The position numbers were made by a program, and so were the translations under genes. Of a DNA stretch of 64,000 nucleotides, positions 1-64,000 are shown one piece after another. The notes under the pieces are model-generated. The model saw nothing but the letters and a program-made list of their open reading frames with translations, ran no database searches and was not told the DNA's origin. Every line of letters starts with the position of its first letter. The stretch's first letter is position 1. Source of the stretch: Rhizoclosmatium globosum (taxonomy: Eukaryota; Chytridiomycota; Chytridiomycetes; Chytridiales; Chytriomycetaceae); NCBI GenBank assembly GCA_002104985.1, contig MCGO01000091.1, positions 62,001-126,000 on the forward strand. Direction: 5' to 3'.

Positions 1-1546
1 AAGAGGACCGGTGGATACTACATCTGATGCAATAGGAGAGATAGGAGAGGAGGGTGGGACGTATGGAGTTGTCTTAATTTTCAGCCGAATTAGCAAACCA
101 CCAAGTTAAAAAAAGAGCTACACTCATTCTTGACTCCATATTAGAAATTAGCGAAGGACTACTCGCTCTTAATGAAGGTGGCTTATCAGGGCTAGCCATC
201 TGATCCGTTAATGAACTCAAGTAGTTGTCCACCTTCTCGTCAATCGTGACAGCTGGACCCATTCCTGCTTGTACAGGGCTGTTCATCAAACACTTTGTTC
301 TCCACGCAACAAGGCAGTTGTCAAACTGGAAACGATGGTTTCACAGGAATGGGGATTTTTTCGTGTACAAGACCTTCGGCTGGATTTGTTTTTTCCACTT
401 CATTGTCGTTTACTGCAATCGCAACCGAGTCAGATACGGAGTCAAGAAGATTGGCGGCAGAGACCCCGCATTCGCGCCTCCGTCTCGGATGAGAAGTCAT
501 TCGATTGTTTTTCGCCATCTTTCTTTTTAGGAAGGCCTCCCCAGTTCCACTGCCAGCCTGGCGATCCGACCGGGTGTGGTTGTGGGTTTGTGGAGTTTGA
601 GAGATCTTTGGCGTCAGTCGAGTCACTGCGAAGAATTAATTACGCCTGGAGATGAATTAACACTAACTTGATGTTGATAGCCATAACTTGGTCCTCAAGA
701 GGTTTGTTGGTTAAGGAATCCTTTCTGCAGGTGGTATGGGTGTAGGGCTCTTCCCTCCTACAGAAAAGATGTTAATTAAGTCATCGCTTTATGTTCCAGC
801 ACGATCGAAAGAGGTTAAGGTCATGATGGCTTCCAGTTTAGTTTCGTCAAACAACACATGGGCTTCAACACCATTTTCAACCAATCCCAACCACTTCCTC
901 GCTCATAAAAGCTTCCAATATGTTATGCTATGTAATCTAACTGAAAGAGCGGCTACGTACGATCAGGCAGTTCAAATGCATCCACTGGCCCAGCACCCTA
1001 ATCCAGAGCCCGTTAGATCGCCCCACTAATAACAGCAAAGCAAACACACACACCGCCGGAAACGCAGTACTGCCCTTCATAATTGGACTTGTTGCATATT
1101 CTGAGGGAGCAGGATCGTCTCTGTCCATCTCAACGACAAAGAAGGCTTCTCCGGCCTCGCCAACCTTCATTGGAATATCGATTGGGGCATTGTTGACAGT
1201 GATAAGCACCTAGATTGCGCACGAGACAGGTAGGGGAAATCCAATCCAGAGGGATTGCCGAAGCGATCGCCAGCGCCTCCCTCGCTGCTGCCTCACTTCT
1301 ACTCCAACAAGTCCCGAACAAGTCCCTGCGCTTCAAATTACCTTCTTTTCTGCCGGCCGAATCAACACAAGTTTTCCAAATCGAACGTGGAACGGCGAAC
1401 ACGACAAGTTTCCCTCTTTGTCGCGAACAACCACAATGTCAATTGCCCCAGAGAGCGTTGCAGGATTGATTTCAATGAACGACGTGAGAGTCTGTGATTA
1501 GAAGCTTAATGCACTTGTCGCATAGTTGGTATCGTACCTTCCACAT
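1..1546 (-). CDS. Lipin / phosphatidate phosphatase (PAH1-like), N-terminal part, runs off the left edge
   Basis: Lipins dephosphorylate phosphatidate to diacylglycerol at ER and nuclear membranes. Two consecutive exons give the N-LIP domain. The exon at 1342-1491 encodes [15 protein letters not shown] and [10 protein letters not shown]. The exon ending at 1209 encodes [20 protein letters not shown] and EYATSPI. These are diagnostic lipin motifs, and the 1210-1341 intron joins them in phase 0. A tiny first exon (Met-Trp-Lys, ATG at 1544-1546) fits a 1492-1537 intron, but this start is inferred. From about 1050 down to 1 only short Ser/Pro-rich open stretches are visible (for example around 74-230 and 330-520). 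This matches the long disordered middle of lipins, and I could not place its introns. The catalytic DxDxT domain is not in the window and should lie to the left. The family call is sure; exon limits below 1050 are not. Confidence 0.8.
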
Positions 1547-2080
1547 GTTTTCTTTGCAACTTTTTCATCCGACTGTGCCGCTCGGAAAATCAACTTGGAA
1601 AGAGGCAGAATTCATTTCGAATTAACATCTTCGAAACAAAGTAGGGATCTGGACGTATATGTTTTTTGCAAGTTGAGGTCTAAGAGATGCCTTGTTGAAT
1701 GTAGCAAAATAAATCAAGAAGATGGGGATAAAATGAGATGCAAAAAAAGGCCGCAATGGCAGAGAATGCAAAGATTAAAGTTTTCAATGCTTGAACTATC
1801 AACTTTAGAGAGCCATTATGACGAATATAGGTTGGAAGGAGCAGAAAGGAAAAAGCAGGAAACGGACTATCTAATTTGTGTAGAATATGCGTTCCATTTA
1901 TGAGAGATGAGATTGTTTGACTGATTTGGCGGGAATTCTATTTTTCCACTTGCTGACGAAAATCTTGGGTTGGATGCCAAATTGAGAAGAATCGAAATAT
2001 CTCCATCCAATGTCACTCGCCTCCCTACCCACGTTTGAAGACAGTGTGGCAGAGTGAAACTCTCGCCTTCCGACCTGGTG
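1547..2080. other. Intergenic region between divergent lipin and alcohol-oxidase genes
   Basis: These 530 bases separate the lipin start from the alcohol-oxidase start and would hold both promoters. Only short open frames without recognisable motifs occur. I see no clear TATA box or repeat. Confidence 0.4.
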
Positions 2081-4458
2081 ATGCTGGAAGCCATTTTGGA
2101 TGCCATCATTCCCGCCATCCCATCTGCTGAGCTTGGAACGCATCAAGACCAAACATCACTTGAACTGTATGCAAGAACGACCCGTAGGTTCCCCATCGCA
2201 TCTCGCACTCCTGAATCCTAATTTCTTCACACAAGCATCTGACTTGCATGCCGTCAAGGCCCTGGTTCCTCTCCTTGCTGTCCATAAGCCACCTCAACTC
2301 CAAAAGAAGGTCAAGCTTGTTCTCTGGCTCCTAACTACGGTCCAGGAACCCTCGTTCTCATGGGTTTCAATCGTCCGTTTCTCAGCCTCACTCAGAAGGA
2401 ACGCGAACAGGGAATGCTCCGTTTCTGGTTTGGTCAAATCCTTCCAAGCCCAATATATCACCATTACTCATCTACCATCGTTTGACCTTAGCAACTCCGC
2501 CTTCAACGACCTTCGCCTCTTCTTTAAGGACTTTAAAGCGGTCGCGGCTATCAATATGTACGGCGGTCTTTGAAAATTGATGGTCTAAGTGATTCCGTTC
2601 ATAATCCCACGTGGGCCGCGATGGGGTATCCCGGAATGACCCCTCAGGAAAAACCTGTTCCAAGAATTTGATCATGTGTGGCAGCCTACTTTATGGAGTA
2701 AGTACATGTTAACGGATGAATTATGTCAACTGATTCTTGTTTAGTATTGAGTCTCAAGTGCAAGGGAATGACAAAACTGTTCACTTGACTGCGGATGTCG
2801 TTGTTGTTGGAAGTGGAGCCGGTGGTGGAGTTGTTGGTACGTTGTGTGTTTTGTTGGTATTATGACTAACAAACTGTTGCTCAGCTGCCGAGCTCGCTAA
2901 AGCTGGTTTGAAAGTCATTGTGATTGAAAAGTCTAAGCACAGACGGTTTGAGGATTACTCCAATAACGAAATGGATTCTCTGTTCAATAATATGGAGGGA
3001 AACGGCTTGCTTCAATCTGACGACGCTGCCATTTCGATTCTGGTATTCAATTTCCTGGTATAAAAAGCGTGTGATTAAACTTTGTGATTGTAGGCTGGAT
3101 CTGCGTTTGGAGGAGGCACGGCAATCAATTGGGCCTGTTCACTACGAACTCCAGACAAAGTTCGTGAAGAATGGTCTGCAAATACCATCTACCACACTTT
3201 GCATCACAAGCGTTTACTGACTCTCTTGACACTGTGTGCGAGCGTAACGGCGTTACCGACAAAAACGTATCGCAAAACGTCTCCAACCAGATCTTGCTCG
3301 ATGGCTGCAAGAAACTTGGGTATCATGCAGCAGCATTACCACAAAACGCTGCCGGAAAAGACCATCGATGCGCTTTTGTAACATGGGATGTCCCTACGCA
3401 GAAAAGCAGGGAACTCACGTTACCTGGCTCAAGGATGCAGCTGAATGTGGAACCCAGTTTATCCAACAGTGTAAAGTCGAAAAAGTTACCTACGAGAAGG
3501 GAAAAGTAACCGGTATTGTTGGAACAATGTTCATGTCTGGTGTAAAGTTGGTGATTCAGGCCGCAACTGTTGTTTCCAGCTGTGGAAGCATGAATTCTCC
3601 ACTCCTTTTGGCGAGATCTGGACTTAAGAATCAACATATTGGAAGAAACTTGAAGTTGCACCCTGTTTCGTTTGTTCAGGGATATTTCCCAGATCGAGCA
3701 GTGAACCCTTTCGAAGGAGGAATCATGACAAGTATTTCAGATATTGTGACTGATCGCGAAGGAACCGGATATGGCGCTAGAATTGAGGTTCCATCTATGT
3801 AGGGTTAATCTTGATGTTTCACATTTTCTAACTTTGAGTCAGGCATCCTGGAGTATTTGCTGCTATTGGGCCATATCGTGGAGCTGCGGCTTTCAAGAAA
3901 ATGATGCTTCAATACAAAAACAGGGTTTCGCTTATGGCTTTGTGTCGGGATTATGACAGTACTGCTCGTGTGTATCAGGATGCTCAAGGATACACTCACA
4001 TTGACTTTTCCCTGGGATCTTTTGATTCTGTCTCTTTGGAGAAAGCCATTGTTGCAAAAATGAAGATTCTGCTTGCTGCTGGAGCAACTGAGGTGGATGC
4101 AGGGTTACCAGGCCTTGAACCACTGGTGTTCTCTGAAGATGAGGTTTCACAAGGCAACACTGTTAATAGTGCAAAGGCTCAGCAATACTACAAAAGGATT
4201 CATGAAATTGGTGTTGTGGGTCAAAAAGCAAAGTTGGGTAGTGCTCATCAGATGGGTACATGTAGAATGGGACACAATCCCAGTGCAGGAGTTGTCAGTC
4301 CACATGGAGAAACTTGGGAAGTGAAAGGCTTGTATGTGGCTGATGCAAGTGTGTTCCCAACACCAAGTGGTGTAAATCCTATGGTGACTGTGTTGGCTGT
4401 TGCACATTCTATTGCACAGTTTATCAAGTCTGATCTTGGTGTTTCGTCAAAGTTGTAA
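2081..4458 (+). pseudogene. Long-chain fatty alcohol oxidase (GMC family), broken by several frameshifts
   Basis: Family members oxidise long-chain alcohols to aldehydes with FAD. Recognisable parts in order: an N-terminal segment (LEAILDAIIPAIPSAEL), GTLVLMGFNRPFLSLT, NPTWAAMGYPGM, the FAD-binding loop DVVVVGSGAGGGVVAAEL, AGSAFGGGTAINW with LRTPDKVREEW, CNMGCPYAEKQGTHVTWL, and the C-terminal VADASVFPTPSGVNPMVTV. Introns fit at 2184-2235, 2702-2744, 2837-2884, 3043-3093 and about 3799-3852. Reading the whole protein needs changes of frame without introns near 2340, between 2440 and 2480, and near 2572, 2667, 3180 and 3377. Several look like single-base losses in short runs (AAA near 3180; TGCGC where TGCGGC is expected near 3377). 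The 3368-4458 part is clean. Neighbouring long genes read without such breaks, so decay is likelier than poor sequence. Confidence 0.8.
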
Positions 4459-4587
4459 ATCAGTTGTTTGTTCTTAATGTGATTACAGAATATATTATAT
4501 ATCAGTGAAATGGTATTCAAAGCCAAGTGGTCTTTAGAATATAAGGCAATTTTGATATGGAAGAGGTAACTAACAGCAGCTCATCTC

Positions 4588-4866
4588 TAGTGTCTCAGCC
4601 AAGCAAAGAAGTCATGTGAGAGTGAAGCACCCAAAGTTGCAGTAATGCCGAAATAACCACTACCACCTTTGTCTTCGTCAATAATGGAATCTGTTTCTTG
4701 ATTTTCCACGTCGTGAAGAGTTACCTGCTAAACCCGAATTCCTGTTTCAGAACCAGTTTGGAAATCCAGTGATAACGACTTACATATATCAACCACCGGA
4801 TGGCCCAATTTTAGCGGCATTTGAGGCGGCGTCTGACTTCTTCTTCTGTCTGGGGCCTTCGCCTGA
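4588..4866 (-). pseudogene. Unrecognised terminal exons, disrupted
   Basis: On the minus strand, an open stretch at 4588-4727 (encoding QVTLHDVENQETDSIID and ending ...FFAWLRH-stop) joins cleanly through a 56-nt GTAAGT...TTTAG intron (4728-4783) to an upstream stretch encoding NWAIRWLIY. Immediately before NWAIRW the same frame has a TAA, preceded by an Arg-rich stretch (FLVRRRPQTEEEVRRRL). This looks like the 3' end of a small gene carrying one stop, or with a missed intron. I do not recognise the family and see no start. It could be chance. Confidence 0.3.
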
Positions 4867-5095
4867 CAAGAAAACGCGTATCTAAAGGCTTCACTGCACC
4901 TGAATCCTCTCCCTATAAAACCATGTCAGCATAGAAAACGATATATAATAAAAGGAATAAACAGCAGTTCTAGGAACTCTTTTGCAATTCTTAAGTCATT
5001 ATAAATTAAAAGAAACTCGTTCTTTTATTTGTAGTCCATTTGGACAGTGTAAGCCATAGAGAATTCGTTCACCACATAGTTTTGATACACACTTT

Positions 5096-5846
5096 TTAAC
5101 AAGTGATTCCACAGACGGACTTGACCTCTCCAACACAAGTGCTGTCCCAAGAAGTGCTTCCACAGTAACTGTCCGCAGCAACAATCTTACCAACACACGC
5201 GTCACAAGTAGATCTCAAAGCGACACCAGTAACACACTTGCTGTGGGCGCAAGCAGTACCACCACCACCACCTGAAGTAGCAGCAACACACGCGTTGTCG
5301 GCGTTAGACCAAGTCTTTTGAACAACGTAAGTAACTCCATCAGCACCAACAGTAGTTCCCTGCTGAGCGTTACAGATATCTCCGTTCTCACCGTTGGTCT
5401 GGTCGTACCATGCAAGTGGAGCTCCAATGGTAGTAGAAACACCGACAGCAGCGTCGGTAACAGCCTCGGCGAGCTCGTGCGACGCGACAGAGAACATGTT
5501 GTTGATCTGGGATGGGTTGCTTCCACAGCCCCCAGCGCAGGAACCACCTTGGTCTGGAATAACTCCGTAGAAGAGGTACTTGGTACCAACATTCAACGAG
5601 GAAATATCAATTGTTCCGTGGTAAACACAGAACACGGCGCAAGAAGCACCTCCGCCCTGAGTGATACTGATTCCTGGAGCAAAGTGGATTGGGTAGTAGG
5701 TGTTGGCAGTTGGTTTGATGGTTCCGGCCTTGATCAAGTTGATGAGGAAGGGTTGAACCAGTTGGAGCGGCAGAAACGAAGGCAGCGGCAGTAAGGACAA
5801 GGGAGAAGAGCATTGGAGTTTTTGGAATGAGGAGAAAGGAAGCCAT
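5096..5846 (-). pseudogene. Secreted EXORDIUM-like/HELAEAVTD protein, N-truncated and out of frame with its signal peptide
   Basis: The body encodes TYYPIHFAPGISIT, SCAVFCVYHGTI, YGVIPDQGG, SVASHELAEAVTDAAVG, WYDQTNGENGDICN and a C-terminal Cys-rich module (CAHSKCVTG...CDACVGKI...WDSTCVGEV). HELAEAVTD with a downstream GDICN is typical of secreted fungal and oomycete proteins related to plant EXORDIUM; the function is unclear, though the His/Glu pattern resembles a metal site. A good signal peptide begins at 5846 (MASFLLIPK... with a hydrophobic core and a VSAAP cleavage region). After about 30 residues that frame is lost, and the conserved body continues in another frame. Full-length relatives carry roughly 100-150 more residues between these points. 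I infer an internal deletion with a frameshift. An alternative start at 5863 is in frame but gives no signal peptide. Confidence 0.65.
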
Positions 5847-6773
5847 GCTGTGTTATATACCATTTTCGGTGGCGCGCCAACTTGCTTTGTGAAATCACTT
5901 TGTCTGGAAGAATTGTGGTCGCATGGATCAATTTTTGCGACAACGTGACCATAATGGATTATGTCATGTGAACATGCACGCCACCAATTAATGCCTTCTG
6001 TTCGTTTTTAATATATCCAGATATTTATTGCTTTTTTTGATGGGTAACAGCTGGCAGAGAAAGCCCATTTGAGGCGAGCAGTTTTTAGAGTGCCTCAAGT
6101 TGTCCTTTTCCATTCTCCTATCGTGGTTTAATTCAACTCAAAAGTATTAAAAAGCACTAGAAGTGTGTACCAGTCGTCTCGTCAGAAAGTTGTTTTCTAA
6201 GATTGATAACGTTGGAAGTAAATAGCCACCTAAACAGCCACTCTCAGAGAGGCTCAAACAAGCCGATTTTGCAAAAACCACACAATATCACCATCCTCGC
6301 CAATCACCAAATGAAACGACTACTCAGTGCATCAACTCAAAAATCTGGCTCAGCGAGTAAACTGTTCTCCCAAAACAACCCATCAATCTATACAACAACA
6401 AACGCATTTGTAATAGAGGCAACCGTTCTCTGAATGCACAAACATCGAATCATAAGTTGTTTACATAATTATTAAGTGGTTGACGCATTCTATTTGGTTC
6501 CAATTATTACAACCAAGAACATTAAAGTGCAAACAAGCCCCAAGCGTGAGAATTCAAATTAGTCTCATCCGAAAGAACTTGCAAATTGTTACCAATCGCA
6601 TTCGCAACGTGAAGAAAATGCCACAGGAATTTTGAACCAGAGTCTGTTGAAGCCGAAGTACTCTGTTCCTGTTCCCTCAAACTTTTCGATTAGATTTGTT
6701 TCCTTTCACACTTACTAAGTTCTTTCTCTATACATATAAGATTTGAGAGATAGCTTCATTTGGGTTTCATCAT
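5847..6773. other. Non-coding stretch, nothing recognised
   Basis: The part next to 5846 would be the promoter of the secreted-protein remnant. The rest is AT-rich with only short open frames and no motif I recognise. Confidence 0.4.
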
Positions 6774-6985
6774 TTGAAATAGGCCGGCCCACCTCCCAAT
6801 CAAGTCTGCCAATTCTTCCATGACTCCTGAAGATAGCAAACCAAATGAAGTGATTTTTTTGACAACTTTGGGCTTGTAGCAGATTCTTTTCTGCTATTTC
6901 AAACAACATCTGAAATGGGCCGACGGACCTCCCCGTTAACTCTGCTAGATCTTCCATGGCTCCTGAGAATAGGGAACCAAATGAA
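6774..6985. repeat. Two diverged direct copies of a ~75-bp unit
   Basis: The stretches at about 6774-6849 and 6911-6985 align base for base: both begin TGAAAT(A/G)GGCCG, run through CTTCCATG(A/G)CTCCTGA, and end AACCAAATGAA. The offset is 137 bp. They differ by scattered substitutions, so the duplication is old. No coding function is visible. Confidence 0.75.
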
Positions 6986-9900
6986 TTTTCACTAAATCTA
7001 TTACTCATCCCCGGCTTACTTGAGAACTTCAGGCTGGATGCTCTCCCTAACCCCTTGTAAAGGCAACTCACCTTCTTGCTTGAATATAACTTTTGATTAG
7101 ATATCTACAGACATTTAATAGACAATCTTGCATTATTAGGGAAATCATATATGGGGGTTCCTTGTTTTTAGAGCCTTCAGTGATTTATTTACTTTTCCGA
7201 AATCTTAGAATCATTTTGGATCAACGTTCAAACGCATAGTTTTTGGGACATCCTCACTCACTCTCCCTTTTTATTCAAGAAACTCAAAATCTTTGTCATC
7301 TTCCCCAATCTCTTCTTGATAAACATGAGCTTTGTCAACATAACCCCCAAGCTTCGTAATATATATACTTGAAGTCAAGGAGTCTCTGTAAGACATGGAT
7401 GTTAAAGTACGGTTTGAATTTATAAAAAATTTTTACCTTGAAGTGTTTGCTGTGGTCTCCTCGCTACTGATGCGGTCTTTATCATTTACCTCATTCTCAA
7501 TACAGTTGTTTCCTTCAATCTCCACGCTTTCAATACCATCAGGCTCATTTGAGTCATCAGTGGTGTCGTCTTCACTTGTCTTCTCGATATTAACATAATC
7601 AGTGTAAAAGGCGGTGGAGATGGATTCTTTGTCATTTCAATTGTGCGTTGCTGTGATCACCCATCACTCACAACAACCCACTCTTACGGAAAAGGTTGGG
7701 TTTGGCCTGGAAGCCCAATCATGAGTCCAGATTTGATGGGAGTCGCAGTTTCCTCAGATAGCTGAACTGAGCATTTGCTGACAGGAACGTCAACGCCAAA
7801 GCATGCAGAAAATGTTAGAAACTGTACCAGTTGAGAAGTGCCCTTTTTCAGCCTTGAGTTGGTTCAACGTACTATGGAGCTTGATTGCATCTGCCAAAAT
7901 TGGATCGACCACAGTTGCTGCCCCCAACTTGTCCATAGCCTGAACCTGGGAGGACAACAGGTGTTCTTTGCGGTTGGGGGCACAGATTTTTTTACCCTCT
8001 TTGCATTTGGCAATGGCAATTTCGGAGTCCTTCTGTTCTTTGACGCGTTTCATTGAAGTTCTAAGTGGGAAAGAAGGAGTCAGTGAACATGCTTGGTGCG
8101 TTAGTTAGATCCAGAACGCGTTTTGCGGCGCCTTTTGTATACAGCAACCAACAGAGCATAGAAGCTGGGAAGGCAAGGTAGAGAAAACAACCAGTACCTT
8201 GATGGCCCCCCTCTTGCTTTGGCTTAAATGATACCTTTTTCATCTGTGGCTGTCTACTGCATCAAATTTATCTGCGAAATGAGGAATCTGAATTGAATTC
8301 AGTGATCTGGAGAAAATGGAGAAGGAACTTAAGAGCAATAGTATATAGGAAAATCCAATGTTCACTGCCCCTTGCAATAATAAGATAAACTGGCTCCAAA
8401 CAGTCATAAGCCCCACTTTGGCTTGCATTATTCAATATCTTTCAATGGGTCTGCAGTAACCAACAAAGTTTTTCTGATTGCTACCTAACAACTTCAAAAT
8501 ATGGACCTCTCGCACAACTTAACAATGAACATTATTCAGTCTGAATCTTCTGTATTTAACAAAACAAACTGAGCCCCTTGAGCTTGATACTCCGAGCCAG
8601 CTGGCCTTCCAACAATTTGAAGTATATTTCTTCCCCTTTGATACTTCTTTTTTGTTAAGTTCTAAAAAATATTTATCATATTTCACTCAGGATCACCATC
8701 TGAAGAGTAAAGAATAAAAATAAAGATACCTTGGGAGCGGTATATAATGCCAATGTAACCTTAAAGGACCAACCGATTCCAAGACAAAATAGACCAGCAC
8801 TCACACTTGCAATTGTACAGCTTGGAAACACAGTATCATATGTCTTTACACCCTTTTGCCCCCACGCCTGTAGGACAACACTTCCAGACTTCCACGTTGA
8901 AACACTGTGTTGGAATCTTTGAACCAACGTGCACCTTTTTTGTGATTGGTTTGATAACTCTGTCGGAATGAGACAGGAAACTGTTTTTGATGGCTTTGGC
9001 AGGGATATTCTTAGTTCCTCTGGCATTCTCGTCTTGCATCCAGCGCATAATGATCTTTCGAGCAGTCATTGGAACGTTTTGTTGAATGGATCTGGTTGAA
9101 TTATATTAAAAAAAAGACACTCATCAGAATAAAGAATAATCATCTTTTGCGAACAACAGTGCAATCTTCGTTGTCTGAAGAGTCTTGTGCCAAATAATTA
9201 GCAACATCTTCCTCGTCAGAATCCAGTGGTTGAAGAAGAATACTCGGGCTTTATTGGCATTGTGTCTGAGTTGATTAATGATAGCAAATGTGCTGCTCAA
9301 CGTCGTCTCAGCAAAAAGAAGTTTGATTCTGCAGAGGTTTTACTTGCAGACACTCGCTTTATTACTCTGGATGAAGTAATGAAACAAAAGCTGAATGATC
9401 TTAAATAAACATAAGAAGTTACACATGAATAAGTGTCAATTTTCGGTGGGATGGGTGGTTGGCTAATCCACACATGAAATAGTGTTGACGACACTAATTA
9501 TGAATGGACACTAATTATTCATGGACACTAAATACCGTGAACGGTATAGTGATACCTTATAAATGCAACAAATGGAGAATTCAAAAACAAAATGACATTT
9601 ATTATTAGACCTGTCTTTGCTTCATAATCTATACATACTAGAGTCATATGTTCAAGCCACTTTACACATGGCAAGTTGCTATCCATGGAAGAAGCCAATG
9701 AAACTTCAGAGAAAAATTCCAAGTGAAAGAATTAATCTAGAGGATGTGGTCTGAAAATTGCAAAGTTACTGAGGGGACTAGGAACTGTGCAAATCTAATT
9801 TTGATGCAAGATTACTTTGTCAGTGGAATGCTTGTGGCTGGAGGGAGAGCAAATACATATTGGACAGAGTCAAAAGGAGAGCGTACAAGAAATAGAAATA

Positions 9901-10651
9901 ATAAAATACTTAAAACATATTTATTTTCAGATTCAAGGAAATATTTACTGTTTGGGTAAATGCATTCACCCATTTCCAAATGAGAAACTTCCACAAAAAA
10001 CTGCAAAACGGCAAAGACAAAGAAGAAACTTGACAAAAAAACAATGGTGGTGAAGTCTTCCTGTTTACGTCGCCAGAGGACCAAAAGTTCTTCGGAAAGT
10101 TAAGCAGGGCTTTTCAAGATAAATATGACCGCCAATATTGATTGATTGCGTAAAACCAGATAAACAAGAATGTTTATCTCCTGGATCTTGAGTTACATTG
10201 AATGAATCTTGTCTCTATAGCGCTTGAGGTCGTTGAGCTGATATTAAGCCTTGTGCACTGTCAGAGCCAACTTAAAAGGTTTGACATATTCTGATACAAT
10301 GCAACTCATTAAGCATATCATTATTCATATTAATTAATGTGGAGGCACACAAGTCTCAGTATAAAAAGTGGATAATTAGTTTTGTCAGATGTGTAGTGTT
10401 GGTTCCATTTTTAGGCTATATATGGATTGGTTTTCCTTCAGCTGCTCAGAGATTTTAGAAATTACATAAATTAGTGTCGTGGACACTATTATTGGTTGAT
10501 AAAGTGTAAAGTTATGTTGATGTCTTGCTTCAAAGCCGGGTTTTTGTTTAACTACTTGGGCTGCTTTGCATACCACTTGTCAATTTCTGTCTCTGCAAGG
10601 CTAGTGTTATTCATATGTATATGATTTTTTGCAACAGGATAGTGTTGATGA
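6986..10651. other. Gene-poor AT-rich stretch
   Basis: About 3.7 kb with no gene I can support. Short open frames exist (for example 7790-8053 and 8836-9069 on minus, 9226-9408 on plus), and some have an amino-acid make-up that looks once-coding. None carries a motif I recognise. It is probably old mobile or pseudogene DNA. Confidence 0.45.
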
Positions 10652-11384
10652 TTGATATTAGAAAAATGTGGTATCAGGAAGCCCCAAACACAACGTATGA
10701 TTATACTGACAACATGGAAGGAACTTAAAATGATGGTAAGGGAAAGAATCTGGAAACCAAGATGTGACAAAACCACAGCATGGGAGGAAACAAACCAAAT
10801 AACTGCAACAATCAAGGCCAGACAAAGTAACACCAGACAGAAGCACGAGGGACCCAGAAACAAGCCAAAAGAGGGCAAACGGAAACACAAAACAACAGAA
10901 ATAAAAGAAGGTACACGTTGCCAGCACTGTATGGAACCACTTAGCACAGGTGAACCCCACAAGTATGGCGGATCATATGGACAACAGATAAGAGCCATTG
11001 ATATGATATCATCAGATAACATGGGAATAAGGAAAATCCCACCGGGAATAATAAACACACTTGCAACGTACATGGACCAATACGCAAGGGAAGAGGAATT
11101 CTGCTATAACCCTGATACAATAACAAAGGACAGTGAAACAGATCAACAGGACACAGAAGACTGGGAGGGTGCCAACCTATGGTGGGACACAGACAACACT
11201 GACATTTCAGAGAACAATGAAACAAGACACTACACACAGGAGGAAGGTGTTGAGGAACAGCACCAACCACCACCCAAAAGGATCCGAGAGGAGCTCACCT
11301 CTGGGCCATCATTAGTAAGTCATGAGTAGAAACCAAACTAGGGTGGTTCCCTTAAAAAAAACAAAAAAAAAACAAACAAAAAAC
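10652..11384 (+). mobile_element. Probable 3' end of a non-LTR retroelement
   Basis: An open frame (10652-11329) starts with a Trp/Arg-rich segment (WKELKMMVRERIWKPRC) of the kind found at the C-terminal end of non-LTR reverse transcriptases, followed by a Cys pair (RCQHC) and a long acidic tail. About 25 nt after its stop lies an A-rich run (11354-11384), as expected for a poly(A)-primed element end. The coding strand is strongly A-rich, unlike host genes in this window. No polymerase or endonuclease core is present, so this would be a 5'-truncated copy. A non-transposon gene fragment cannot be excluded. Confidence 0.4.
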
Positions 11385-11436
11385 TAGGGAGGGTCTAGAT
11401 ATATTTCTAGAAACATGGGGGTCGTTCCTCCCCCGC

Positions 11437-11694
11437 AAAGAGACTCACCAATTTGAAACACCAACTCCCACCTCCAAATTCACAACCATTCGTTTGAGTA
11501 CGTGAATGAATCATGCAGCACGTAAAGAGGGGCCTCTAAGTAGAATATTGAGTCAACGCGAGATAAAGGTAAAGAGACTCACCATTTTGAAATTCCAACT
11601 CCCACCTCCGAATTCACAACCATTCGTTGTTTGAGTACGTCAATGAATCGTGCAGCACGTAAAGAGGGGCCTCTAAGTAGAATATTGAGTCAAC
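11437..11694. repeat. Direct repeat, two copies of ~122 bp at 134-bp offset
   Basis: Copies at 11437-11557 and 11571-11694 both run AAAGAGACTCACCA...TTTGAAA, then CAACTCCCACCTCC, ACAACCATTCGTTTGAGTACG, CAGCACGTAAAGAGGGGCC and TAGAATATTGAGTCAAC. Identity is high, with a 3-base insertion (TTG) in the second copy. A short spacer (GCGAGATAAAGGT) separates them. This may be a young tandem duplication or the end of an element. Confidence 0.85.
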
Positions 11695-12539
11695 CATACC
11701 CCCCCTCCTACCCTCGGGCTGCTGATGTTAACTGCATCCAGCCCACAAGACCAAGTTACGGGAAGGCCTCATGAGAGAAATGGAGTAATTAGGTGGGAAG
11801 TAAATTGTTGGCGTAAGGGGATAGATGCTGAAAAGCACAGCACTTGCTATCAGATCACTGGTTATACGGGCAGGAATGGTTGCGTATTCAATCCAGGGAG
11901 TCGGGAAAGTGTTATTTGATAGGCTGGAAAGTTTCATTGCAAATAAACAGAGCATGGTTGACTTGGAAAAAAAAGGTCTCTGGCTCTGGTTTTTAACTTT
12001 ATTTCAATTTTATTGGACCTGTGCAATGTGCCTTGTCTTCTTCATCCATTTCTGTTGTTTAAGTCATATTCTGATGTTTAATGGGGGAGCTATGGCAGAA
12101 AATATGCAGGCAGAAGGAACCAGCCAAGACCTTGAAGGAAAAGACGAACATGAATGTTCTCGTCTTTGAAATTTCAAACCATATCAACATCTACAACCAA
12201 ACCCGGCTGAATATGGGACTTGCCCTGCTGTAGTTCTTTTGGTGGAGGCATTGAAACAGTATAGGAGTTGTGGGGGTTGCCTGATGCTTGCGGGTTTGCA
12301 TAGTCTGCAAAGTTGACTCCTCCGCGTTTACTGTATGGACTCTACTTCCTTTGAGTCTACAACATTGAGTACTCTAGCGCTGCATTCCTTAGCATCAATG
12401 AAAAGACATTCAGACATTGGAACAAAGCTGCTATTCATTGTGTTGCTTCTCTACCTTTGATAAATACCCATTTGTGATTCATGACGTAATTGGAAACTCT
12501 TAGATTCACTGGGAGAACAGGAAAATCAACTGGCCCTTC
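11695..12539. other. Non-coding stretch, nothing recognised
   Basis: Short open frames only. The one at 11825-12169 has a hydrophobic middle but no family signal. Confidence 0.4.
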
Positions 12540-13035
12540 CTCCAGCAAAGTGTGTATTTTGATGTGATTCAATGCCAAATACAAGAACCTGGAACTCGAA
12601 CAGACCCAAGTTACTACAATCATAAGAGTATTGGCCCCTGTCTTGCATATAAAGTTGCTTCAGCATTAGGCGTTTGTGAAATTGTTCATGTTTCAGGTGG
12701 TGTTCCAGCTCAGATCTTCGACTTGCGAGATTGGGCTTTACTGATAAATTAGATATTGGCAAAATGGCTGAAGCTGATCGTGGTTATTGTGAGATGGAAG
12801 GCGTTGGGAATTTCTTTACTTGTGTGAAAGCACGTCCAAACGTTCTGTTGACTTAAGCTGAAGCAAAGCGCAATAACCAGATAGAATTGATGGGTGCCCA
12901 TCACAAGAATTTCAATGCTTGCTTAAAAGCTTTTAATGTGCTTGCATACCATTCCGTCACAACTTGGAGTTTCACCGCTATTGTTAGCTTGCACTATTAT
13001 ATGTCAACTAAGTTTCTAGCGAGAACCTATTTGGG
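12540..13035 (+). mobile_element. Decayed DDE transposase fragment, PIF/Harbinger-like
   Basis: Conceptual translation, crossing frames and stops, gives the ordered motifs of DDE-superfamily endonucleases: a YNHKSIGPCLAYKVASAL segment (the H-K-x-x-G-P block), IVHVSGGVPA, a degraded Arg/Asp block, MAEADRGYCEMEG (the second catalytic Asp with DRGY), and an N-x-x-x-K block before ACLKAFNVLAYH. Stops occur within it (for example at the end of WALLIN and after NVLLT). The copy is dead. Confidence 0.65.
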
Positions 13036-14448
13036 ATATCAAAGAGAAGCTTTACGAAAAGCTTCTTATTTAATAAAGAAAATTTCCTTTTTGTCTGAGT
13101 CTCCTGACCCAGTGTTGGTATTTATTCTCCAGCTATGAGCCAGGCATAAGGATTGTGTGAAAAACAATGGCAATTGTCAACAGCTTACCGGATTGGTGAA
13201 TAAATCTTGATGAAAAGGATTTAATGAGGATTCAGGAGGAATTTGGGAGGAATAAAATTTGGCAAAGTGGATTTATTCAAGATTTATTATTGGTAGGAGA
13301 CAAAATTAATAAATGCCGCCACGCACTGCCAACGTAGAGTCTGGACCTGCTCCTGCCCAGCTTCCGGCTAGGATATCCCACCAACCTTGTTTGGAGAAAC
13401 CTGCAAGTCAAATTGGAAGGCTCTTTTGAGTCCTGTTACAAAGTTGAAAAGACTGTTGGAGGATCAGAAGGGACAGGATCTGCATCAGGAACCATACTAC
13501 AACGAAATCACTGCATGGACACTTGTCTTCAGTGAAATTCACATACAGTATAGGAACTCCATGACGACGATTGAAATGTGTTGGGCAGTTTGGTGGTTGT
13601 GTTGGATTGAGGGAGAAGGTGCGGGCAGAGTGAGGCCTGCCTATGCAAAAGGTTAAAACCAAAATGCCGCAAAATACAGGATGGGAGAGAGTGGTGCAAG
13701 CAGTCTTGCAGGCAATGTAGTTGCTGTGATGGGGAGGTGTATATGATGATTGGGAAGCATAGATTGAGATGGTTGTGCAGGAAGATAAAGTAGTGGATGT
13801 AGTGAAAAAGAAGAAGATACCAAAGGTGGTGGTTGTTGAGGAGTTGGCAGATGATAGGAAGGGAGGATGGGACGAAGTGAAAGGCAAAGCAGACTCCAGC
13901 TGGAGAAGGAAGTGGAAAGAAGGTAATGCATAAGGGAAAAGCAGCTAATGAGCTGGAACTTATCAAGGAAGTTGAGGGGTCTACTGATAAGTCTCCAGTC
14001 AAGATACCCCAAAGCCTGCCAAAAGCAAAAAAGAAGCTGCTGCAAGAGCTAGTGGAGGGAGCGGAGGGATGACAACATTCCAGGCTGAGTATTTGTGGTT
14101 GATAGCATCTGCAAACACGACTGGTGCTGCCTCTCTTGCTATCCAAAAGGAATCCCAGGCTACCAACTTGTAATCTCAATTATTGCTTGCATGATAGTAT
14201 TCTGGATATATGAATGATGGAATATATCACATTAAAAACTCTGCAAATGCCTCCCTCATTTGCATCCCAGGAGCGGCCACGTTTTCAATTCATACAATTC
14301 ACGTCCAATGCAAAGACAGGGTGCAACAGCATATCCAACATTTTGTCATCCTCAAGTTCCTCAAGACCCATCAAATATGTCTTGCTGTTCTCCACATCAG
14401 TCAATTGTTCCCGTTCAATGCTTGTTGTGTAGATTTGCTAGAGCCTGT
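13036..14448. other. Probable transposon-derived debris
   Basis: Open frames at 13387-13656 (plus) and 13529-14179 (minus). The long minus frame is rich in Phe, Leu, Ser, Cys and His. It looks like the antisense shadow of a Lys/Glu/Gly-rich plus-strand coding stretch with several stops. It may be the second open frame of the nearby transposon. I cannot name it. Confidence 0.35.
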
Positions 14449-14652
14449 CTACTCCATTTGAATGGTGATAACGTAATCAGAGCTGGTAAAAATCTTGTTT
14501 CCAAGCATTACAACGTGAGGAGACAGTAGAGTGTCTAAATTACAACCCAGCTCACTGTTTTCAAACGCTGCAGAGTCGGATGTGAATCCAGGCCATCCCC
14601 CATCCACAAAACAAAAGAGCATGTCAGGATCACATGCAGTTGCTTGTGGCAC
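14449..14652 (-). mobile_element. Second DDE transposase fragment
   Basis: The minus frame encodes ATACDPDMLFCFVDGGWPG, then FTSDSAAFENSELG and VVMLGNKIFTSSDYVIT. This follows the PIF/Harbinger order: the D-x-x-x-x-F block, the GWPGS-hDs-vf block, then the GD-x-x-F block with Asp replaced by Asn. The altered acidic residue and the short length mark it as inactive. Confidence 0.6.
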
Positions 14653-16585
14653 AAGAAATCCTTTTTGACGTTTGGACCATCTGCTCCTTCCCTGGAACTT
14701 TAATCAGGGTATAAATACCATAACTCCCAGAACGTTTGGGAGACCCCCTAATTCAGCAGTCTGTCCATTCATCTGATGCAATATCCAGTAGGCTGATCAT
14801 ATCTCCAAAGACACCATTAACAGCAATAGAACATTGTCTCGCGGTATGCCCAGCTGTCACTTCACCATAGCAAAACTAACCTCCAACAGTACAAAGCTGC
14901 AGCTAGGTTTCAAGCACCCAACATTGATCTGCTAGTGAAATCTTCAGGCACCCCTTTAGATGGAGATACAGTAAATCAATAAACCATCCATTCCCATCAG
15001 CTGTATAGCTGACATCATAATCCGCAATAATTGGTTGTTAAAATTTCTAAAAAATTCTTGTTGTTACCTGTCGTGGCCCAACAATCAATTAAACTTGAAA
15101 ATGTCCCTTGAAAATGTCCTATTCTCTTCCATTTCATCCTCCACATTGTCTATTTTGCTTTTAAAATTTGATTCAAATGGCTTTGGAAGACTGGCTAATT
15201 GTGTAGAATTAAAATCCAGCCCTGTATTTGCCAATGCTTGATTTGAAAATAGCCTTTCCCCAGAATTTGCAGTTTTAAATTCTTTGGATACCAGTCAACA
15301 GCTATACTAGATTAGAGTAGGTTTGGCAAAACCTTTTGCCAAGTGCCCTTAAACTTCTCCAATATACGAATTAATATCTTTAGGGTGATAGAGTTGAAAA
15401 AGATCAGTTCCAGGCAACTGTAGCAGCAGTTTTGATGTCATGGGAGACGCCTTTCCAGTGGCTTAAGAGAGCACTTCTTATATAATTTTCTGATTACAAG
15501 ATCCAAAATGATAGTACATCTCAATAGTGTTGATATTCCCATAAATGGATAGTTCTATTTTCTTGCATCCTAATTATACCAAAATCGACTCTTAACGCCC
15601 ACAATTAGGGGAGTGGCATGCAAAAGAGTTGCCATGCTGAAAAGTGCAAAGAAGCAGCGGTTGTGTGTTCCAAAGGCTTTATTGAAACATATCAGCTGAA
15701 ACAACCGCGAATGTTGTTTGGTTTGTGTACGGTTGGGAAACAGAAGTAGTTGTGTGTTAAAGAATTGCCCCTTGAAGGAGATGGCTGCAAGGCACAAAAC
15801 AGTAAAATTAATGTTTGGTTTAAATCTTTCCATGTTTTGGAAGTTGTATTGTGGTACAATTGGGAGTTCCATTTCTTTTGTTTTAATGATGTTACCAATA
15901 TAGTGCACCTCAGTTTAGAAAATAAGCCGTTGAATGATTTGAAATGTTGACTGCAAAATATTGTTTGTTTTATAAAAATATACTTTGTCAGGCAATCACC
16001 GACTACGGCTGCTATGCAACGCCTTTCTCAACTGCAACATATACAGAAGGTATCAAATTTATCCAACATACACAAAGAAGTTTGATGAACAATTTGTAGT
16101 ATATTTGGAAGCTCATTATGGTTTATACTAGACTGTATTCAACTTGAACTATCAAATCGCAACATTGGAATAGATCAAAAACAAATAAACAACAAAAATT
16201 TACTCGCATTCAGGGAATTTGGACCTATAGTCAACAAGTAACAGACCAATAAATGATATGGACTGCGATTTCCAAATTGGCCTCAAAGCCCAACTTTAGA
16301 ATGGTGGATATTCTGTTCCATAAGCCAGTCCACAAGCAAATGCAGCATCAACAAATGTACCTAGGAACGCAATAACTTTGGTAAAAGCATCTCCAAGAGC
16401 CATTGCTGCATCTGGCCTCTTGAAATGCTGAATATAATAGACTTGCACTGGATTGTAGTGTTATCTATACAAAGTACAACAATAATTTTACTTTTACTCT
16501 TAAATTAAAGGCTTTTAGGGGAATCTTCAAATAAAAGTAAATAGCAATTCTTTTTTGTGCTTGTCAAAAAATTGTTGCTGATCTT
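14653..16585. other. AT-rich stretch, nothing recognised
   Basis: Nearly 2 kb without a supportable gene. Open frames at 15570-15950 overlap on both strands and carry no motif I recognise. Confidence 0.4.
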
Positions 16586-17322
16586 TTAGACTGTCCATTG
16601 ACTGTTCCAGTAGTTAGGTCCACTTGCAATGTGGTGTGTCAAAGGCATTTGAAACGTTCTTTTTTTTTCAAGTATGATTTGAGGAGTTGAAACATACACA
16701 CAGAAGTGCTCAAGAACTACGCTTTTGACAGAATGCTTTGCATTATAGGCAAACTTGAATGATGTGATTAATGGCACATTGGCCAATTGCTTGAAAGGCA
16801 CAATTAAGTGTAGGTGTTGCCCAGAGGGTTCTATGTATTCCTTGTCAGCCAGTATCACTTCTGATGGAGCCAGGAATGGGTGGCAGAAGTACAGGAAGTA
16901 CATACTCATGACATGAGTAGCACCTTTGAACATCTGTGGTTGTGTCTTTCCTCATCACCTTGCCCATCCAGCAGATGGTTCCACAGTTATCAGTCAGTAA
17001 AGGTCCTCAACACTTGATCAAAATATGTTCTATGGAGTAAATTATTGGATGTATTGACTTGTAAGGTAACTATGTCAGAATAGTCTTTTTAGTAGTTAAA
17101 GCAGCTACTCCTTTAACCTTCGCTAATGAGTTTGCAAAAACACCTGGAGAACAACTGCACTTTTAGCATCTCAAAACAAATGATATGGATCAAATTAAAT
17201 GTTGCAGAGCTCTTAACCAAACTGAAGGTACCACCTCTTCCTGAAGTCCAGAAGTAATTCACAGCCAAGTGTGCTACAGTAGGGCAAGATGCCAACCTGT
17301 TGTGACGGCAGAAAAGAAACAA
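16586..17322 (-). mobile_element. Third DDE transposase remnant
   Basis: The lower part encodes EVILADKEYIEPSG, LHLIVPFKQLAN and YNAKHSVKSVVLEHF. These correspond to the late catalytic blocks of PIF/Harbinger-like transposases (LADKGY, VPFK, and N-x-x-H-S-x-x-R-V-V-V-E-H-A-F-G). The upper part (17113-17322) encodes LAVNYFWTSGRG and FSLVKSSATFN, resembling the N-terminal helix-turn-helix segment of the same family. The segments are out of frame with one another and contain stops, so the copy is dead. Confidence 0.6.
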
Positions 17323-17997
17323 TTGAAAAATTCAAGAATCATTAAAACATCAATCAACTATTCCATCAAAAAGGAGTCAATTCATTAGCCAGATGTGCAA
17401 CCTTGATGACACTGATGGAGCAATGCAGTTAGTTGTTCACTGTGTTTGGTAAGACAGCAAAGCACTCTCTGTCATAGGTTTTTGGATGTTGTGCTCAACA
17501 AGTGACAAATCTCAAAGAATATTGGACCTTATACTGTTACAAATTCCTGAACCCTCAAAACAGCAGCAAACACAAGTGTGTCACACATGGATTCATTCCC
17601 TGGGTGTTTTTTTTGGTTGCTTGGATAGATAGAAAAACTGCCCTTCACGTTGGAGGGGAAATTTAAAGGAATTGAAGTTGATAAAACACCATGATGCAAG
17701 AATCTGTCAGAAAGGATTTTGATTGTTTTAAGTTCTTCAGGGCCAATCAGGAGTACAAGGTAGCTCTACTGTAGACAGGATTTGTTGTGGTACATTATGA
17801 TTTCTGACAATGATGGTATTGACTATAGTCCTTGTGGAATAGACATTGATGAACACAATTTTATCATAACAAATTCAATAATAATAAATTCAACAGGATA
17901 CAGCTCAACGTAAATTTGTTTCTGAGTTTCTGAGTATATGTGTGGATATAGTAGAGAAATGGGAAGAAGTGAGGAATGGAATATTCCGCGACTTTTT
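17323..17997. other. Non-coding stretch, nothing recognised
   Basis: AT-rich with only short open frames. It lies between the transposase remnant and the SINE-like insert. Confidence 0.4.
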
Positions 17998-18359
17998 TGT
18001 CCAGACAAAATGGAGATCCCACCTAAAACAGGCCAGACAAAAAGGAGACGACAGGTAACCCTAGTGTCACACGAGACTATTGTCCTGTGCCAGTGATTCG
18101 AACCGAAGCCTTTTCCCTTCCACTTCCACCGTACTACACCACTGAGCTACCGAGTCGGTTGAAGGCACTGGAGTACTGCGTAAATACAAAAGTGAGGATA
18201 GAGTACATAATAAACTGTCAACATCACCACCCATTGTCTAAAAGGGGGGGGCTCGAGGGGGGTTTTTAGGGGGGAAGGAAGGGGGGGCTTGTCCCCCCCC
18301 TCCCCCCTAATAATAGTGGTGGCCGGGAGGGGTAAAATTTTTCCTAGTCCAGACAAAAA
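17998..18359 (-). mobile_element. SINE-like insert with tRNA-like promoter, flanked by short direct repeats
   Basis: On the minus strand TAGCTCAGTGG (18139-18149) matches the pol III A box, and GGTTCGAATC (18095-18104) matches the B box. Their spacing of about 35 nt is that of a tRNA gene. The D, anticodon and T stems do not pair well, so it is tRNA-derived rather than a working tRNA. The segment is bracketed by GTCCAGACAAAA at about 17998-18009 and 18347-18358, which could be a target-site duplication. A third GCCAGACAAAA copy lies inside near 18030. It also contains the G/C-run hairpin. Confidence 0.5.
18241..18310. repeat. G-run/C-run inverted repeat
   Basis: Runs of 4-8 G (several between 18244 and 18288) are followed, after a CTTGT loop, by matching C runs (18293-18307). 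The block from TAGGGGGGAAGG to CCCCCCTA forms a strong imperfect hairpin, and the G runs could also form a quadruplex. Such runs are prone to sequencing error. Confidence 0.75.
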
Positions 18360-19555
18360 AGATAGAATGAAGGTGCTCTCAACTTAGAAATCACCTTCAG
18401 GAGCAACGCACAAGATAAACTGGAAGATTAAGTGCATTCTATGGTTGATGCTCGCAACCCATATTTGGTTAATCCTTCATCACTTGTTGATGTTCGATGG
18501 CTGGATTCACATCCAGTTGGGTTCATTATCCCTCTGCTTGGTCAACAGAGATTATAACAATATAAATTATTTATATTTATAATTATATTTAATCATAAAT
18601 AGAAAACATCTTCTCAACTCATACTTCTTGCTTCAAAGGACACAACACTTAACATCTTCCCAGGAGATATAGTGAAAGGGACACCTTGATCATCTGTGGG
18701 TTGTGCTTTTGGATCTAGCAGTAGGGGGTTACAAAGCGTTTGATACAAGCATTATATAAGTATTCTATGTTTCAAAGTTATTATGAGCTTGTAATATAGA
18801 CAGTAATTGTTTGACAAGTTTGTGTAACTTTAACGTCTGCAGAGTTCTTTCTTCTTTATTTTGTGATAATTTGGCTGCATTTTCTTGTATCTGAAGGGCT
18901 GCTTGCTGTTTCTGATAGAGTTCACTTGACTGGCATCTTTGTCACAATCAACAACAGCAAAAGCAGGAGAAATGGGCTTTGTTCACAATGGAAAAATGGG
19001 CTTTGTTCATAATGTTGGGTCTTGTTAATGTTCCTGATATCAAAGAACTCAGTTGACACTCTAGATAACAGGAGTAATGTCCAAAAAGTCATAACTGTTC
19101 TCTCTCCAAAGTATATTATCTTGTGGGCTGCTTTCCTCAAAAACATAAAGATCTAACAACAATGGAAAATACCACACAGGACAGAAGAAAAGAAATGTTG
19201 AAAGAATCCTTCTCGAGATGTTGAAACATGACAAACTTGACAACTGATTTAGTTGCATTTAAGTTTTTCCCCTTTGGAATTTATGGTAATTGTATATTTA
19301 TAAATCATAATGAATAATGGAGATTTAAAAAGCTGAAGAACTATTGGTAATTCATATGTAATTGCTCTTGGTTTCTGACCCCATAAAAGAAAGAGGTAGG
19401 GTTGGAATCATCATCTCCCTGCTCTAATTCCGTCAACAGGAGAGTTAGAGTTGAAATAGTCACTTTGCAGTTAGTAAACATAACATTTTGATTGCTAAAA
19501 TGATGATATATTTTGTCCACTACCAAGTTATTATTCAAAAGTATATAAGTATAAT
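18360..19555. other. Non-coding stretch, nothing recognised
   Basis: 1.2 kb of AT-rich sequence with short open frames. A near-duplicate phrase (GGGCTTTGTTCA(C/T)AATG) recurs at about 18972 and 19008. The right end holds the 3' region of the SPAG1-like gene. Confidence 0.4.
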
Positions 19556-22500
19556 TTAGACATAAAACTTTTGAACAGACTTGTAAACTTCATCCTCCGG
19601 AAGGGAGTTGACAAGTTCAGAAACAACTAACCACATATATTAGATTACCAGTTCAACCAAGAAGTCATCAACAACTTACTACTCTTTTCTTTTCGTGTAA
19701 ACAGTTTCAACAAAAGTTGAAGTCGAGGGATCTTTTGCATCTCTTCCAAAACAGCAAGCACATTTGCTGGTTGCTCTGTGAAGATGTCAGTTCAAAAACA
19801 TAATTGAATGATAAGTACATACTGTTTACAAATCCATTCAGTGCTTTGAATACATCAGGAAGAACACTTGGATTACCAATATTGGCTAGTACTTTGGGGA
19901 ATGAAGTCGGGGGGATTTGACGGACATAAGTGGTCCACTCCTCACTCCCTTTGAGTGACTTCCAAGCTGCTTCAAATTCGTAAGAGGTAGATGGCAGAGG
20001 GAATACCTATTCAGTCACAACAGGTTGTCAGTGAAACAATATGAATGCTAACAATAAGTACCTGTTTCTTTTCAGCTGACTTCAATTGTGGAGTCTCAAC
20101 AGAAGTGGGCAAGTTCTCTGGAAGTGACTGTACTTCATCCTTCATACCCTCAACCTCAGTTACAACATTTGCAATAGCTTCCTCATCCTCAACTTTTAAC
20201 TCAACAGCAGAATCCTTAGTCTCAAGAACCAAGGTCTCATTTTTTGCCTGTGCTTGCACATTCTTGGCGCTGTCACGTGTATCTTTCTCTTGCACAAACT
20301 CTTCCTCCTCATCGCTATCAAAATCAACATCAACAATTTCGATTTCACTGCCCTTCTCCTCCGTCTTCAGCACTTCAACAGACTCTCCAATCAAAACGCC
20401 GCGTGTCTCAACTTTTTCTCCCTCCGAAACACCGCCTTTAGAACTACATCCATAGCCCTGCACGCCTCTTAAGCCCTCCTCTCTTTTTTCTTTAACAGCT
20501 TCCCAAAGAGCTTTACCTCGCGCAACTTCTGCCTCGACATGGTCTTCTGCAGTTTCAAACACTGGGTACGACGCTGTTTTGCCCTTTCCTTTCACGTCAC
20601 GGGTTCTAGTTGTTGTAGGAGCGCCTCCACAAGACTTTCCAAAAGGGGTAACAATCTCATCTTCAACTTCTTCATCGTCTTCATCGTCTTTGTCATCATC
20701 ATCTTCGACTTCAATGATTTTAATTCCCGTTTCTCGTCTCAAAGGTTCCAATCCTTGATGGACACGTAAAAGGTTTTCGGCATTATCTCCTTCAGCGTCT
20801 CGGAACTTGGAGTTGATTTCGACATCCAAGTTTACAGCTTCTTTGTCACCAGGAAATAGGTTGAGGGCTTCTGTTGTGTCATCCAGGGCAAGAAGGTAGA
20901 GTCCTCGTTTTGAGCGAGCAAGTGCACGACGGAGGTAGGATTTAAAAGTGTCTGTCTTGAGCGTACTTCCAAGTTCAAGTGCAGCTGTTGATTTTCTTTC
21001 AGTGATATTATAAACCTAAGTTAGAAGGGCTTCATTTACCAGATGCATCTAGTTCAGCCTTTTCGTATTGAGACAGTTTCAAGAACGTCAATGCACGGTT
21101 GTTATATACTTGTGGTGTTGGATGCAAGTTGAGGGATCTAGTGTAGAATTGGAGCTGTAGTTTCGCAAATTGAAGGGAGGGGATAAAATCGCAGTGAGAG
21201 AGAACGCAATTGCAGAGAGAGTGTGTTTTGATTTATTATTTTTGTTTTGATGAATAGGTTTCGCAATAGTAAAGGAGAATTGGTTTTGGAGAAGGAAGGA
21301 TAGGAGAGAGGTATTGTTTAGACAAGACCAGCAACAAACTGTGGGGGCCACAATTTACTCACAGCTTCTTGGTACTCTTTTGCCTTGAAGGCTTCATTTC
21401 CTTTCAGCTTTTCGGCATCTGCCAGACGTGGTGCCATGACTGAATCTTTGGCGATATCTTCGGGGACCTGTGTCGGTACAGATTTTGGGTCGATTGTCAC
21501 GGAGGTGTTTATCCGTGCTGAAGAGGTTGCGTTGCTGGAGGAGGCGGGTTTGTTGGCGTCTTCATGTTCCAGTTTTTCGAGCTCAGCGTCAACATTGAAC
21601 TTGTCCCACGATCTGTAGTCGTAGGACTTGATTCTATTTGATTGTTGCTGTTGAACAGGTGTCTGTGGTTGTGGCTGTGCTGAAGGTGTTTTCGGCAAAG
21701 AAACTGCAGCAGTGGTAGGTATAGGAGCAGAGACAGATAAAGGAGTCTCATCAACATTGTCCACTTCTTGAATCATGATTCCAGATTTTGGTGGAGTACA
21801 ACTGCTAGAGGTGGTTGCAATAGGTCGAGCATTGGACGATGACTTTTTGCCCTTCTTCTTCTTCTCCACCACTGGTTGAGCCAGATGCAGTTCCACTTGT
21901 CGCTGACGTCTCTCTTGTTTTCGCTTGATGCGTTCCAGTTGGCGAGCCGCAGCCTCGACTTCATCCTTAAAACGAACATGACGGTCTTCCCTTGATGCAT
22001 ATTCATTTGAATGTGGCGGAGTGGCAGATTTGAGGATGGAGCGAGGTGGCGGGGAAGAGGACATGGAAGACGATTGTTGTTGGTTTTGCGAGTCTGAGTC
22101 TGAGTCTGAATAATCTGACGAGGAAGTGCACGAATATGAAGCAGATAATTCATCGTTTTGATTGTGTTTTTTGTGGTGATTTTGAAGGGGGGTGGCACGG
22201 GAGGCACTGGCTCCAATTGGAATCGGATTCGACGTGGACGATGCCGATCCGCGGACTGAGACGGCGCTGTCCTTGTTCAGCCCACTTTTTGTATTTCGCA
22301 GTGCCGAATCTGTGGCTTTGATTGCCTCGGACCAGGCCGAAAACTCCTTTGCGGCATCAGTGACTTCGTTGAGAGTCGGTTTTGAGGAAAGGTTTTGCTT
22401 GTACCTGTTGATTCATAAAACAGATTAGTTGTGGTTGCAGTGGGAATTAAGAAGAGTAAGTACGTGAGCATTGGAGGGGAAGGGCGTGGAAGTGAATGGA

Positions 22501-23064
22501 AAATTTTGTTTGGAGTTTTTAGTTTGGGGTTCGAGGTGAGGTGGTGGTTTTTTGGGGGAAGGAGCCACCGTGACCAATGACGTCACGTTAGTTTGTTTGG
22601 TGAAATGCGATGACGCGGCCTCGAATTCCACCACGGGTAAATGTCAAATAAAGATCCAATAGAGGGAACGAGTAAACTGAGAAAGAAAAGGGAGGAGAGA
22701 CAGATTACACTCACTTAAACACGTATTTTGGATTTAATTCGAGGATTCTTTGTTCAAAGGCGCGTTCAAGATCTGGATAGTGGCCCTCCTTCCCTGATCT
22801 AATAAATGTGTAGTAGGTGGTATTGTCAGTCCCTCCAACGACATAGCACTACTATTAAACAAACTACTATCTAAAGATGCCGCACCTGAGGACATTCAGC
22901 AGATTCACAAGTTCGTCGACCTTTGAACAAGTTGGAAGAAACGAATAGTCCAAACAGGAAACTTCGTAGTCTCTGATTTGGGCAACTTCGTCGTTTGGAT
23001 CTGCTTTTGGGCCGTCGCTTTGAAGCAGCGACGAGACACCGCGCACATCGTTGTGAGTCATCAT
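19556..23064 (-). CDS. SPAG1-like TPR protein (axonemal dynein assembly / R2TP co-chaperone)
   Basis: SPAG1 and its relative RPAP3 hold HSP90/R2TP substrates through TPRs; SPAG1 is needed to pre-assemble axonemal dynein arms. Order along the protein: an N-terminal block (CLDYSFLPTCSKVDELVNLL, then VLRSGKEGHYPDLERAFEQR across an intron) as in SPAG1; a Ser-rich linker; IKSYDYRSWDKFNVDAELEK, a motif shared by SPAG1 and RPAP3; TPRs (KLKGNEAFKAKEYQEA joined to LQFYTRSLNL and VYNNRALTFLKLSQYEKAEL); an acidic linker; and an RPAP3_C-like domain (TSYEFEAAWKSLKG, NPSVLPDVFKALNGF) ending KSVQKFYV. Introns are short: for example one of 54 nt after ELDAS restores phase, and the last three introns join cleanly to a TAA at 19556-19558. 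The N-terminal block argues for SPAG1 over RPAP3. The start is one of two adjacent Met codons (23064 or 23061). Confidence 0.85.
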
Positions 23065-23811
23065 TTTGGTGTGTTTGTTTTTTGGGTTTCTTGTTGGTTG
23101 TTTTGGTTGGGTGGTGCACGCCTCCTTTTTCTTTTATCAGAAGAATTTATTAATTGTACTAAGAAGAAGAGAGAAGAAGGAGAGAGGAAAAGATGGACAT
23201 CTTCTTCTTCGCTCTCGTTGTTCTTCGTGTTATTTATGAGTTCTGATGTCTACTATTGCCTGCTTTTCTCCTTTTTATTGTTAGCCTTGGTTTGTTGATT
23301 TGACAGTATTGATGTTTATTGGGTTAAAAGGTGGGTTTTAACCAGGTTTTAACGTTTCTTTGACTTTCTATTTCAGGCACTTCTGAAGTTTCAGGGTTGT
23401 CTACAAACGATCTCAATGCATTCAACAATAGGAATGTCTCCATCTGAATTAACACCCAAGGTACTGATGGCAACTGATGGCAACTTAAACTGAGTCAACG
23501 AGACCTCTTCATCCCTGACTCCACTTCCTCCATTGCGCCTCCACTTGAACGCTCTCCTGAAGGCTCATCTGACCTTATCAAATCGTCTATTTCTTCGCTC
23601 AAATGCACCATGCTACAATGTTTCTTATTCATGTCCCAGCATACCAGATTGTTGCTCAATAATTTGTCCACTATAGTTCAAACAACTCTTACTCCAACGC
23701 CGTATTTGCCTACCTATTTCGTTATTCTTTTACGCTCTCGCTCTCCATATCTTTCTCACATAAACCGACTTCTTGAGTATGGGCATTAATCCTCTTGCAA
23801 TATAGAAAATT
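23065..23811. other. Divergent intergenic region
   Basis: It separates the SPAG1-like gene (-) from the GT8 gene (+) and should hold both promoters. A short tandem phrase (TGATGGCAAC twice, about 23466-23485) is present. No gene is seen. Confidence 0.45.
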
Positions 23812-25659
23812 ATGTCTGACAGTCTGACATCCTTCCTTGCTCAAGCTGTCATTCGAAAAAGAACTGTTTTCCGGTTCCTACTTCTTGCTTGCGTTGTCGT
23901 TCTTTTCTCTGGACAGCTTCTTCTGGTTCTCCTGGGAAAGGGGGAAAAGTTGCATTTTCACCAGCTAAACCCACAACTATCAGCCGCAATTGCTAATCTG
24001 GTAAATACAACAATAATTGAATTCTTTCTGTACGGTTGATTACCGTTTTTAACCAAAATAATGAAGCCCGAAGGTTTCTCGTTTCAACCCCCCCTCACCG
24101 CCAAACCACCTCAAAAGAATGCCATCATCATCCTTCTCTCAGGCCCCGATCTCACAGACCAACACCCATCCATCCTTGACAAAAACTGCATCAGTGCTCT
24201 CTATCACGCGTACACTTTCCTTCAAGCCCCAAACACAAAACTCTCTCCCGAAAACAACACAGAGTTTATAGTGATGATGACACCTGGCCAACCCATCCAC
24301 TGCCGCAACGCCCTCCTTAACCTTGGGGCAAGAATCATGAACGTTCCAATGGTCACCGCTCCCGGTAACATTACGCATCGATACGGATACGCATACACAA
24401 AGTTCCAAATGTGGGCACTTGAAGGCGTGTTTGAAAAGATTTTGTATATCGATTTGGATCTCATGTTTATTGACAAGAGTCCTTTGGATTTATTTGCCCG
24501 GATTGATGCCTTCCACGCTGCCGCAGAGTTGAAGAATAACTCTACAAAAGAAACGCTACAGCAGGGGAAAGAGGAAGGAACGGGGGGCAGTAGTAACAGC
24601 ACGTCACCTTCAAGACAAAAGTTTTATGGAGGCGTGGAAGACTGGAATTACTGGTTCATTGGATGTGAGCAAGGAATAGGCTGTATTAACAGTGGATTAC
24701 TTGTCTTTGAGCCGGACCTTGTAGCGTACCGCGCACTGATCGAGTTGATTCCAACCACAAGATCTGCAATCTACGATCAACACACCCTTCAAGTATATTA
24801 CCAATCTCGATCGGAACATGAAAACTTCCCACCTGAGTATAACACAATGTGGCTTCCAAATGGACACAACAAGGAACATATGGAGAAAGCGATTGGATTC
24901 CACTTTCGATATTTCGACTTGGACGGACATTTGTATCAACGAGGTGGATCTTATGTGCCCCAGAAACTCGTTGCTCAGACATTGGCGAGTAAGATGCCAG
25001 GTCGATTGATGGATTTGCGAAGAATTCAGATGGAAAACTTCCAACAAGGACGTGGGGGTGTACTTCCGATTGTCCCAGTTCAGTTTGCTGAGCTTACCGA
25101 TCGTATCACCATGACTGAATTACGGACACAATACGATCGAGTTGGAGTGATTGCGTATGGAGTTGGAGGGACAAAAGAAGCTCTTGACAGTCGACAAGCG
25201 TTTTCCAAGCACTTGTATCAAGCATTTTTGGAATCGCAGTACCAGCCAAAGTCGCTGTTGACTCTGTTCAAGGTTATTCTGGAGGATTTGTTTGAAAAGT
25301 ATGAGTGGGTGTGGGTTGTATATCCATCTTTGATTTTGAAGGCGGAGGGTAAATGGCCTGTTCACAAACAATTGGATTGGTTGACCAAGGACTTGAACGA
25401 TGCAGCCGTGGTGGCGTTTCGCGATTGCGATAACCAATTCAGCAAATCGTTTTTCGTAAATAGGCTGGCTAAGCCTGCATTGGAGAATATTCTTGCTGGA
25501 TATAGAGGGAAAAGCAGGGTAAATGATGAAGAGGTATGGGGGCGGTTCTGGCTTTGGAACAAGCAGCGTTCAGTTCTAGCCGCCCCTGAAACAACACTTT
25601 ACTCACTTAACAGCACATTAGATTGCAGTAACTATTCGCTTTTAAGAGTAACAAAATAA
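23812..25659 (+). CDS. GT8-like glycosyltransferase, type II membrane protein
   Basis: Exon 1 (23812-24000) encodes a short cytosolic tail and one membrane helix (RFLLLACVVVLFSGQLLLVL). A 66-nt intron (24001-24066) joins in phase 0 to the catalytic region; about 593 residues in all. The GT8 (glycogenin-like) features are YTKFQMWALEGVFEKILYID followed by LDLMFIDKSPLDLF, which supplies the DxD metal and nucleotide-sugar site; GCINSGLLVFEPD; and a YDQHTL...FNMLP-like YNTMWLPNGH block. This is the layout of a Golgi transferase with a lumenal catalytic domain. The C-terminal ~200 residues (from RVGVIAYGVGG) are a second alpha/beta-looking domain I do not recognise. The donor sugar and acceptor cannot be read from the sequence. 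Confidence 0.8.
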
Positions 25660-25670
25660 AACAATTTAAT

Positions 25671-26246
25671 TTGATGATTTCACTGAGTGACACGAAGGGA
25701 CGGTGCTGGTGCTGCTGGGAAACAAGCGAGGAGGCAGGCAACCCGCTCATCCGAGTGTGTCGTGGCTGCAAAGACCCGGATCTTCAGTGGATCCACCAAA
25801 AGTGCATCAACGAATACCTGACCAAGCTGCCCCAAAGAGGGTCGGCACCCAAATTCAAGTGTTCCCGGTGCAGCGACGAGTACGTTGTCGCTGAGACGCC
25901 CGAGTTTGGATCAATCTGGGCGGCGCTTCAGTCACAGGCCGATCCGCAGATCCACCTGATCTCGGCGATGATGCTCTTTCTGGCCCTGTTTGCATCGGCC
26001 CTTGCAACCCAGATTCTGTTTGATGACGAAATGATGCACAACGACAGGGGAATCACTGTATCTATTCAGATCGAAGCACATGGCCCAACTAGGTTCAAAA
26101 TTCCTACTTGGACCATACTTTGTGGTTTAATTGTGTGGTGCTGTATCGTGATTTGGTATGGCGTAATAGCATTGCGAGACAGGTTGAGGGGAAGAATTAC
26201 ACGAACTGCAATAGGATTGGATGTTTTTCCAGATCCGACCAAATAA
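25671..26246 (+). CDS. RING-CH (MARCH-type) membrane E3 ubiquitin ligase
   Basis: 191 residues, no intron. The N-terminal ligand pattern is CWCC (C-x2-C), VCRGC, WIHQKC (H-x2-C) and KCSRC (C-x2-C). The Cys at the fourth site with a Trp before the His is the RING-CH type used by MARCH ligases. Two hydrophobic helices follow (AMMLFLALFASALA and ILCGLIVWCCIVIWYGVIAL), the usual MARCH topology with the ring in the cytosol. The start (Met-Met at 25671/25674) is only 12 nt after the GT8 stop, so the two transcripts must overlap or be co-transcribed. Confidence 0.85.
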   Translation: MMISLSDTKGRCWCCWETSEEAGNPLIRVCRGCKDPDLQWIHQKCINEYLTKLPQRGSAPKFKCSRCSDEYVVAETPEFGSIWAALQSQADPQIHLISAMMLFLALFASALATQILFDDEMMHNDRGITVSIQIEAHGPTRFKIPTWTILCGLIVWCCIVIWYGVIALRDRLRGRITRTAIGLDVFPDPTK

Positions 26247-26327
26247 AATGAACAATTTTCGAATAATAATGCGATGCCCTGGAAACGATCTGTTCCCTTT
26301 CTGGCTGCTGTAAATCTCTTGTTTAAA

Positions 26328-27284
26328 ATGAATACACCCGACATCATCCCAAGATTTGCAACTATCCAATTCTGCTTTGCAGCCCTTTCGCTCATCAACC
26401 TTATTTCAGTAATCACTTTTATCGCGTATGAGAACAGAACAAAAGAACTGCTTCGATTGAATGAGCCGTTTTCATGGTCTCGTGTTTTTAGCACCGTCAA
26501 TCTACTGTTACTTATCATGACAATATCCCAAATAATTCTACACACTACGCTTGGATGTCGTTATCACTTGACTTTTGAGTCAAAGCCAATCTCGGCATCC
26601 CTCACCTTCACATTTTTTGAAGAAGCGTCGGTGTATTCAATTGTTCTTTGTTGTATCCACTATTCATGGGCTCGTGGATCTGCCGTATTCCGAAAAGTGT
26701 TTCCAAAGAGTGCAAAAGGATTCAAGTGGTTCGTCTTGACTTCGCCCATGATTTATGTCATCACAGTCGTGACAGACACTGTCCTGTCTTGGTATGCGTT
26801 ACAAGGACGACCATTTAAACCCAGTGATTTTGTTTATCAGTTTGATTCTGTCATGACAGTGATGGTTGGTGCAGTCGCAGTCATTTTTGATGTCACGATT
26901 CTCGTCACATATATCCGCTATTTGAATAATACCAAGGCGGAGGGCGAAGAAGTTGATATCAAGTTCCAGATTATTTCGTGGTATGGGGTTGTTTCCAGTG
27001 TGGTGGCCATGGTTGCATTCACTTTGGACATGGTTATGGTCATGTTATCATTTGACACTGTGTTTTTAAACGTCATTTACCAGCTCACAATTCTGCTGCT
27101 TGACGTTCTAGTAATGATACTTTTTGCCATAAAAGTCCGTTTATACCAAGTTCGAGTGAAAGGACCTCGATCACGTATTTCAGGAGTAAAATCGATGGAA
27201 ACTAGAGACACTTTCGTTACGAGTGCCAAACCTCGATACTCTGAGACGCGACAATCTGCTACTTCAAGAAAATATACTATTTGA
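26328..27284 (+). CDS. Seven-helix membrane protein, orphan family, tandem copy 1
   Basis: Intronless, about 318 residues with around seven hydrophobic helices. Start at 26328 (MNTPDIIPRFATIQF) rather than 26274, because the tandem paralogue begins at the matching Met and the bases before both are similar (AAATCTCTTGTT). Conserved with the neighbour: IPRFATIQ, FIAYENR, FSWSR, CCIHYSWARG, VFRKVFPK, and YIRYLN...VDIKFQ in the loop after the fifth or sixth helix. A basic, Ser/Thr-rich tail follows, starting RISGVKSM. The layout is receptor-like, but there is no DRY, NPxxY or other class motif, so I give no function. Confidence 0.75.
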   Translation: MNTPDIIPRFATIQFCFAALSLINLISVITFIAYENRTKELLRLNEPFSWSRVFSTVNLLLLIMTISQIILHTTLGCRYHLTFESKPISASLTFTFFEEASVYSIVLCCIHYSWARGSAVFRKVFPKSAKGFKWFVLTSPMIYVITVVTDTVLSWYALQGRPFKPSDFVYQFDSVMTVMVGAVAVIFDVTILVTYIRYLNNTKAEGEEVDIKFQIISWYGVVSSVVAMVAFTLDMVMVMLSFDTVFLNVIYQLTILLLDVLVMILFAIKVRLYQVRVKGPRSRISGVKSMETRDTFVTSAKPRYSETRQSATSRKYTI

Positions 27285-27366
27285 TTATTAATTTAGCATT
27301 GAACATGAAGATTTTGATGAACGAAAGAAGCGGTTCCATTTTTTCAATTCGCAAATCTCTTGTTCA

Positions 27367-28272
27367 ATGAATGCAGCCAACATCATCCCAAGGTTCGCAA
27401 CCATTCAATACGTTTTTTCAGGACTATTTCTGTGCAAGTTTATGGCTATCACAGGTTTTATTGCTTATGAGAACCGAAGCAAAGACCTTCTTCGATCCAA
27501 CGAATCATTTTCATGGTCACGCACATTCAGTATTGTCAATGCCCTCTTAATCATAATGTATTTATCTCAAATCACATTGCACACATCTCTTGGATATCGA
27601 TACCAAACATTCTTTATTTCAAGGCCAATCTCAACGTCTCTCACTTTAGTGTTTCTCGAAGAGAATTCATTATATTGTATTGTTCTTTGTTGTATCCACT
27701 ATTCATGGGCCCGAGGCGCGACAGTATTTCGAAAAGTGTTTCCAAAGTGTGCGAAAGGATTCAAATGGTTTGTCTTTACCTCACCCTTAATTTACGCCAT
27801 GGACACGGTTTTGGCATGGAAATCGTTCGAAGGACATCCTATTCAGACCTCTGATTTTGTGTTTCAATTAGACGCCGTTCTGAATGTGTTAGTTGCTGCG
27901 ATTGCAGTCATATTTGACATTACACTTCTCGCAACATATATTCGATACTTGAATCAGATGAAAGCGGAAGTTGAACAAATTGATGTCAAGTTCCAGATGA
28001 TAGCGCGGTATGGGATTGTATCCAGTATCGTTGCCATCCTTGCTTTCGTTTTGTATATTGCAAATACAGCCTCTGGCTTTGACGGCATCGCTTCGAATGC
28101 ATTATACCAGTTGGTTATTTTATCAGTAGATTTCCTTGTTTTCATTCTATTTCTTCTTAAAATCCGTTTATACCGAATTCGCAAAAAAGGACCTCAACCA
28201 AGAATCTCTGGAGTCAAATCAATGGGACGAAGGGATACTTTGGTGGTCGGTTGGTGGAAATCGAGTTTTTAA
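27367..28272 (+). CDS. Seven-helix membrane protein, orphan family, tandem copy 2
   Basis: Intronless, 301 residues. Very similar to the copy that ends 82 bp upstream: MNAANIIPRFATIQY, TGFIAYENRSKDLLRSNE, CCIHYSWARGATVFRKVFPK, TYIRYLNQMKAE and KGPQPRISGVKSMGRRDT. It lacks a few residues around the fourth helix (the ITVVT stretch of copy 1). Its tail ends early in VVGWWKSSF, whereas copy 1 continues about 25 residues beyond the shared RRDT/TRDT point. This is a clear local gene duplication with a diverged C-terminus. Confidence 0.8.
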   Translation: MNAANIIPRFATIQYVFSGLFLCKFMAITGFIAYENRSKDLLRSNESFSWSRTFSIVNALLIIMYLSQITLHTSLGYRYQTFFISRPISTSLTLVFLEENSLYCIVLCCIHYSWARGATVFRKVFPKCAKGFKWFVFTSPLIYAMDTVLAWKSFEGHPIQTSDFVFQLDAVLNVLVAAIAVIFDITLLATYIRYLNQMKAEVEQIDVKFQMIARYGIVSSIVAILAFVLYIANTASGFDGIASNALYQLVILSVDFLVFILFLLKIRLYRIRKKGPQPRISGVKSMGRRDTLVVGWWKSSF

Positions 28273-28333
28273 CGTATCTTTTTTATTTAAGTTCTCATAT
28301 GTCAAAGAATAATCCCAAATTTCGTCTGTATCT

Positions 28334-29413
28334 TCACAATCTGGAAGCCGTATTCTCTTCATTTTGTTCCAACCCTCTAACAACGACAGTGCCCTCGTCG
28401 AACCCAAAAGCTCTATCGTCACTTCCTTTCAAAGTATTAATCGCCCAAACTCTGCCCAATCCATATTTAACAGTGCTCTGTAACTTTCCTGTGTTGGAAT
28501 CCCAAGAACAGACCGTGCCTATAGTAACATTTATAAGACTGCTGCATTAATTTGATAAGGACGCATTACCATCTTCACTTCCAGAGAGAATTCGGGCGAG
28601 TCCAGATTGGAACGCAACGGCAGTAACGTTGTTCGAGTGTCCCTTTAAGGTTTGGATACAAGTCTTGGTCTCATAATCCCAAACTTTGATTGTTCTGAGC
28701 ATAGATGGTCAACGAGATGCAAACGAGAACAAAAGCAATCAATAATAAAATTACCTGTCATCAGATCCCGACGCCAAGTGCATGCCATTGCTACTGAATT
28801 CAACAGTATTTACTCCATTTCGGTGACCTTTAAGCGTGTATTGTGCAACTGAGGACTCGAGTGTCCAGACCTTTACAGTTCCATCCAACGATGCAGACGC
28901 AAATACATTAACATTCTCTGGATTGATAGCAATTTGCATAATGTAATGAGAGTGACCCTCATAAACCTGTTGATGTTGTTGTGTCAGAATCAACTTCACA
29001 CCATAAGCAAAAAGGAAGCATACCTTCAAATTCTTCCACTGAGACTCGTTATCAAGCTGACTCCAATCCCAAGACTTAATAGTACGGTCATCTGCACACG
29101 ACAGGACGATTGGCAAGGTAGGGTGGACAACAATGCATCGAATGTAATCTTGGTGAGCCAAGAACTTTGTGACAAGCTCATCAGTCTGGTAGTTGTACAC
29201 GTGAATGTGCTTATCATCACATCCGACAATAAACCATGACTTTTTGGTAATGAACTTTACGGCACGGGTCGGTGTGTTGCTAACGTTGTAGGACTTGACC
29301 AGAGTTTGCGACTCATAGTTCCAAATGGAGACAGTTCCGGTATGGAGAGCAACAATGATCCATGGTTCTTCCGGGTGGAAGTCGAGTGCCTTGACGCGGT
29401 TGGATCTGTTCAA
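28334..29413 (-). CDS. Beta'-COP (COPB2)-type WD40 propeller without the C-terminal part
   Basis: Beta'-COP is a COPI coat subunit whose N-terminal propeller binds cargo tails. This gene encodes that propeller: [87 protein letters not shown] and [19 protein letters not shown]. It follows COPB2 repeat by repeat through about six blades. After the blade ending in [11 protein letters not shown] it stops (TGA at 28334-28336) within about 11 residues. Ordinary beta'-COP continues with a second propeller and an alpha-solenoid of several hundred residues. Short introns interrupt it (for example one after KNLK near 29024, and one of about 45 nt near 28507-28550). The first exon is uncertain: the frame before Met at 29413 is open for a few codons after an AG. 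It is either a truncated duplicate or a stand-alone propeller. Confidence 0.7.
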
Positions 29414-29732
29414 GAATTGAAGGGACTAGATTTGTATGTGATGAGTAAGAGAATCCTTCGGTTCAGTACAAAATGAGAATCAAACCATATCAGTTTTTTT
29501 TGTGTTTTAGCTTGAGATTTCTCTTCAAAATGGTGCTGTAGTTTTATGCTTGTTTCTTCCTCCACGACGATGTTCCACGTTTTGGATGCTCATCACCACC
29601 GCCGCCACCAACAGAAATCTGGATATTAGAAATGAAAAATTCAAACTGATATTTAACAGGTCTTGGCAAAAAGGATCCATTTATGACTTTCAAATATCCT
29701 CGTATCTGTTACCTAGACCTTGTCCTCCTAGT
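29414..29732. other. Intergenic region, nothing recognised
   Basis: Contains the upstream side of the beta'-COP-like gene and a possible small first exon that I cannot define. Confidence 0.35.
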
Positions 29733-29950
29733 CAAAAACTCTGCAATATCATGGAATTCCCGACTTTTAGCACTTGCAATCCAATGCGGTATCTTTATCG
29801 CTGGTACAACATCCCATACATAACATTTTATAACCCATGCAAACACATTTTATCACAATTTCCCAGACAAAAACTCTACAATATCATAGAATTTCCGAGC
29901 TTTAGCGCTGACAATCCAATGCGGTATCTTCATCGCAGGCACAACAGTCC
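29733..29950. repeat. Duplicated 3' end of the F-box/ankyrin gene
   Basis: Two direct copies at about 29733-29812 and 29866-29950 share AAAAACTCT(G/A)CAATATCAT, GAATTnCC, CAATCCAATGCGGTATCTT and CATCG. The right copy is the coding end of the ankyrin gene (KIPHWIVSAKARKFYDIVEF). The left copy, past the stop codon, still translates as a similar KIPHWIASAKSREFHDIAEF. It is a decayed extra terminal repeat. Confidence 0.75.
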
Positions 29951-30968
29951 GCGGATGACCCCATATACATTTCACCAACTCCAAATTCCCACTCTTGATT
30001 GCACACCGCAAAGGCCAGTTGAGAGAAACACTAGGATCCACTCGTTCATCCTCCAACAAAGTTTCAACTATATCCGTCCACCCAAACTCTGCCGCTTTCC
30101 GAATACAAAGGTTATCCTTCATGGAAGGATCCATGCGAGGATCCTTCAACAACACTTGAACAATTTCTTTTGTTGTTTTCGATCTGAGTGCGTATATCAA
30201 TGCAATTCCGTCGAATGCCATTGGATCTGCACGTCCGTCTTCCAGCAATAACTTGATCATTTCAAGGTTCTTGCAATTGGATGAATAATGGAGTGGGTAG
30301 CTATTGTTGTGGGATGGCTCTGCGCAAGGGACAGCGAGTAACAGTCGCATCATGTCAACGCGGTTGGACTCAGCAGCAGCTTTGATGCCATTGTTGATTG
30401 TTTTTGGGTTTGAGGTTATTTGGGGATTTGAAAGGAGGATTTGAACGGTGCTCAAGTGGTTTTCCTTTACAGCAGCACAAAGAGCCAGGTCTTTGGGTTC
30501 TACTTTCGGATGCTTGAGTAAGAGTTCCACAGCATCATTGTATCCATGGAAGCAGGCCCAAGTAAGAATCCATGTGTTGTTGAGTGATGGGTCAAAGCCG
30601 TTTCTTAGCAGACAGTGAACAGTCTTTGTTGCTGATAAGTTGGAGTCACTGGGAATGCTCCAATATGAAGTTTGTATCTGTAGTAGTTCATAGACTGCAG
30701 CACGGAAAGTGATTGACAGAGTGCTCCAGTCAGCTTTGATTGCAGTCTTTTCCAAATAAACTCGTACAATTGGGTACCGAGAGAGACGGTACTGATAACG
30801 AAGGTGGTTGCGTGCATGTGGAAGGTCGCTAAAGATGAGTGGGGCAAAGTGGCGCTTTGAGACAAGGCCGACTTCAACAAGGTGATCGTTGATTGGGAGG
30901 TACTTGAGAATGTCTGCCACAAGTTCAAGTGGCAGTGATGTCAGAAATGTGGTCTGTGCCTCATTCAT
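29853..30968 (-). CDS. F-box protein with ankyrin repeats
   Basis: About 371 residues, intronless. The N-terminal FLTSLPLELVADILKYLPI is an F-box (SKP1-binding helix pair). Tandem ankyrin-like repeats of 30-35 residues follow, for example NTWILTWACFHGYNDAVELL, ALCAAVKENHLSTVQILLSN and KAAAESNRVDMMRLLLAVP, and later repeats are spaced by DPSM/DPSV-type turns. It is presumably the substrate-binding subunit of an SCF ubiquitin ligase. I chose Met at 30968 because it directly precedes the F-box; an in-frame Met at 31028 adds 20 residues without a motif. The repeat type is expanded in many fungal genomes. Confidence 0.8.
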   Translation of the reverse strand: MNEAQTTFLTSLPLELVADILKYLPINDHLVEVGLVSKRHFAPLIFSDLPHARNHLRYQYRLSRYPIVRVYLEKTAIKADWSTLSITFRAAVYELLQIQTSYWSIPSDSNLSATKTVHCLLRNGFDPSLNNTWILTWACFHGYNDAVELLLKHPKVEPKDLALCAAVKENHLSTVQILLSNPQITSNPKTINNGIKAAAESNRVDMMRLLLAVPCAEPSHNNSYPLHYSSNCKNLEMIKLLLEDGRADPMAFDGIALIYALRSKTTKEIVQVLLKDPRMDPSMKDNLCIRKAAEFGWTDIVETLLEDERVDPSVSLNWPLRCAIKSGNLELVKCIWGHPRTVVPAMKIPHWIVSAKARKFYDIVEFLSGKL

Positions 30969-31179
30969 TTTGAGAGAGAACTTGAAAGAGAGATGGCGGT
31001 GGAATTGGATGGTTGTTGCCTCACACACCGAATGGTATCGTTCCTATCAGATACACTAAATCAGGATAAATCCATCAGAAATCTCGATGAATGGCCATGA
31101 GTGTTATTTAGTTAAAAGGGGTTCAGTGGGGTAAGACACAAAAATCCCTCTTCAAAACACCAAACAAAGAAAGCGATCA

Positions 31180-31701
31180 ATGTCCGCAGCACCCTCCGAA
31201 AAGAAAGGATTCAAGCTCTTTGGCCGCAAAGAAACAGTTGCGACACCAGCACCAAAAGCAGCACCTTCTTCTGCTTCTTCTTCTTCTAGTACTAGTGCTA
31301 GCAACCAGCAACAACAACAACTTCAACAACAAGCTCAGGCAGCTTCGCAGTACATTGCCACCACTGCCACAACTGCCGCTACAACCGTAAAATCAACTGC
31401 CACGGCCGCAGTCGCTGCTGCCTCAACTGCCGCTTCAAATGCATCTACCTCTGCTTCAAATGCAATTGCCAGTGCCCAACAGCAGGCTTACTCGTACACC
31501 CACACTCACACTCCCACTCAAGGGCAGACTCAGACTCAGGCCCCGCCACCTGTCTCTGCTGCTGCCATCAAGAAGGCTGCTGAAGAGAAAAAGAAGGATG
31601 GCAGCACTACTAGTAGTGTGGGATTGTATGTCGTTTCGGGTGTTGTCGCTGTTGCTGCCGCTGCCTTTGTGTACCTGAGGGTTGTCAAACAGCAGCTGTA
31701 G
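31180..31701 (+). CDS. Tail-anchored Ala/Ser/Thr/Gln-rich protein
   Basis: 173 residues, no intron. The N-terminus is basic (KKGFKLFGRKE). A low-complexity middle follows: Ser run, Gln run, Ala/Thr/Ser-rich helix-like stretch, then HTHTHTPTQ. Next comes SAAAIKKAAEEKKKDG, and a single C-terminal hydrophobic helix (VVSGVVAVAAAAFVYL) with a short basic end. This is a tail-anchored layout. The next gene downstream repeats the same arrangement and the AAIKKAAEEKK motif. The function is unknown; the low-complexity part is repeat-prone DNA. Confidence 0.7.
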   Translation: MSAAPSEKKGFKLFGRKETVATPAPKAAPSSASSSSSTSASNQQQQQLQQQAQAASQYIATTATTAATTVKSTATAAVAAASTAASNASTSASNAIASAQQQAYSYTHTHTPTQGQTQTQAPPPVSAAAIKKAAEEKKKDGSTTSSVGLYVVSGVVAVAAAAFVYLRVVKQQL

Positions 31702-31923
31702 ATCGACACTGACATTTGAACTTTGATGGGTTTGGCCTCATAGAATCTTTCACGCACACTCTCTCTCTTTCGCTCTCTATCCATATTATTTCTCTCTTGT
31801 ATTCTTGTCGTTAATTGTTGAACGAATAGAATGTAGAAATTATTATTATTCTTATTTTATTGGGGGTCCAATCAGAGAAAGGTGTGTGCCTTGACCCAAT
31901 TTGTGCTTCAAAAAAAGAGTCCA

Positions 31924-32340
31924 ATGTCAGACAAGACAGAACAGCAAGTGCCCAAGAAGAAAAAGAGCTTCCTTGGCCGTCTTTTATCGAGTCGAAGCAA
32001 CAAGAACTTGGCAGCAAAAGAAAAGGCCGAGCGAGAGAGACAGGCATCAAGTGATTCTAATTGATCGACAACTGATCCAACCAACACCACCACCACCAAC
32101 TTGAATGCATCCAATGCATCCACTCAGTCAGCACAGTTAAACCAACAATTAAACACTGACAAACCAATCAATCCAGTTTCAGCACAAGCACTAAAGAAAG
32201 CTGCAGATGAAAAAAAGGCATCTGATGAGAGTTCCGTATCAGCAATTGCACATGGAGTTGCAGCAGGAGCAGCCACTGCGGCCGTTGCAGTTGCCGCAGT
32301 AGCAACAGTCATTTATTTGAAAGCGGTAGTTAGACAATAA
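31924..32340 (+). pseudogene. Paralogue of the preceding tail-anchored gene, interrupted by one in-frame TGA
   Basis: The ATG at 31924 opens a basic N-terminus (MSDKTEQQVPKKKKSFLGRL). After 46 codons a TGA occurs at 32062-32064, and the same frame then stays open to 32340. It encodes an Asn/Thr/Ser-rich linker, PVSAQALKKAADEKK (compare AAIKKAAEEKK upstream) and a C-terminal Ala/Val helix ending TVIYLKAVVRQ. The same layout is kept on both sides of the stop, so this was one gene. It is either a recent nonsense mutation, a read-through site, or a base error. The TGA is followed by TCG, not the classic CTA read-through context. Confidence 0.6.
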
Positions 32341-32391
32341 TATTATAATAAAGAAAGTTGTTACAAATCGTGGGATTCTGGATTGGATTTG

Positions 32392-35300
32392 ATGCAACAA
32401 TTCAAGCAACTTCTTCATCGCGTGGGCAATAAGCGACGGGGCACCAGCCTTGAACGAGACCGAACCTTCAGCGAGTGGGTTGATCCATCTTCTTGCCAAC
32501 GAATCAACTACTAATAACCTATCAATCAACCAGTCTTTCTGTCACAACCCTTCAAGTTACCCACTCAGACCACTCAGACCACCTTAACCAACTAGAACAA
32601 CTAGAACAAGCAACGTACTCAAAGTGTCTTGTTTGCAACTGGTCCAACTGGGTCGCTCTTGTTCCATCAAATCTTTCGTCTTCAGCCACCCCAAATCTTG
32701 CTTTGATTGCCGCCTTTCTCGCCCAATTGGATGCCTTCACTTCATCGTGTGATTTGTGTCGCTCGCTTCCGCTTGTTGCTCTGGTCGGCTCAACGGGCGC
32801 CGGGAAGAGTACTGTCCTGAACCTCCTCGCCCAGTGTGACGTGATTCCTCAAACTCAAGTAAATACTCTCTCCTTTTATTATTTTTACTTACTTATTTAA
32901 TGAAATATTAATGTACTTTTAGGTCAACGGCTCAACTACCCTGCACTTCCCCTCCCCTCTCTCTCTTGTCTCCGCAAATTCAAATTCGGCTACTCTCTTG
33001 CCTTCTATTCATACCTCCCTCTCTTCTGTACTCATTGATTTTCCTGGGTTTGGAGATACAAGGCCAGGTGCTACGGAATTTGTTCAACGGGTTCTCATGT
33101 CTCGTCTTTTGAATCAAGGTACTTTGGGTTTATGAGTGTGCAAGTGTGGCGAGTAGGCGAGCTTAGCGAGCGTAGCGAGCAAGTGATTAAAAAAAAGTGG
33201 GAATCTAGAAGTGTGAAGCGCCAGCGAACAATCTTTTGCGAGAAGCGAATTGCGAGATGCGAATACGTGCATAGGCGTAGCGAGACCATGAGCGGAACTC
33301 GTGATATTTATAATAAGATTGTCGAGTGAACGGTGCCATCAAAATTATGTTCAACACGCGGACTAATATCTTATTCGTTGTGTCGTGTATGTAGGAAGAC
33401 CCAATGTCCAAGTTGTGCTTGTGAAATCTGTTCTCATGGATCGTGATGTTGAGTGGATGCGTGTGCTTGATTCACCGTTTTGTACTGGGGGCTCTGTTTG
33501 TTTAGTGTTGACTAAGGTATGTAGCTGTTTCTTTATTTGATGAACCCATTGCTCAACAAATACTGACAATTTGATGGTACAGGCGAAACCAAAGACATCG
33601 ACAGTGTGGACAGACTACTTGGACGAATCTACCCCTCCTGATTTGAAGAGCCGTCTCATGAAAAAGTTTCCATCACTCCCTACAATCAAGATGATGCAGC
33701 CCGAGTTTTACAAAGATTTGCAAAAAGACCTGCAAAGCACATTCTTGACACAACTTGTCAGTGTATTGACCAGAATGCCAGGAACTCGAGTAAAAGGAAT
33801 GGTACCGCCGAGTCCAGCATTGCTAACATTTGCAGCTGACAGTGTAGCGCGAGTTCGAGAAAACATTATAACGGAACTGAGTGCTCGGTTGGAACAGTCT
33901 TTTTTGACGTATCAGTTTCAACCTTACAACTTGAGTGTGAGCATCTTAGAATATTTGTCTTTTCCAGAGAAACTAATTATTCTATCTGTCAGGCCATCAA
34001 AAATCTACTTTGCAGTACATACAAAACTCCGACTCCACTCTTGGGTGCCTTAAAAATGCTTGGAATGCTTACAGACCCGATTCCACCCACCTCCCCTGCA
34101 TCCTCTCCCTACCAACAACAGCCAGACCCTCTCTTCCAATACGCACACTACTGGTCCCTCTTTGTAACAACCGGCCTAACTCCAACAGACCCTCCACTCA
34201 CCCTCGGAAACTTTGTCCACCCCCCAATCCTCGAAAAGCTAACCCAAGTAACAACAACAACCCCACAAACCCCCTCCGCATCCCTCCACCTCGCCCCCGA
34301 AATGCCTCTCCACGCAAAACTCCTCCTCTGGACAGAAACCCGCGAAACATTCCACCTCGAATACGTCAGCTACAAAGGCCAACTCGAAGTCCTCCTTTCA
34401 CAGAGCCGCGCTGGCAGAGGCGACCCGTACGGCGTGCATATCGCTGAGGCGAGGCGGTTAGTCGAGTTCCGGCTTGACCGGTGTCGGTGGATGGAAGAAG
34501 CGTGGTGTCTTGTCGCACGCGCGTTGCAACAGGTCATGGATAAACCGCGCGTGCGTGGCGACGACGATGCTGAGAGCGACGCTATGGAGATGGACGTCTT
34601 GAATGCTGGTGGGCGGAAAGAGAAGGACTGGGATTTCGAGTTTTTGGGGAAATTGATGAATGAGGATGCGTTGAGAGAGTTGTTGAAGTTGGGGTTGGAG
34701 AGTCGTGGGCGGTTGGGGGATCTTGTGATGGTGTTGGGTGGAGTTGGTGCGACGGGGGCTGCTGCTGTTATGGAAGGGGTTACTGGGGTGGTTACTGGGG
34801 GTGTTATGAAGGGAGGTGCGAGCGCTGGAGCGGGTGCTATTGGGGAAGGGGTTGCTGTTGGGAGTGGAATGACTGGAATGGGTGTTGCTGCTGCTGGTGC
34901 GGCGGTATTAACGGTGGTTGCTGTTGCTGCTGTCGCAGGATATGTGTACGTGCAAAGTCAACGACAAAAGCAGTTGAATGAAGGCGGTGTGATTGGGTTG
35001 GACTTTTCTGAGTATGGTTTGGAAAAAGAGGTCTGGCTGATGGTTATGAAGGTCTTGAACGAAGTGGAAAGAGGAGATCCAGGTATGAATTTTTCTTCTT
35101 TTCTTGGTCAATATCGCTGATGCGTGGGATATAGCTGTTGTTGCGGCGTCCAAGATTGACAATCTGTTCAAAGTTTATGAAGAAAAGTTCTCATGGGACC
35201 TTGTCGAAAAACGCAGAGTGATTGATGTCAGATTCCTCGAAATGAAGGACGTAAAGGTGGATGCTGAAGACACGCAAAGCGTCGTCAAGTCTTGGGTCAA

Positions 35301-36544
35301 TGTTGTTGCAGCAAACCAAAAGCTCATGCATACGATTGTCAGCAAATTGAAGGGCCGCGCCAGGAATGTATCTGGTTGTAGTTTTATGGAGCATTCTTTA
35401 GTCGAAGAATACCGATTCTTCCCTGTCACGGCTTCTTGCTGTGGATACTTCAGTACATCCGGCGCTAAACGTTGTGTCAACTGTAATCACTACTTCCACG
35501 ATTCGCCGGGCAATAAGCCATGTCTGATTGCAGCTCGAGCCATTCTCTGCAAGGACTTGATGCAGAATCCAGAGCAATCGCAGGAAAGAAACAGCGTTAA
35601 AGTATATTTCTATGATGACAAGAGCTTCCCGGTGGTGGATTGGAACCGTCTCCCGAATCCATATAAACACGAAGCTGTGAAACTTAGTGCAGCCATTTAT
35701 TCTGCGAGAGACAGAGAAGCCTTGGGTGTTGTCACCGAGTTTATTAAGGAGGATAACATCATGTATTTCGTGACTGTCGTTGATGGGATTGCATATGTTG
35801 TGTTTCGAGGAACAGAACCGTCGTCAACACAAAACTGGCTGGCTAATGTCACGTTTGCTTTGGCGGAATTTGAACAATGTAGTTTCCATTCAGGATATTT
35901 GAGGATATGTCAGCAGCTCTTGGACGCAGTATGGCAACGAGTGTTGGATTTAGAATGCACTCAAGTTGTTTTTACGGGACATAGTTTGGGCGGCGCGCTT
36001 GCGCACACGATGCACCTGCTCTGTCTCTTGACCAAGTTTGAAAGCACAAGTTTGCCCATCATATCGATTGGGTTTGGATCCCCTCCTCCATTTGGAAAGA
36101 AGACGATTGCTTTCTTTGAGGAACACAAGCTGCAAGGACGGTTCATCACGTTCTGTAACCAAGGAGGTTTGTTCTTTTGTTTTCTCTCCTTTAATCGCAT
36201 TGGAATTAATCTTTGATTCAGACCCAGTTCCTATGGCATTCAAGGCTGTTGAATACTTTGAACAACAATTGTCCACAACCACGGCCATCTCGCCAGATTT
36301 CAAAACAGCGCTCAATATTGCGACATTCATTCCAAAAGTCATGAGCCAGGCATACGCGTATCTTGGAACATTTGTCTTTTTCGATGCGAGTGTCAGAAAT
36401 TTGATGGCTAGTGGGGAACAAGCGGTGTTGTGGAATCATGAAGCAGTAAGTAAATGGATGAGCATCACGCGGTTGGATGAATGTTCGGTGGACAAGCATC
36501 ACATTACACGATATTGCAAGTTTGTGGAGGCACAATATATATAA
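32392..36544 (+). CDS. Predicted GTPase - membrane helix - zinc-finger-like - class 3 lipase fusion protein
   Basis: One long reading frame is joined by short introns plus one 276-nt intron (33119-33394). First part: a GTPase of the TRAFAC/AIG-IRG-like kind, with P-loop LVGSTGAGKSTVLNLL, a following Thr pair (NGSTTLHF), switch II DFPGFGDT, and a G4-like LVLTKAKPK that lacks the usual Asp. Middle: a helical region, then a Gly/Ala/Val-rich stretch ending in a membrane helix (AAAVLTVVAVAAVAGYVYVQ, about 34880-34950). Next: a Cys-rich motif (SCCGYF, RCVNCNHYFHD, PC) that could bind zinc. Last: an intact lipase_3 domain with VVFRGTE, the nucleophile elbow GHSLGGALAH, NQGDPVP (acid) and KHHITRYC (His). 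The start at 32392 needs a 59-nt intron (32475-32533) and is inferred; no Met occurs in the open exon before the P-loop. It ends 132 nt before the IP3 receptor ATG, on the same strand. Confidence 0.75.
33119..33394 (+). repeat. Long intron carrying a GTAGCGAG-rich repeat
   Basis: This 276-nt intron is about five times the usual length here. From about 33148 it contains repeated GCGAG/TAGCGAG units (GGCGAGCTTAGCGAGCGTAGCGAGC, then GCGAGAAGCGAATTGCGAG, GGCGTAGCGAG, ATGAGCGGA). The same vocabulary occurs in the 62263-62758 intron. It interrupts the GTPase domain after RLLNQ. Confidence 0.7.
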
Positions 36545-36676
36545 AGAGTATTATTCCTTCTTTCCTCTGGTTTTGTAAATCTGTGAATCGAGAGTGCCTT
36601 ATTTGCAGCAAGACAAAGTGGAAATCCCTTGCTGATTTTGCAAGAATCTCAATCGCCTTTGAAAGACCCAAACTAA

Positions 36677-39600
36677 ATGAAGTCGCGCGAGTCAACGAGC
36701 TCTGCAAACCGAGTTAAGACCTTTTTCACAATATCAAGGACGTCGAACTCTGTCCTACCAAACAAAGACAAAGACGAACCTCAGTCTCCACAGTCTCCTC
36801 CATCCTCTCAGTCCCCAAAAGCACAACGAAGACAATCTGGAGGAGCTCAGGTTGGTTATCCTATTCCTTTCTTTCACTTATTCTTTAATATGATTTATCC
36901 GTTCTTATTTATGCATTTATCATCTCTCGTTCCATCAACATCAAAAACTATTCTCTTATTTCATTTGACAGGGTTCGATGGTTCCGATATCGACTGGAAC
37001 GGCTCCTCCGCCACTTCCTGTGCCAATGTCTGCATCTGCACCTGCATCTGTACCCACTGCAAATCTGGCGGGACGGGACCCAGTCGCTCTTGGGCCCGCA
37101 CAATCAAAGTCGCTTCTTTCTGGGCCAAACAGACGCGTACAACCCATCGCTCAAATGTAGTACATCAACATTAATTAATTTAATTCTGTTTCTAACTCTT
37201 TCCTCCCTTTCAATGCTTTCTTATTCGTAGGTACTCACCACCAGCCACAGATCGCTTCCTTCAGCTTGGAGACGAAGTATCCCTTGTTTCTGATCACGGT
37301 GGAATGCTTTTTGCTGATGGCCAAGTAAAGAAACGGGCTTATGTTTTGGGTGAGTGGAGAAGTGGGTCATGACTCATATACAAATCACCCCTTTTGAATA
37401 TCCACTGAAACCTTATGAAAAATCAGACAATTGGAACCCACGTCTTGCTTCAATGGGCGATCAAATGAAGTCTGTTTTTCGCATCGAGCCTCAAATGGCG
37501 TATCGAGAGCATAAGGTTGTTATCATGTTCAGGAAATCCGTTTTATTTATCGTTTTTTTCTGTGTCGACTAGGCTTTCAGACAAGCGACTATTCATGAAG
37601 TTGACGATGATTTGTTTTTTCAAGACATCCTGCAACGCCCTGTGGCAACGAAAGACGGATTTGACTTGGCACATGTCGAGCAGTTGAAGCAATCGGCTAT
37701 GCTGGAGGCCTATTCAAACGAAATGGATTTCCTGAGATTACGAGGAACTACTGGTACGTACGTTTACAAGAATTTGGCGTTCTTACTGTTTAAAATTATC
37801 GCAGTTATTTACGGCAGTCTCGTACAATTGTATAACATGCACACAAAGAGCTACCTATCCGTTAATTCAAGAGAGACTTGTTATAATGAGCCCACGGCTA
37901 TGCCAATCGAAATGGAAAAGAACCTTAGACGGGAATGTTTATTTCGAATTATGCCAAAGTTTAGAATTCGTGCTGACGGAGAACCCGTCCGAGTCGGTGA
38001 TGTAGTTGTCTTCCGTTCTGTGGCTACAGAAGCACACTTGAATCATGGTATAGACGGCATCTTTCACTCAAACTATGCCTAACCTAAAAAATAGCCAAGT
38101 TCAAGTTTAACAATGACACGGCCATGATTCCAATGACTGGACAAGAGTACTTTGAATCGCCATCGAAAATCCCCACAACACTTGACATTCGTGAAGCATG
38201 TGTATCAATGCCCCATCATGGTTGGGCAATCAAAGTATTTAGAACAGCCCAAACAGCCGACTTTATCCCAACAATCCATCCTCAACACATAATGAATGCA
38301 TCTACTAGCGCTCCAATTATTACAGCACCATCTCCTACTGCTACCACTCCTGGAACTCCAACAACCCCCACGCAACAGCCAACACAATCTGCCCCTCTTC
38401 CAACTATATCCCCACTTCCATCTGCAAGCGCATTTGTCAATCGAATCATTCAAGGCGGAAAGTTTATCAGACTCTACCATAAAGAGCATTCAGGATACCT
38501 TGCCTGTCCACCGTTTCTATCCCTTGCGGAATCAACGTACCTCGCTGGCGGTGTAGATGAACGAAAAATCCAGCTCTTGGAGTATCATTTCGATCCTTTG
38601 AATCCACAGGATGGAAGCTCGTGTCTCAGTCTTTGGCAGGTTGAAGTCGTTACTGATGCGATGAATGGCGAAGCTGTGGAATGGGGATCACTTATCCGTC
38701 TACGTCATGCAGCGAGCAACATGTACTTACGAGTGAGGAGTGAATATGAGGTGTCTGGGGAGAGTGGAGAGAGTGCCGGTGTTCTGGTTGATTTGACGTG
38801 TGTTCCTGGTCCTCCAGCAAATGAAGCGCTGGAGGCAAACAGAGAAAGTGCAGGAGATATGAATGCGGCGAGAAGTGGTGGTCTGGAAAAGGATCCAACA
38901 GTGTTTGTGTTTGGACAAGTAAATGCTGAGACAGTGAGCAGTGTTCATGCAGGAGCGTATTTAAGGATACAGCATTATGCGACGGGTACCTGGCTGCATC
39001 CTGTGCGCGCGAGGGGTGGGGATGTTTATGTACCGAGAGTTCAGAGACCTGGTGTCGTAGAATCTGTTGCTGACAAGATGGCGTACTTTGTTGTGGCTAG
39101 TTATGAAAATCATATGGATGATTGTAAGATTCTTTGATGTTTCCGATCACTTAAAATACTAACCTTTTTCAAATAGACTTTTCTGTCTCGTTGGCAGAGC
39201 CAGAATTGGTCGATCGTTTCAATTTTGTGCATTCATTTGTGCCCTGGGTTTTACAATTTGTTGCACAATCGCGCAGTTTGTCGGAAGTGAAATCTGGCTT
39301 GTATCCCATCAAGTCAAAGGAAGATCGTACCTTGCGAATGATCCTATCTTCTCTGATATATTTCTGTACCAAGTCTCAGACGATAGACCCTTTGAAACGT
39401 GAGGGGACTCCGATATTACGTAAGATATCTGTGATAATATACACAATTTTTAAAGCCTTTGACGACAGTGCATCAAACGCTTCTTCGTGAGACTTCAATC
39501 ATTGATATTATTCTTAAGTTTTTGAGCTTTCCTTTTCATCCTGAGGAACGTTTGGTTCTACAGACTTCGTTGTATGAGCTTGAGACAGGACTCTCTGGCG

Positions 39601-42600
39601 ATGATCTTCGAGTTAGCTCGCGGTCACCTCGCCCCAGACCCACTTCTATGATGAATTTCAAAGTCACTGTATCTGTTTCTGATGCCGAAGGAGATGATTC
39701 TCCGATTGTCCGTCAACGGCATAGTGACGTGATTCCAGCCTCAGTATCAAGAATATCAGCAAGCCCACAGGCGATTCGAGCGAACAGCCCTGATACCGTC
39801 ATAAAACCAGTCCGTGGAAGCCAAGAAAGCATAAGCAACAGTGATGCTGTTATAGCTCTAGCTGACATAAAATCGGGAAAGCAAGAAGTCTTAGTTCGTA
39901 TCTTCAAGTATATATATCGCGTCCTTAAGCAGTTCCTCTTGGGAAGCGAGCATACGAATCAGAGTCATTTAGCTGACAAGTTCATGATTATGAGTGAGCA
40001 TATTGATTTGAATGTTGGCGCAGCAGATACACTCATGCAATTAATTGACGGAAATCCAACAATTGTTCAAAAAATCAGTTCCACACAGATTGAGAGCTTC
40101 ATCACACTGTTGGCAAGAGATCGAAACCCATCGTATGTCAATTTCTTGATTGCCATGTGTTGGTGCGATGGTGTTGCAATGCCTTCTCATCAATTCGATA
40201 TTGCTCAAAAACTGTTAGGACCTGCACATCCCGAAAACGGCGAAGTTGAAGATACAGCGTATCCCATACATTTGTTCAAGACGCGCCTGGTAGGAGGAAA
40301 GTTGCTGGAAGTTCTTCCTGCCACGGAAAAGATATTTCGGCGATGGGTCCCTTTACAAGAACTTTGTGTCAAAGCTGGGAACGTTCCTACACCTACAGTT
40401 CGCCCTATCAGCTCATTACAGGCTGCTGCTGAGCGGCGAAGAACCATGAGTACGAAAAAATCGGCTTCAGAGCTGTTGGCTTCAAAACTTGATGGTGGTG
40501 CCAAAAAGGGAATTCCAAACCGAGCTTCAATTGCGGCATACTTTGAATCCATGCTAAAGCTCTACAAGGCACTTTGCATGGGGCAAAACTCAAGAGTCAT
40601 CAATTTGTTGCGGAATCGATGGAAGGTGTTGTCATTGGAGGAATGCTATGTTGGTTTGCGAGATGAAAATCTTCCTGAGACTGTGCGGGCCTTGTATGGA
40701 GATATAATGAGAGGTAATATTGCTGATTTTTAATTATTTTTCTAAGGGTTTTTGGTCATAGTGGCATTTGTCGATAAGTATCCGATCGCACCTTTCATTT
40801 CCGACTATGTATTTCCGATGGAAACAATAGAAAACCGCCCAACCTTTAGTTATATTCTAGAAGACGCGGCCATTGATAACGGAGAGGAGGATGACTCGAT
40901 TTTATTGAAAACAGCTGAATGGGCCGCGGGGTATTTAAAAAAGAACTCAGTTCATGTTGCCGAAGAAACCGACAAAAACCAGATGACTTTGAGCGTTCTA
41001 CGCTTAACTAAATTTTTGGTGCTATCTGGGTATGTTCGCGAAGAGGAGCGCGTGAAAGACTTGTTCCGAATTTTGATGATGGTTTTGGATGGGAAAACCG
41101 ATGTCCTGTGAGTTACTTTCAGGGTTATTTGCATTCTCATGTAGATCTTAGTGATAAAAATATGCTTGGCTTCACTGAAGACGAACGTGCAAAGACTCCT
41201 TGGGCTTTGAAGAATCGATTTGAGTTTAACGAAATGACACAGCCAATCATTTACTCCAAGATAGAAATTTGTCTCATTATGGAGAAACTTGTACAGCTTC
41301 GATTGGAAATGCGATGTTATCTATTACTATACTATTGGCAGGATTATTTTAAGTTTGTTCTCATCTGATTTTAATGCGTTCTTAAATTTCCTTTTAGAAC
41401 TCCTCGAAAGAATTTGTTGGTTGGATCAAATGACGCCGCGTTAGGGTTTCAGAATGTTCAGTCGTTGCTTTCATCAATTTTTGATGAAACTGCGTATTTT
41501 CGACTTCGCGATGTTCTCAGTCCCATCTTACTCGAGCTTCTTCGCTACGATAACGCTAAATTAAAACAAAATGCGATGCGACTCCTGCACAGATTGTTCA
41601 GCTCAATCGAAGAGTTGATTGATATTTCTCAGATTTCAGTGGTGCTAAATGAACCGGATCACATAACTTCATACGATTGGATTAAGAATCAACTTCTCGT
41701 TTTCATTCAAAACGGGGTGGGAACAGCAACTGCCTTTGAGTCGTCAGAGCCTGTTATTTTGGGCGGAATCAATTTTGAGACTGCATCTACCATTAATTCC
41801 TTGTTACTTGATCTTGGGCATCTCTGTGTTGTTGGCTCGAAAACGACAGGAACTAAGTCTACGGATGTTGTGGTAAAAGCAGAGTCCTTAGAAAATGGAG
41901 GACACGTTGCGCCAGATGTCATCACTCAAGTTGTGATAAGAAATATTGGGATCCATAATTGGGTTCTACTCATGCTCAAAAACCGTCTTTCACACGCCAT
42001 CGCAAACGAATCAAGCAAGCTACCTCATGTTTTGCGAAACGTTGGACGAGTTTCGTCTCCTGGAGTGTCAGCAGATTCGAGAGCAAGTCGCGAACGCGAT
42101 GAAATCGGTTCAATCGATAGCGTGGCTATCGGACAAGCGTCGGTGCACTCGTCAATGAATGACCTTTCCACACCATTGAAAACAATTCAGTCACAGATCC
42201 TTCTGTCTGCTTTTAATTTCCTGTTACGATTTGCTACGGGTAACAAACAACATATGGCATTGCTTTTCGATCAGTTTGATTTGTTAGTTGAAAGTACAAA
42301 TCCCCGCCTTTGTGGAGCATCACCTGAAGTTTCAAAACAATGTGTTGAAGTCCTCGGCTTGATCCTCTCCCAAAATATTGAAATCTGTTCACGAATAACC
42401 GAACATCATGTCACTCAAATTCTTGAGCTTTCCCACGGCCGTCGATTTGAGTACATCAGACTCTTAAAGAGTATCATTCGAGTTGAAGGGAAGATCTTGA
42501 AACGGAACCAAAGTTTGGTTCTGAAGCAACTTCTCGAAAATCGCAAGCTATACATGAATTTGACCAGTTTATTCAATCATTTTGAGCTTGATTTAATGGA

Positions 42601-45600
42601 AGACTCAAAGAGAGAAGAATGGAAGAGTAAAGAAGGCCTGGAATACATTGTGTCACCTTTGACCCTAAGACGTTCTCTATCCACGAATGTGAACAATCTT
42701 GGTAGTATGTTGGATATCAAGCCTTTCAATTCAATCAACGCGAGATATAATTCTCATTCCGTGAATTCTAATCGAGAACATTCACCAGCGCATTCGCCAT
42801 CAGCACAGCGGCTTAAAGCCGCAACAGTCCCAATTGAATACTTCGAAGACTTGATACTTTTGCTTGCAGAATGCTGTGAGGAAAGAAACTATATGATGCA
42901 GCTGGTATGTGGTTGACGTTGGCTTAGATATGCATTGATAAGTGACCTAGATGTGCCAAACTGTTGTTTCGATCAGCGAGATCCTGTCGATAATGAACTC
43001 GCACACTGCGTCCTATTCTCTGAAGAGTGCTTTTGCGACACTTCTTGTCACTGCATATATGGAAGCAACTGGAGAAGAAGACAACGAAAAACACCCTGAA
43101 AGGATACATAAGGACCCACGGGCATGGAGCTTTTTGGAATTTGTTGCAAGACTTGTCAAAGAAGTTAAAGTTGGTCTTCTTGAAAAGAAACCCTTACAAA
43201 ATGAAGTTGAAGCATTTTTGTTCAACGGGGGGCTGAAATTTGTGGTTGGCTTTTATAAATACTGTTTGGCAGGAACGTCAAACGACCATTCGAGCGTATT
43301 TGATTTATCCAGCGATCTTCTTGATGACCTTTCAGAGCTTTTAAAGATGTTTGAGCCGATAAAGTCGAAAATGAATATGGTCGTCCTAACAATTAAGGCG
43401 ATTGGAGCAGCTGGATTTGATGGAACCATTTGTCAACCTGATAAATACGAAACTTGGCGATTTGGTAGTACATCCGAACGCCGAAAAACAGTTGGATCAT
43501 TTTCTTACAACCAAGTTGGGGAGTTTTTCGAACATCAGAACGTTGTTGCTGTGAATAGAAGCCTCTTGGATCTCTTATCGAGAATTTATACTGATCCTTC
43601 AGTAAAAGCAATGAATGCGAAAGAGTTTACGATGCTTGGTAGGTACATTTGAAATGTGATTATTCTGATTTTACTTTAGCGGAGAAGTTTCACCTCAATG
43701 TGGACAAAAGGTTGTCGCAAAAAGACTTCACAGCTATGTGCGCCCCAACGAAATCACTTATTGAATTTCTTGAACAATCTGGAAATGGGTCTGCAACCCA
43801 AACTTCAGTTGCAACAAAACGGAGACATAAACGTCGTGCAGTCAAGCAAAGCCAAGATAACAATGAAATCAAATATGACATCAAGACGCTTAAAATCTTG
43901 GAATGGCTTGTCACTGAAGAAATTAATCAAGTTGATGAGATTGATCGCACAAAATATCCTGATAAATGGGCGAAAGCTGAGATGCGGAAAGTAAACGTCC
44001 AGAAACTATTGAGTGAATTAGGATGTACATTGATGGCAGAAAGATTGTTGACTTCGGAGCGTCCAGGTGTATTTTGCCCATCTTTACGTGTCCTCATCGT
44101 GTTGCTCGATGGTGGAAACAAAGATATCCAAAATACACTAGAAAGTTACTGGCTGGGTACAAGGTTTGCACCTTTTCTCTCTTGTATTTACTGACAGAAT
44201 AACTTAGGGAGGAACGATTTTTCTACTGTATTCACGAAACTATCAAGAAATTTGTGATTCAAGTACGAGAGACTCGTAGTCAGCAAGAAGCTCAGATTTT
44301 AAATGGCGACCCACGTTCAAGTGAATCTAATGGGGAAGAAGGCGCTGAATCCTCGCGCGGTATAAATAAGTCGAGATCAATGTTTTCTATCGACAGCCTT
44401 GATCAACCAACCGGATCAAGTTTCAATATTTCAAGCGCGAAAACTGTTAATCTAGTCGATTCTCCATCAGTCGCAGGTTCTGGTGGCATTGAAGATGGCG
44501 AATACAGTGCCATACGATCTGTCATGAGACTCCTACAACTCTTGGTTGAGGGCCATAACTTTAGAATACAGGAATATATGCGGGTACAGCCTGACAATAT
44601 TAAAACGTTCAATCTTATTCGCCAAGTTGTTGATTTCCTGCATTCTGTGGTATCCATCGATTCAGTTCAAATAATACCTGTTCTGATTCAAGTGTTTGAC
44701 ACTCTCATTGACTTATCGCAGGTATTTTGATGTCATATGAGTTTGGCGAGCTTCTAAACAATGAATTATAGGGCTGTTCACAAAATCAAGTGACAATCTT
44801 CCAGTCAAAAGTGGTTCATGCCGTGAACTACATCTGGGTTCAAAGCTATGCAGATTGCCCAGAAGACCAGGTTCTTGAATTGAAAGGAAAGGCCGCATTA
44901 TGTCTCCTTTCGCTTTTGGAGGATGATTCGGATGAAGATACTCGTGCTGTTTTTAAACAAATGGCTGCAATGTTCGACTTACGGGCTCTACTAAGTAATT
45001 TGTAAGCAAAGAATGCAATTTAAATGTTGATTGACTGAAATTGTTTAAAACAGGAATGATGTTCACAAATTGGTGACTGCAGCTGATGAAGAGAAACGTC
45101 GAAAATTTCAAACTCAAATCGATAACATGGCTAGAAAGGAAACTATTTTTAAGTTAATGTAAGGACCTAAAGTCAACGTTTAGTTCACTCATGATGAATC
45201 TTAGCCATTACCTCTTTCATCAAGGCAAAGAAATAAGCAAAGAGTTTGTGAACGAGATGTTGTACAGATGGAAACTGAAAGAAGCAAAGTCGCAAGATCA
45301 AATTACCTTTGTTGATAAGCATCCAGCAAGTTTAACGAAGTCAGATATTCCCGCTATTCGAGACTCCAACGTTGAACTGGACAGCGTCGAAATCAAGAAA
45401 GGACAGAGTGAATCAGAATCCGAGGAAACTCAGCCTTTACTGAAAACCGACCCTGAAATAGTACACCATATTCGCGACTCAGAAGCTGATATGACAAAAA
45501 ATTTACAGAAAGTCATTGATGAAATCAAAAAGGAGGAGGAGGATTCAACAGAATCCCAGGACGATGAAGGAACCTCGCCAAAGGAAACGGGTTTCATCTA

Positions 45601-47690
45601 CTCGATGCTCATTGCGACGTTGCTTCCATACATGAGCATCGAAAATCAGGAATTATGTGAACGCAGTGTGGCTTTCAACGTCTTCAACAACAAGACAGGT
45701 CGAATCGAAATTGTTCGAGAATCTAACACAACTGCAGATAAACGATTGTACACAGTCTTGTTTCCTATTCCAGAAATATGTTTTTACATAAAGGACTACA
45801 CAAAGGATCGCTTCCTGTGGATGAGAAAAAGGTTTGTTCATACTCCAGCCAAACAAAATATCTCATCAGTCTTCCTAGAAATACTCCGCAGGAGAAGGTG
45901 GAGGATTTCATCAATCAGTCTCAAGATATTATTTATGAAATTAAGAACCAAGCCCGCGTAGAAGGTGAATTTGTGCAGTGCTTGGATTATGGCTGACTGT
46001 AGATTTCAGAGAATATATGGCTGAGTAAGCTGGCCCAAGGCCACAGTTATTGGTGGAGAGGAGCATATATTCTTGCATTTTTTATAAATATCGGAAATAT
46101 GCTATGTATGGTTGCACCAACCGGTGACATCGAGCATGACGACTTTTCAAAGTGCCCTTCCATTGTAGATCACGGCCGAACATTGTTAGGCCTTCTACTA
46201 ATCTTTTTATGGGTTTGTAGTTTTCCAACCTTTTCTGTATACTCACATTGGTTCAGCTGCTTTCATCAGCAGAATTTATGGCAACTCAGCTACCATTACT
46301 TGTGAATCGCAAGCGTGTCGAGCGCATGGTCGAAGAAAATAATCGAATTCGCAAAGAAAATGAGCATCGACTTTGGACGGGTGGTGAAAAGGTTGAATTG
46401 AAAAGCATTTCTGAGTTGCAGGTATGGAAGTCGAGTTTCTGTTTTCGGTTACTTATGTTTTCTTAAGTCCATGGAGCTAACTTCAAGCGATTTGATTCAC
46501 GGATTTTTCCAAGAACCAAAGGCTTTGTATCATGCGCTTATGGTTATTTTGGCCATCTTTGGTTTAGAGTATCCGTCTCTTTACGCACTTCACTTGCTCG
46601 ATTTCATGTACAGAGACGAAGTGCTGCAAGGAGTCATAGCTTCTGTCACTATGAATTGGAGTTCTCTTTCAAAAACTGTGAGTATCATTTTCATGCTATC
46701 TTTGCTGACGATGATTTAGGTAATTCTTGGAGTTATCATAATCTACATCTATTCCGTAATTGGATTCGTCTATTTCCGCCATGCTTTCGATGAAAAGGAA
46801 GGTCTGCACTGTCATTCGCTGTTTAGTTGCTTCCTTACCGTCCTGAGCTATGGCCTTCGGTCTGGTGGGGGAATTGGAGAGTTGCTTCAAGTTCCCGTAA
46901 ACGAAGAACGAGAATATTATGGTGCCCGAATTCTTTTGGATCTCAGTTTCTTCTTGATAGTAATCGTCTTTCTTCTCAATGTTGTGTTTGGGTAGGAAAT
47001 TTCCTTCTTGTCTATTTTCCTCAACGACTGATGATGTGATTCCAGTATCATCTTCGATACATTTGGACAGCTTAGAGAGGATCGAAAAGACATCAGCGAC
47101 GATTTGAAAACCCAGTGTTACGTGTGCTCCATTAACGCGAGCGAGTTCCAAAGACATTCCAGCGGATTTGAGAACCACATAAAGAAAGAGCACAATGTTT
47201 GGTACGTTTTGTTGTGTCTCTTAGGTAACGCTTTTTCTTACATCACTTCAGGCATTATCTGTTCTTCCTCGTCCATCTTGAGTTAAAGGACAAAACCGAA
47301 TACACATCGCACGAAACATTCATCAGCGAATCCCTAGGAAAGAATGATCTTTCTTTCTTCCCAATCAATCGCGCGATTGCACTCAAGAATTGGGAAGAAA
47401 GCGATAACGTCGTGGATAAAGTTACCGCTTTGGAACATGTAATGGGTGCCATGATGGACAACGTCACTGCAATGCGAATTCAATTACAAATTCAAATTGA
47501 AAATGCGGCAAGAGACGCTCAGTTTGCGAATACCAAAGTTCTCGCCGGTCAAGAAGGACGCAATACGAAACTGAACGCGGCTCTAGGGACAGCAGTCGCA
47601 TTTTCAAAGCTGAAAATGAAGCGAAGCGCGAACAATTTGAAAGACAAAGGCAATTTGAGTCTATCTTCCGCGGGTTTGGGGGCGCAATAG
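36677..47690 (+). CDS. Inositol 1,4,5-trisphosphate receptor (ER calcium-release channel)
   Basis: The channel releases calcium from the ER when IP3 binds. About 25 short introns; the protein is roughly 3,000 residues, against about 2,700 in animals. Order: a low-complexity N-terminus (PQSPQSPP...); the IP3R beta-trefoil start (FLQLGDEVSLVSDHGGML, then NWNPRLASMGDQ); MIR repeats (YGSLVQLYNMHTKSYLSV, GGKFIRLYHKEHSGYLAC, WGSLIRLRHAASNMYLRV, GAYLRIQHYATGTWLHP); RIH and RIH-associated regions (for example GIHNWVLLML and ILLSAFNFLLRFATGNKQH); an acidic linker; and the membrane domain. The pore reads YGLRSGGGIGELL, against GGVGD in animal receptors. The inner helix (FLIVIVFLLNVVFGIIFDTF) is followed by the linker zinc finger (CYVC with HIKKEH) and HNVWHYLFFLVHL, as in IP3Rs rather than TRP channels. 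It reads without frameshifts. A seven-helix gene follows after 90 nt. Some internal exon limits are approximate. Confidence 0.9.
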
Positions 47691-47779
47691 TTTGGATGAT
47701 GAGGTGGATCTTATTATTTCTCTTTTTTTATATTCTTGTTTCATCTATACATTTCTTTCCTCATTGTTTTTCTGCAACA

Positions 47780-48577
47780 ATGCCGAATGAAACTTGTCAC
47801 TACGATTTTTCTGCAGAAGTCAGCCTTTGCACGACTATGGCGGCTGTGTCAGCAATATTATTGATTTTCTTGATCCTATTTATTCTATACTGTGAAGCAC
47901 CCCCGCCACGAAAGTGGCAGCGAGTTCTTTCAAAATTTAACGTGACTCTCGCTATTATGGGATTGTCTTTGGTCATATTGTACGCCACTGATGCAGATAT
48001 TTTGAATAATTATGAAATGATGAAGGACGAAGATTACATTATTCAGTCTATTGGTATGGCGAGTTTTCTAACAGGATACATTCATTATTCCTGGAGTCGA
48101 GTGGAGACGATTACAAAGAACTTTTCTCCTTATTTCCGACGTTTTATACACTTTCTGATGGTTGCAGTGCCTCTCCTCTGTGCAGTAGTGACTATATTGA
48201 TGTCTGTTTGCTTCTTCCACGGAGATACCCCTGTCATGACTAATACCATTAATATCACAACTCTTTTGATTATTATCATGGCAGCGATTCTGGACTTAAT
48301 CTTTCTTTCAATATTTGTCAAATGTGTTCGAAACACAACAGTTGAATTGAGTGAAACAGACATTCGATTTCTTACCATCTCAAAGTACGGTGGTGTAAGT
48401 TGCTTTTTAATGATAATCAGTGTCATTATTTTCCTCAAGACGTTAGTTGCTTATGATGAGGCATCGTTCATTGGGGTCTTTGTTTCATTCTCGGCAACAC
48501 ATATGACGTTGATTGGAATGAAAGTTGCGCTGTGGCGTCATAAAGTTGGAAAGAAGAAAGGACGTAGTAATAGCTGA
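47780..48577 (+). CDS. Seven-helix membrane protein, third member of the orphan family
   Basis: Intronless, about 265 residues from MPNETCHYDFSAEV at 47780. An upstream Met at 47696 would add a hydrophobic stretch that could be a signal peptide; I cannot decide between them. It is related to the tandem pair at 26-28 kb: GYIHYSWSRVETI matches CIHYSWARGATV, and FVKCVRNTT...ETDIRFLTISKYGGVSC matches YIRYLNQMK...QIDVKFQMIARYGIVSS. It starts at most 90 nt after the IP3-receptor stop on the same strand. It is more diverged than the tandem pair and has a short basic tail (GKKKGRS). Function unknown. Confidence 0.75.
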   Translation: MPNETCHYDFSAEVSLCTTMAAVSAILLIFLILFILYCEAPPPRKWQRVLSKFNVTLAIMGLSLVILYATDADILNNYEMMKDEDYIIQSIGMASFLTGYIHYSWSRVETITKNFSPYFRRFIHFLMVAVPLLCAVVTILMSVCFFHGDTPVMTNTINITTLLIIIMAAILDLIFLSIFVKCVRNTTVELSETDIRFLTISKYGGVSCFLMIISVIIFLKTLVAYDEASFIGVFVSFSATHMTLIGMKVALWRHKVGKKKGRSNS

Positions 48578-48606
48578 GGATCAGAATAAAGTTTTTATAT
48601 GAGAAC

Positions 48607-51600
48607 TCAAATCATAACGAATAGAAGTGCAAGTGTTAGTCCAAGATAGCAATTACGACGCGAACTTCCAACTTTAATGTCGATTGATCTGGTTTTGGTG
48701 ATTTTCGGCTCAGCAGATCCTGATGAGGAGGATGAAGCGGAGGCAGATGGAGAAGGTAACATTGTTCCATAAATTGCGGATGTAACAGTTTCTTTTGTTC
48801 CAATTAAGGATGACGTGGCAGCGGCGGTGGTGAGAATTGCTTTTGTTCCAGTCAGTAATGACATAGTAGCACCTGTCGGCAAAACGGGAATGGTTGTGGT
48901 CGTAAAGAATTCAGAAGCAGATGTTACGGCAGAATATTTGGCAATAGCGCTTTGAATTGTAGATAGGGAACTGGATGGTAGGATAACAGCGGTTGGCACA
49001 GACGATGATGGAATGTCAACAGGAGCTACTCCAAGCACAAGCGCAAACGTGGCCGAAGCATCACGTCGCAGCGCAAACAAGTTACCATCAATTTGAACAG
49101 AAGCCAAAACACTGTTTCCCGTATTTGCCGCAATGATCAAAGTCCCATCGTTGTGCAAATCAAAAGTGAACCAAACACTTTTGATAAAGTTTCCAAATAC
49201 GTACGTGATGGAGAACCCGATTGGAAGAATCTCAGCAGAAACAGTCCCGGAACTCGCTTCATTGTAGGTTTGAAGATTTTCATACTTGATGGCTTGGTAT
49301 CTTGAAGGAGTCACCAACATCACAATAGCATTTAAACCAGGTGTGGTAACATTCGAAGATGGAATAGCAGCTCCAGCAAATTTGGCTGGAATTCCGGGAG
49401 TCACAGGTTCAGTAATGCTGAATAACGAGGAGGCAAGTTTTGAAGCGTTTACTTTTCCGAGTGCTGCAGGCAGCTGTATATTCAGCTTAGCAATCAGTTG
49501 TACAGAGTCGCCATTGTAGACGGAAAGAGCTCCGCTACTAGGAATGGGTCCAGATGCCAAGTTTGCGATTTCAGCAGACGGCTTTTTGATTGGGCAAGGA
49601 TTGGTAATTGGATCACTTGGAAGACGTGGATCACAAGATTGAGACGGAGTCTGCGTGACAGAAGAAACCGTGGAAGCAATAGGTCCGTTAGTGACAGTGG
49701 CAGAAACTTTAGGGCTCTCTGAAGCAGATACAATCGGAGTGTCGGCAGGACAATCCTTGCGATTAGTTGCTTTGAATGTGGCTGCGTTGACAAAACAGTT
49801 TCCATCAAGAACACTAATTGTATGTGAGCCGATATAAAATCAAACAGGACGGACTCACGGATTAAAGTTGAGACGCGGAGACAGACTTGAAGGAATGAAA
49901 CCGTCCAGCTTATTGTTGCTCACATCGCTTACACCAAAGTTAACTTCATATTTTACCACGTCAAAAGAATGAAAGCTTACAAAGCATTCAAGAATGGTGG
50001 GATGCTGTCCGGTATGGATCCAGAAAGCATGTTATTGCTTAAGAACCTGTCAACAAAAAGTATTGGGACAACTGCACGTATCACAAAAGAAAACTTACAC
50101 CCCAGTCAAAGTATTCGGAAGATTTGGGAACGGTCCTGCGATTTGGTTGTTTCGAAGGTTCCTAGAACATTCAAATTAGTCAGGTCCATTAAGGAAAAAA
50201 TGTCCGTACAAAGTGCTTAAATGAGCTGGCCAAACGGATGGTAGGGGTCCCGTCAAGTTGTTATCAGAAAGACCAAGGTTGTACAGGTTTGGGGGAAGGT
50301 TTGGTAGTGGGCCAGAAACTTTTGTAGAAGTCAAGTACCTAATGGGAACCAGCCAATTCTTTAGAGCACGCAAAGCTGAAATTGACATCGAACTCACAAG
50401 CTTCCACATTTGGTAAGACCGCTCAAGTCTGGCATCGGTCCCGTGAAATCTTTTTGATAGAACGAACTGCAACAACGTTTTAGATTGACATTAGAGTCGA
50501 AAATGCGACTTACATGGTATTAATGTATTTATTGTCCCGAGACTCGATTCCTGGCATTGTTAAGCACGCGTAAGGGTCTGCATTAACGGGGAATTGTGAT
50601 GGCCAAGCAAGGCTCAAGATTTGGCAGTCAGTAAGGCTCACAGGGGTGACTGTCGCAGATATCACGTCGCTTGTAGTCCGAGTTGACACAGTTGCAGATA
50701 TCACGTCGCTTGTAGTACGAGTTGACACAGTTGCAGATATCACGTCGCTTGTAGTACGAGATGACACAGCCATAGTAGTTGTGGCCGTCGAAACAACAGG
50801 CTGCACGGGTTGACAATCATCACGGTTTGTAGCCCCAAAGGAAGCAGCGTTATCGAAACAGTTTCCACTCAGTTGTCTGGGTATTAAATAAAATTTAAGT
50901 TTAATGGTTCGCTGCGTAATTGGGGAAAGTACTCACGGCTTTAAGTTGTTATGAGAGGCAGCAAGGACTGCTGGAATTCTCCCAGTCAAAGTGTTATTTG
51001 AAACATCACTGGGCGTTGATGAAAATGAGTTAAATAAGTAGATCAGAGAAATCCAGGAAGGTCTTTTGATGCCACTCACAAGTAGTAAAGGTTTGAAGGG
51101 AGAGAATCAGGAATCGAGCCTGATAATTGATTGTTGGCCAAGGAACTAATAAACAGAATATCAGAGATTGAAAACAATAAAATCCAAGTACACTTACAGT
51201 CCAGTCATGGAATTAGAAAGCTTTGGGAACGGACCAGATATTTTGTTGTTATTTAAGTTCCTTTATGTAAACGTTGGTATTCCGAACACAGCCAGGCAAA
51301 ACTAAGACACTCACAAGACAGTCAAAGTAGCTGGTAAATTCGACGGGATAGTTCCAGTCACACCACTGTCGACGATAGTGAGACCGTACAGATTTGGCGG
51401 CAAATTAGGAATCGGACCATTCAAACCAGTCGACCACAAACTCCTATCAATAACATTAATGCCGACATCAATCTTAAAAGGATACAAACAAGCTCGCGCA
51501 TTGAGTAAGTCCACTCAAATCCGGAAGAGAACCTTTCAGCTCTGGCTTATTGTTGAATTGACTGCACAAAACGGAAATACTGCTTAATCGAACAGACAAA

Positions 51601-52866
51601 CGACAGGTTTTAAAAAATAACACGTACATGGAGTAAATGTGCTCGTTGTCGCGTGAAGTAATGGCAGGATCTTTGAGACATCCATATGAATCAGTGTTTG
51701 GGAATTGCGAGGGCCACGCCTTGTTCAGAATTTGACAATCTGTGAGAGTCGTTGGAGAGTTTGTGGAAACTGGGGATTGGGAGATGGTGGTGATTGTGCT
51801 GGCGGTGGTTGGGATGGCGGTGGTTGATGAGACTGGGGTGGAACAGTCAGCACGGTTCTTGACGTTAAAGGCGATAGCGTTGTCGAAGCAGTTGCCGTCA
51901 AAGTTTCTGTGGTAGTGATTGAAGAAGATGTAAAATCAGACTGCAGTTTTCATTTATGGGAGACTAACGCTGCATTGAAGTTTTTAAGTACATCTGGAAG
52001 TACGCCATTGAAAGAGTTGTTCATAAGATTCCTACAATAAAGATGTCAGATTTAATTGAATACTTTTTTTCAAGTTGTGGTGAAAAATTCTTACAACGTC
52101 GCAAGGTTTGGCGGCAATGTCGCTGGAATTGAGCCCGACAACAAGTTATCATTCAAGTATCTACAAAAAATATATGAATATCATCCCTTCAACCCCTTAA
52201 TCCCAAGAAAAGCGAATATTTACACTGTTGTTACTGTGTTTGGGAGCTTTGGGAACGGCCCGGAAAGTTGTGTCTGTTTTAAGTTCCTGGAGGGTTTTTG
52301 TTGTAAGCAGAGGAGGGCCAACTTAAGATAAACGATACATACAGCACGACCAATGTCTGAGGAAGCTCCAGGGGAATGGTTCCAGTAAATCCCGCATCGA
52401 CAAGTGTAAGTCCATACAAGTTTGGAGGCAAACTTGGAATGGGGCCTGTCAAGCCTGTTGTCCACAAACTCCTGTTTTTCACAAATTAATGAAAACAATG
52501 CAATAACAAAACCATAATAAATAAACACGAACAATGTGGTGCACATTGTAAGGCCACTCAAGTCTGGGAGATTTCCAACCAACTCTGGTTTGTTGTTGAA
52601 TTCACTGGGTTTCCATGAGATAAGCCGGGTTAGTGAGTTGATTGAGGACGTAGGCGACGAAAGGAGAGGAGACGTTACATTGCATCAATGTGTTTGTTGT
52701 CGTTTGAAGTGATCCCAGGTTGCTTCAAACACGCGTATGGGTCACTTGGGTTGTCAGGAAACTGAGTTGCCCAGGCGTTGCTGAGGATTTGGCAGTCAGT
52801 GAGCGGAGAAGCATCTGCAGCGACAATGGCGGCAGTTGCAGCAGCCACAACAAAGGCGAGATGCAT
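48607..52866 (-). CDS. Three-module leucine-rich-repeat surface protein with C-terminal membrane or GPI signal
   Basis: Signal peptide MHLAFVVAAATAAIVAADA (start 52866, chosen because the helix begins there). Three consecutive modules each start TDCQIL...AWPSQFP...YACL..PGI.S.DNK, continue with 23-24-residue LRRs and close with a G-N-C-F...NR.DC cap. The LRRs follow the plant-type xxLxGxIPxxL pattern (SLWTTGLTGPIPSLPPNLYG, DAGFTGTIP, LSGPFPKLP). Most LRR boundaries coincide with short introns, one repeat or a pair per exon. Modules are joined by Ser/Thr-rich linkers; the one near 50655-50771 is a 13-residue tandem repeat. The last exon (48607-49820) adds a Ser/Thr-rich region and ends in a hydrophobic helix (CYLGLTLALLFVMI) at the extreme C-terminus, consistent with a GPI signal. 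I infer one gene because module caps and next-module starts share exons. Exon limits in the middle are approximate. Confidence 0.7.
50655..50771 (-). repeat. 39-bp coding tandem repeat, three copies
   Basis: GCAGATATCACGTCGCTTGT begins at 50655, 50694 and 50733. On the minus strand each unit encodes 13 residues (VSTRTTSDVISAT), lengthening the Ser/Thr linker between the second and third LRR modules. Copies differ at one or two bases, so the expansion is recent. Confidence 0.9.
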
Positions 52867-53170
52867 TTGGCGGTGGTGATTTGTTTTTTGGTTCTTTTTG
52901 AGCCACAAGTTTTAGGATGTGCTTTGCTTTTTGTTTGACGAAGCCCAATTTGTGTCTGAATTATTTTCTTTTTGTTAATTAGAGTTGATTTATACAAATG
53001 AGGGAGAAAGAAAAGAGTTGTGAAGAAGTATTTAATGAATATAAGAAGTATTTGAAAAAAAGAAGAGGGGAGATGCTTCAAGTTCTAGAGAAGGTTTGAT
53101 TGTGCATCTCCAAGCTCCTTGTCAACTTACTAACTATGGGTGAATATCGATACAGACGGGACCAATAGTG
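52867..53170. other. Divergent promoter region between LRR and PAP2 genes
   Basis: About 300 bases with T/A-rich runs and no gene. It should hold the 5' ends of both flanking genes. Confidence 0.45.
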
Positions 53171-53840
53171 ATGGTGATCACAGCAGTAATGATGGTTGGA
53201 ACACAGTTCTCAGCTGACTCCCTTCACTACTTTATTGGATCCATCCTGATTGTTCTGTATGATGCCCCCTTCACAGTTCCCCTTGAATCCAACTGAATCA
53301 AATGTACAACCAACAAAAACAGGATCGCAAAGACACTCAAGAAGGCGATTCGACAGCCCCGACCAAGTTCAGGTTCAAAGGAAGACTTTGGAATGCCGTC
53401 GTCGCATTCGGCGGCAATGTGAGTGCTTGGCTTTGCATTTGATTTGTTGGTGACCGTGTGGAACAAATAGCATGTTTATGGGCTGTTATGCGTGTTTGTG
53501 GGTTGCTGATGAGCTGGATCACCTGTCTGAATTATCTGATCGGATCTGGGGCCATTCATTCGAAACAATTGCAATTAATTCGGCGGTTCTTGTTGCGTGC
53601 TTTGTCGTTGTGTGGTCCCGCGTGTACCTTGGGCATCACAACTTTGAGCAGGTTGGCGCTGGATCTGTGTTGGGTGTTGTGTTTGGATGGATCTGGAGGC
53701 GGTATACTTTGCATCTATTTTCAGAGTCAGAGTATATTGCTTTGTTGGCGGCAACACGGAGTAATTTCTTGGCGTCCACTGTTGGACTCGTTGTGTTTCT
53801 GGCTTCAACAATCTACCTCAAGGAGCACGATTATATATAA
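53171..53840 (+). CDS. PAP2-family membrane phosphatase (dolichyldiphosphatase-like)
   Basis: Three exons (53171-53256, 53323-53418, 53471-53840) give 183 residues with all PAP2 signature motifs in order: KKAIRQPRP (K-x6-RP), MPSSHSAA (PSGH-type) and SRVYLGHHNFEQV (SR-x5-H-x3-D-type, with Glu for Asp). Several helices follow. Dolichyldiphosphatases recycle dolichol carrier in the ER, and the short size and PSSH motif fit that group. Other small lipid phosphatases are possible. Both introns (66 and 52 nt) restore the frame exactly. The start is the first Met in the open frame. Confidence 0.8.
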
Positions 53841-53883
53841 AATGTAATTTTATTTGAGATACTGTACTCGGCACAAACTATAC

Positions 53884-55012
53884 TTAGCAAGCAATGGGGG
53901 GAGATGGTCCTTTGGATCCATACTTTACAAACTCAATCAGTTCAGGCGAGAAATGTGTGGCATACGCGTTTTCAAATGCTTGCACTTCTTCAGAAGTCAT
54001 GAGATCTTTCCAGCGCTTGTTGGTTCCCTTGTTGATGAAATGACCAGGAACAAGAATCGCGTCGGAGGGTTGGAACATGGCTTCATTTTGCTTCATGTAC
54101 GCAAACGAAGATTGGTGGACAACATTTTTGATTTCATCATCGATGAGATCTGCATTGGTTTAATGGAGTTGTTGTTAAAATACATGTCTTTCATCAGTCA
54201 CCAACAACGGAAAACTGATACATACCTTGTTCCAAGAATGCAGCAACTCTCCGCACATTCCCTTCCAAATCATCCAACAAATCCTGATAATGCAGAATCA
54301 GAATATTCGGTAAATGACGGTACTGCCACCACGACTTGACATGATCAAAGTACGGCCACAACGGCTTCCCATCCACAAGCCACATCTGAATCAACTCTGA
54401 AAGCGTTGTTTCCTGTGCCGGCTGTTCAAGCAGTTCCCTTGCGTCCGGCTGGAATGCTTGCAAGTGGTTGTGGTATGAGACTAACGCGTCTTTGCATTCA
54501 CGCACCACGTGGATGTATTTCACGTGCGGCTGGTAGTGGATTGCGGTGAGTGGGGCGTGGGATTTGAATATTTTGTGTGGGATTGATGGATCTGAGGCGA
54601 GGGATTCTACTTTTGCGCGGGAGAGCTTCATTTCGACCCATGGAGATTTCTGGGTGATGTTAAAGATGCTATTAGTGGGAGTTTGTTGTGACGATTTGGG
54701 CTTGGCAAAAAAAAATGAGATGGGATAACAAACCAGGTGGATGTTTTCAGTTGATTCGACGCCTTTTGCATAGATTTGGCGGCAGATTTGTTGCATCCAA
54801 GTTGTACCTTTTCATTGTTGAACGAGGTAAAAGGTGGGATTGGAGTTAGAAGGTTTGAATGCTTGAATAGTGTCAAACAGTAACATACCACTCTTTCCAT
54901 AAGTGTTCACGAGGACATCACCTTCTCCAAGGCGGAGAGTGTCCCAGATGGACGTGTCATTATGTCCATCAATAAAGCAGAGGACGGTGCGTTCAGGAAG
55001 TTGGGCCTCCAT
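53884..55012 (-). CDS. Cytosolic-type sulfotransferase (PAPS-dependent)
   Basis: The protein transfers sulfate from PAPS to an alcohol, phenol or amine. Motifs: YGKSG joined across an intron to TTWMQQI (5'-phosphosulfate loop, usually YPKSGTTW), KIFKSHAPL with the catalytic His, YIHVVRECKDALVSYHNH (3'-phosphate binding), ILILHYQDLLDDLEGNVRRV, and KGTNKRWKDLM near the C-terminus (RKGxxxxWK loop). At least three short introns lie between these blocks. Start Met at 55012 (MEAQLPERTVLCFID); an upstream in-frame Met at 55093 is probably in the 5' UTR. There is no signal peptide. The substrate cannot be read. It is convergent with the PAP2 gene and divergent from the amine oxidase. Confidence 0.85.
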
Positions 55013-55230
55013 TTCGTTGGTTTTGAATGTGTGTTTTTGTTGAGGGTTTTTCAGACACAACTTCGCTGGAAAAAGAGGGAGAGAATTGAACAATTAAAAA
55101 TGAAACATTCGAGGATATTAGATAATAGAGAAACGCGAGCAGTATCTGTTGGTTGGATGAAAGGACAAGATTGATAAATTGATAAATAAAGAAGTAAGGA
55201 AAAACCTGAATCAGCTAGGAACAAACCGGA

Positions 55231-56821
55231 ATGAGATCCACACCTGAATACGATGTGATTGTGATTGGCGCCGGAATGAGTGGCATATCAGCTGCATCTG
55301 AATTGGACAAGAAGGGGTTGCGGGTGCTGGTTCTTGAAGCGAGGGACCGAATCGGAGGCAGAATCAATACAATCTACCCGTTTGGACCGGACAATGTGGC
55401 AGTTGAACTCGGAGCTCAGTTGAGTGTATTCGCAATGAGAATTAACACTTGGTTGGCTTACTCAGTGTTGGAGTAATAGGTGGATTCACGGAACCGAGGC
55501 CAACTTGAACCCTCTTCTCCACCTTATTGACAATGTGTCTCTTCCCTCTGACTGGGAACACACGAAAATGTTCAACAAACACGGCGCTTTAGTGGACCCA
55601 CAAGTTGCGTCAAAGTGTCTTGAAGCCGTGGAACAATTAGGTGAGCGATGTGTTGAGGCTTACAAAAAGGGCGAAAGAGGTAGCTTCGCTGCTTTCATGG
55701 CACGTGATGTTGAATGGAGTGGAAAATGCATCTTTGGTACGTGTCCACCTGGAAAGGTTCTTGTCTGTGCGAATTGTGTGGAGAAGGTGTTTGTTGGACG
55801 GGAATTTGAGAATGTTGAGGGTGCTGAGTTGGATGAGCTTAGTATTGGAGAGAAGGCTGGGGAGGGCAACTTTGAAGGCGATAATGCCATTCCGGTGAAG
55901 GGATATCGATGGTTGCTAGAGAAACTGATTCGTGAAATGCACTCCACTGAATTCCGATTTGGATGCGAGGTTCAATCTATCGACTACTCCGGGGAATTTG
56001 TCACAATCTTTACTTCAAGAGGAATCCATCACGCTAAAACAATCGTCTCGACGATTCCACTTGGTGTCATGAAGTCTCCCCACGCTCCCAAGTTTACTCC
56101 ACCACTCCCACCCGCCTACCAACACTCCATCAAAACCCTTGGATTCGGCCTCCTCGATAAAACTATCCTCACTTTCGAGAAATCCTTCTGGCCTCCATCC
56201 ACCCACGGATTCCAATCCCACCTCGACTTATCTCCTCATGGAGGACCCTCTGACGCGTTCATCCTCCTCTTTAATCTCAAAGCCGGTATTCAATACAACG
56301 GCGACCCAAACATCATAGTCGCATACTACGCAGCCAACGTAGCAGACTGGCTCGAAACCCTTCCCGACGAAAAAGTCGTCCCCATCTTTCTCAACCACCT
56401 CACACATCTCTTTGGCGCACCCACCCCTCTTTTATCGCATACAGTCACGCGATGGAGAAACGAAAAGTATTCTTGTGGGAGTTATAGCTATTTGAGTAAA
56501 GGGAGCGAGTTTTCGGATCAGGCGGTTTGGACGCGGCCGGTTGGAGGTGGGAAGGTTGTGTTTGCGGGGGAGCATACTATTGAGACGCATTTTGCGACTG
56601 TTCATGGAGCGCTTTTGAGTGGACGGAGGGCTGCGGAACAGGTTTTGAAGAAGGTTGAAGGGGTTGATGAGGATTTTGAGAAGAAGGAGAAGGGCTTCGG
56701 GGAGGGAAGTGAGGAGGAGGAGGAAGAGGAGGAAGAAGATCTTGTGAAAGGGAATTGGAAGGGATTTGTTGTGATGGGCGTTGTAGTGTTGATTGCTCTT
56801 GTGGTGTACATGACTTTCTAA
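55231..56821 (+). CDS. Flavin amine oxidase (polyamine/monoamine-oxidase type), tail-anchored
   Basis: FAD enzyme oxidising amines or polyamines to aldehydes with H2O2. The N-terminal dinucleotide fold is [17 protein letters not shown], with [14 protein letters not shown] following. A 61-nt intron (about 55418-55478) splits VELGAQ from WIHGTEANL. Later blocks are [23 protein letters not shown] and the C-terminal FAD motif [20 protein letters not shown]. After the domain come an acidic run (eight Glu near 56715-56740) and one C-terminal helix ([18 protein letters not shown]), so it is anchored by its tail as in animal MAOs at the mitochondrial outer membrane. The WIHG motif favours the polyamine-oxidase branch. 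Confidence 0.85.
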
Positions 56822-57128
56822 TCTTTCTTATCTTACCATATGAAATATAATATGTACATCGTTTAATGTCATCAGAGTTTGGCCTGGATGGTTACTATTG
56901 ATCTCACTATTTTATTTATATATCTGAGGAAGATAACAGCAGATACAATAAAGAAAGAGACGAATCCAAGCTCGATCTTTTTTCCAGATCCGGAAGAATT
57001 ACAAATGACGTGTTTGGAAATGTCCCGAATCTCCCCCAAAAAGCATTCGTATAAATCGAGAAACGAGAGTGCCCCACAAAAACACAAGATAACGAAAAAA
57101 GTCAACCCAAAACCTCAAACAATCCACA
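56822..57128. other. Intergenic region upstream of THI4
   Basis: About 300 bases with the 3' end of the amine oxidase and the THI4 promoter. I looked here for a 5' TPP aptamer (CTGAGA with GCG-GGGA) and found none. Confidence 0.5.
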
Positions 57129-58307
<1,179 letters not shown>

Positions 58308-58363
58308 GCTTCCTTCCTGCCTGTGAAGTCCTTTTATCTTTCTTCTTATCTTTCTCTCTCTTT

Positions 58364-58449
58364 GCGCAAACGGGTGCCCTTTCATATTGGCTGAGATTAT
58401 ACCGTCATTATTAACCCGATCATGGTAATACATGCGAGGGGATTTGCGT
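58364..58449 (+). promoter_or_regulatory. TPP riboswitch aptamer in the THI4 3' UTR
   Basis: All parts of the TPP aptamer are present in order. P1 pairs GCGCAAA (58364-58370) with TTTGCGT (58443-58449). P2 starts CGGGTGCC and closes at TATACCG, with a G:A and U:U step as in E. coli thiM. P3 follows. The pyrimidine-sensor loop GCTGAGA is at 58390-58396. P4 pairs CCC (58415-58417) with GGGG, and P5 pairs CATG with CATG around GTAATA. The pyrophosphate-binding GCGAGGGGA is at 58434-58442. Strand and position put it downstream of THI4 and antisense to the convergent SWEET gene. P3 is short. The GTAATA in P5 could serve as a 5' splice site. Confidence 0.93.
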
Positions 58450-58453
58450 CAAA

Positions 58454-58459
58454 AATAAA
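58454..58459 (+). terminator. Candidate poly(A) signal directly after the TPP aptamer
   Basis: AATAAA starts 5 nt past the end of P1, close enough for aptamer folding to affect its use. Further AATAAA-like sites occur near 58528-58542, which would allow longer transcripts. Function inferred from sequence only. Confidence 0.45.
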
Positions 58460-58547
58460 CCATTTGATTTAAAAGTCAACTTCTTACTTCTTGTACTGCA
58501 TTATTCGATATGTACCCACAACAAAAAAATAAACGAATAAATTAAAC

Positions 58548-59621
58548 TCAATTGGATTTCATCAGCTCCATGTTCTCTGCGGCGATTCCCTCCTCCAACT
58601 CTGGAACTAATGTCTCCGGTGTGGATCTATCGGGTGATCCCAAATCACGACGTTTCTTGTATTTGAGCAAAAGGAAGAGCTGAATCAATCCGAAAATCAG
58701 GCCGACACCGTTGGGGGCGGCAATGAACCCTGCAAGATATCCAAGTGAGTCATGGTGGGAATCAGAGTAATCGAAAGGACTTACAGTTCTGTAAAGCGAA
58801 CCCATAAGCAGTCCACAAAATGCAGTTGGTTATACTGGGTGAAAAAGAGTTGTGAGTGTTTATACGTGGCAGTTCCGAGATGATGGGCTCACGTTGCAAA
58901 CGTCAACAAGGAATCCAAAGTACTAGCATCCTTGTTCTTAATGACAGTATAAAAGACCATCAAAGGACTACCAAAGAAGATGACTAATACCAAATAGAAT
59001 AAATACCAAAGATAAGCATAACAACAAGCATAACAAGGACCAACTCAACTGAGAAACAGATTCGCCAGTGAGCCCATAATAAGATCGCCCGTCTCATGAG
59101 CCACATCAGTAATGTACACAAAGCCGACACTTGTGACAAGCAGGGCCGTCAGTCCAACAAGTAGTCTGATTGCAGTTGTCCTTGTCTTTGCGGGAGTGAT
59201 TGGAAGCAGCATCAGAGTGAAGTAGAGCGAGGCAATGTATCCAATTGTGTTTGGCACAAAGACAAAGTAGTCTTTGAGGTACCAGGCTGGATAAGGTTTA
59301 CTTGGGTGTTAGAGGTAGTACCGTAGTAGTGACTAGGTAGGAGGGTTACTCACAGTACACCACCCATCCAAGTGTATTTACTACTTGAAGTGCGTATGGA
59401 AGAGTGTTCACAGCGCCCGTTGTTCCTGCTTCAAGACATCGGTTGACTGTTGGAAGCGGTGACATACACAAGAAGACAGCTGACATTCCTCCCCTTTTGC
59501 ATCCAGTGTCAGAGTAACATTATCAAACGATCACGGATAACGCTTACAAAGTAGGTACAATGTACTTGAGGATCGTGGTGCATGCTGCTGATGCTCCGGC
59601 GCATGTTTCCGCTACTCCCAT
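58548..59621 (-). CDS. SWEET-family sugar transporter, copy 1
   Basis: SWEETs are seven-helix facilitators with two MtN3 triple-helix repeats. Start MGVAETCAGASAACTTILKY at 59621. Then PLPTVNRCLEAGTTGAVNTL, ALQVVNTLGWVVYC, and the exon at 59045-59257 (PNTIGYIASLYFTLMLLP and a second-repeat helix). The last exon, FIAAPNGVGLIFGLIQLFLL, ends in a charged tail. The order of the exons matches the next gene. Several short introns. It is convergent with THI4, its 3' end lying about 100 nt from the riboswitch. Confidence 0.8.
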
Positions 59622-59766
59622 TTCTGTATTGATTATTTATGACTTTGGGTTGAGGTCGGAACAAACCTTTCTCTCAAAACATTCTACTTTTATATAATCT
59701 TCAATAAAAATCTAGCCTCGGACTGTATGGAAGGCAAGTAAATAAGGTTTAAAACAAAGCTGTGAA

Positions 59767-60967
59767 TCATTTGGCTTGGAGCATTTCTCCCTTCACACTG
59801 TCGTCATCGTCGGCCCGTGGAAGTAAACCTGATGCTGCTGGAGTATACGCTCCACCTCCCTCCACATCCTGCTTAGCACGCCCATATCGCCAAATCAGAA
59901 ACCCTTGAAACAACGAAAACACAAGTCCAAGTCCGTTTGGAACTGCGATAAAATCTGTTTTTTTAAAAGAAAAAAAGAGTGTGTCAGGCGCAGATGTGTG
60001 CTGAGAGAGGAAGTACTTACAATTCCCCAAGGCGATTCCATACGCTGACCACAGAATACAGTTGATTGCCCTATCAAAAGCCCAAAACCAACAAACAAAT
60101 TAGTAGAGAAATTCAAAAGAAAAATGAAAGACTCACGTCGCAAGTGTCAACAAAGCATCCAACGCGGACGAATCCCGCTCCTTAATCACCTTCCAACAAA
60201 CAGCCAAAGGACTTGCATAAAAGATAACTACAACAAAAAAAGTTTCGTCGATTAATACCCTCCCCAACCCCCCAATAAACTCCCCCACAACTCAACTCAA
60301 CACCAAATTCGCTATAACCCCCATAACAACCAACCCCGTCTCCCTCTCCACATCCGCAATCACCAAAACCCCAACTGAAATCAAAACGAAACCGGAGAGT
60401 CCGAGCAGGGCCTTTATTGTTGTTCCTTGCTTCTCTGGCGGCGAGATGGGGAGGAGGACGAGCGTGAAGTAGAGGGATGCGAGGTACCCGAATACGTTGG
60501 GGGAGAAGACAAAGTAGTCTTTTATGTACCATGCTTTTTTTTTTGGTAGAGATTATTAGGTTTTTGAAAGGAAGGGCGAAAGGAGTGGGTGTGTGTGAGA
60601 AAATAGTCTAAGAGTGGAGGGGGAGGCTTTGTTAAATAGGGTGTGTCGTACAGTATGTGATCCAGACGAGTGAGTTTGCGGCGCAGAGGGCGTATGGAAG
60701 TGTGTTTGTGGATCCGGTTTTGCGGTCGAGGACGCAGCGGTTTACGGTTGGGAGAGGGGATATGCAGAGGCAGCAGGATGCTATTGCGCCGCTGTTTTTT
60801 TATAGGGTTGGTGGGTTAGTGATATATTAGTTGTGGTTGTGATTGAGATTGAGATTTTATGATGGTTGTGTGGGCTTGAGGGCGGAGGAGGCTTACAGTG
60901 ATGGGATTACGTATTGTAGGACGATTGTGCACGCTGTTGAGCCGGAGCAGGTTTCTGATATACCCAT
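59767..60967 (-). CDS. SWEET-family sugar transporter, copy 2
   Basis: Same architecture and exon order as the neighbouring copy: start MGISETCSGSTACTIVLQYV at 60967, CISPLPTVNRCV, NTLPYALCAANSLVWITYC, WYIKDYFVFSPNVFGYLASL, YFTLVLLPISPPEKQGTT, SPLAVCWKVIKERDSSALDA, INCILWSAYGIALGN and IAVPNGLGLVFSLFQGFLIW. It ends in an acidic tail (DDDDSVKGEM). An exon-by-exon match shows a tandem duplication. The region around 60230-60480 uses different codons from copy 1 (long C/G-rich stretches), but the reading frame is intact. Confidence 0.8.
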
Positions 60968-61213
60968 TTTGTGATGCGACAGTGTTTGACTCTCCTTTTT
61001 GCAATGGAGATTTGCAGAGGGGATTTGCGTGCCTGTCTGGCCCTTGTGCACACCTGTCTGGAAAAAAATTAAGATGCACAGGATAAACGAGGTTTGGATG
61101 CTGATTACAGAATAAATGGTTGGGGTTTATTTATTTTTTTTGAAAAGGGGAAACGATAAATGGATAATATACTTCTATCCCAAGGCGCTCATATCTTGAC
61201 ACTTTCTGTATTT
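60968..61213. other. Intergenic region
   Basis: Short spacer, the SWEET promoter side, with T/A runs near 61120-61145. Nothing else seen. Confidence 0.4.
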
Positions 61214-63629
61214 TTACGCATCACTGTTGAATCGGTTTGTAGAAAGACCACGACCCGCATGGTATTCCTGATCGTCTCCGGCACGAGGTCGTCGTGGAAC
61301 TCCACTGCGATCTCGTCCAGTTCCTGATTCGGTGTGCGGTCTCCCTGTTCCGCTTGTTGGTACTTGGGTCGGTGATGTTGTTGTTCGAGGGCGTCGCTGG
61401 GATACAGGTGCTGGTTCTTGGTCTGTAGTTGTTGTGTGGAAATGTGGTCGAGGGCTGTGAGTGGAAACTGGTTTTGAAGGTGTTCCTGATCTTGGGGATC
61501 TTGTGCCGGATGGACTGCGGGATGTGTTGGAGTATGTGTGGTGGTCAGAAGCGTGGATTTCGCTTGTGTATTGGTCGTGGTAGTTTGGTGTAGTTTGGGG
61601 ATGGTGGGGATAGTGGTGAGGAGTGTGAGATGAGAATTCTACAGGAGCATGACGAGATGTGTTTGATTGAGGTTGCGGTGAGGTGGCATTTTGGGAGCGG
61701 GGATGTGGTGATGCGTTGTTGGAGTTATGACTGTATGGGGAAGAAGAGTGTACGGGAACCGAAGATGCGACAATAGCTGATGAGACTTGGGTTGCAGTTG
61801 GGTTCAAATAGTGAACTGGTGGAGATTGGTACGGTTGAAGAGAAGGTGGAGGGAAATCGTCGTTGGAGACTTCGATTGCTTTAAACTTTGGAGAATCGTC
61901 GGAATCAGATGATGAACGGCGGCGGGAGATAACAAAGCCTCCGACCACGAGGACAACGACAGCAGCTGCACCAATGCCGCCGTACAAAGCATAATTCGGT
62001 GATGACGATGAGTTTGGCTGGGTATTTTGCTGGTTGTTGCTGACACCTTGGTTGCCAACAACAGACGACGTTGTTTGTGAAGTTCCAGAAACATTCGAAC
62101 TAACTTGTGCTGTTGTTTGCGCATCGCCTGAATTGTTGGAGGCAGTGGCAGAGTCCGAGGAAGAATTATCTTCTGCGGGAGGTGGGAGTACGACATTTCC
62201 TGGATCAATTGCATTTCCATTTGCGTCTGTTCCTGACGACACGGAGACGGATACGGCAGGTGCTAATGAATTGGAATTAGTTGGTTGGCTCCTATGACAC
62301 ATTCCAGCTCATAATTTACAATTTTAACGCCACTCTCTTATTCCCTTCGCCTATGTCCTTAAGCCTCGCGGTATGGTATGGAATTCTTTCGGCACCCTCA
62401 GCTCCGCTCATACCCTCATGATATACATCGCTTCGCTACACACATCGCTTCGCGAAAAGTCGTTCGCTGCGCTCACAATCCGCTGTGTTCACAATCCGGT
62501 GCGTTCACAATCCGCTATTCTCACATTTTGTCAAGCTCTCCGCCTGACATGTAAACTGAGCTCCGCTCGTTCCACTCGCTACGTCGCACCCCACTCACTA
62601 CGCACCCCACTCACTACGCACCCCACTCGCTACGCATCCCACTTGCACACCAAAAAAGCAAATATTGGCACTCACGAGCAGCAGTGGCTTTGAAAAGACA
62701 AGAGTCAATGGAACAGGAAGTACGATCCGCACTCAAGACCATTCCCGAACAAGTTCACCGACTTGAAGTCTGGAAGTGGGGGTACAAAATCGGGTTGACG
62801 AGGCAGGTTCCGGGTTCTTGATTTGTAGTTGAATGTTGGAGAAGGTGACATCGGAAGTGACCACCGCCTGGTAGTATAATTCGAGAACAAGTTCTGCACG
62901 TGGTTGAGCCTGTCCCTTCATGTCCATTGAGAAAGAGACAGTGCATCCATTTGGAGAAGCCAGACCAGAACCAGGGCCAGAACTACAATAATTAAGTAAG
63001 TAATTAATTCCGTCAAATTAGATTGTTTTTGAGGTTGATGTTTGAAGAAAGACACGCACCAAGCGACACCCGACCGAACCACAGTTTGGACCCAAGTCGA
63101 ACCCTGAAGAACAAGCGACATTTGAAGGTTGTCGCCTGGAGCCACGTCCATCATGTTTCCGCCCAGACAGCCTTTGTAGCCAGCGACAGTTCCGGTTGGG
63201 TTCACGTATTGCGCTGAAATGTGCCAGCCTCGGTAAACGGAGGTGTTTGGAGGTTTGTTTGGCGTCTGTTTGGAGTTGTTTAGATAGTTGCTAGTTGCTA
63301 GTTACTAGTAAAGTACTAGGTACTAGCTACTACTAAGGTACTAGTAAGGTACTACTAAGTATACTCACACACGAGGGTCCAAAGGTAAGCACGGGCTGCA
63401 GAACCCCAAATCCAATTGGCGCAAATGTCGACGAGTTCCTTACGCTCTGAAGCCCCGGCCAGTAGAAGTACGTTGCATCGCCACTCGTCGGTCGCTGTGG
63501 AACAGGCGGCACCGTCAATGTGCACGTGAACGAGGTGAATGTGTTGCCTGGCCCGGAAAGCGTCCAGTCAAACGCATCGGCGATCGTTGCAAAAAGTAGT
63601 TGGACTGCAACAACAAGAACTAGAAACAT
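61214..63629 (-). CDS. Single-pass surface glycoprotein with Ser/Pro-rich cytosolic tail
   Basis: Signal peptide MFLVLVVAVQLLFATIADAF. The extracellular domain has FDWTLSGPGNTFTSFTCTL, YFYWPGLQS, GVLQPVLTFGPSC, GWHISAQYVNPTG, GCLGGNMMDVAPGD, TWVQTVVRSG and SFSMDMKGQAQPRAELVLEL. I have seen this type (WPGLQ, WVQTV) in secreted fungal and oomycete proteins but cannot name a function. Then a Ser/Asn-rich stalk, one membrane helix (ALYGGIGAAAVVVLVVGGFV), RRR stop-transfer, and a long Ser/His/Pro-rich tail. Introns: 5' one with TAGTAC repeats, one after GVAC, and a 496-nt intron (62263-62758) that joins LQV to APAVSVSVSSG in phase 1. That long join is inferred from phase and a CTAATTC branch site before CATTAG. 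If it is wrong there are two genes here. Confidence 0.6.
62263..62758 (-). repeat. Long intron carrying a GTAGCGAG-rich repeat
   Basis: Read on the minus strand, this 496-nt intron contains GTGGGATGCGTAGCGAG and three further GTGGGGTGCG(TA/ACGTA) units, then GAACGAGCGGAGCTCAG, three AGCGGATTGTGA-type units, GCGAAGCGATG twice, and ATGAGCGGAGCTGAG. Normal introns here are about 50-70 nt. The vocabulary and sense orientation match the 33119-33394 intron. Confidence 0.7.
63283..63365. repeat. TAGTA(C)-type simple repeat in an intron
   Basis: A degenerate run of TAGT(T/A)GC, ACTAGTA and GTACTA units lies in the first intron of the surface-protein gene, right after the exon ending LTFGPSC. It is low-complexity and prone to length change. 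Confidence 0.75.
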
Positions 63630-64000
63630 TGGTTTGGTGGTGAAGGAAAGACACCCGTGCCCAATTTGGAAATAGTTTCAAAATGAACAAATAAAGAATT
63701 GTAGAAATTTTACTACCACTGCCACAAATAAGCTTCCAGTTATCAATGTTGAATCGACTGTTATTCCATAGAGCTTTCCCTTGATAGGTTTCTAGTCACC
63801 AAGTCGAATGATGACGAGAAGCACATTATAATGAGCTTATATGTAATGCAGGATATTTGATAAATTGGCAGTAGAATTGTCACAGGAAGTGTCGAATGTT
63901 GTACTCTGAATACTCAATAATCCCCTCAGTGCGGTTTGTCTTGATTATACTAATGAATAAATAATCAGGCTTTCTCCCACGAATTAATCAGCCCCCAATC
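63630..64000. other. Right-edge non-coding sequence
   Basis: Upstream side of the surface-protein gene. No gene or motif recognised before the window ends. Confidence 0.4.

Follow-up and report, generated by a model that had tools for sequence, protein, structure and literature searches.

TPP aptamers beside AATAAA in the 3' UTRs of thiamine genes of the chytrid Rhizoclosmatium globosum

The cited parts of two surveys place the TPP riboswitches of fungi in 5' UTRs and introns (PMC5882874, PMC11683625). Fungal examples of the splicing type are NMT1, THI4 and NCU01977 of Neurospora, and types I-IV have been distinguished (Mukherjee 2018). Dur31, a thiamin transporter of Candida that belongs to the SSF superfamily, is also described with a TPP riboswitch (PMC5997356). 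Among the riboswitch-regulated biosynthesis genes of fungi, the portion of PMC5882874 cited here names only NMT1 and THI4. It mentions HMP kinase for some Pythium, an oomycete, and gives Postia eIF5B as a fungal case in a 3' UTR, while its conclusions mention 3' UTRs in general.

Outside the fungi, diatoms, Micromonas and Aureococcus are described as having TPP aptamers in 3' UTRs (PMC9544697, PMC4260697). The riboswitch of plant THIC lies in the 3' UTR and acts through alternative splicing (PMC10226581); plants and green algae carry an AGGG acceptor in the P2 strand (PMC9544697). P1 of the diatom PtTHIC aptamer overlaps a predicted poly(A) signal (AACAAA). A polyadenylation hypothesis is stated for it, and by 3'RACE thiamine caused no substantive change (PMC9544697). 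The same source treats the eukaryotic riboswitches characterised up to 2022 as acting via alternative splicing, and assigns to CTGAGA the binding of the pyrimidine moiety of TPP. Polyadenylation riboswitches have been engineered from a guanine or a tetracycline aptamer with AAUAAA in P1 (Sporing 2020, via PMC10353319). An engineered 3'-UTR switch with AAUAAA in P1 functions in HeLa cells (PMC10353319).

For chytrids, no title or abstract among the listed matches of our keyword searches concerns TPP riboswitches, an earlier mention being possible, and the word 'chytrid' is absent from the main text of PMC5882874. The aptamers of Rhizoclosmatium globosum that we describe belong to a known family, found here in a new location.

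The aptamer downstream of THI4

We analysed a stretch of R. globosum DNA of 64,000 nucleotides, called the window below. A sequence-only reading had placed a TPP aptamer in the 3' UTR of THI4 and tied it to AATAAA. This claim is borne out here, and in all 18 pattern matches of the genome, which fall into seven families (next section). The coordinates, the 7-bp P1 and the distance to the hexamer that it gave are correct to the base. The features of the locus are as follows.

57129..58307, + strand: THI4 (thiamine thiazole synthase) gene, four exons, spliced by hand to give 326 aa
57129-57255, 57307-57374, 57460-57589 and 57652-58307, + strand: THI4 exons (hand splicing)
58305-58307, + strand: THI4 stop codon TGA (direct sequence reading)
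58329..58363, + strand: pyrimidine-rich stretch between the THI4 stop and the aptamer, best 25 nt 96% C+T
58364..58370, + strand: P1, 5' strand (sequence, Rfam alignment)
58371..58373 with 58402-58404, + strand: P2, CGG with CCG (Rfam alignment, covariation alignment)
58376..58391, + strand: P3, short, GCC 58376-58378 with GGC 58389-58391 (Rfam alignment, covariation alignment)
58391..58396, + strand: CTGAGA motif (direct sequence reading)
58415-58417 with 58438-58440, + strand: P4 (Rfam alignment, covariation alignment)
58421-58424 with 58431-58434, + strand: P5, loop GTAATA at 58425-58430 (Rfam alignment, covariation alignment)
58434..58442, + strand: GCGAGGGGA, pyrophosphate-binding side and 3' strand of P4 (sequence, Rfam alignment)
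58443..58449, + strand: P1, 3' strand (sequence, Rfam alignment)
58454..58459, + strand: AATAAA next to P1 (first base 5 nt after it, 4-nt gap), presumed to be the proximal poly(A) signal
58528..58533, + strand: second AATAAA, candidate distal poly(A) signal, offset +85
58536..58541, + strand: third AATAAA, candidate distal poly(A) signal, offset +93
58548..58805, - strand: ORF on the opposite strand, from the ORF list only and without a gene call

The THI4 product scores 337.6 bits in a profile search with Pfam Thi4, and R. globosum protein P0001 is 100% identical to the product of the gene model along its full length. Between the stop codon and P1 lie 56 nt, the final 35 of which are rich in pyrimidine. 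P1 consists of 7 pairs, the outermost being G-U.

RF00059 matches positions 58360-58460 of the + strand with 52.4 bits and covers model positions 1-105 of 105 (E 2.6e-9 in an 801-base scan, 2.1e-7 in a scan of the whole window). The gathering score of RF00059 is 54.3. Because the window copy lies 1.9 bits lower, a default Rfam scan at the gathering score reports no RF00059 match in the window, and the match appears with an E-value threshold. Read literally, the check with RF00059 thus failed by 1.9 bits. We do not take the score as a refutation: the cut-off is exceeded by another allele of this gene, C102, with 57.3, and by all three copies of THI5, with 62.3, and the core motifs are present. 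The ligand-binding motifs of RF00059 and its P1-P5 layout are found in the window copy, over Rfam alignment positions 1-105 and at the invariant columns.

Judged by fold energy alone, the aptamer does not stand out from its shuffled versions (z -0.29), 69 of 200 of which fold equally well. The covariation alignment consists of 7 distinct rows from four families, the long-P3 families being left out. Its cells are paired to 87.6%, which 0 of 500 shuffles match, and its covariation score is reached by 0 of 500 shuffles, a control that related sequences without structure tend to exceed too. Both partners differ in six pairs, four of them in P4/P5 and one each in P1 and P3, a count that 30 of 500 shuffles reach; the 8 further pair types are reached by 490 of 500. 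P1 is only 65.6% paired across the seven rows because its register differs between families.

The next gene-like ORF downstream (58548-58805), probably the last exon of a convergent neighbour, lies on the minus strand. Hence the THI4 aptamer is not in the leader of this ORF, and we reject a 5'-leader reading of it. We consider its identity as a TPP aptamer, and its placement in the 3' UTR after THI4, near certain. The 3'-UTR status is assigned by position after the stop codon, and the element is predicted from its sequence to be a TPP riboswitch, one of a genome-wide set.

Other features of the window were noted in passing. Directly upstream of THI4 (55231-56821, + strand) lies what appears by eye, from the ORF list, to be a gene for an FAD-dependent amine-oxidase-like protein with a hydrophobic C-terminal tail; the Thi4 model weakly matches its Rossmann start. 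At 32241-32383 on the minus strand there is a match to the Aspergillus sRNA family Afu_254, below threshold with 42.5 bits against a cut-off of 60.

Eighteen aptamers in seven families

We searched the species' own genome (56.9 Mb, 420 contigs) with a pattern of CTGAGA, which in TPP aptamers binds the pyrimidine part of the ligand, followed by the P5 loop and GCG. The same pattern read backwards served as the control. The forward pattern occurs at 18 places, the backward pattern at 1. A first Rfam-based search of the genome had yielded 11 aptamers, and scans of fetched loci added five with a long P3. The final two copies, at a symporter-like gene, were found by the pattern; RF00059 gives them only 39.7-39.8 bits (E 4e-5), the lowest scores of the set. 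CTGAGA is present in all 11 copies first found by Rfam, and in all 18 by construction. The number 18 counts pattern matches, and an aptamer that deviates from the pattern would escape unless it lay in a fetched locus.

The 18 aptamers fall into seven families: THI4 (3), THI5 (3), THI6A (2), THI6B (3), THI20 (3), an MFS transporter (2) and the symporter-like gene (2). Family identities come from Pfam (Thi4; NMT1; TMP-TENI with HK; Phos_pyr_kin with TENA; MFS_1/Sugar_tr). On exon pieces, on the symporter-like protein pieced together and on its best relative P0121, Pfam finds no family. Precomputed annotation assigns SSF (PF00474) to 20 of the 24 relatives found for this protein. Since the cited portion of PMC5882874 names only NMT1 and THI4 for fungi, THI6 and THI20 would be additions.

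We read the surroundings of all 18 copies. A stop codon precedes the aptamer in every one. The three THI20 aptamers also sit 5' of THI6B, and because THI6B starts 78 nt after the hexamer (in L017), a 5'-leader reading is formally possible for this family. Contrary to such a reading, THI20 keeps the order of stop codon, pyrimidine stretch, aptamer and AATAAA that every other family shows. In three loci (L017:6866-7029 on the minus strand, L018 and L019) THI20 and THI6B lie in tandem, and read-through of THI20 could also disturb THI6B. The MFS transporter (L013:8448-8609, +) and THI6A (L013:4889-4987, -) adjoin each other in divergent orientation, and both have an aptamer of their own in the 3' UTR. 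This pair is a second small thiamine cluster.

P3 is short in four families and long in three. The long P3 carries an insert of about 75-96 nt, pyrimidine- or T-rich, in the aptamers of L013, L017 and L039 (three families), and the copies with this insert are those that the first Rfam-based search missed.

Each aptamer locus is present in two or three near-identical copies (e.g. C102/C262/C412), and the assembly seems to hold several haplotypes or to be that of a recent polyploid. The alleles diverge sharply downstream of THI6B (L017 after 4927, minus strand, against L018 and L019). About 30 nt after the THI6B aptamer an open frame begins in L017 that a stop breaks in L018 and L019. The gene for thiamine pyrophosphokinase (TPK) shows no TPP aptamer match in its 3.2-kb locus (L025), and a search of a viral contig collection for relatives of THI4 gave no match.

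Hexamer, spacer and candidate modes of action

The layout is constant in all 18 copies: the stop codon, 45-87 nt up to P2 with a pyrimidine-rich stretch, the aptamer, and AATAAA. Counted from the end of the GGA box, the first AATAAA starts after 0 nt in THI6B, 4 in THI6A, 8 in THI20, 11 in THI4, THI5 and the MFS transporter, and 21 in the symporter-like gene. The offset is identical across the alleles of each family, and it stays within 0-11 nt in six families, with 21 in the seventh. P1 sequences differ between families. By hand alignment, THI20 has a P1 formed by ATTGAGCAAAA and TTTTGCTCAAT, and the three bases that end it also open AATAAA. For THI6B, a drawing that allows one bulge places the hexamer within the 3' strand of P1, and in THI6A the two overlap by 1 nt. 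In THI5, THI4, the MFS transporter and the symporter-like gene the hexamer lies outside P1, 3-10 nt downstream (4 in THI4). The seven families may share descent, and their hexamer placements are then not independent instances.

As background we took 81 other ORF ends, long stop-to-stop frames from 220 kb with 3 thiamine ends dropped; some of them may fall inside introns. There AATAAA starts in 0.9% of random 12-nt and 1.5% of 22-nt stretches, and 11 of the 81 ends have one in the first 200 nt. Because AATAAA is uncommon at other ORF ends, its use as a poly(A) signal here is an assumption.

The juxtaposition could also accompany an aptamer that acts within the mature 3' UTR. Bound TPP would then alter decay, export or translation of the message, and AATAAA would merely follow. 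A short 3' UTR ending past the aptamer would keep the aptamer in every mature message, the hexamer lies outside P1 in four of the seven families, and in most computed folds its pairing changes little. By itself, however, this explanation accounts neither for a hexamer spacing of 0-21 nt in seven families with differing P1 nor for the overlap of the hexamer with P1 in three of them. We regard it as unlikely.

From CTGAGA to the box, 1 of 365 allele columns is variable, a figure biased low, since it was by this core that the copies were recognised. The segment between the box and the end of the hexamer lay outside the search pattern. There 0 of 108 columns vary, whereas the 30 nt that follow have 22 variable columns out of 214 (Fisher p 1e-4). 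Further downstream 100 of 1149 columns vary, and the 200 nt past the hexamer vary by 9-10%. The counts are 24 of 378 for the spacer, 14 of 284 for the P3 loop, 3 of 84 for the 5' side of P1, and 41 of 1405 for the last 200 coding bases. Compared with the coding region with THI4 set aside, the stretch from box through hexamer does not differ significantly (0 of 91 against 40 of 1205, p 0.11). The three copies of THI4 are nearly invariant throughout and contribute nothing to these comparisons.

The aptamers may bind TPP, or once have bound it, with regulation lost, as was concluded for diatoms. The diatom 3'-UTR aptamers, with their A-rich P1, are described as unresponsive (PMC9544697). The RF00059 cut-off is reached by 5 of our 18 copies and missed by 13, the symporter-like ones lying far below it. 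Loss sits badly with a core that hardly varies while the 200 nt past the hexamer vary by 9-10%, even allowing for the bias of the core figure, and with an aptamer that seven genes of one pathway have kept. We find it quite improbable.

The best 25 nt of the spacer are 80-96% C+T in all 18 copies. At other ORF ends (first 90 nt), the best 25 nt reach at least 80% in 11 of 81 cases, 84% in 6 and 92% in 2. In a plant-like mode, TPP would free or hide a 3'-UTR splice site, the proximal poly(A) signal would be removed or kept, and the long message would be unstable. Plant THIC offers a precedent (PMC10226581), and the pyrimidine-rich stretch ahead of P1 is found in 18 of 18 copies. In addition, an AG follows the stretch, at or within P1, in MFS, THI20 and the symporter-like gene, whose spacer also holds GT-containing candidates, one of which fits GTRNG.

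Our scan for GTRNG donors and YAG acceptors, with one allele for each of the seven families, speaks against this mode: it found no donor/acceptor pair common to the seven families and no common GTRNG donor. The THI20 copy that was scanned has no GT from the stop to P2 (another allele has one). Between the pyrimidine stretch and P2 there is no AG in THI4, THI5, THI6A or THI6B, and the P2 strand reads CGGG, without the plant-type AGGG acceptor. The sequence-only reading had proposed two donors, and neither holds as a general mechanism, since they are not common to the families. GTGAAG near 58323 departs from GTRNG and is absent from the other families, the nearest being a GTGAAT in 1 of the 2 MFS alleles. 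GTAATA of the P5 loop is GATAATG in both THI6A alleles and in 2 of the 3 THI6B alleles, and its GT is lost in 4 of the 18 copies. Plant-like splicing is improbable.

We compared the pairing of the hexamer in computed folds with the core enforced and without the core, family by family. In THI20, the first three bases of the hexamer show a pairing of 0.33-0.39 without the core and of 0.83-0.98 once it forms. In MFS, the pairing of all six bases rises by 0.08 to 0.35. In THI6B pairing is confined to the last two bases, roughly equally without the core, and the change is slight and uneven; in THI5 it is mixed. The hexamer of THI4 stays 80-96% unpaired in both folds, a little more so when the core is formed, and in the symporter-like gene the pairing of the hexamer is unchanged. 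The earlier proposal that TPP would mask the proximal poly(A) signal is tentatively favoured as a general idea; the THI4 fold for which it was made shows no masking. Across families, the models support masking by base pairing in one to three of the seven: it is clear in THI20 and weak in two. The remaining families would need crowding by the closed P1.

The THI6A hexamer pairs with a downstream stem whether or not the core is enforced, in a fold that lacks P1. Near 4830-4895 of L013 (minus strand), the 3' strand of P1 and the hexamer pair with a downstream stretch, possibly an alternative fold that would compete with P1. By breaking such a stem, TPP could expose the poly(A) signal in some genes, so that the sign of the response would differ by gene. 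The THI6A stem is what suggests this, in one family of seven. Its partner lies about 40 nt downstream and would often be gone after cleavage, and for synthesis genes negative feedback is expected. We think exposure highly improbable.

We favour the poly(A) signal itself as the likely expression platform, because AATAAA is near the aptamer in all seven families, because in 11 of the 18 copies no second AATAAA occurs within 400 nt of the box, and because the scan of one allele per family showed no splice-like sites in common. The invariance from the box through the hexamer, the rise in pairing in THI20 and MFS and the engineered switch of HeLa cells also speak for it; the unresponsive diatom PtTHIC, whose P1 overlaps a predicted poly(A) site, warns that an anatomy of this kind can mislead. 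When TPP is scarce, P1 would be open, the 3'-end machinery would read AAUAAA, and a stable message would result. When TPP is bound, the aptamer would close P1, whose 3' strand overlaps or adjoins AAUAAA, and the closed stem would hide or crowd the signal. With the signal blocked, the transcript would run to a distant signal or stay without polyadenylation and then be lost. To this poly(A) gating, in which TPP closes P1 and hinders the signal, we assign a probability of about 0.5. What we infer is that TPP binds, that this hexamer is the signal in use, that expression falls with TPP, and that the signal is blocked. The wider proposal is more tentative, at slightly below even odds: a natural polyadenylation riboswitch regulon, covering the thiamine pathway of a chytrid and two transporters, with TPP feedback acting directly on the poly(A) signal and without splicing.

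Comparison with known systems

If the gating model is true, vitamin B1 would switch off the genes for its own synthesis and transport by blocking completion of their messages. TPP riboswitches at the 3' end would gain one more major lineage. That a bound metabolite might control a poly(A) signal has been proposed for diatoms, where the idea failed its test (cited part of PMC9544697), and such control has been built artificially (cited part of PMC10353319). With seven genes that share aptamer and AATAAA in a free-living fungus, the question can be tested by ordinary 3'-end sequencing.

With RF00059 the window copy shares a full-length match, the CTGAGA and GCG..GGGA motifs, P1-P5 and covariation. 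It differs in lying under the gathering score, and its relatives differ in P3, as set out above.

The fungal splicing type shares its ligand class with our set, and some of its genes as well: THI4, THI5/NMT1 and an SSF-superfamily transporter like Dur31 (cited parts of PMC5882874, PMC5997356). Its types I-IV lie in 5' UTRs and introns, whereas all 18 R. globosum aptamers follow a stop codon. It works through alternative 5' splice sites, whereas the seven families, one allele each, have no GTRNG donor in common.

Plant THIC resembles our set in carrying a 3'-UTR aptamer on a thiamine gene, near 3'-end processing. In plants, however, an alternative splice uses an AG in P2, whereas in R. globosum the scan of one allele per family found no common splice sites, and AATAAA adjoins P1. 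The sequence-only reading had spoken of an independent arrival at the plant arrangement, and this is half right. A 3'-UTR aptamer does sit on a thiamine gene. Yet the splice-acceptor anatomy of plants is missing, and 3'-UTR TPP aptamers are described beyond plants, in diatoms, Micromonas and Aureococcus (PMC9544697, PMC4260697) and in Postia eIF5B (PMC5882874).

Diatom PtTHIC is similar in its 3'-UTR position, its A-rich P1, the predicted poly(A) signal that P1 overlaps, and the polyadenylation hypothesis put forward for it. It belongs to another lineage and other genes and is unresponsive to thiamine, whereas in R. globosum the hexamer is the canonical AATAAA and the layout recurs in seven families.

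The mode of action is most probably closest to that of the engineered polyadenylation switch, judged by analogy. The engineered switch has AAUAAA in the basal stem of a 3'-UTR aptamer; by our hand alignment the natural hexamer overlaps P1 in THI6B, THI20 and THI6A and lies 3-10 nt away in the other four families, THI4 included. The engineered switch is man-made and holds both the signal and its complement in the stem, whereas the natural hexamer is part-paired (THI20, THI6B) or adjoins the stem. The best reading, by this likeness, would make the R. globosum aptamers the natural counterpart of engineered polyadenylation switches, and relatives of plant THIC that do without splicing.
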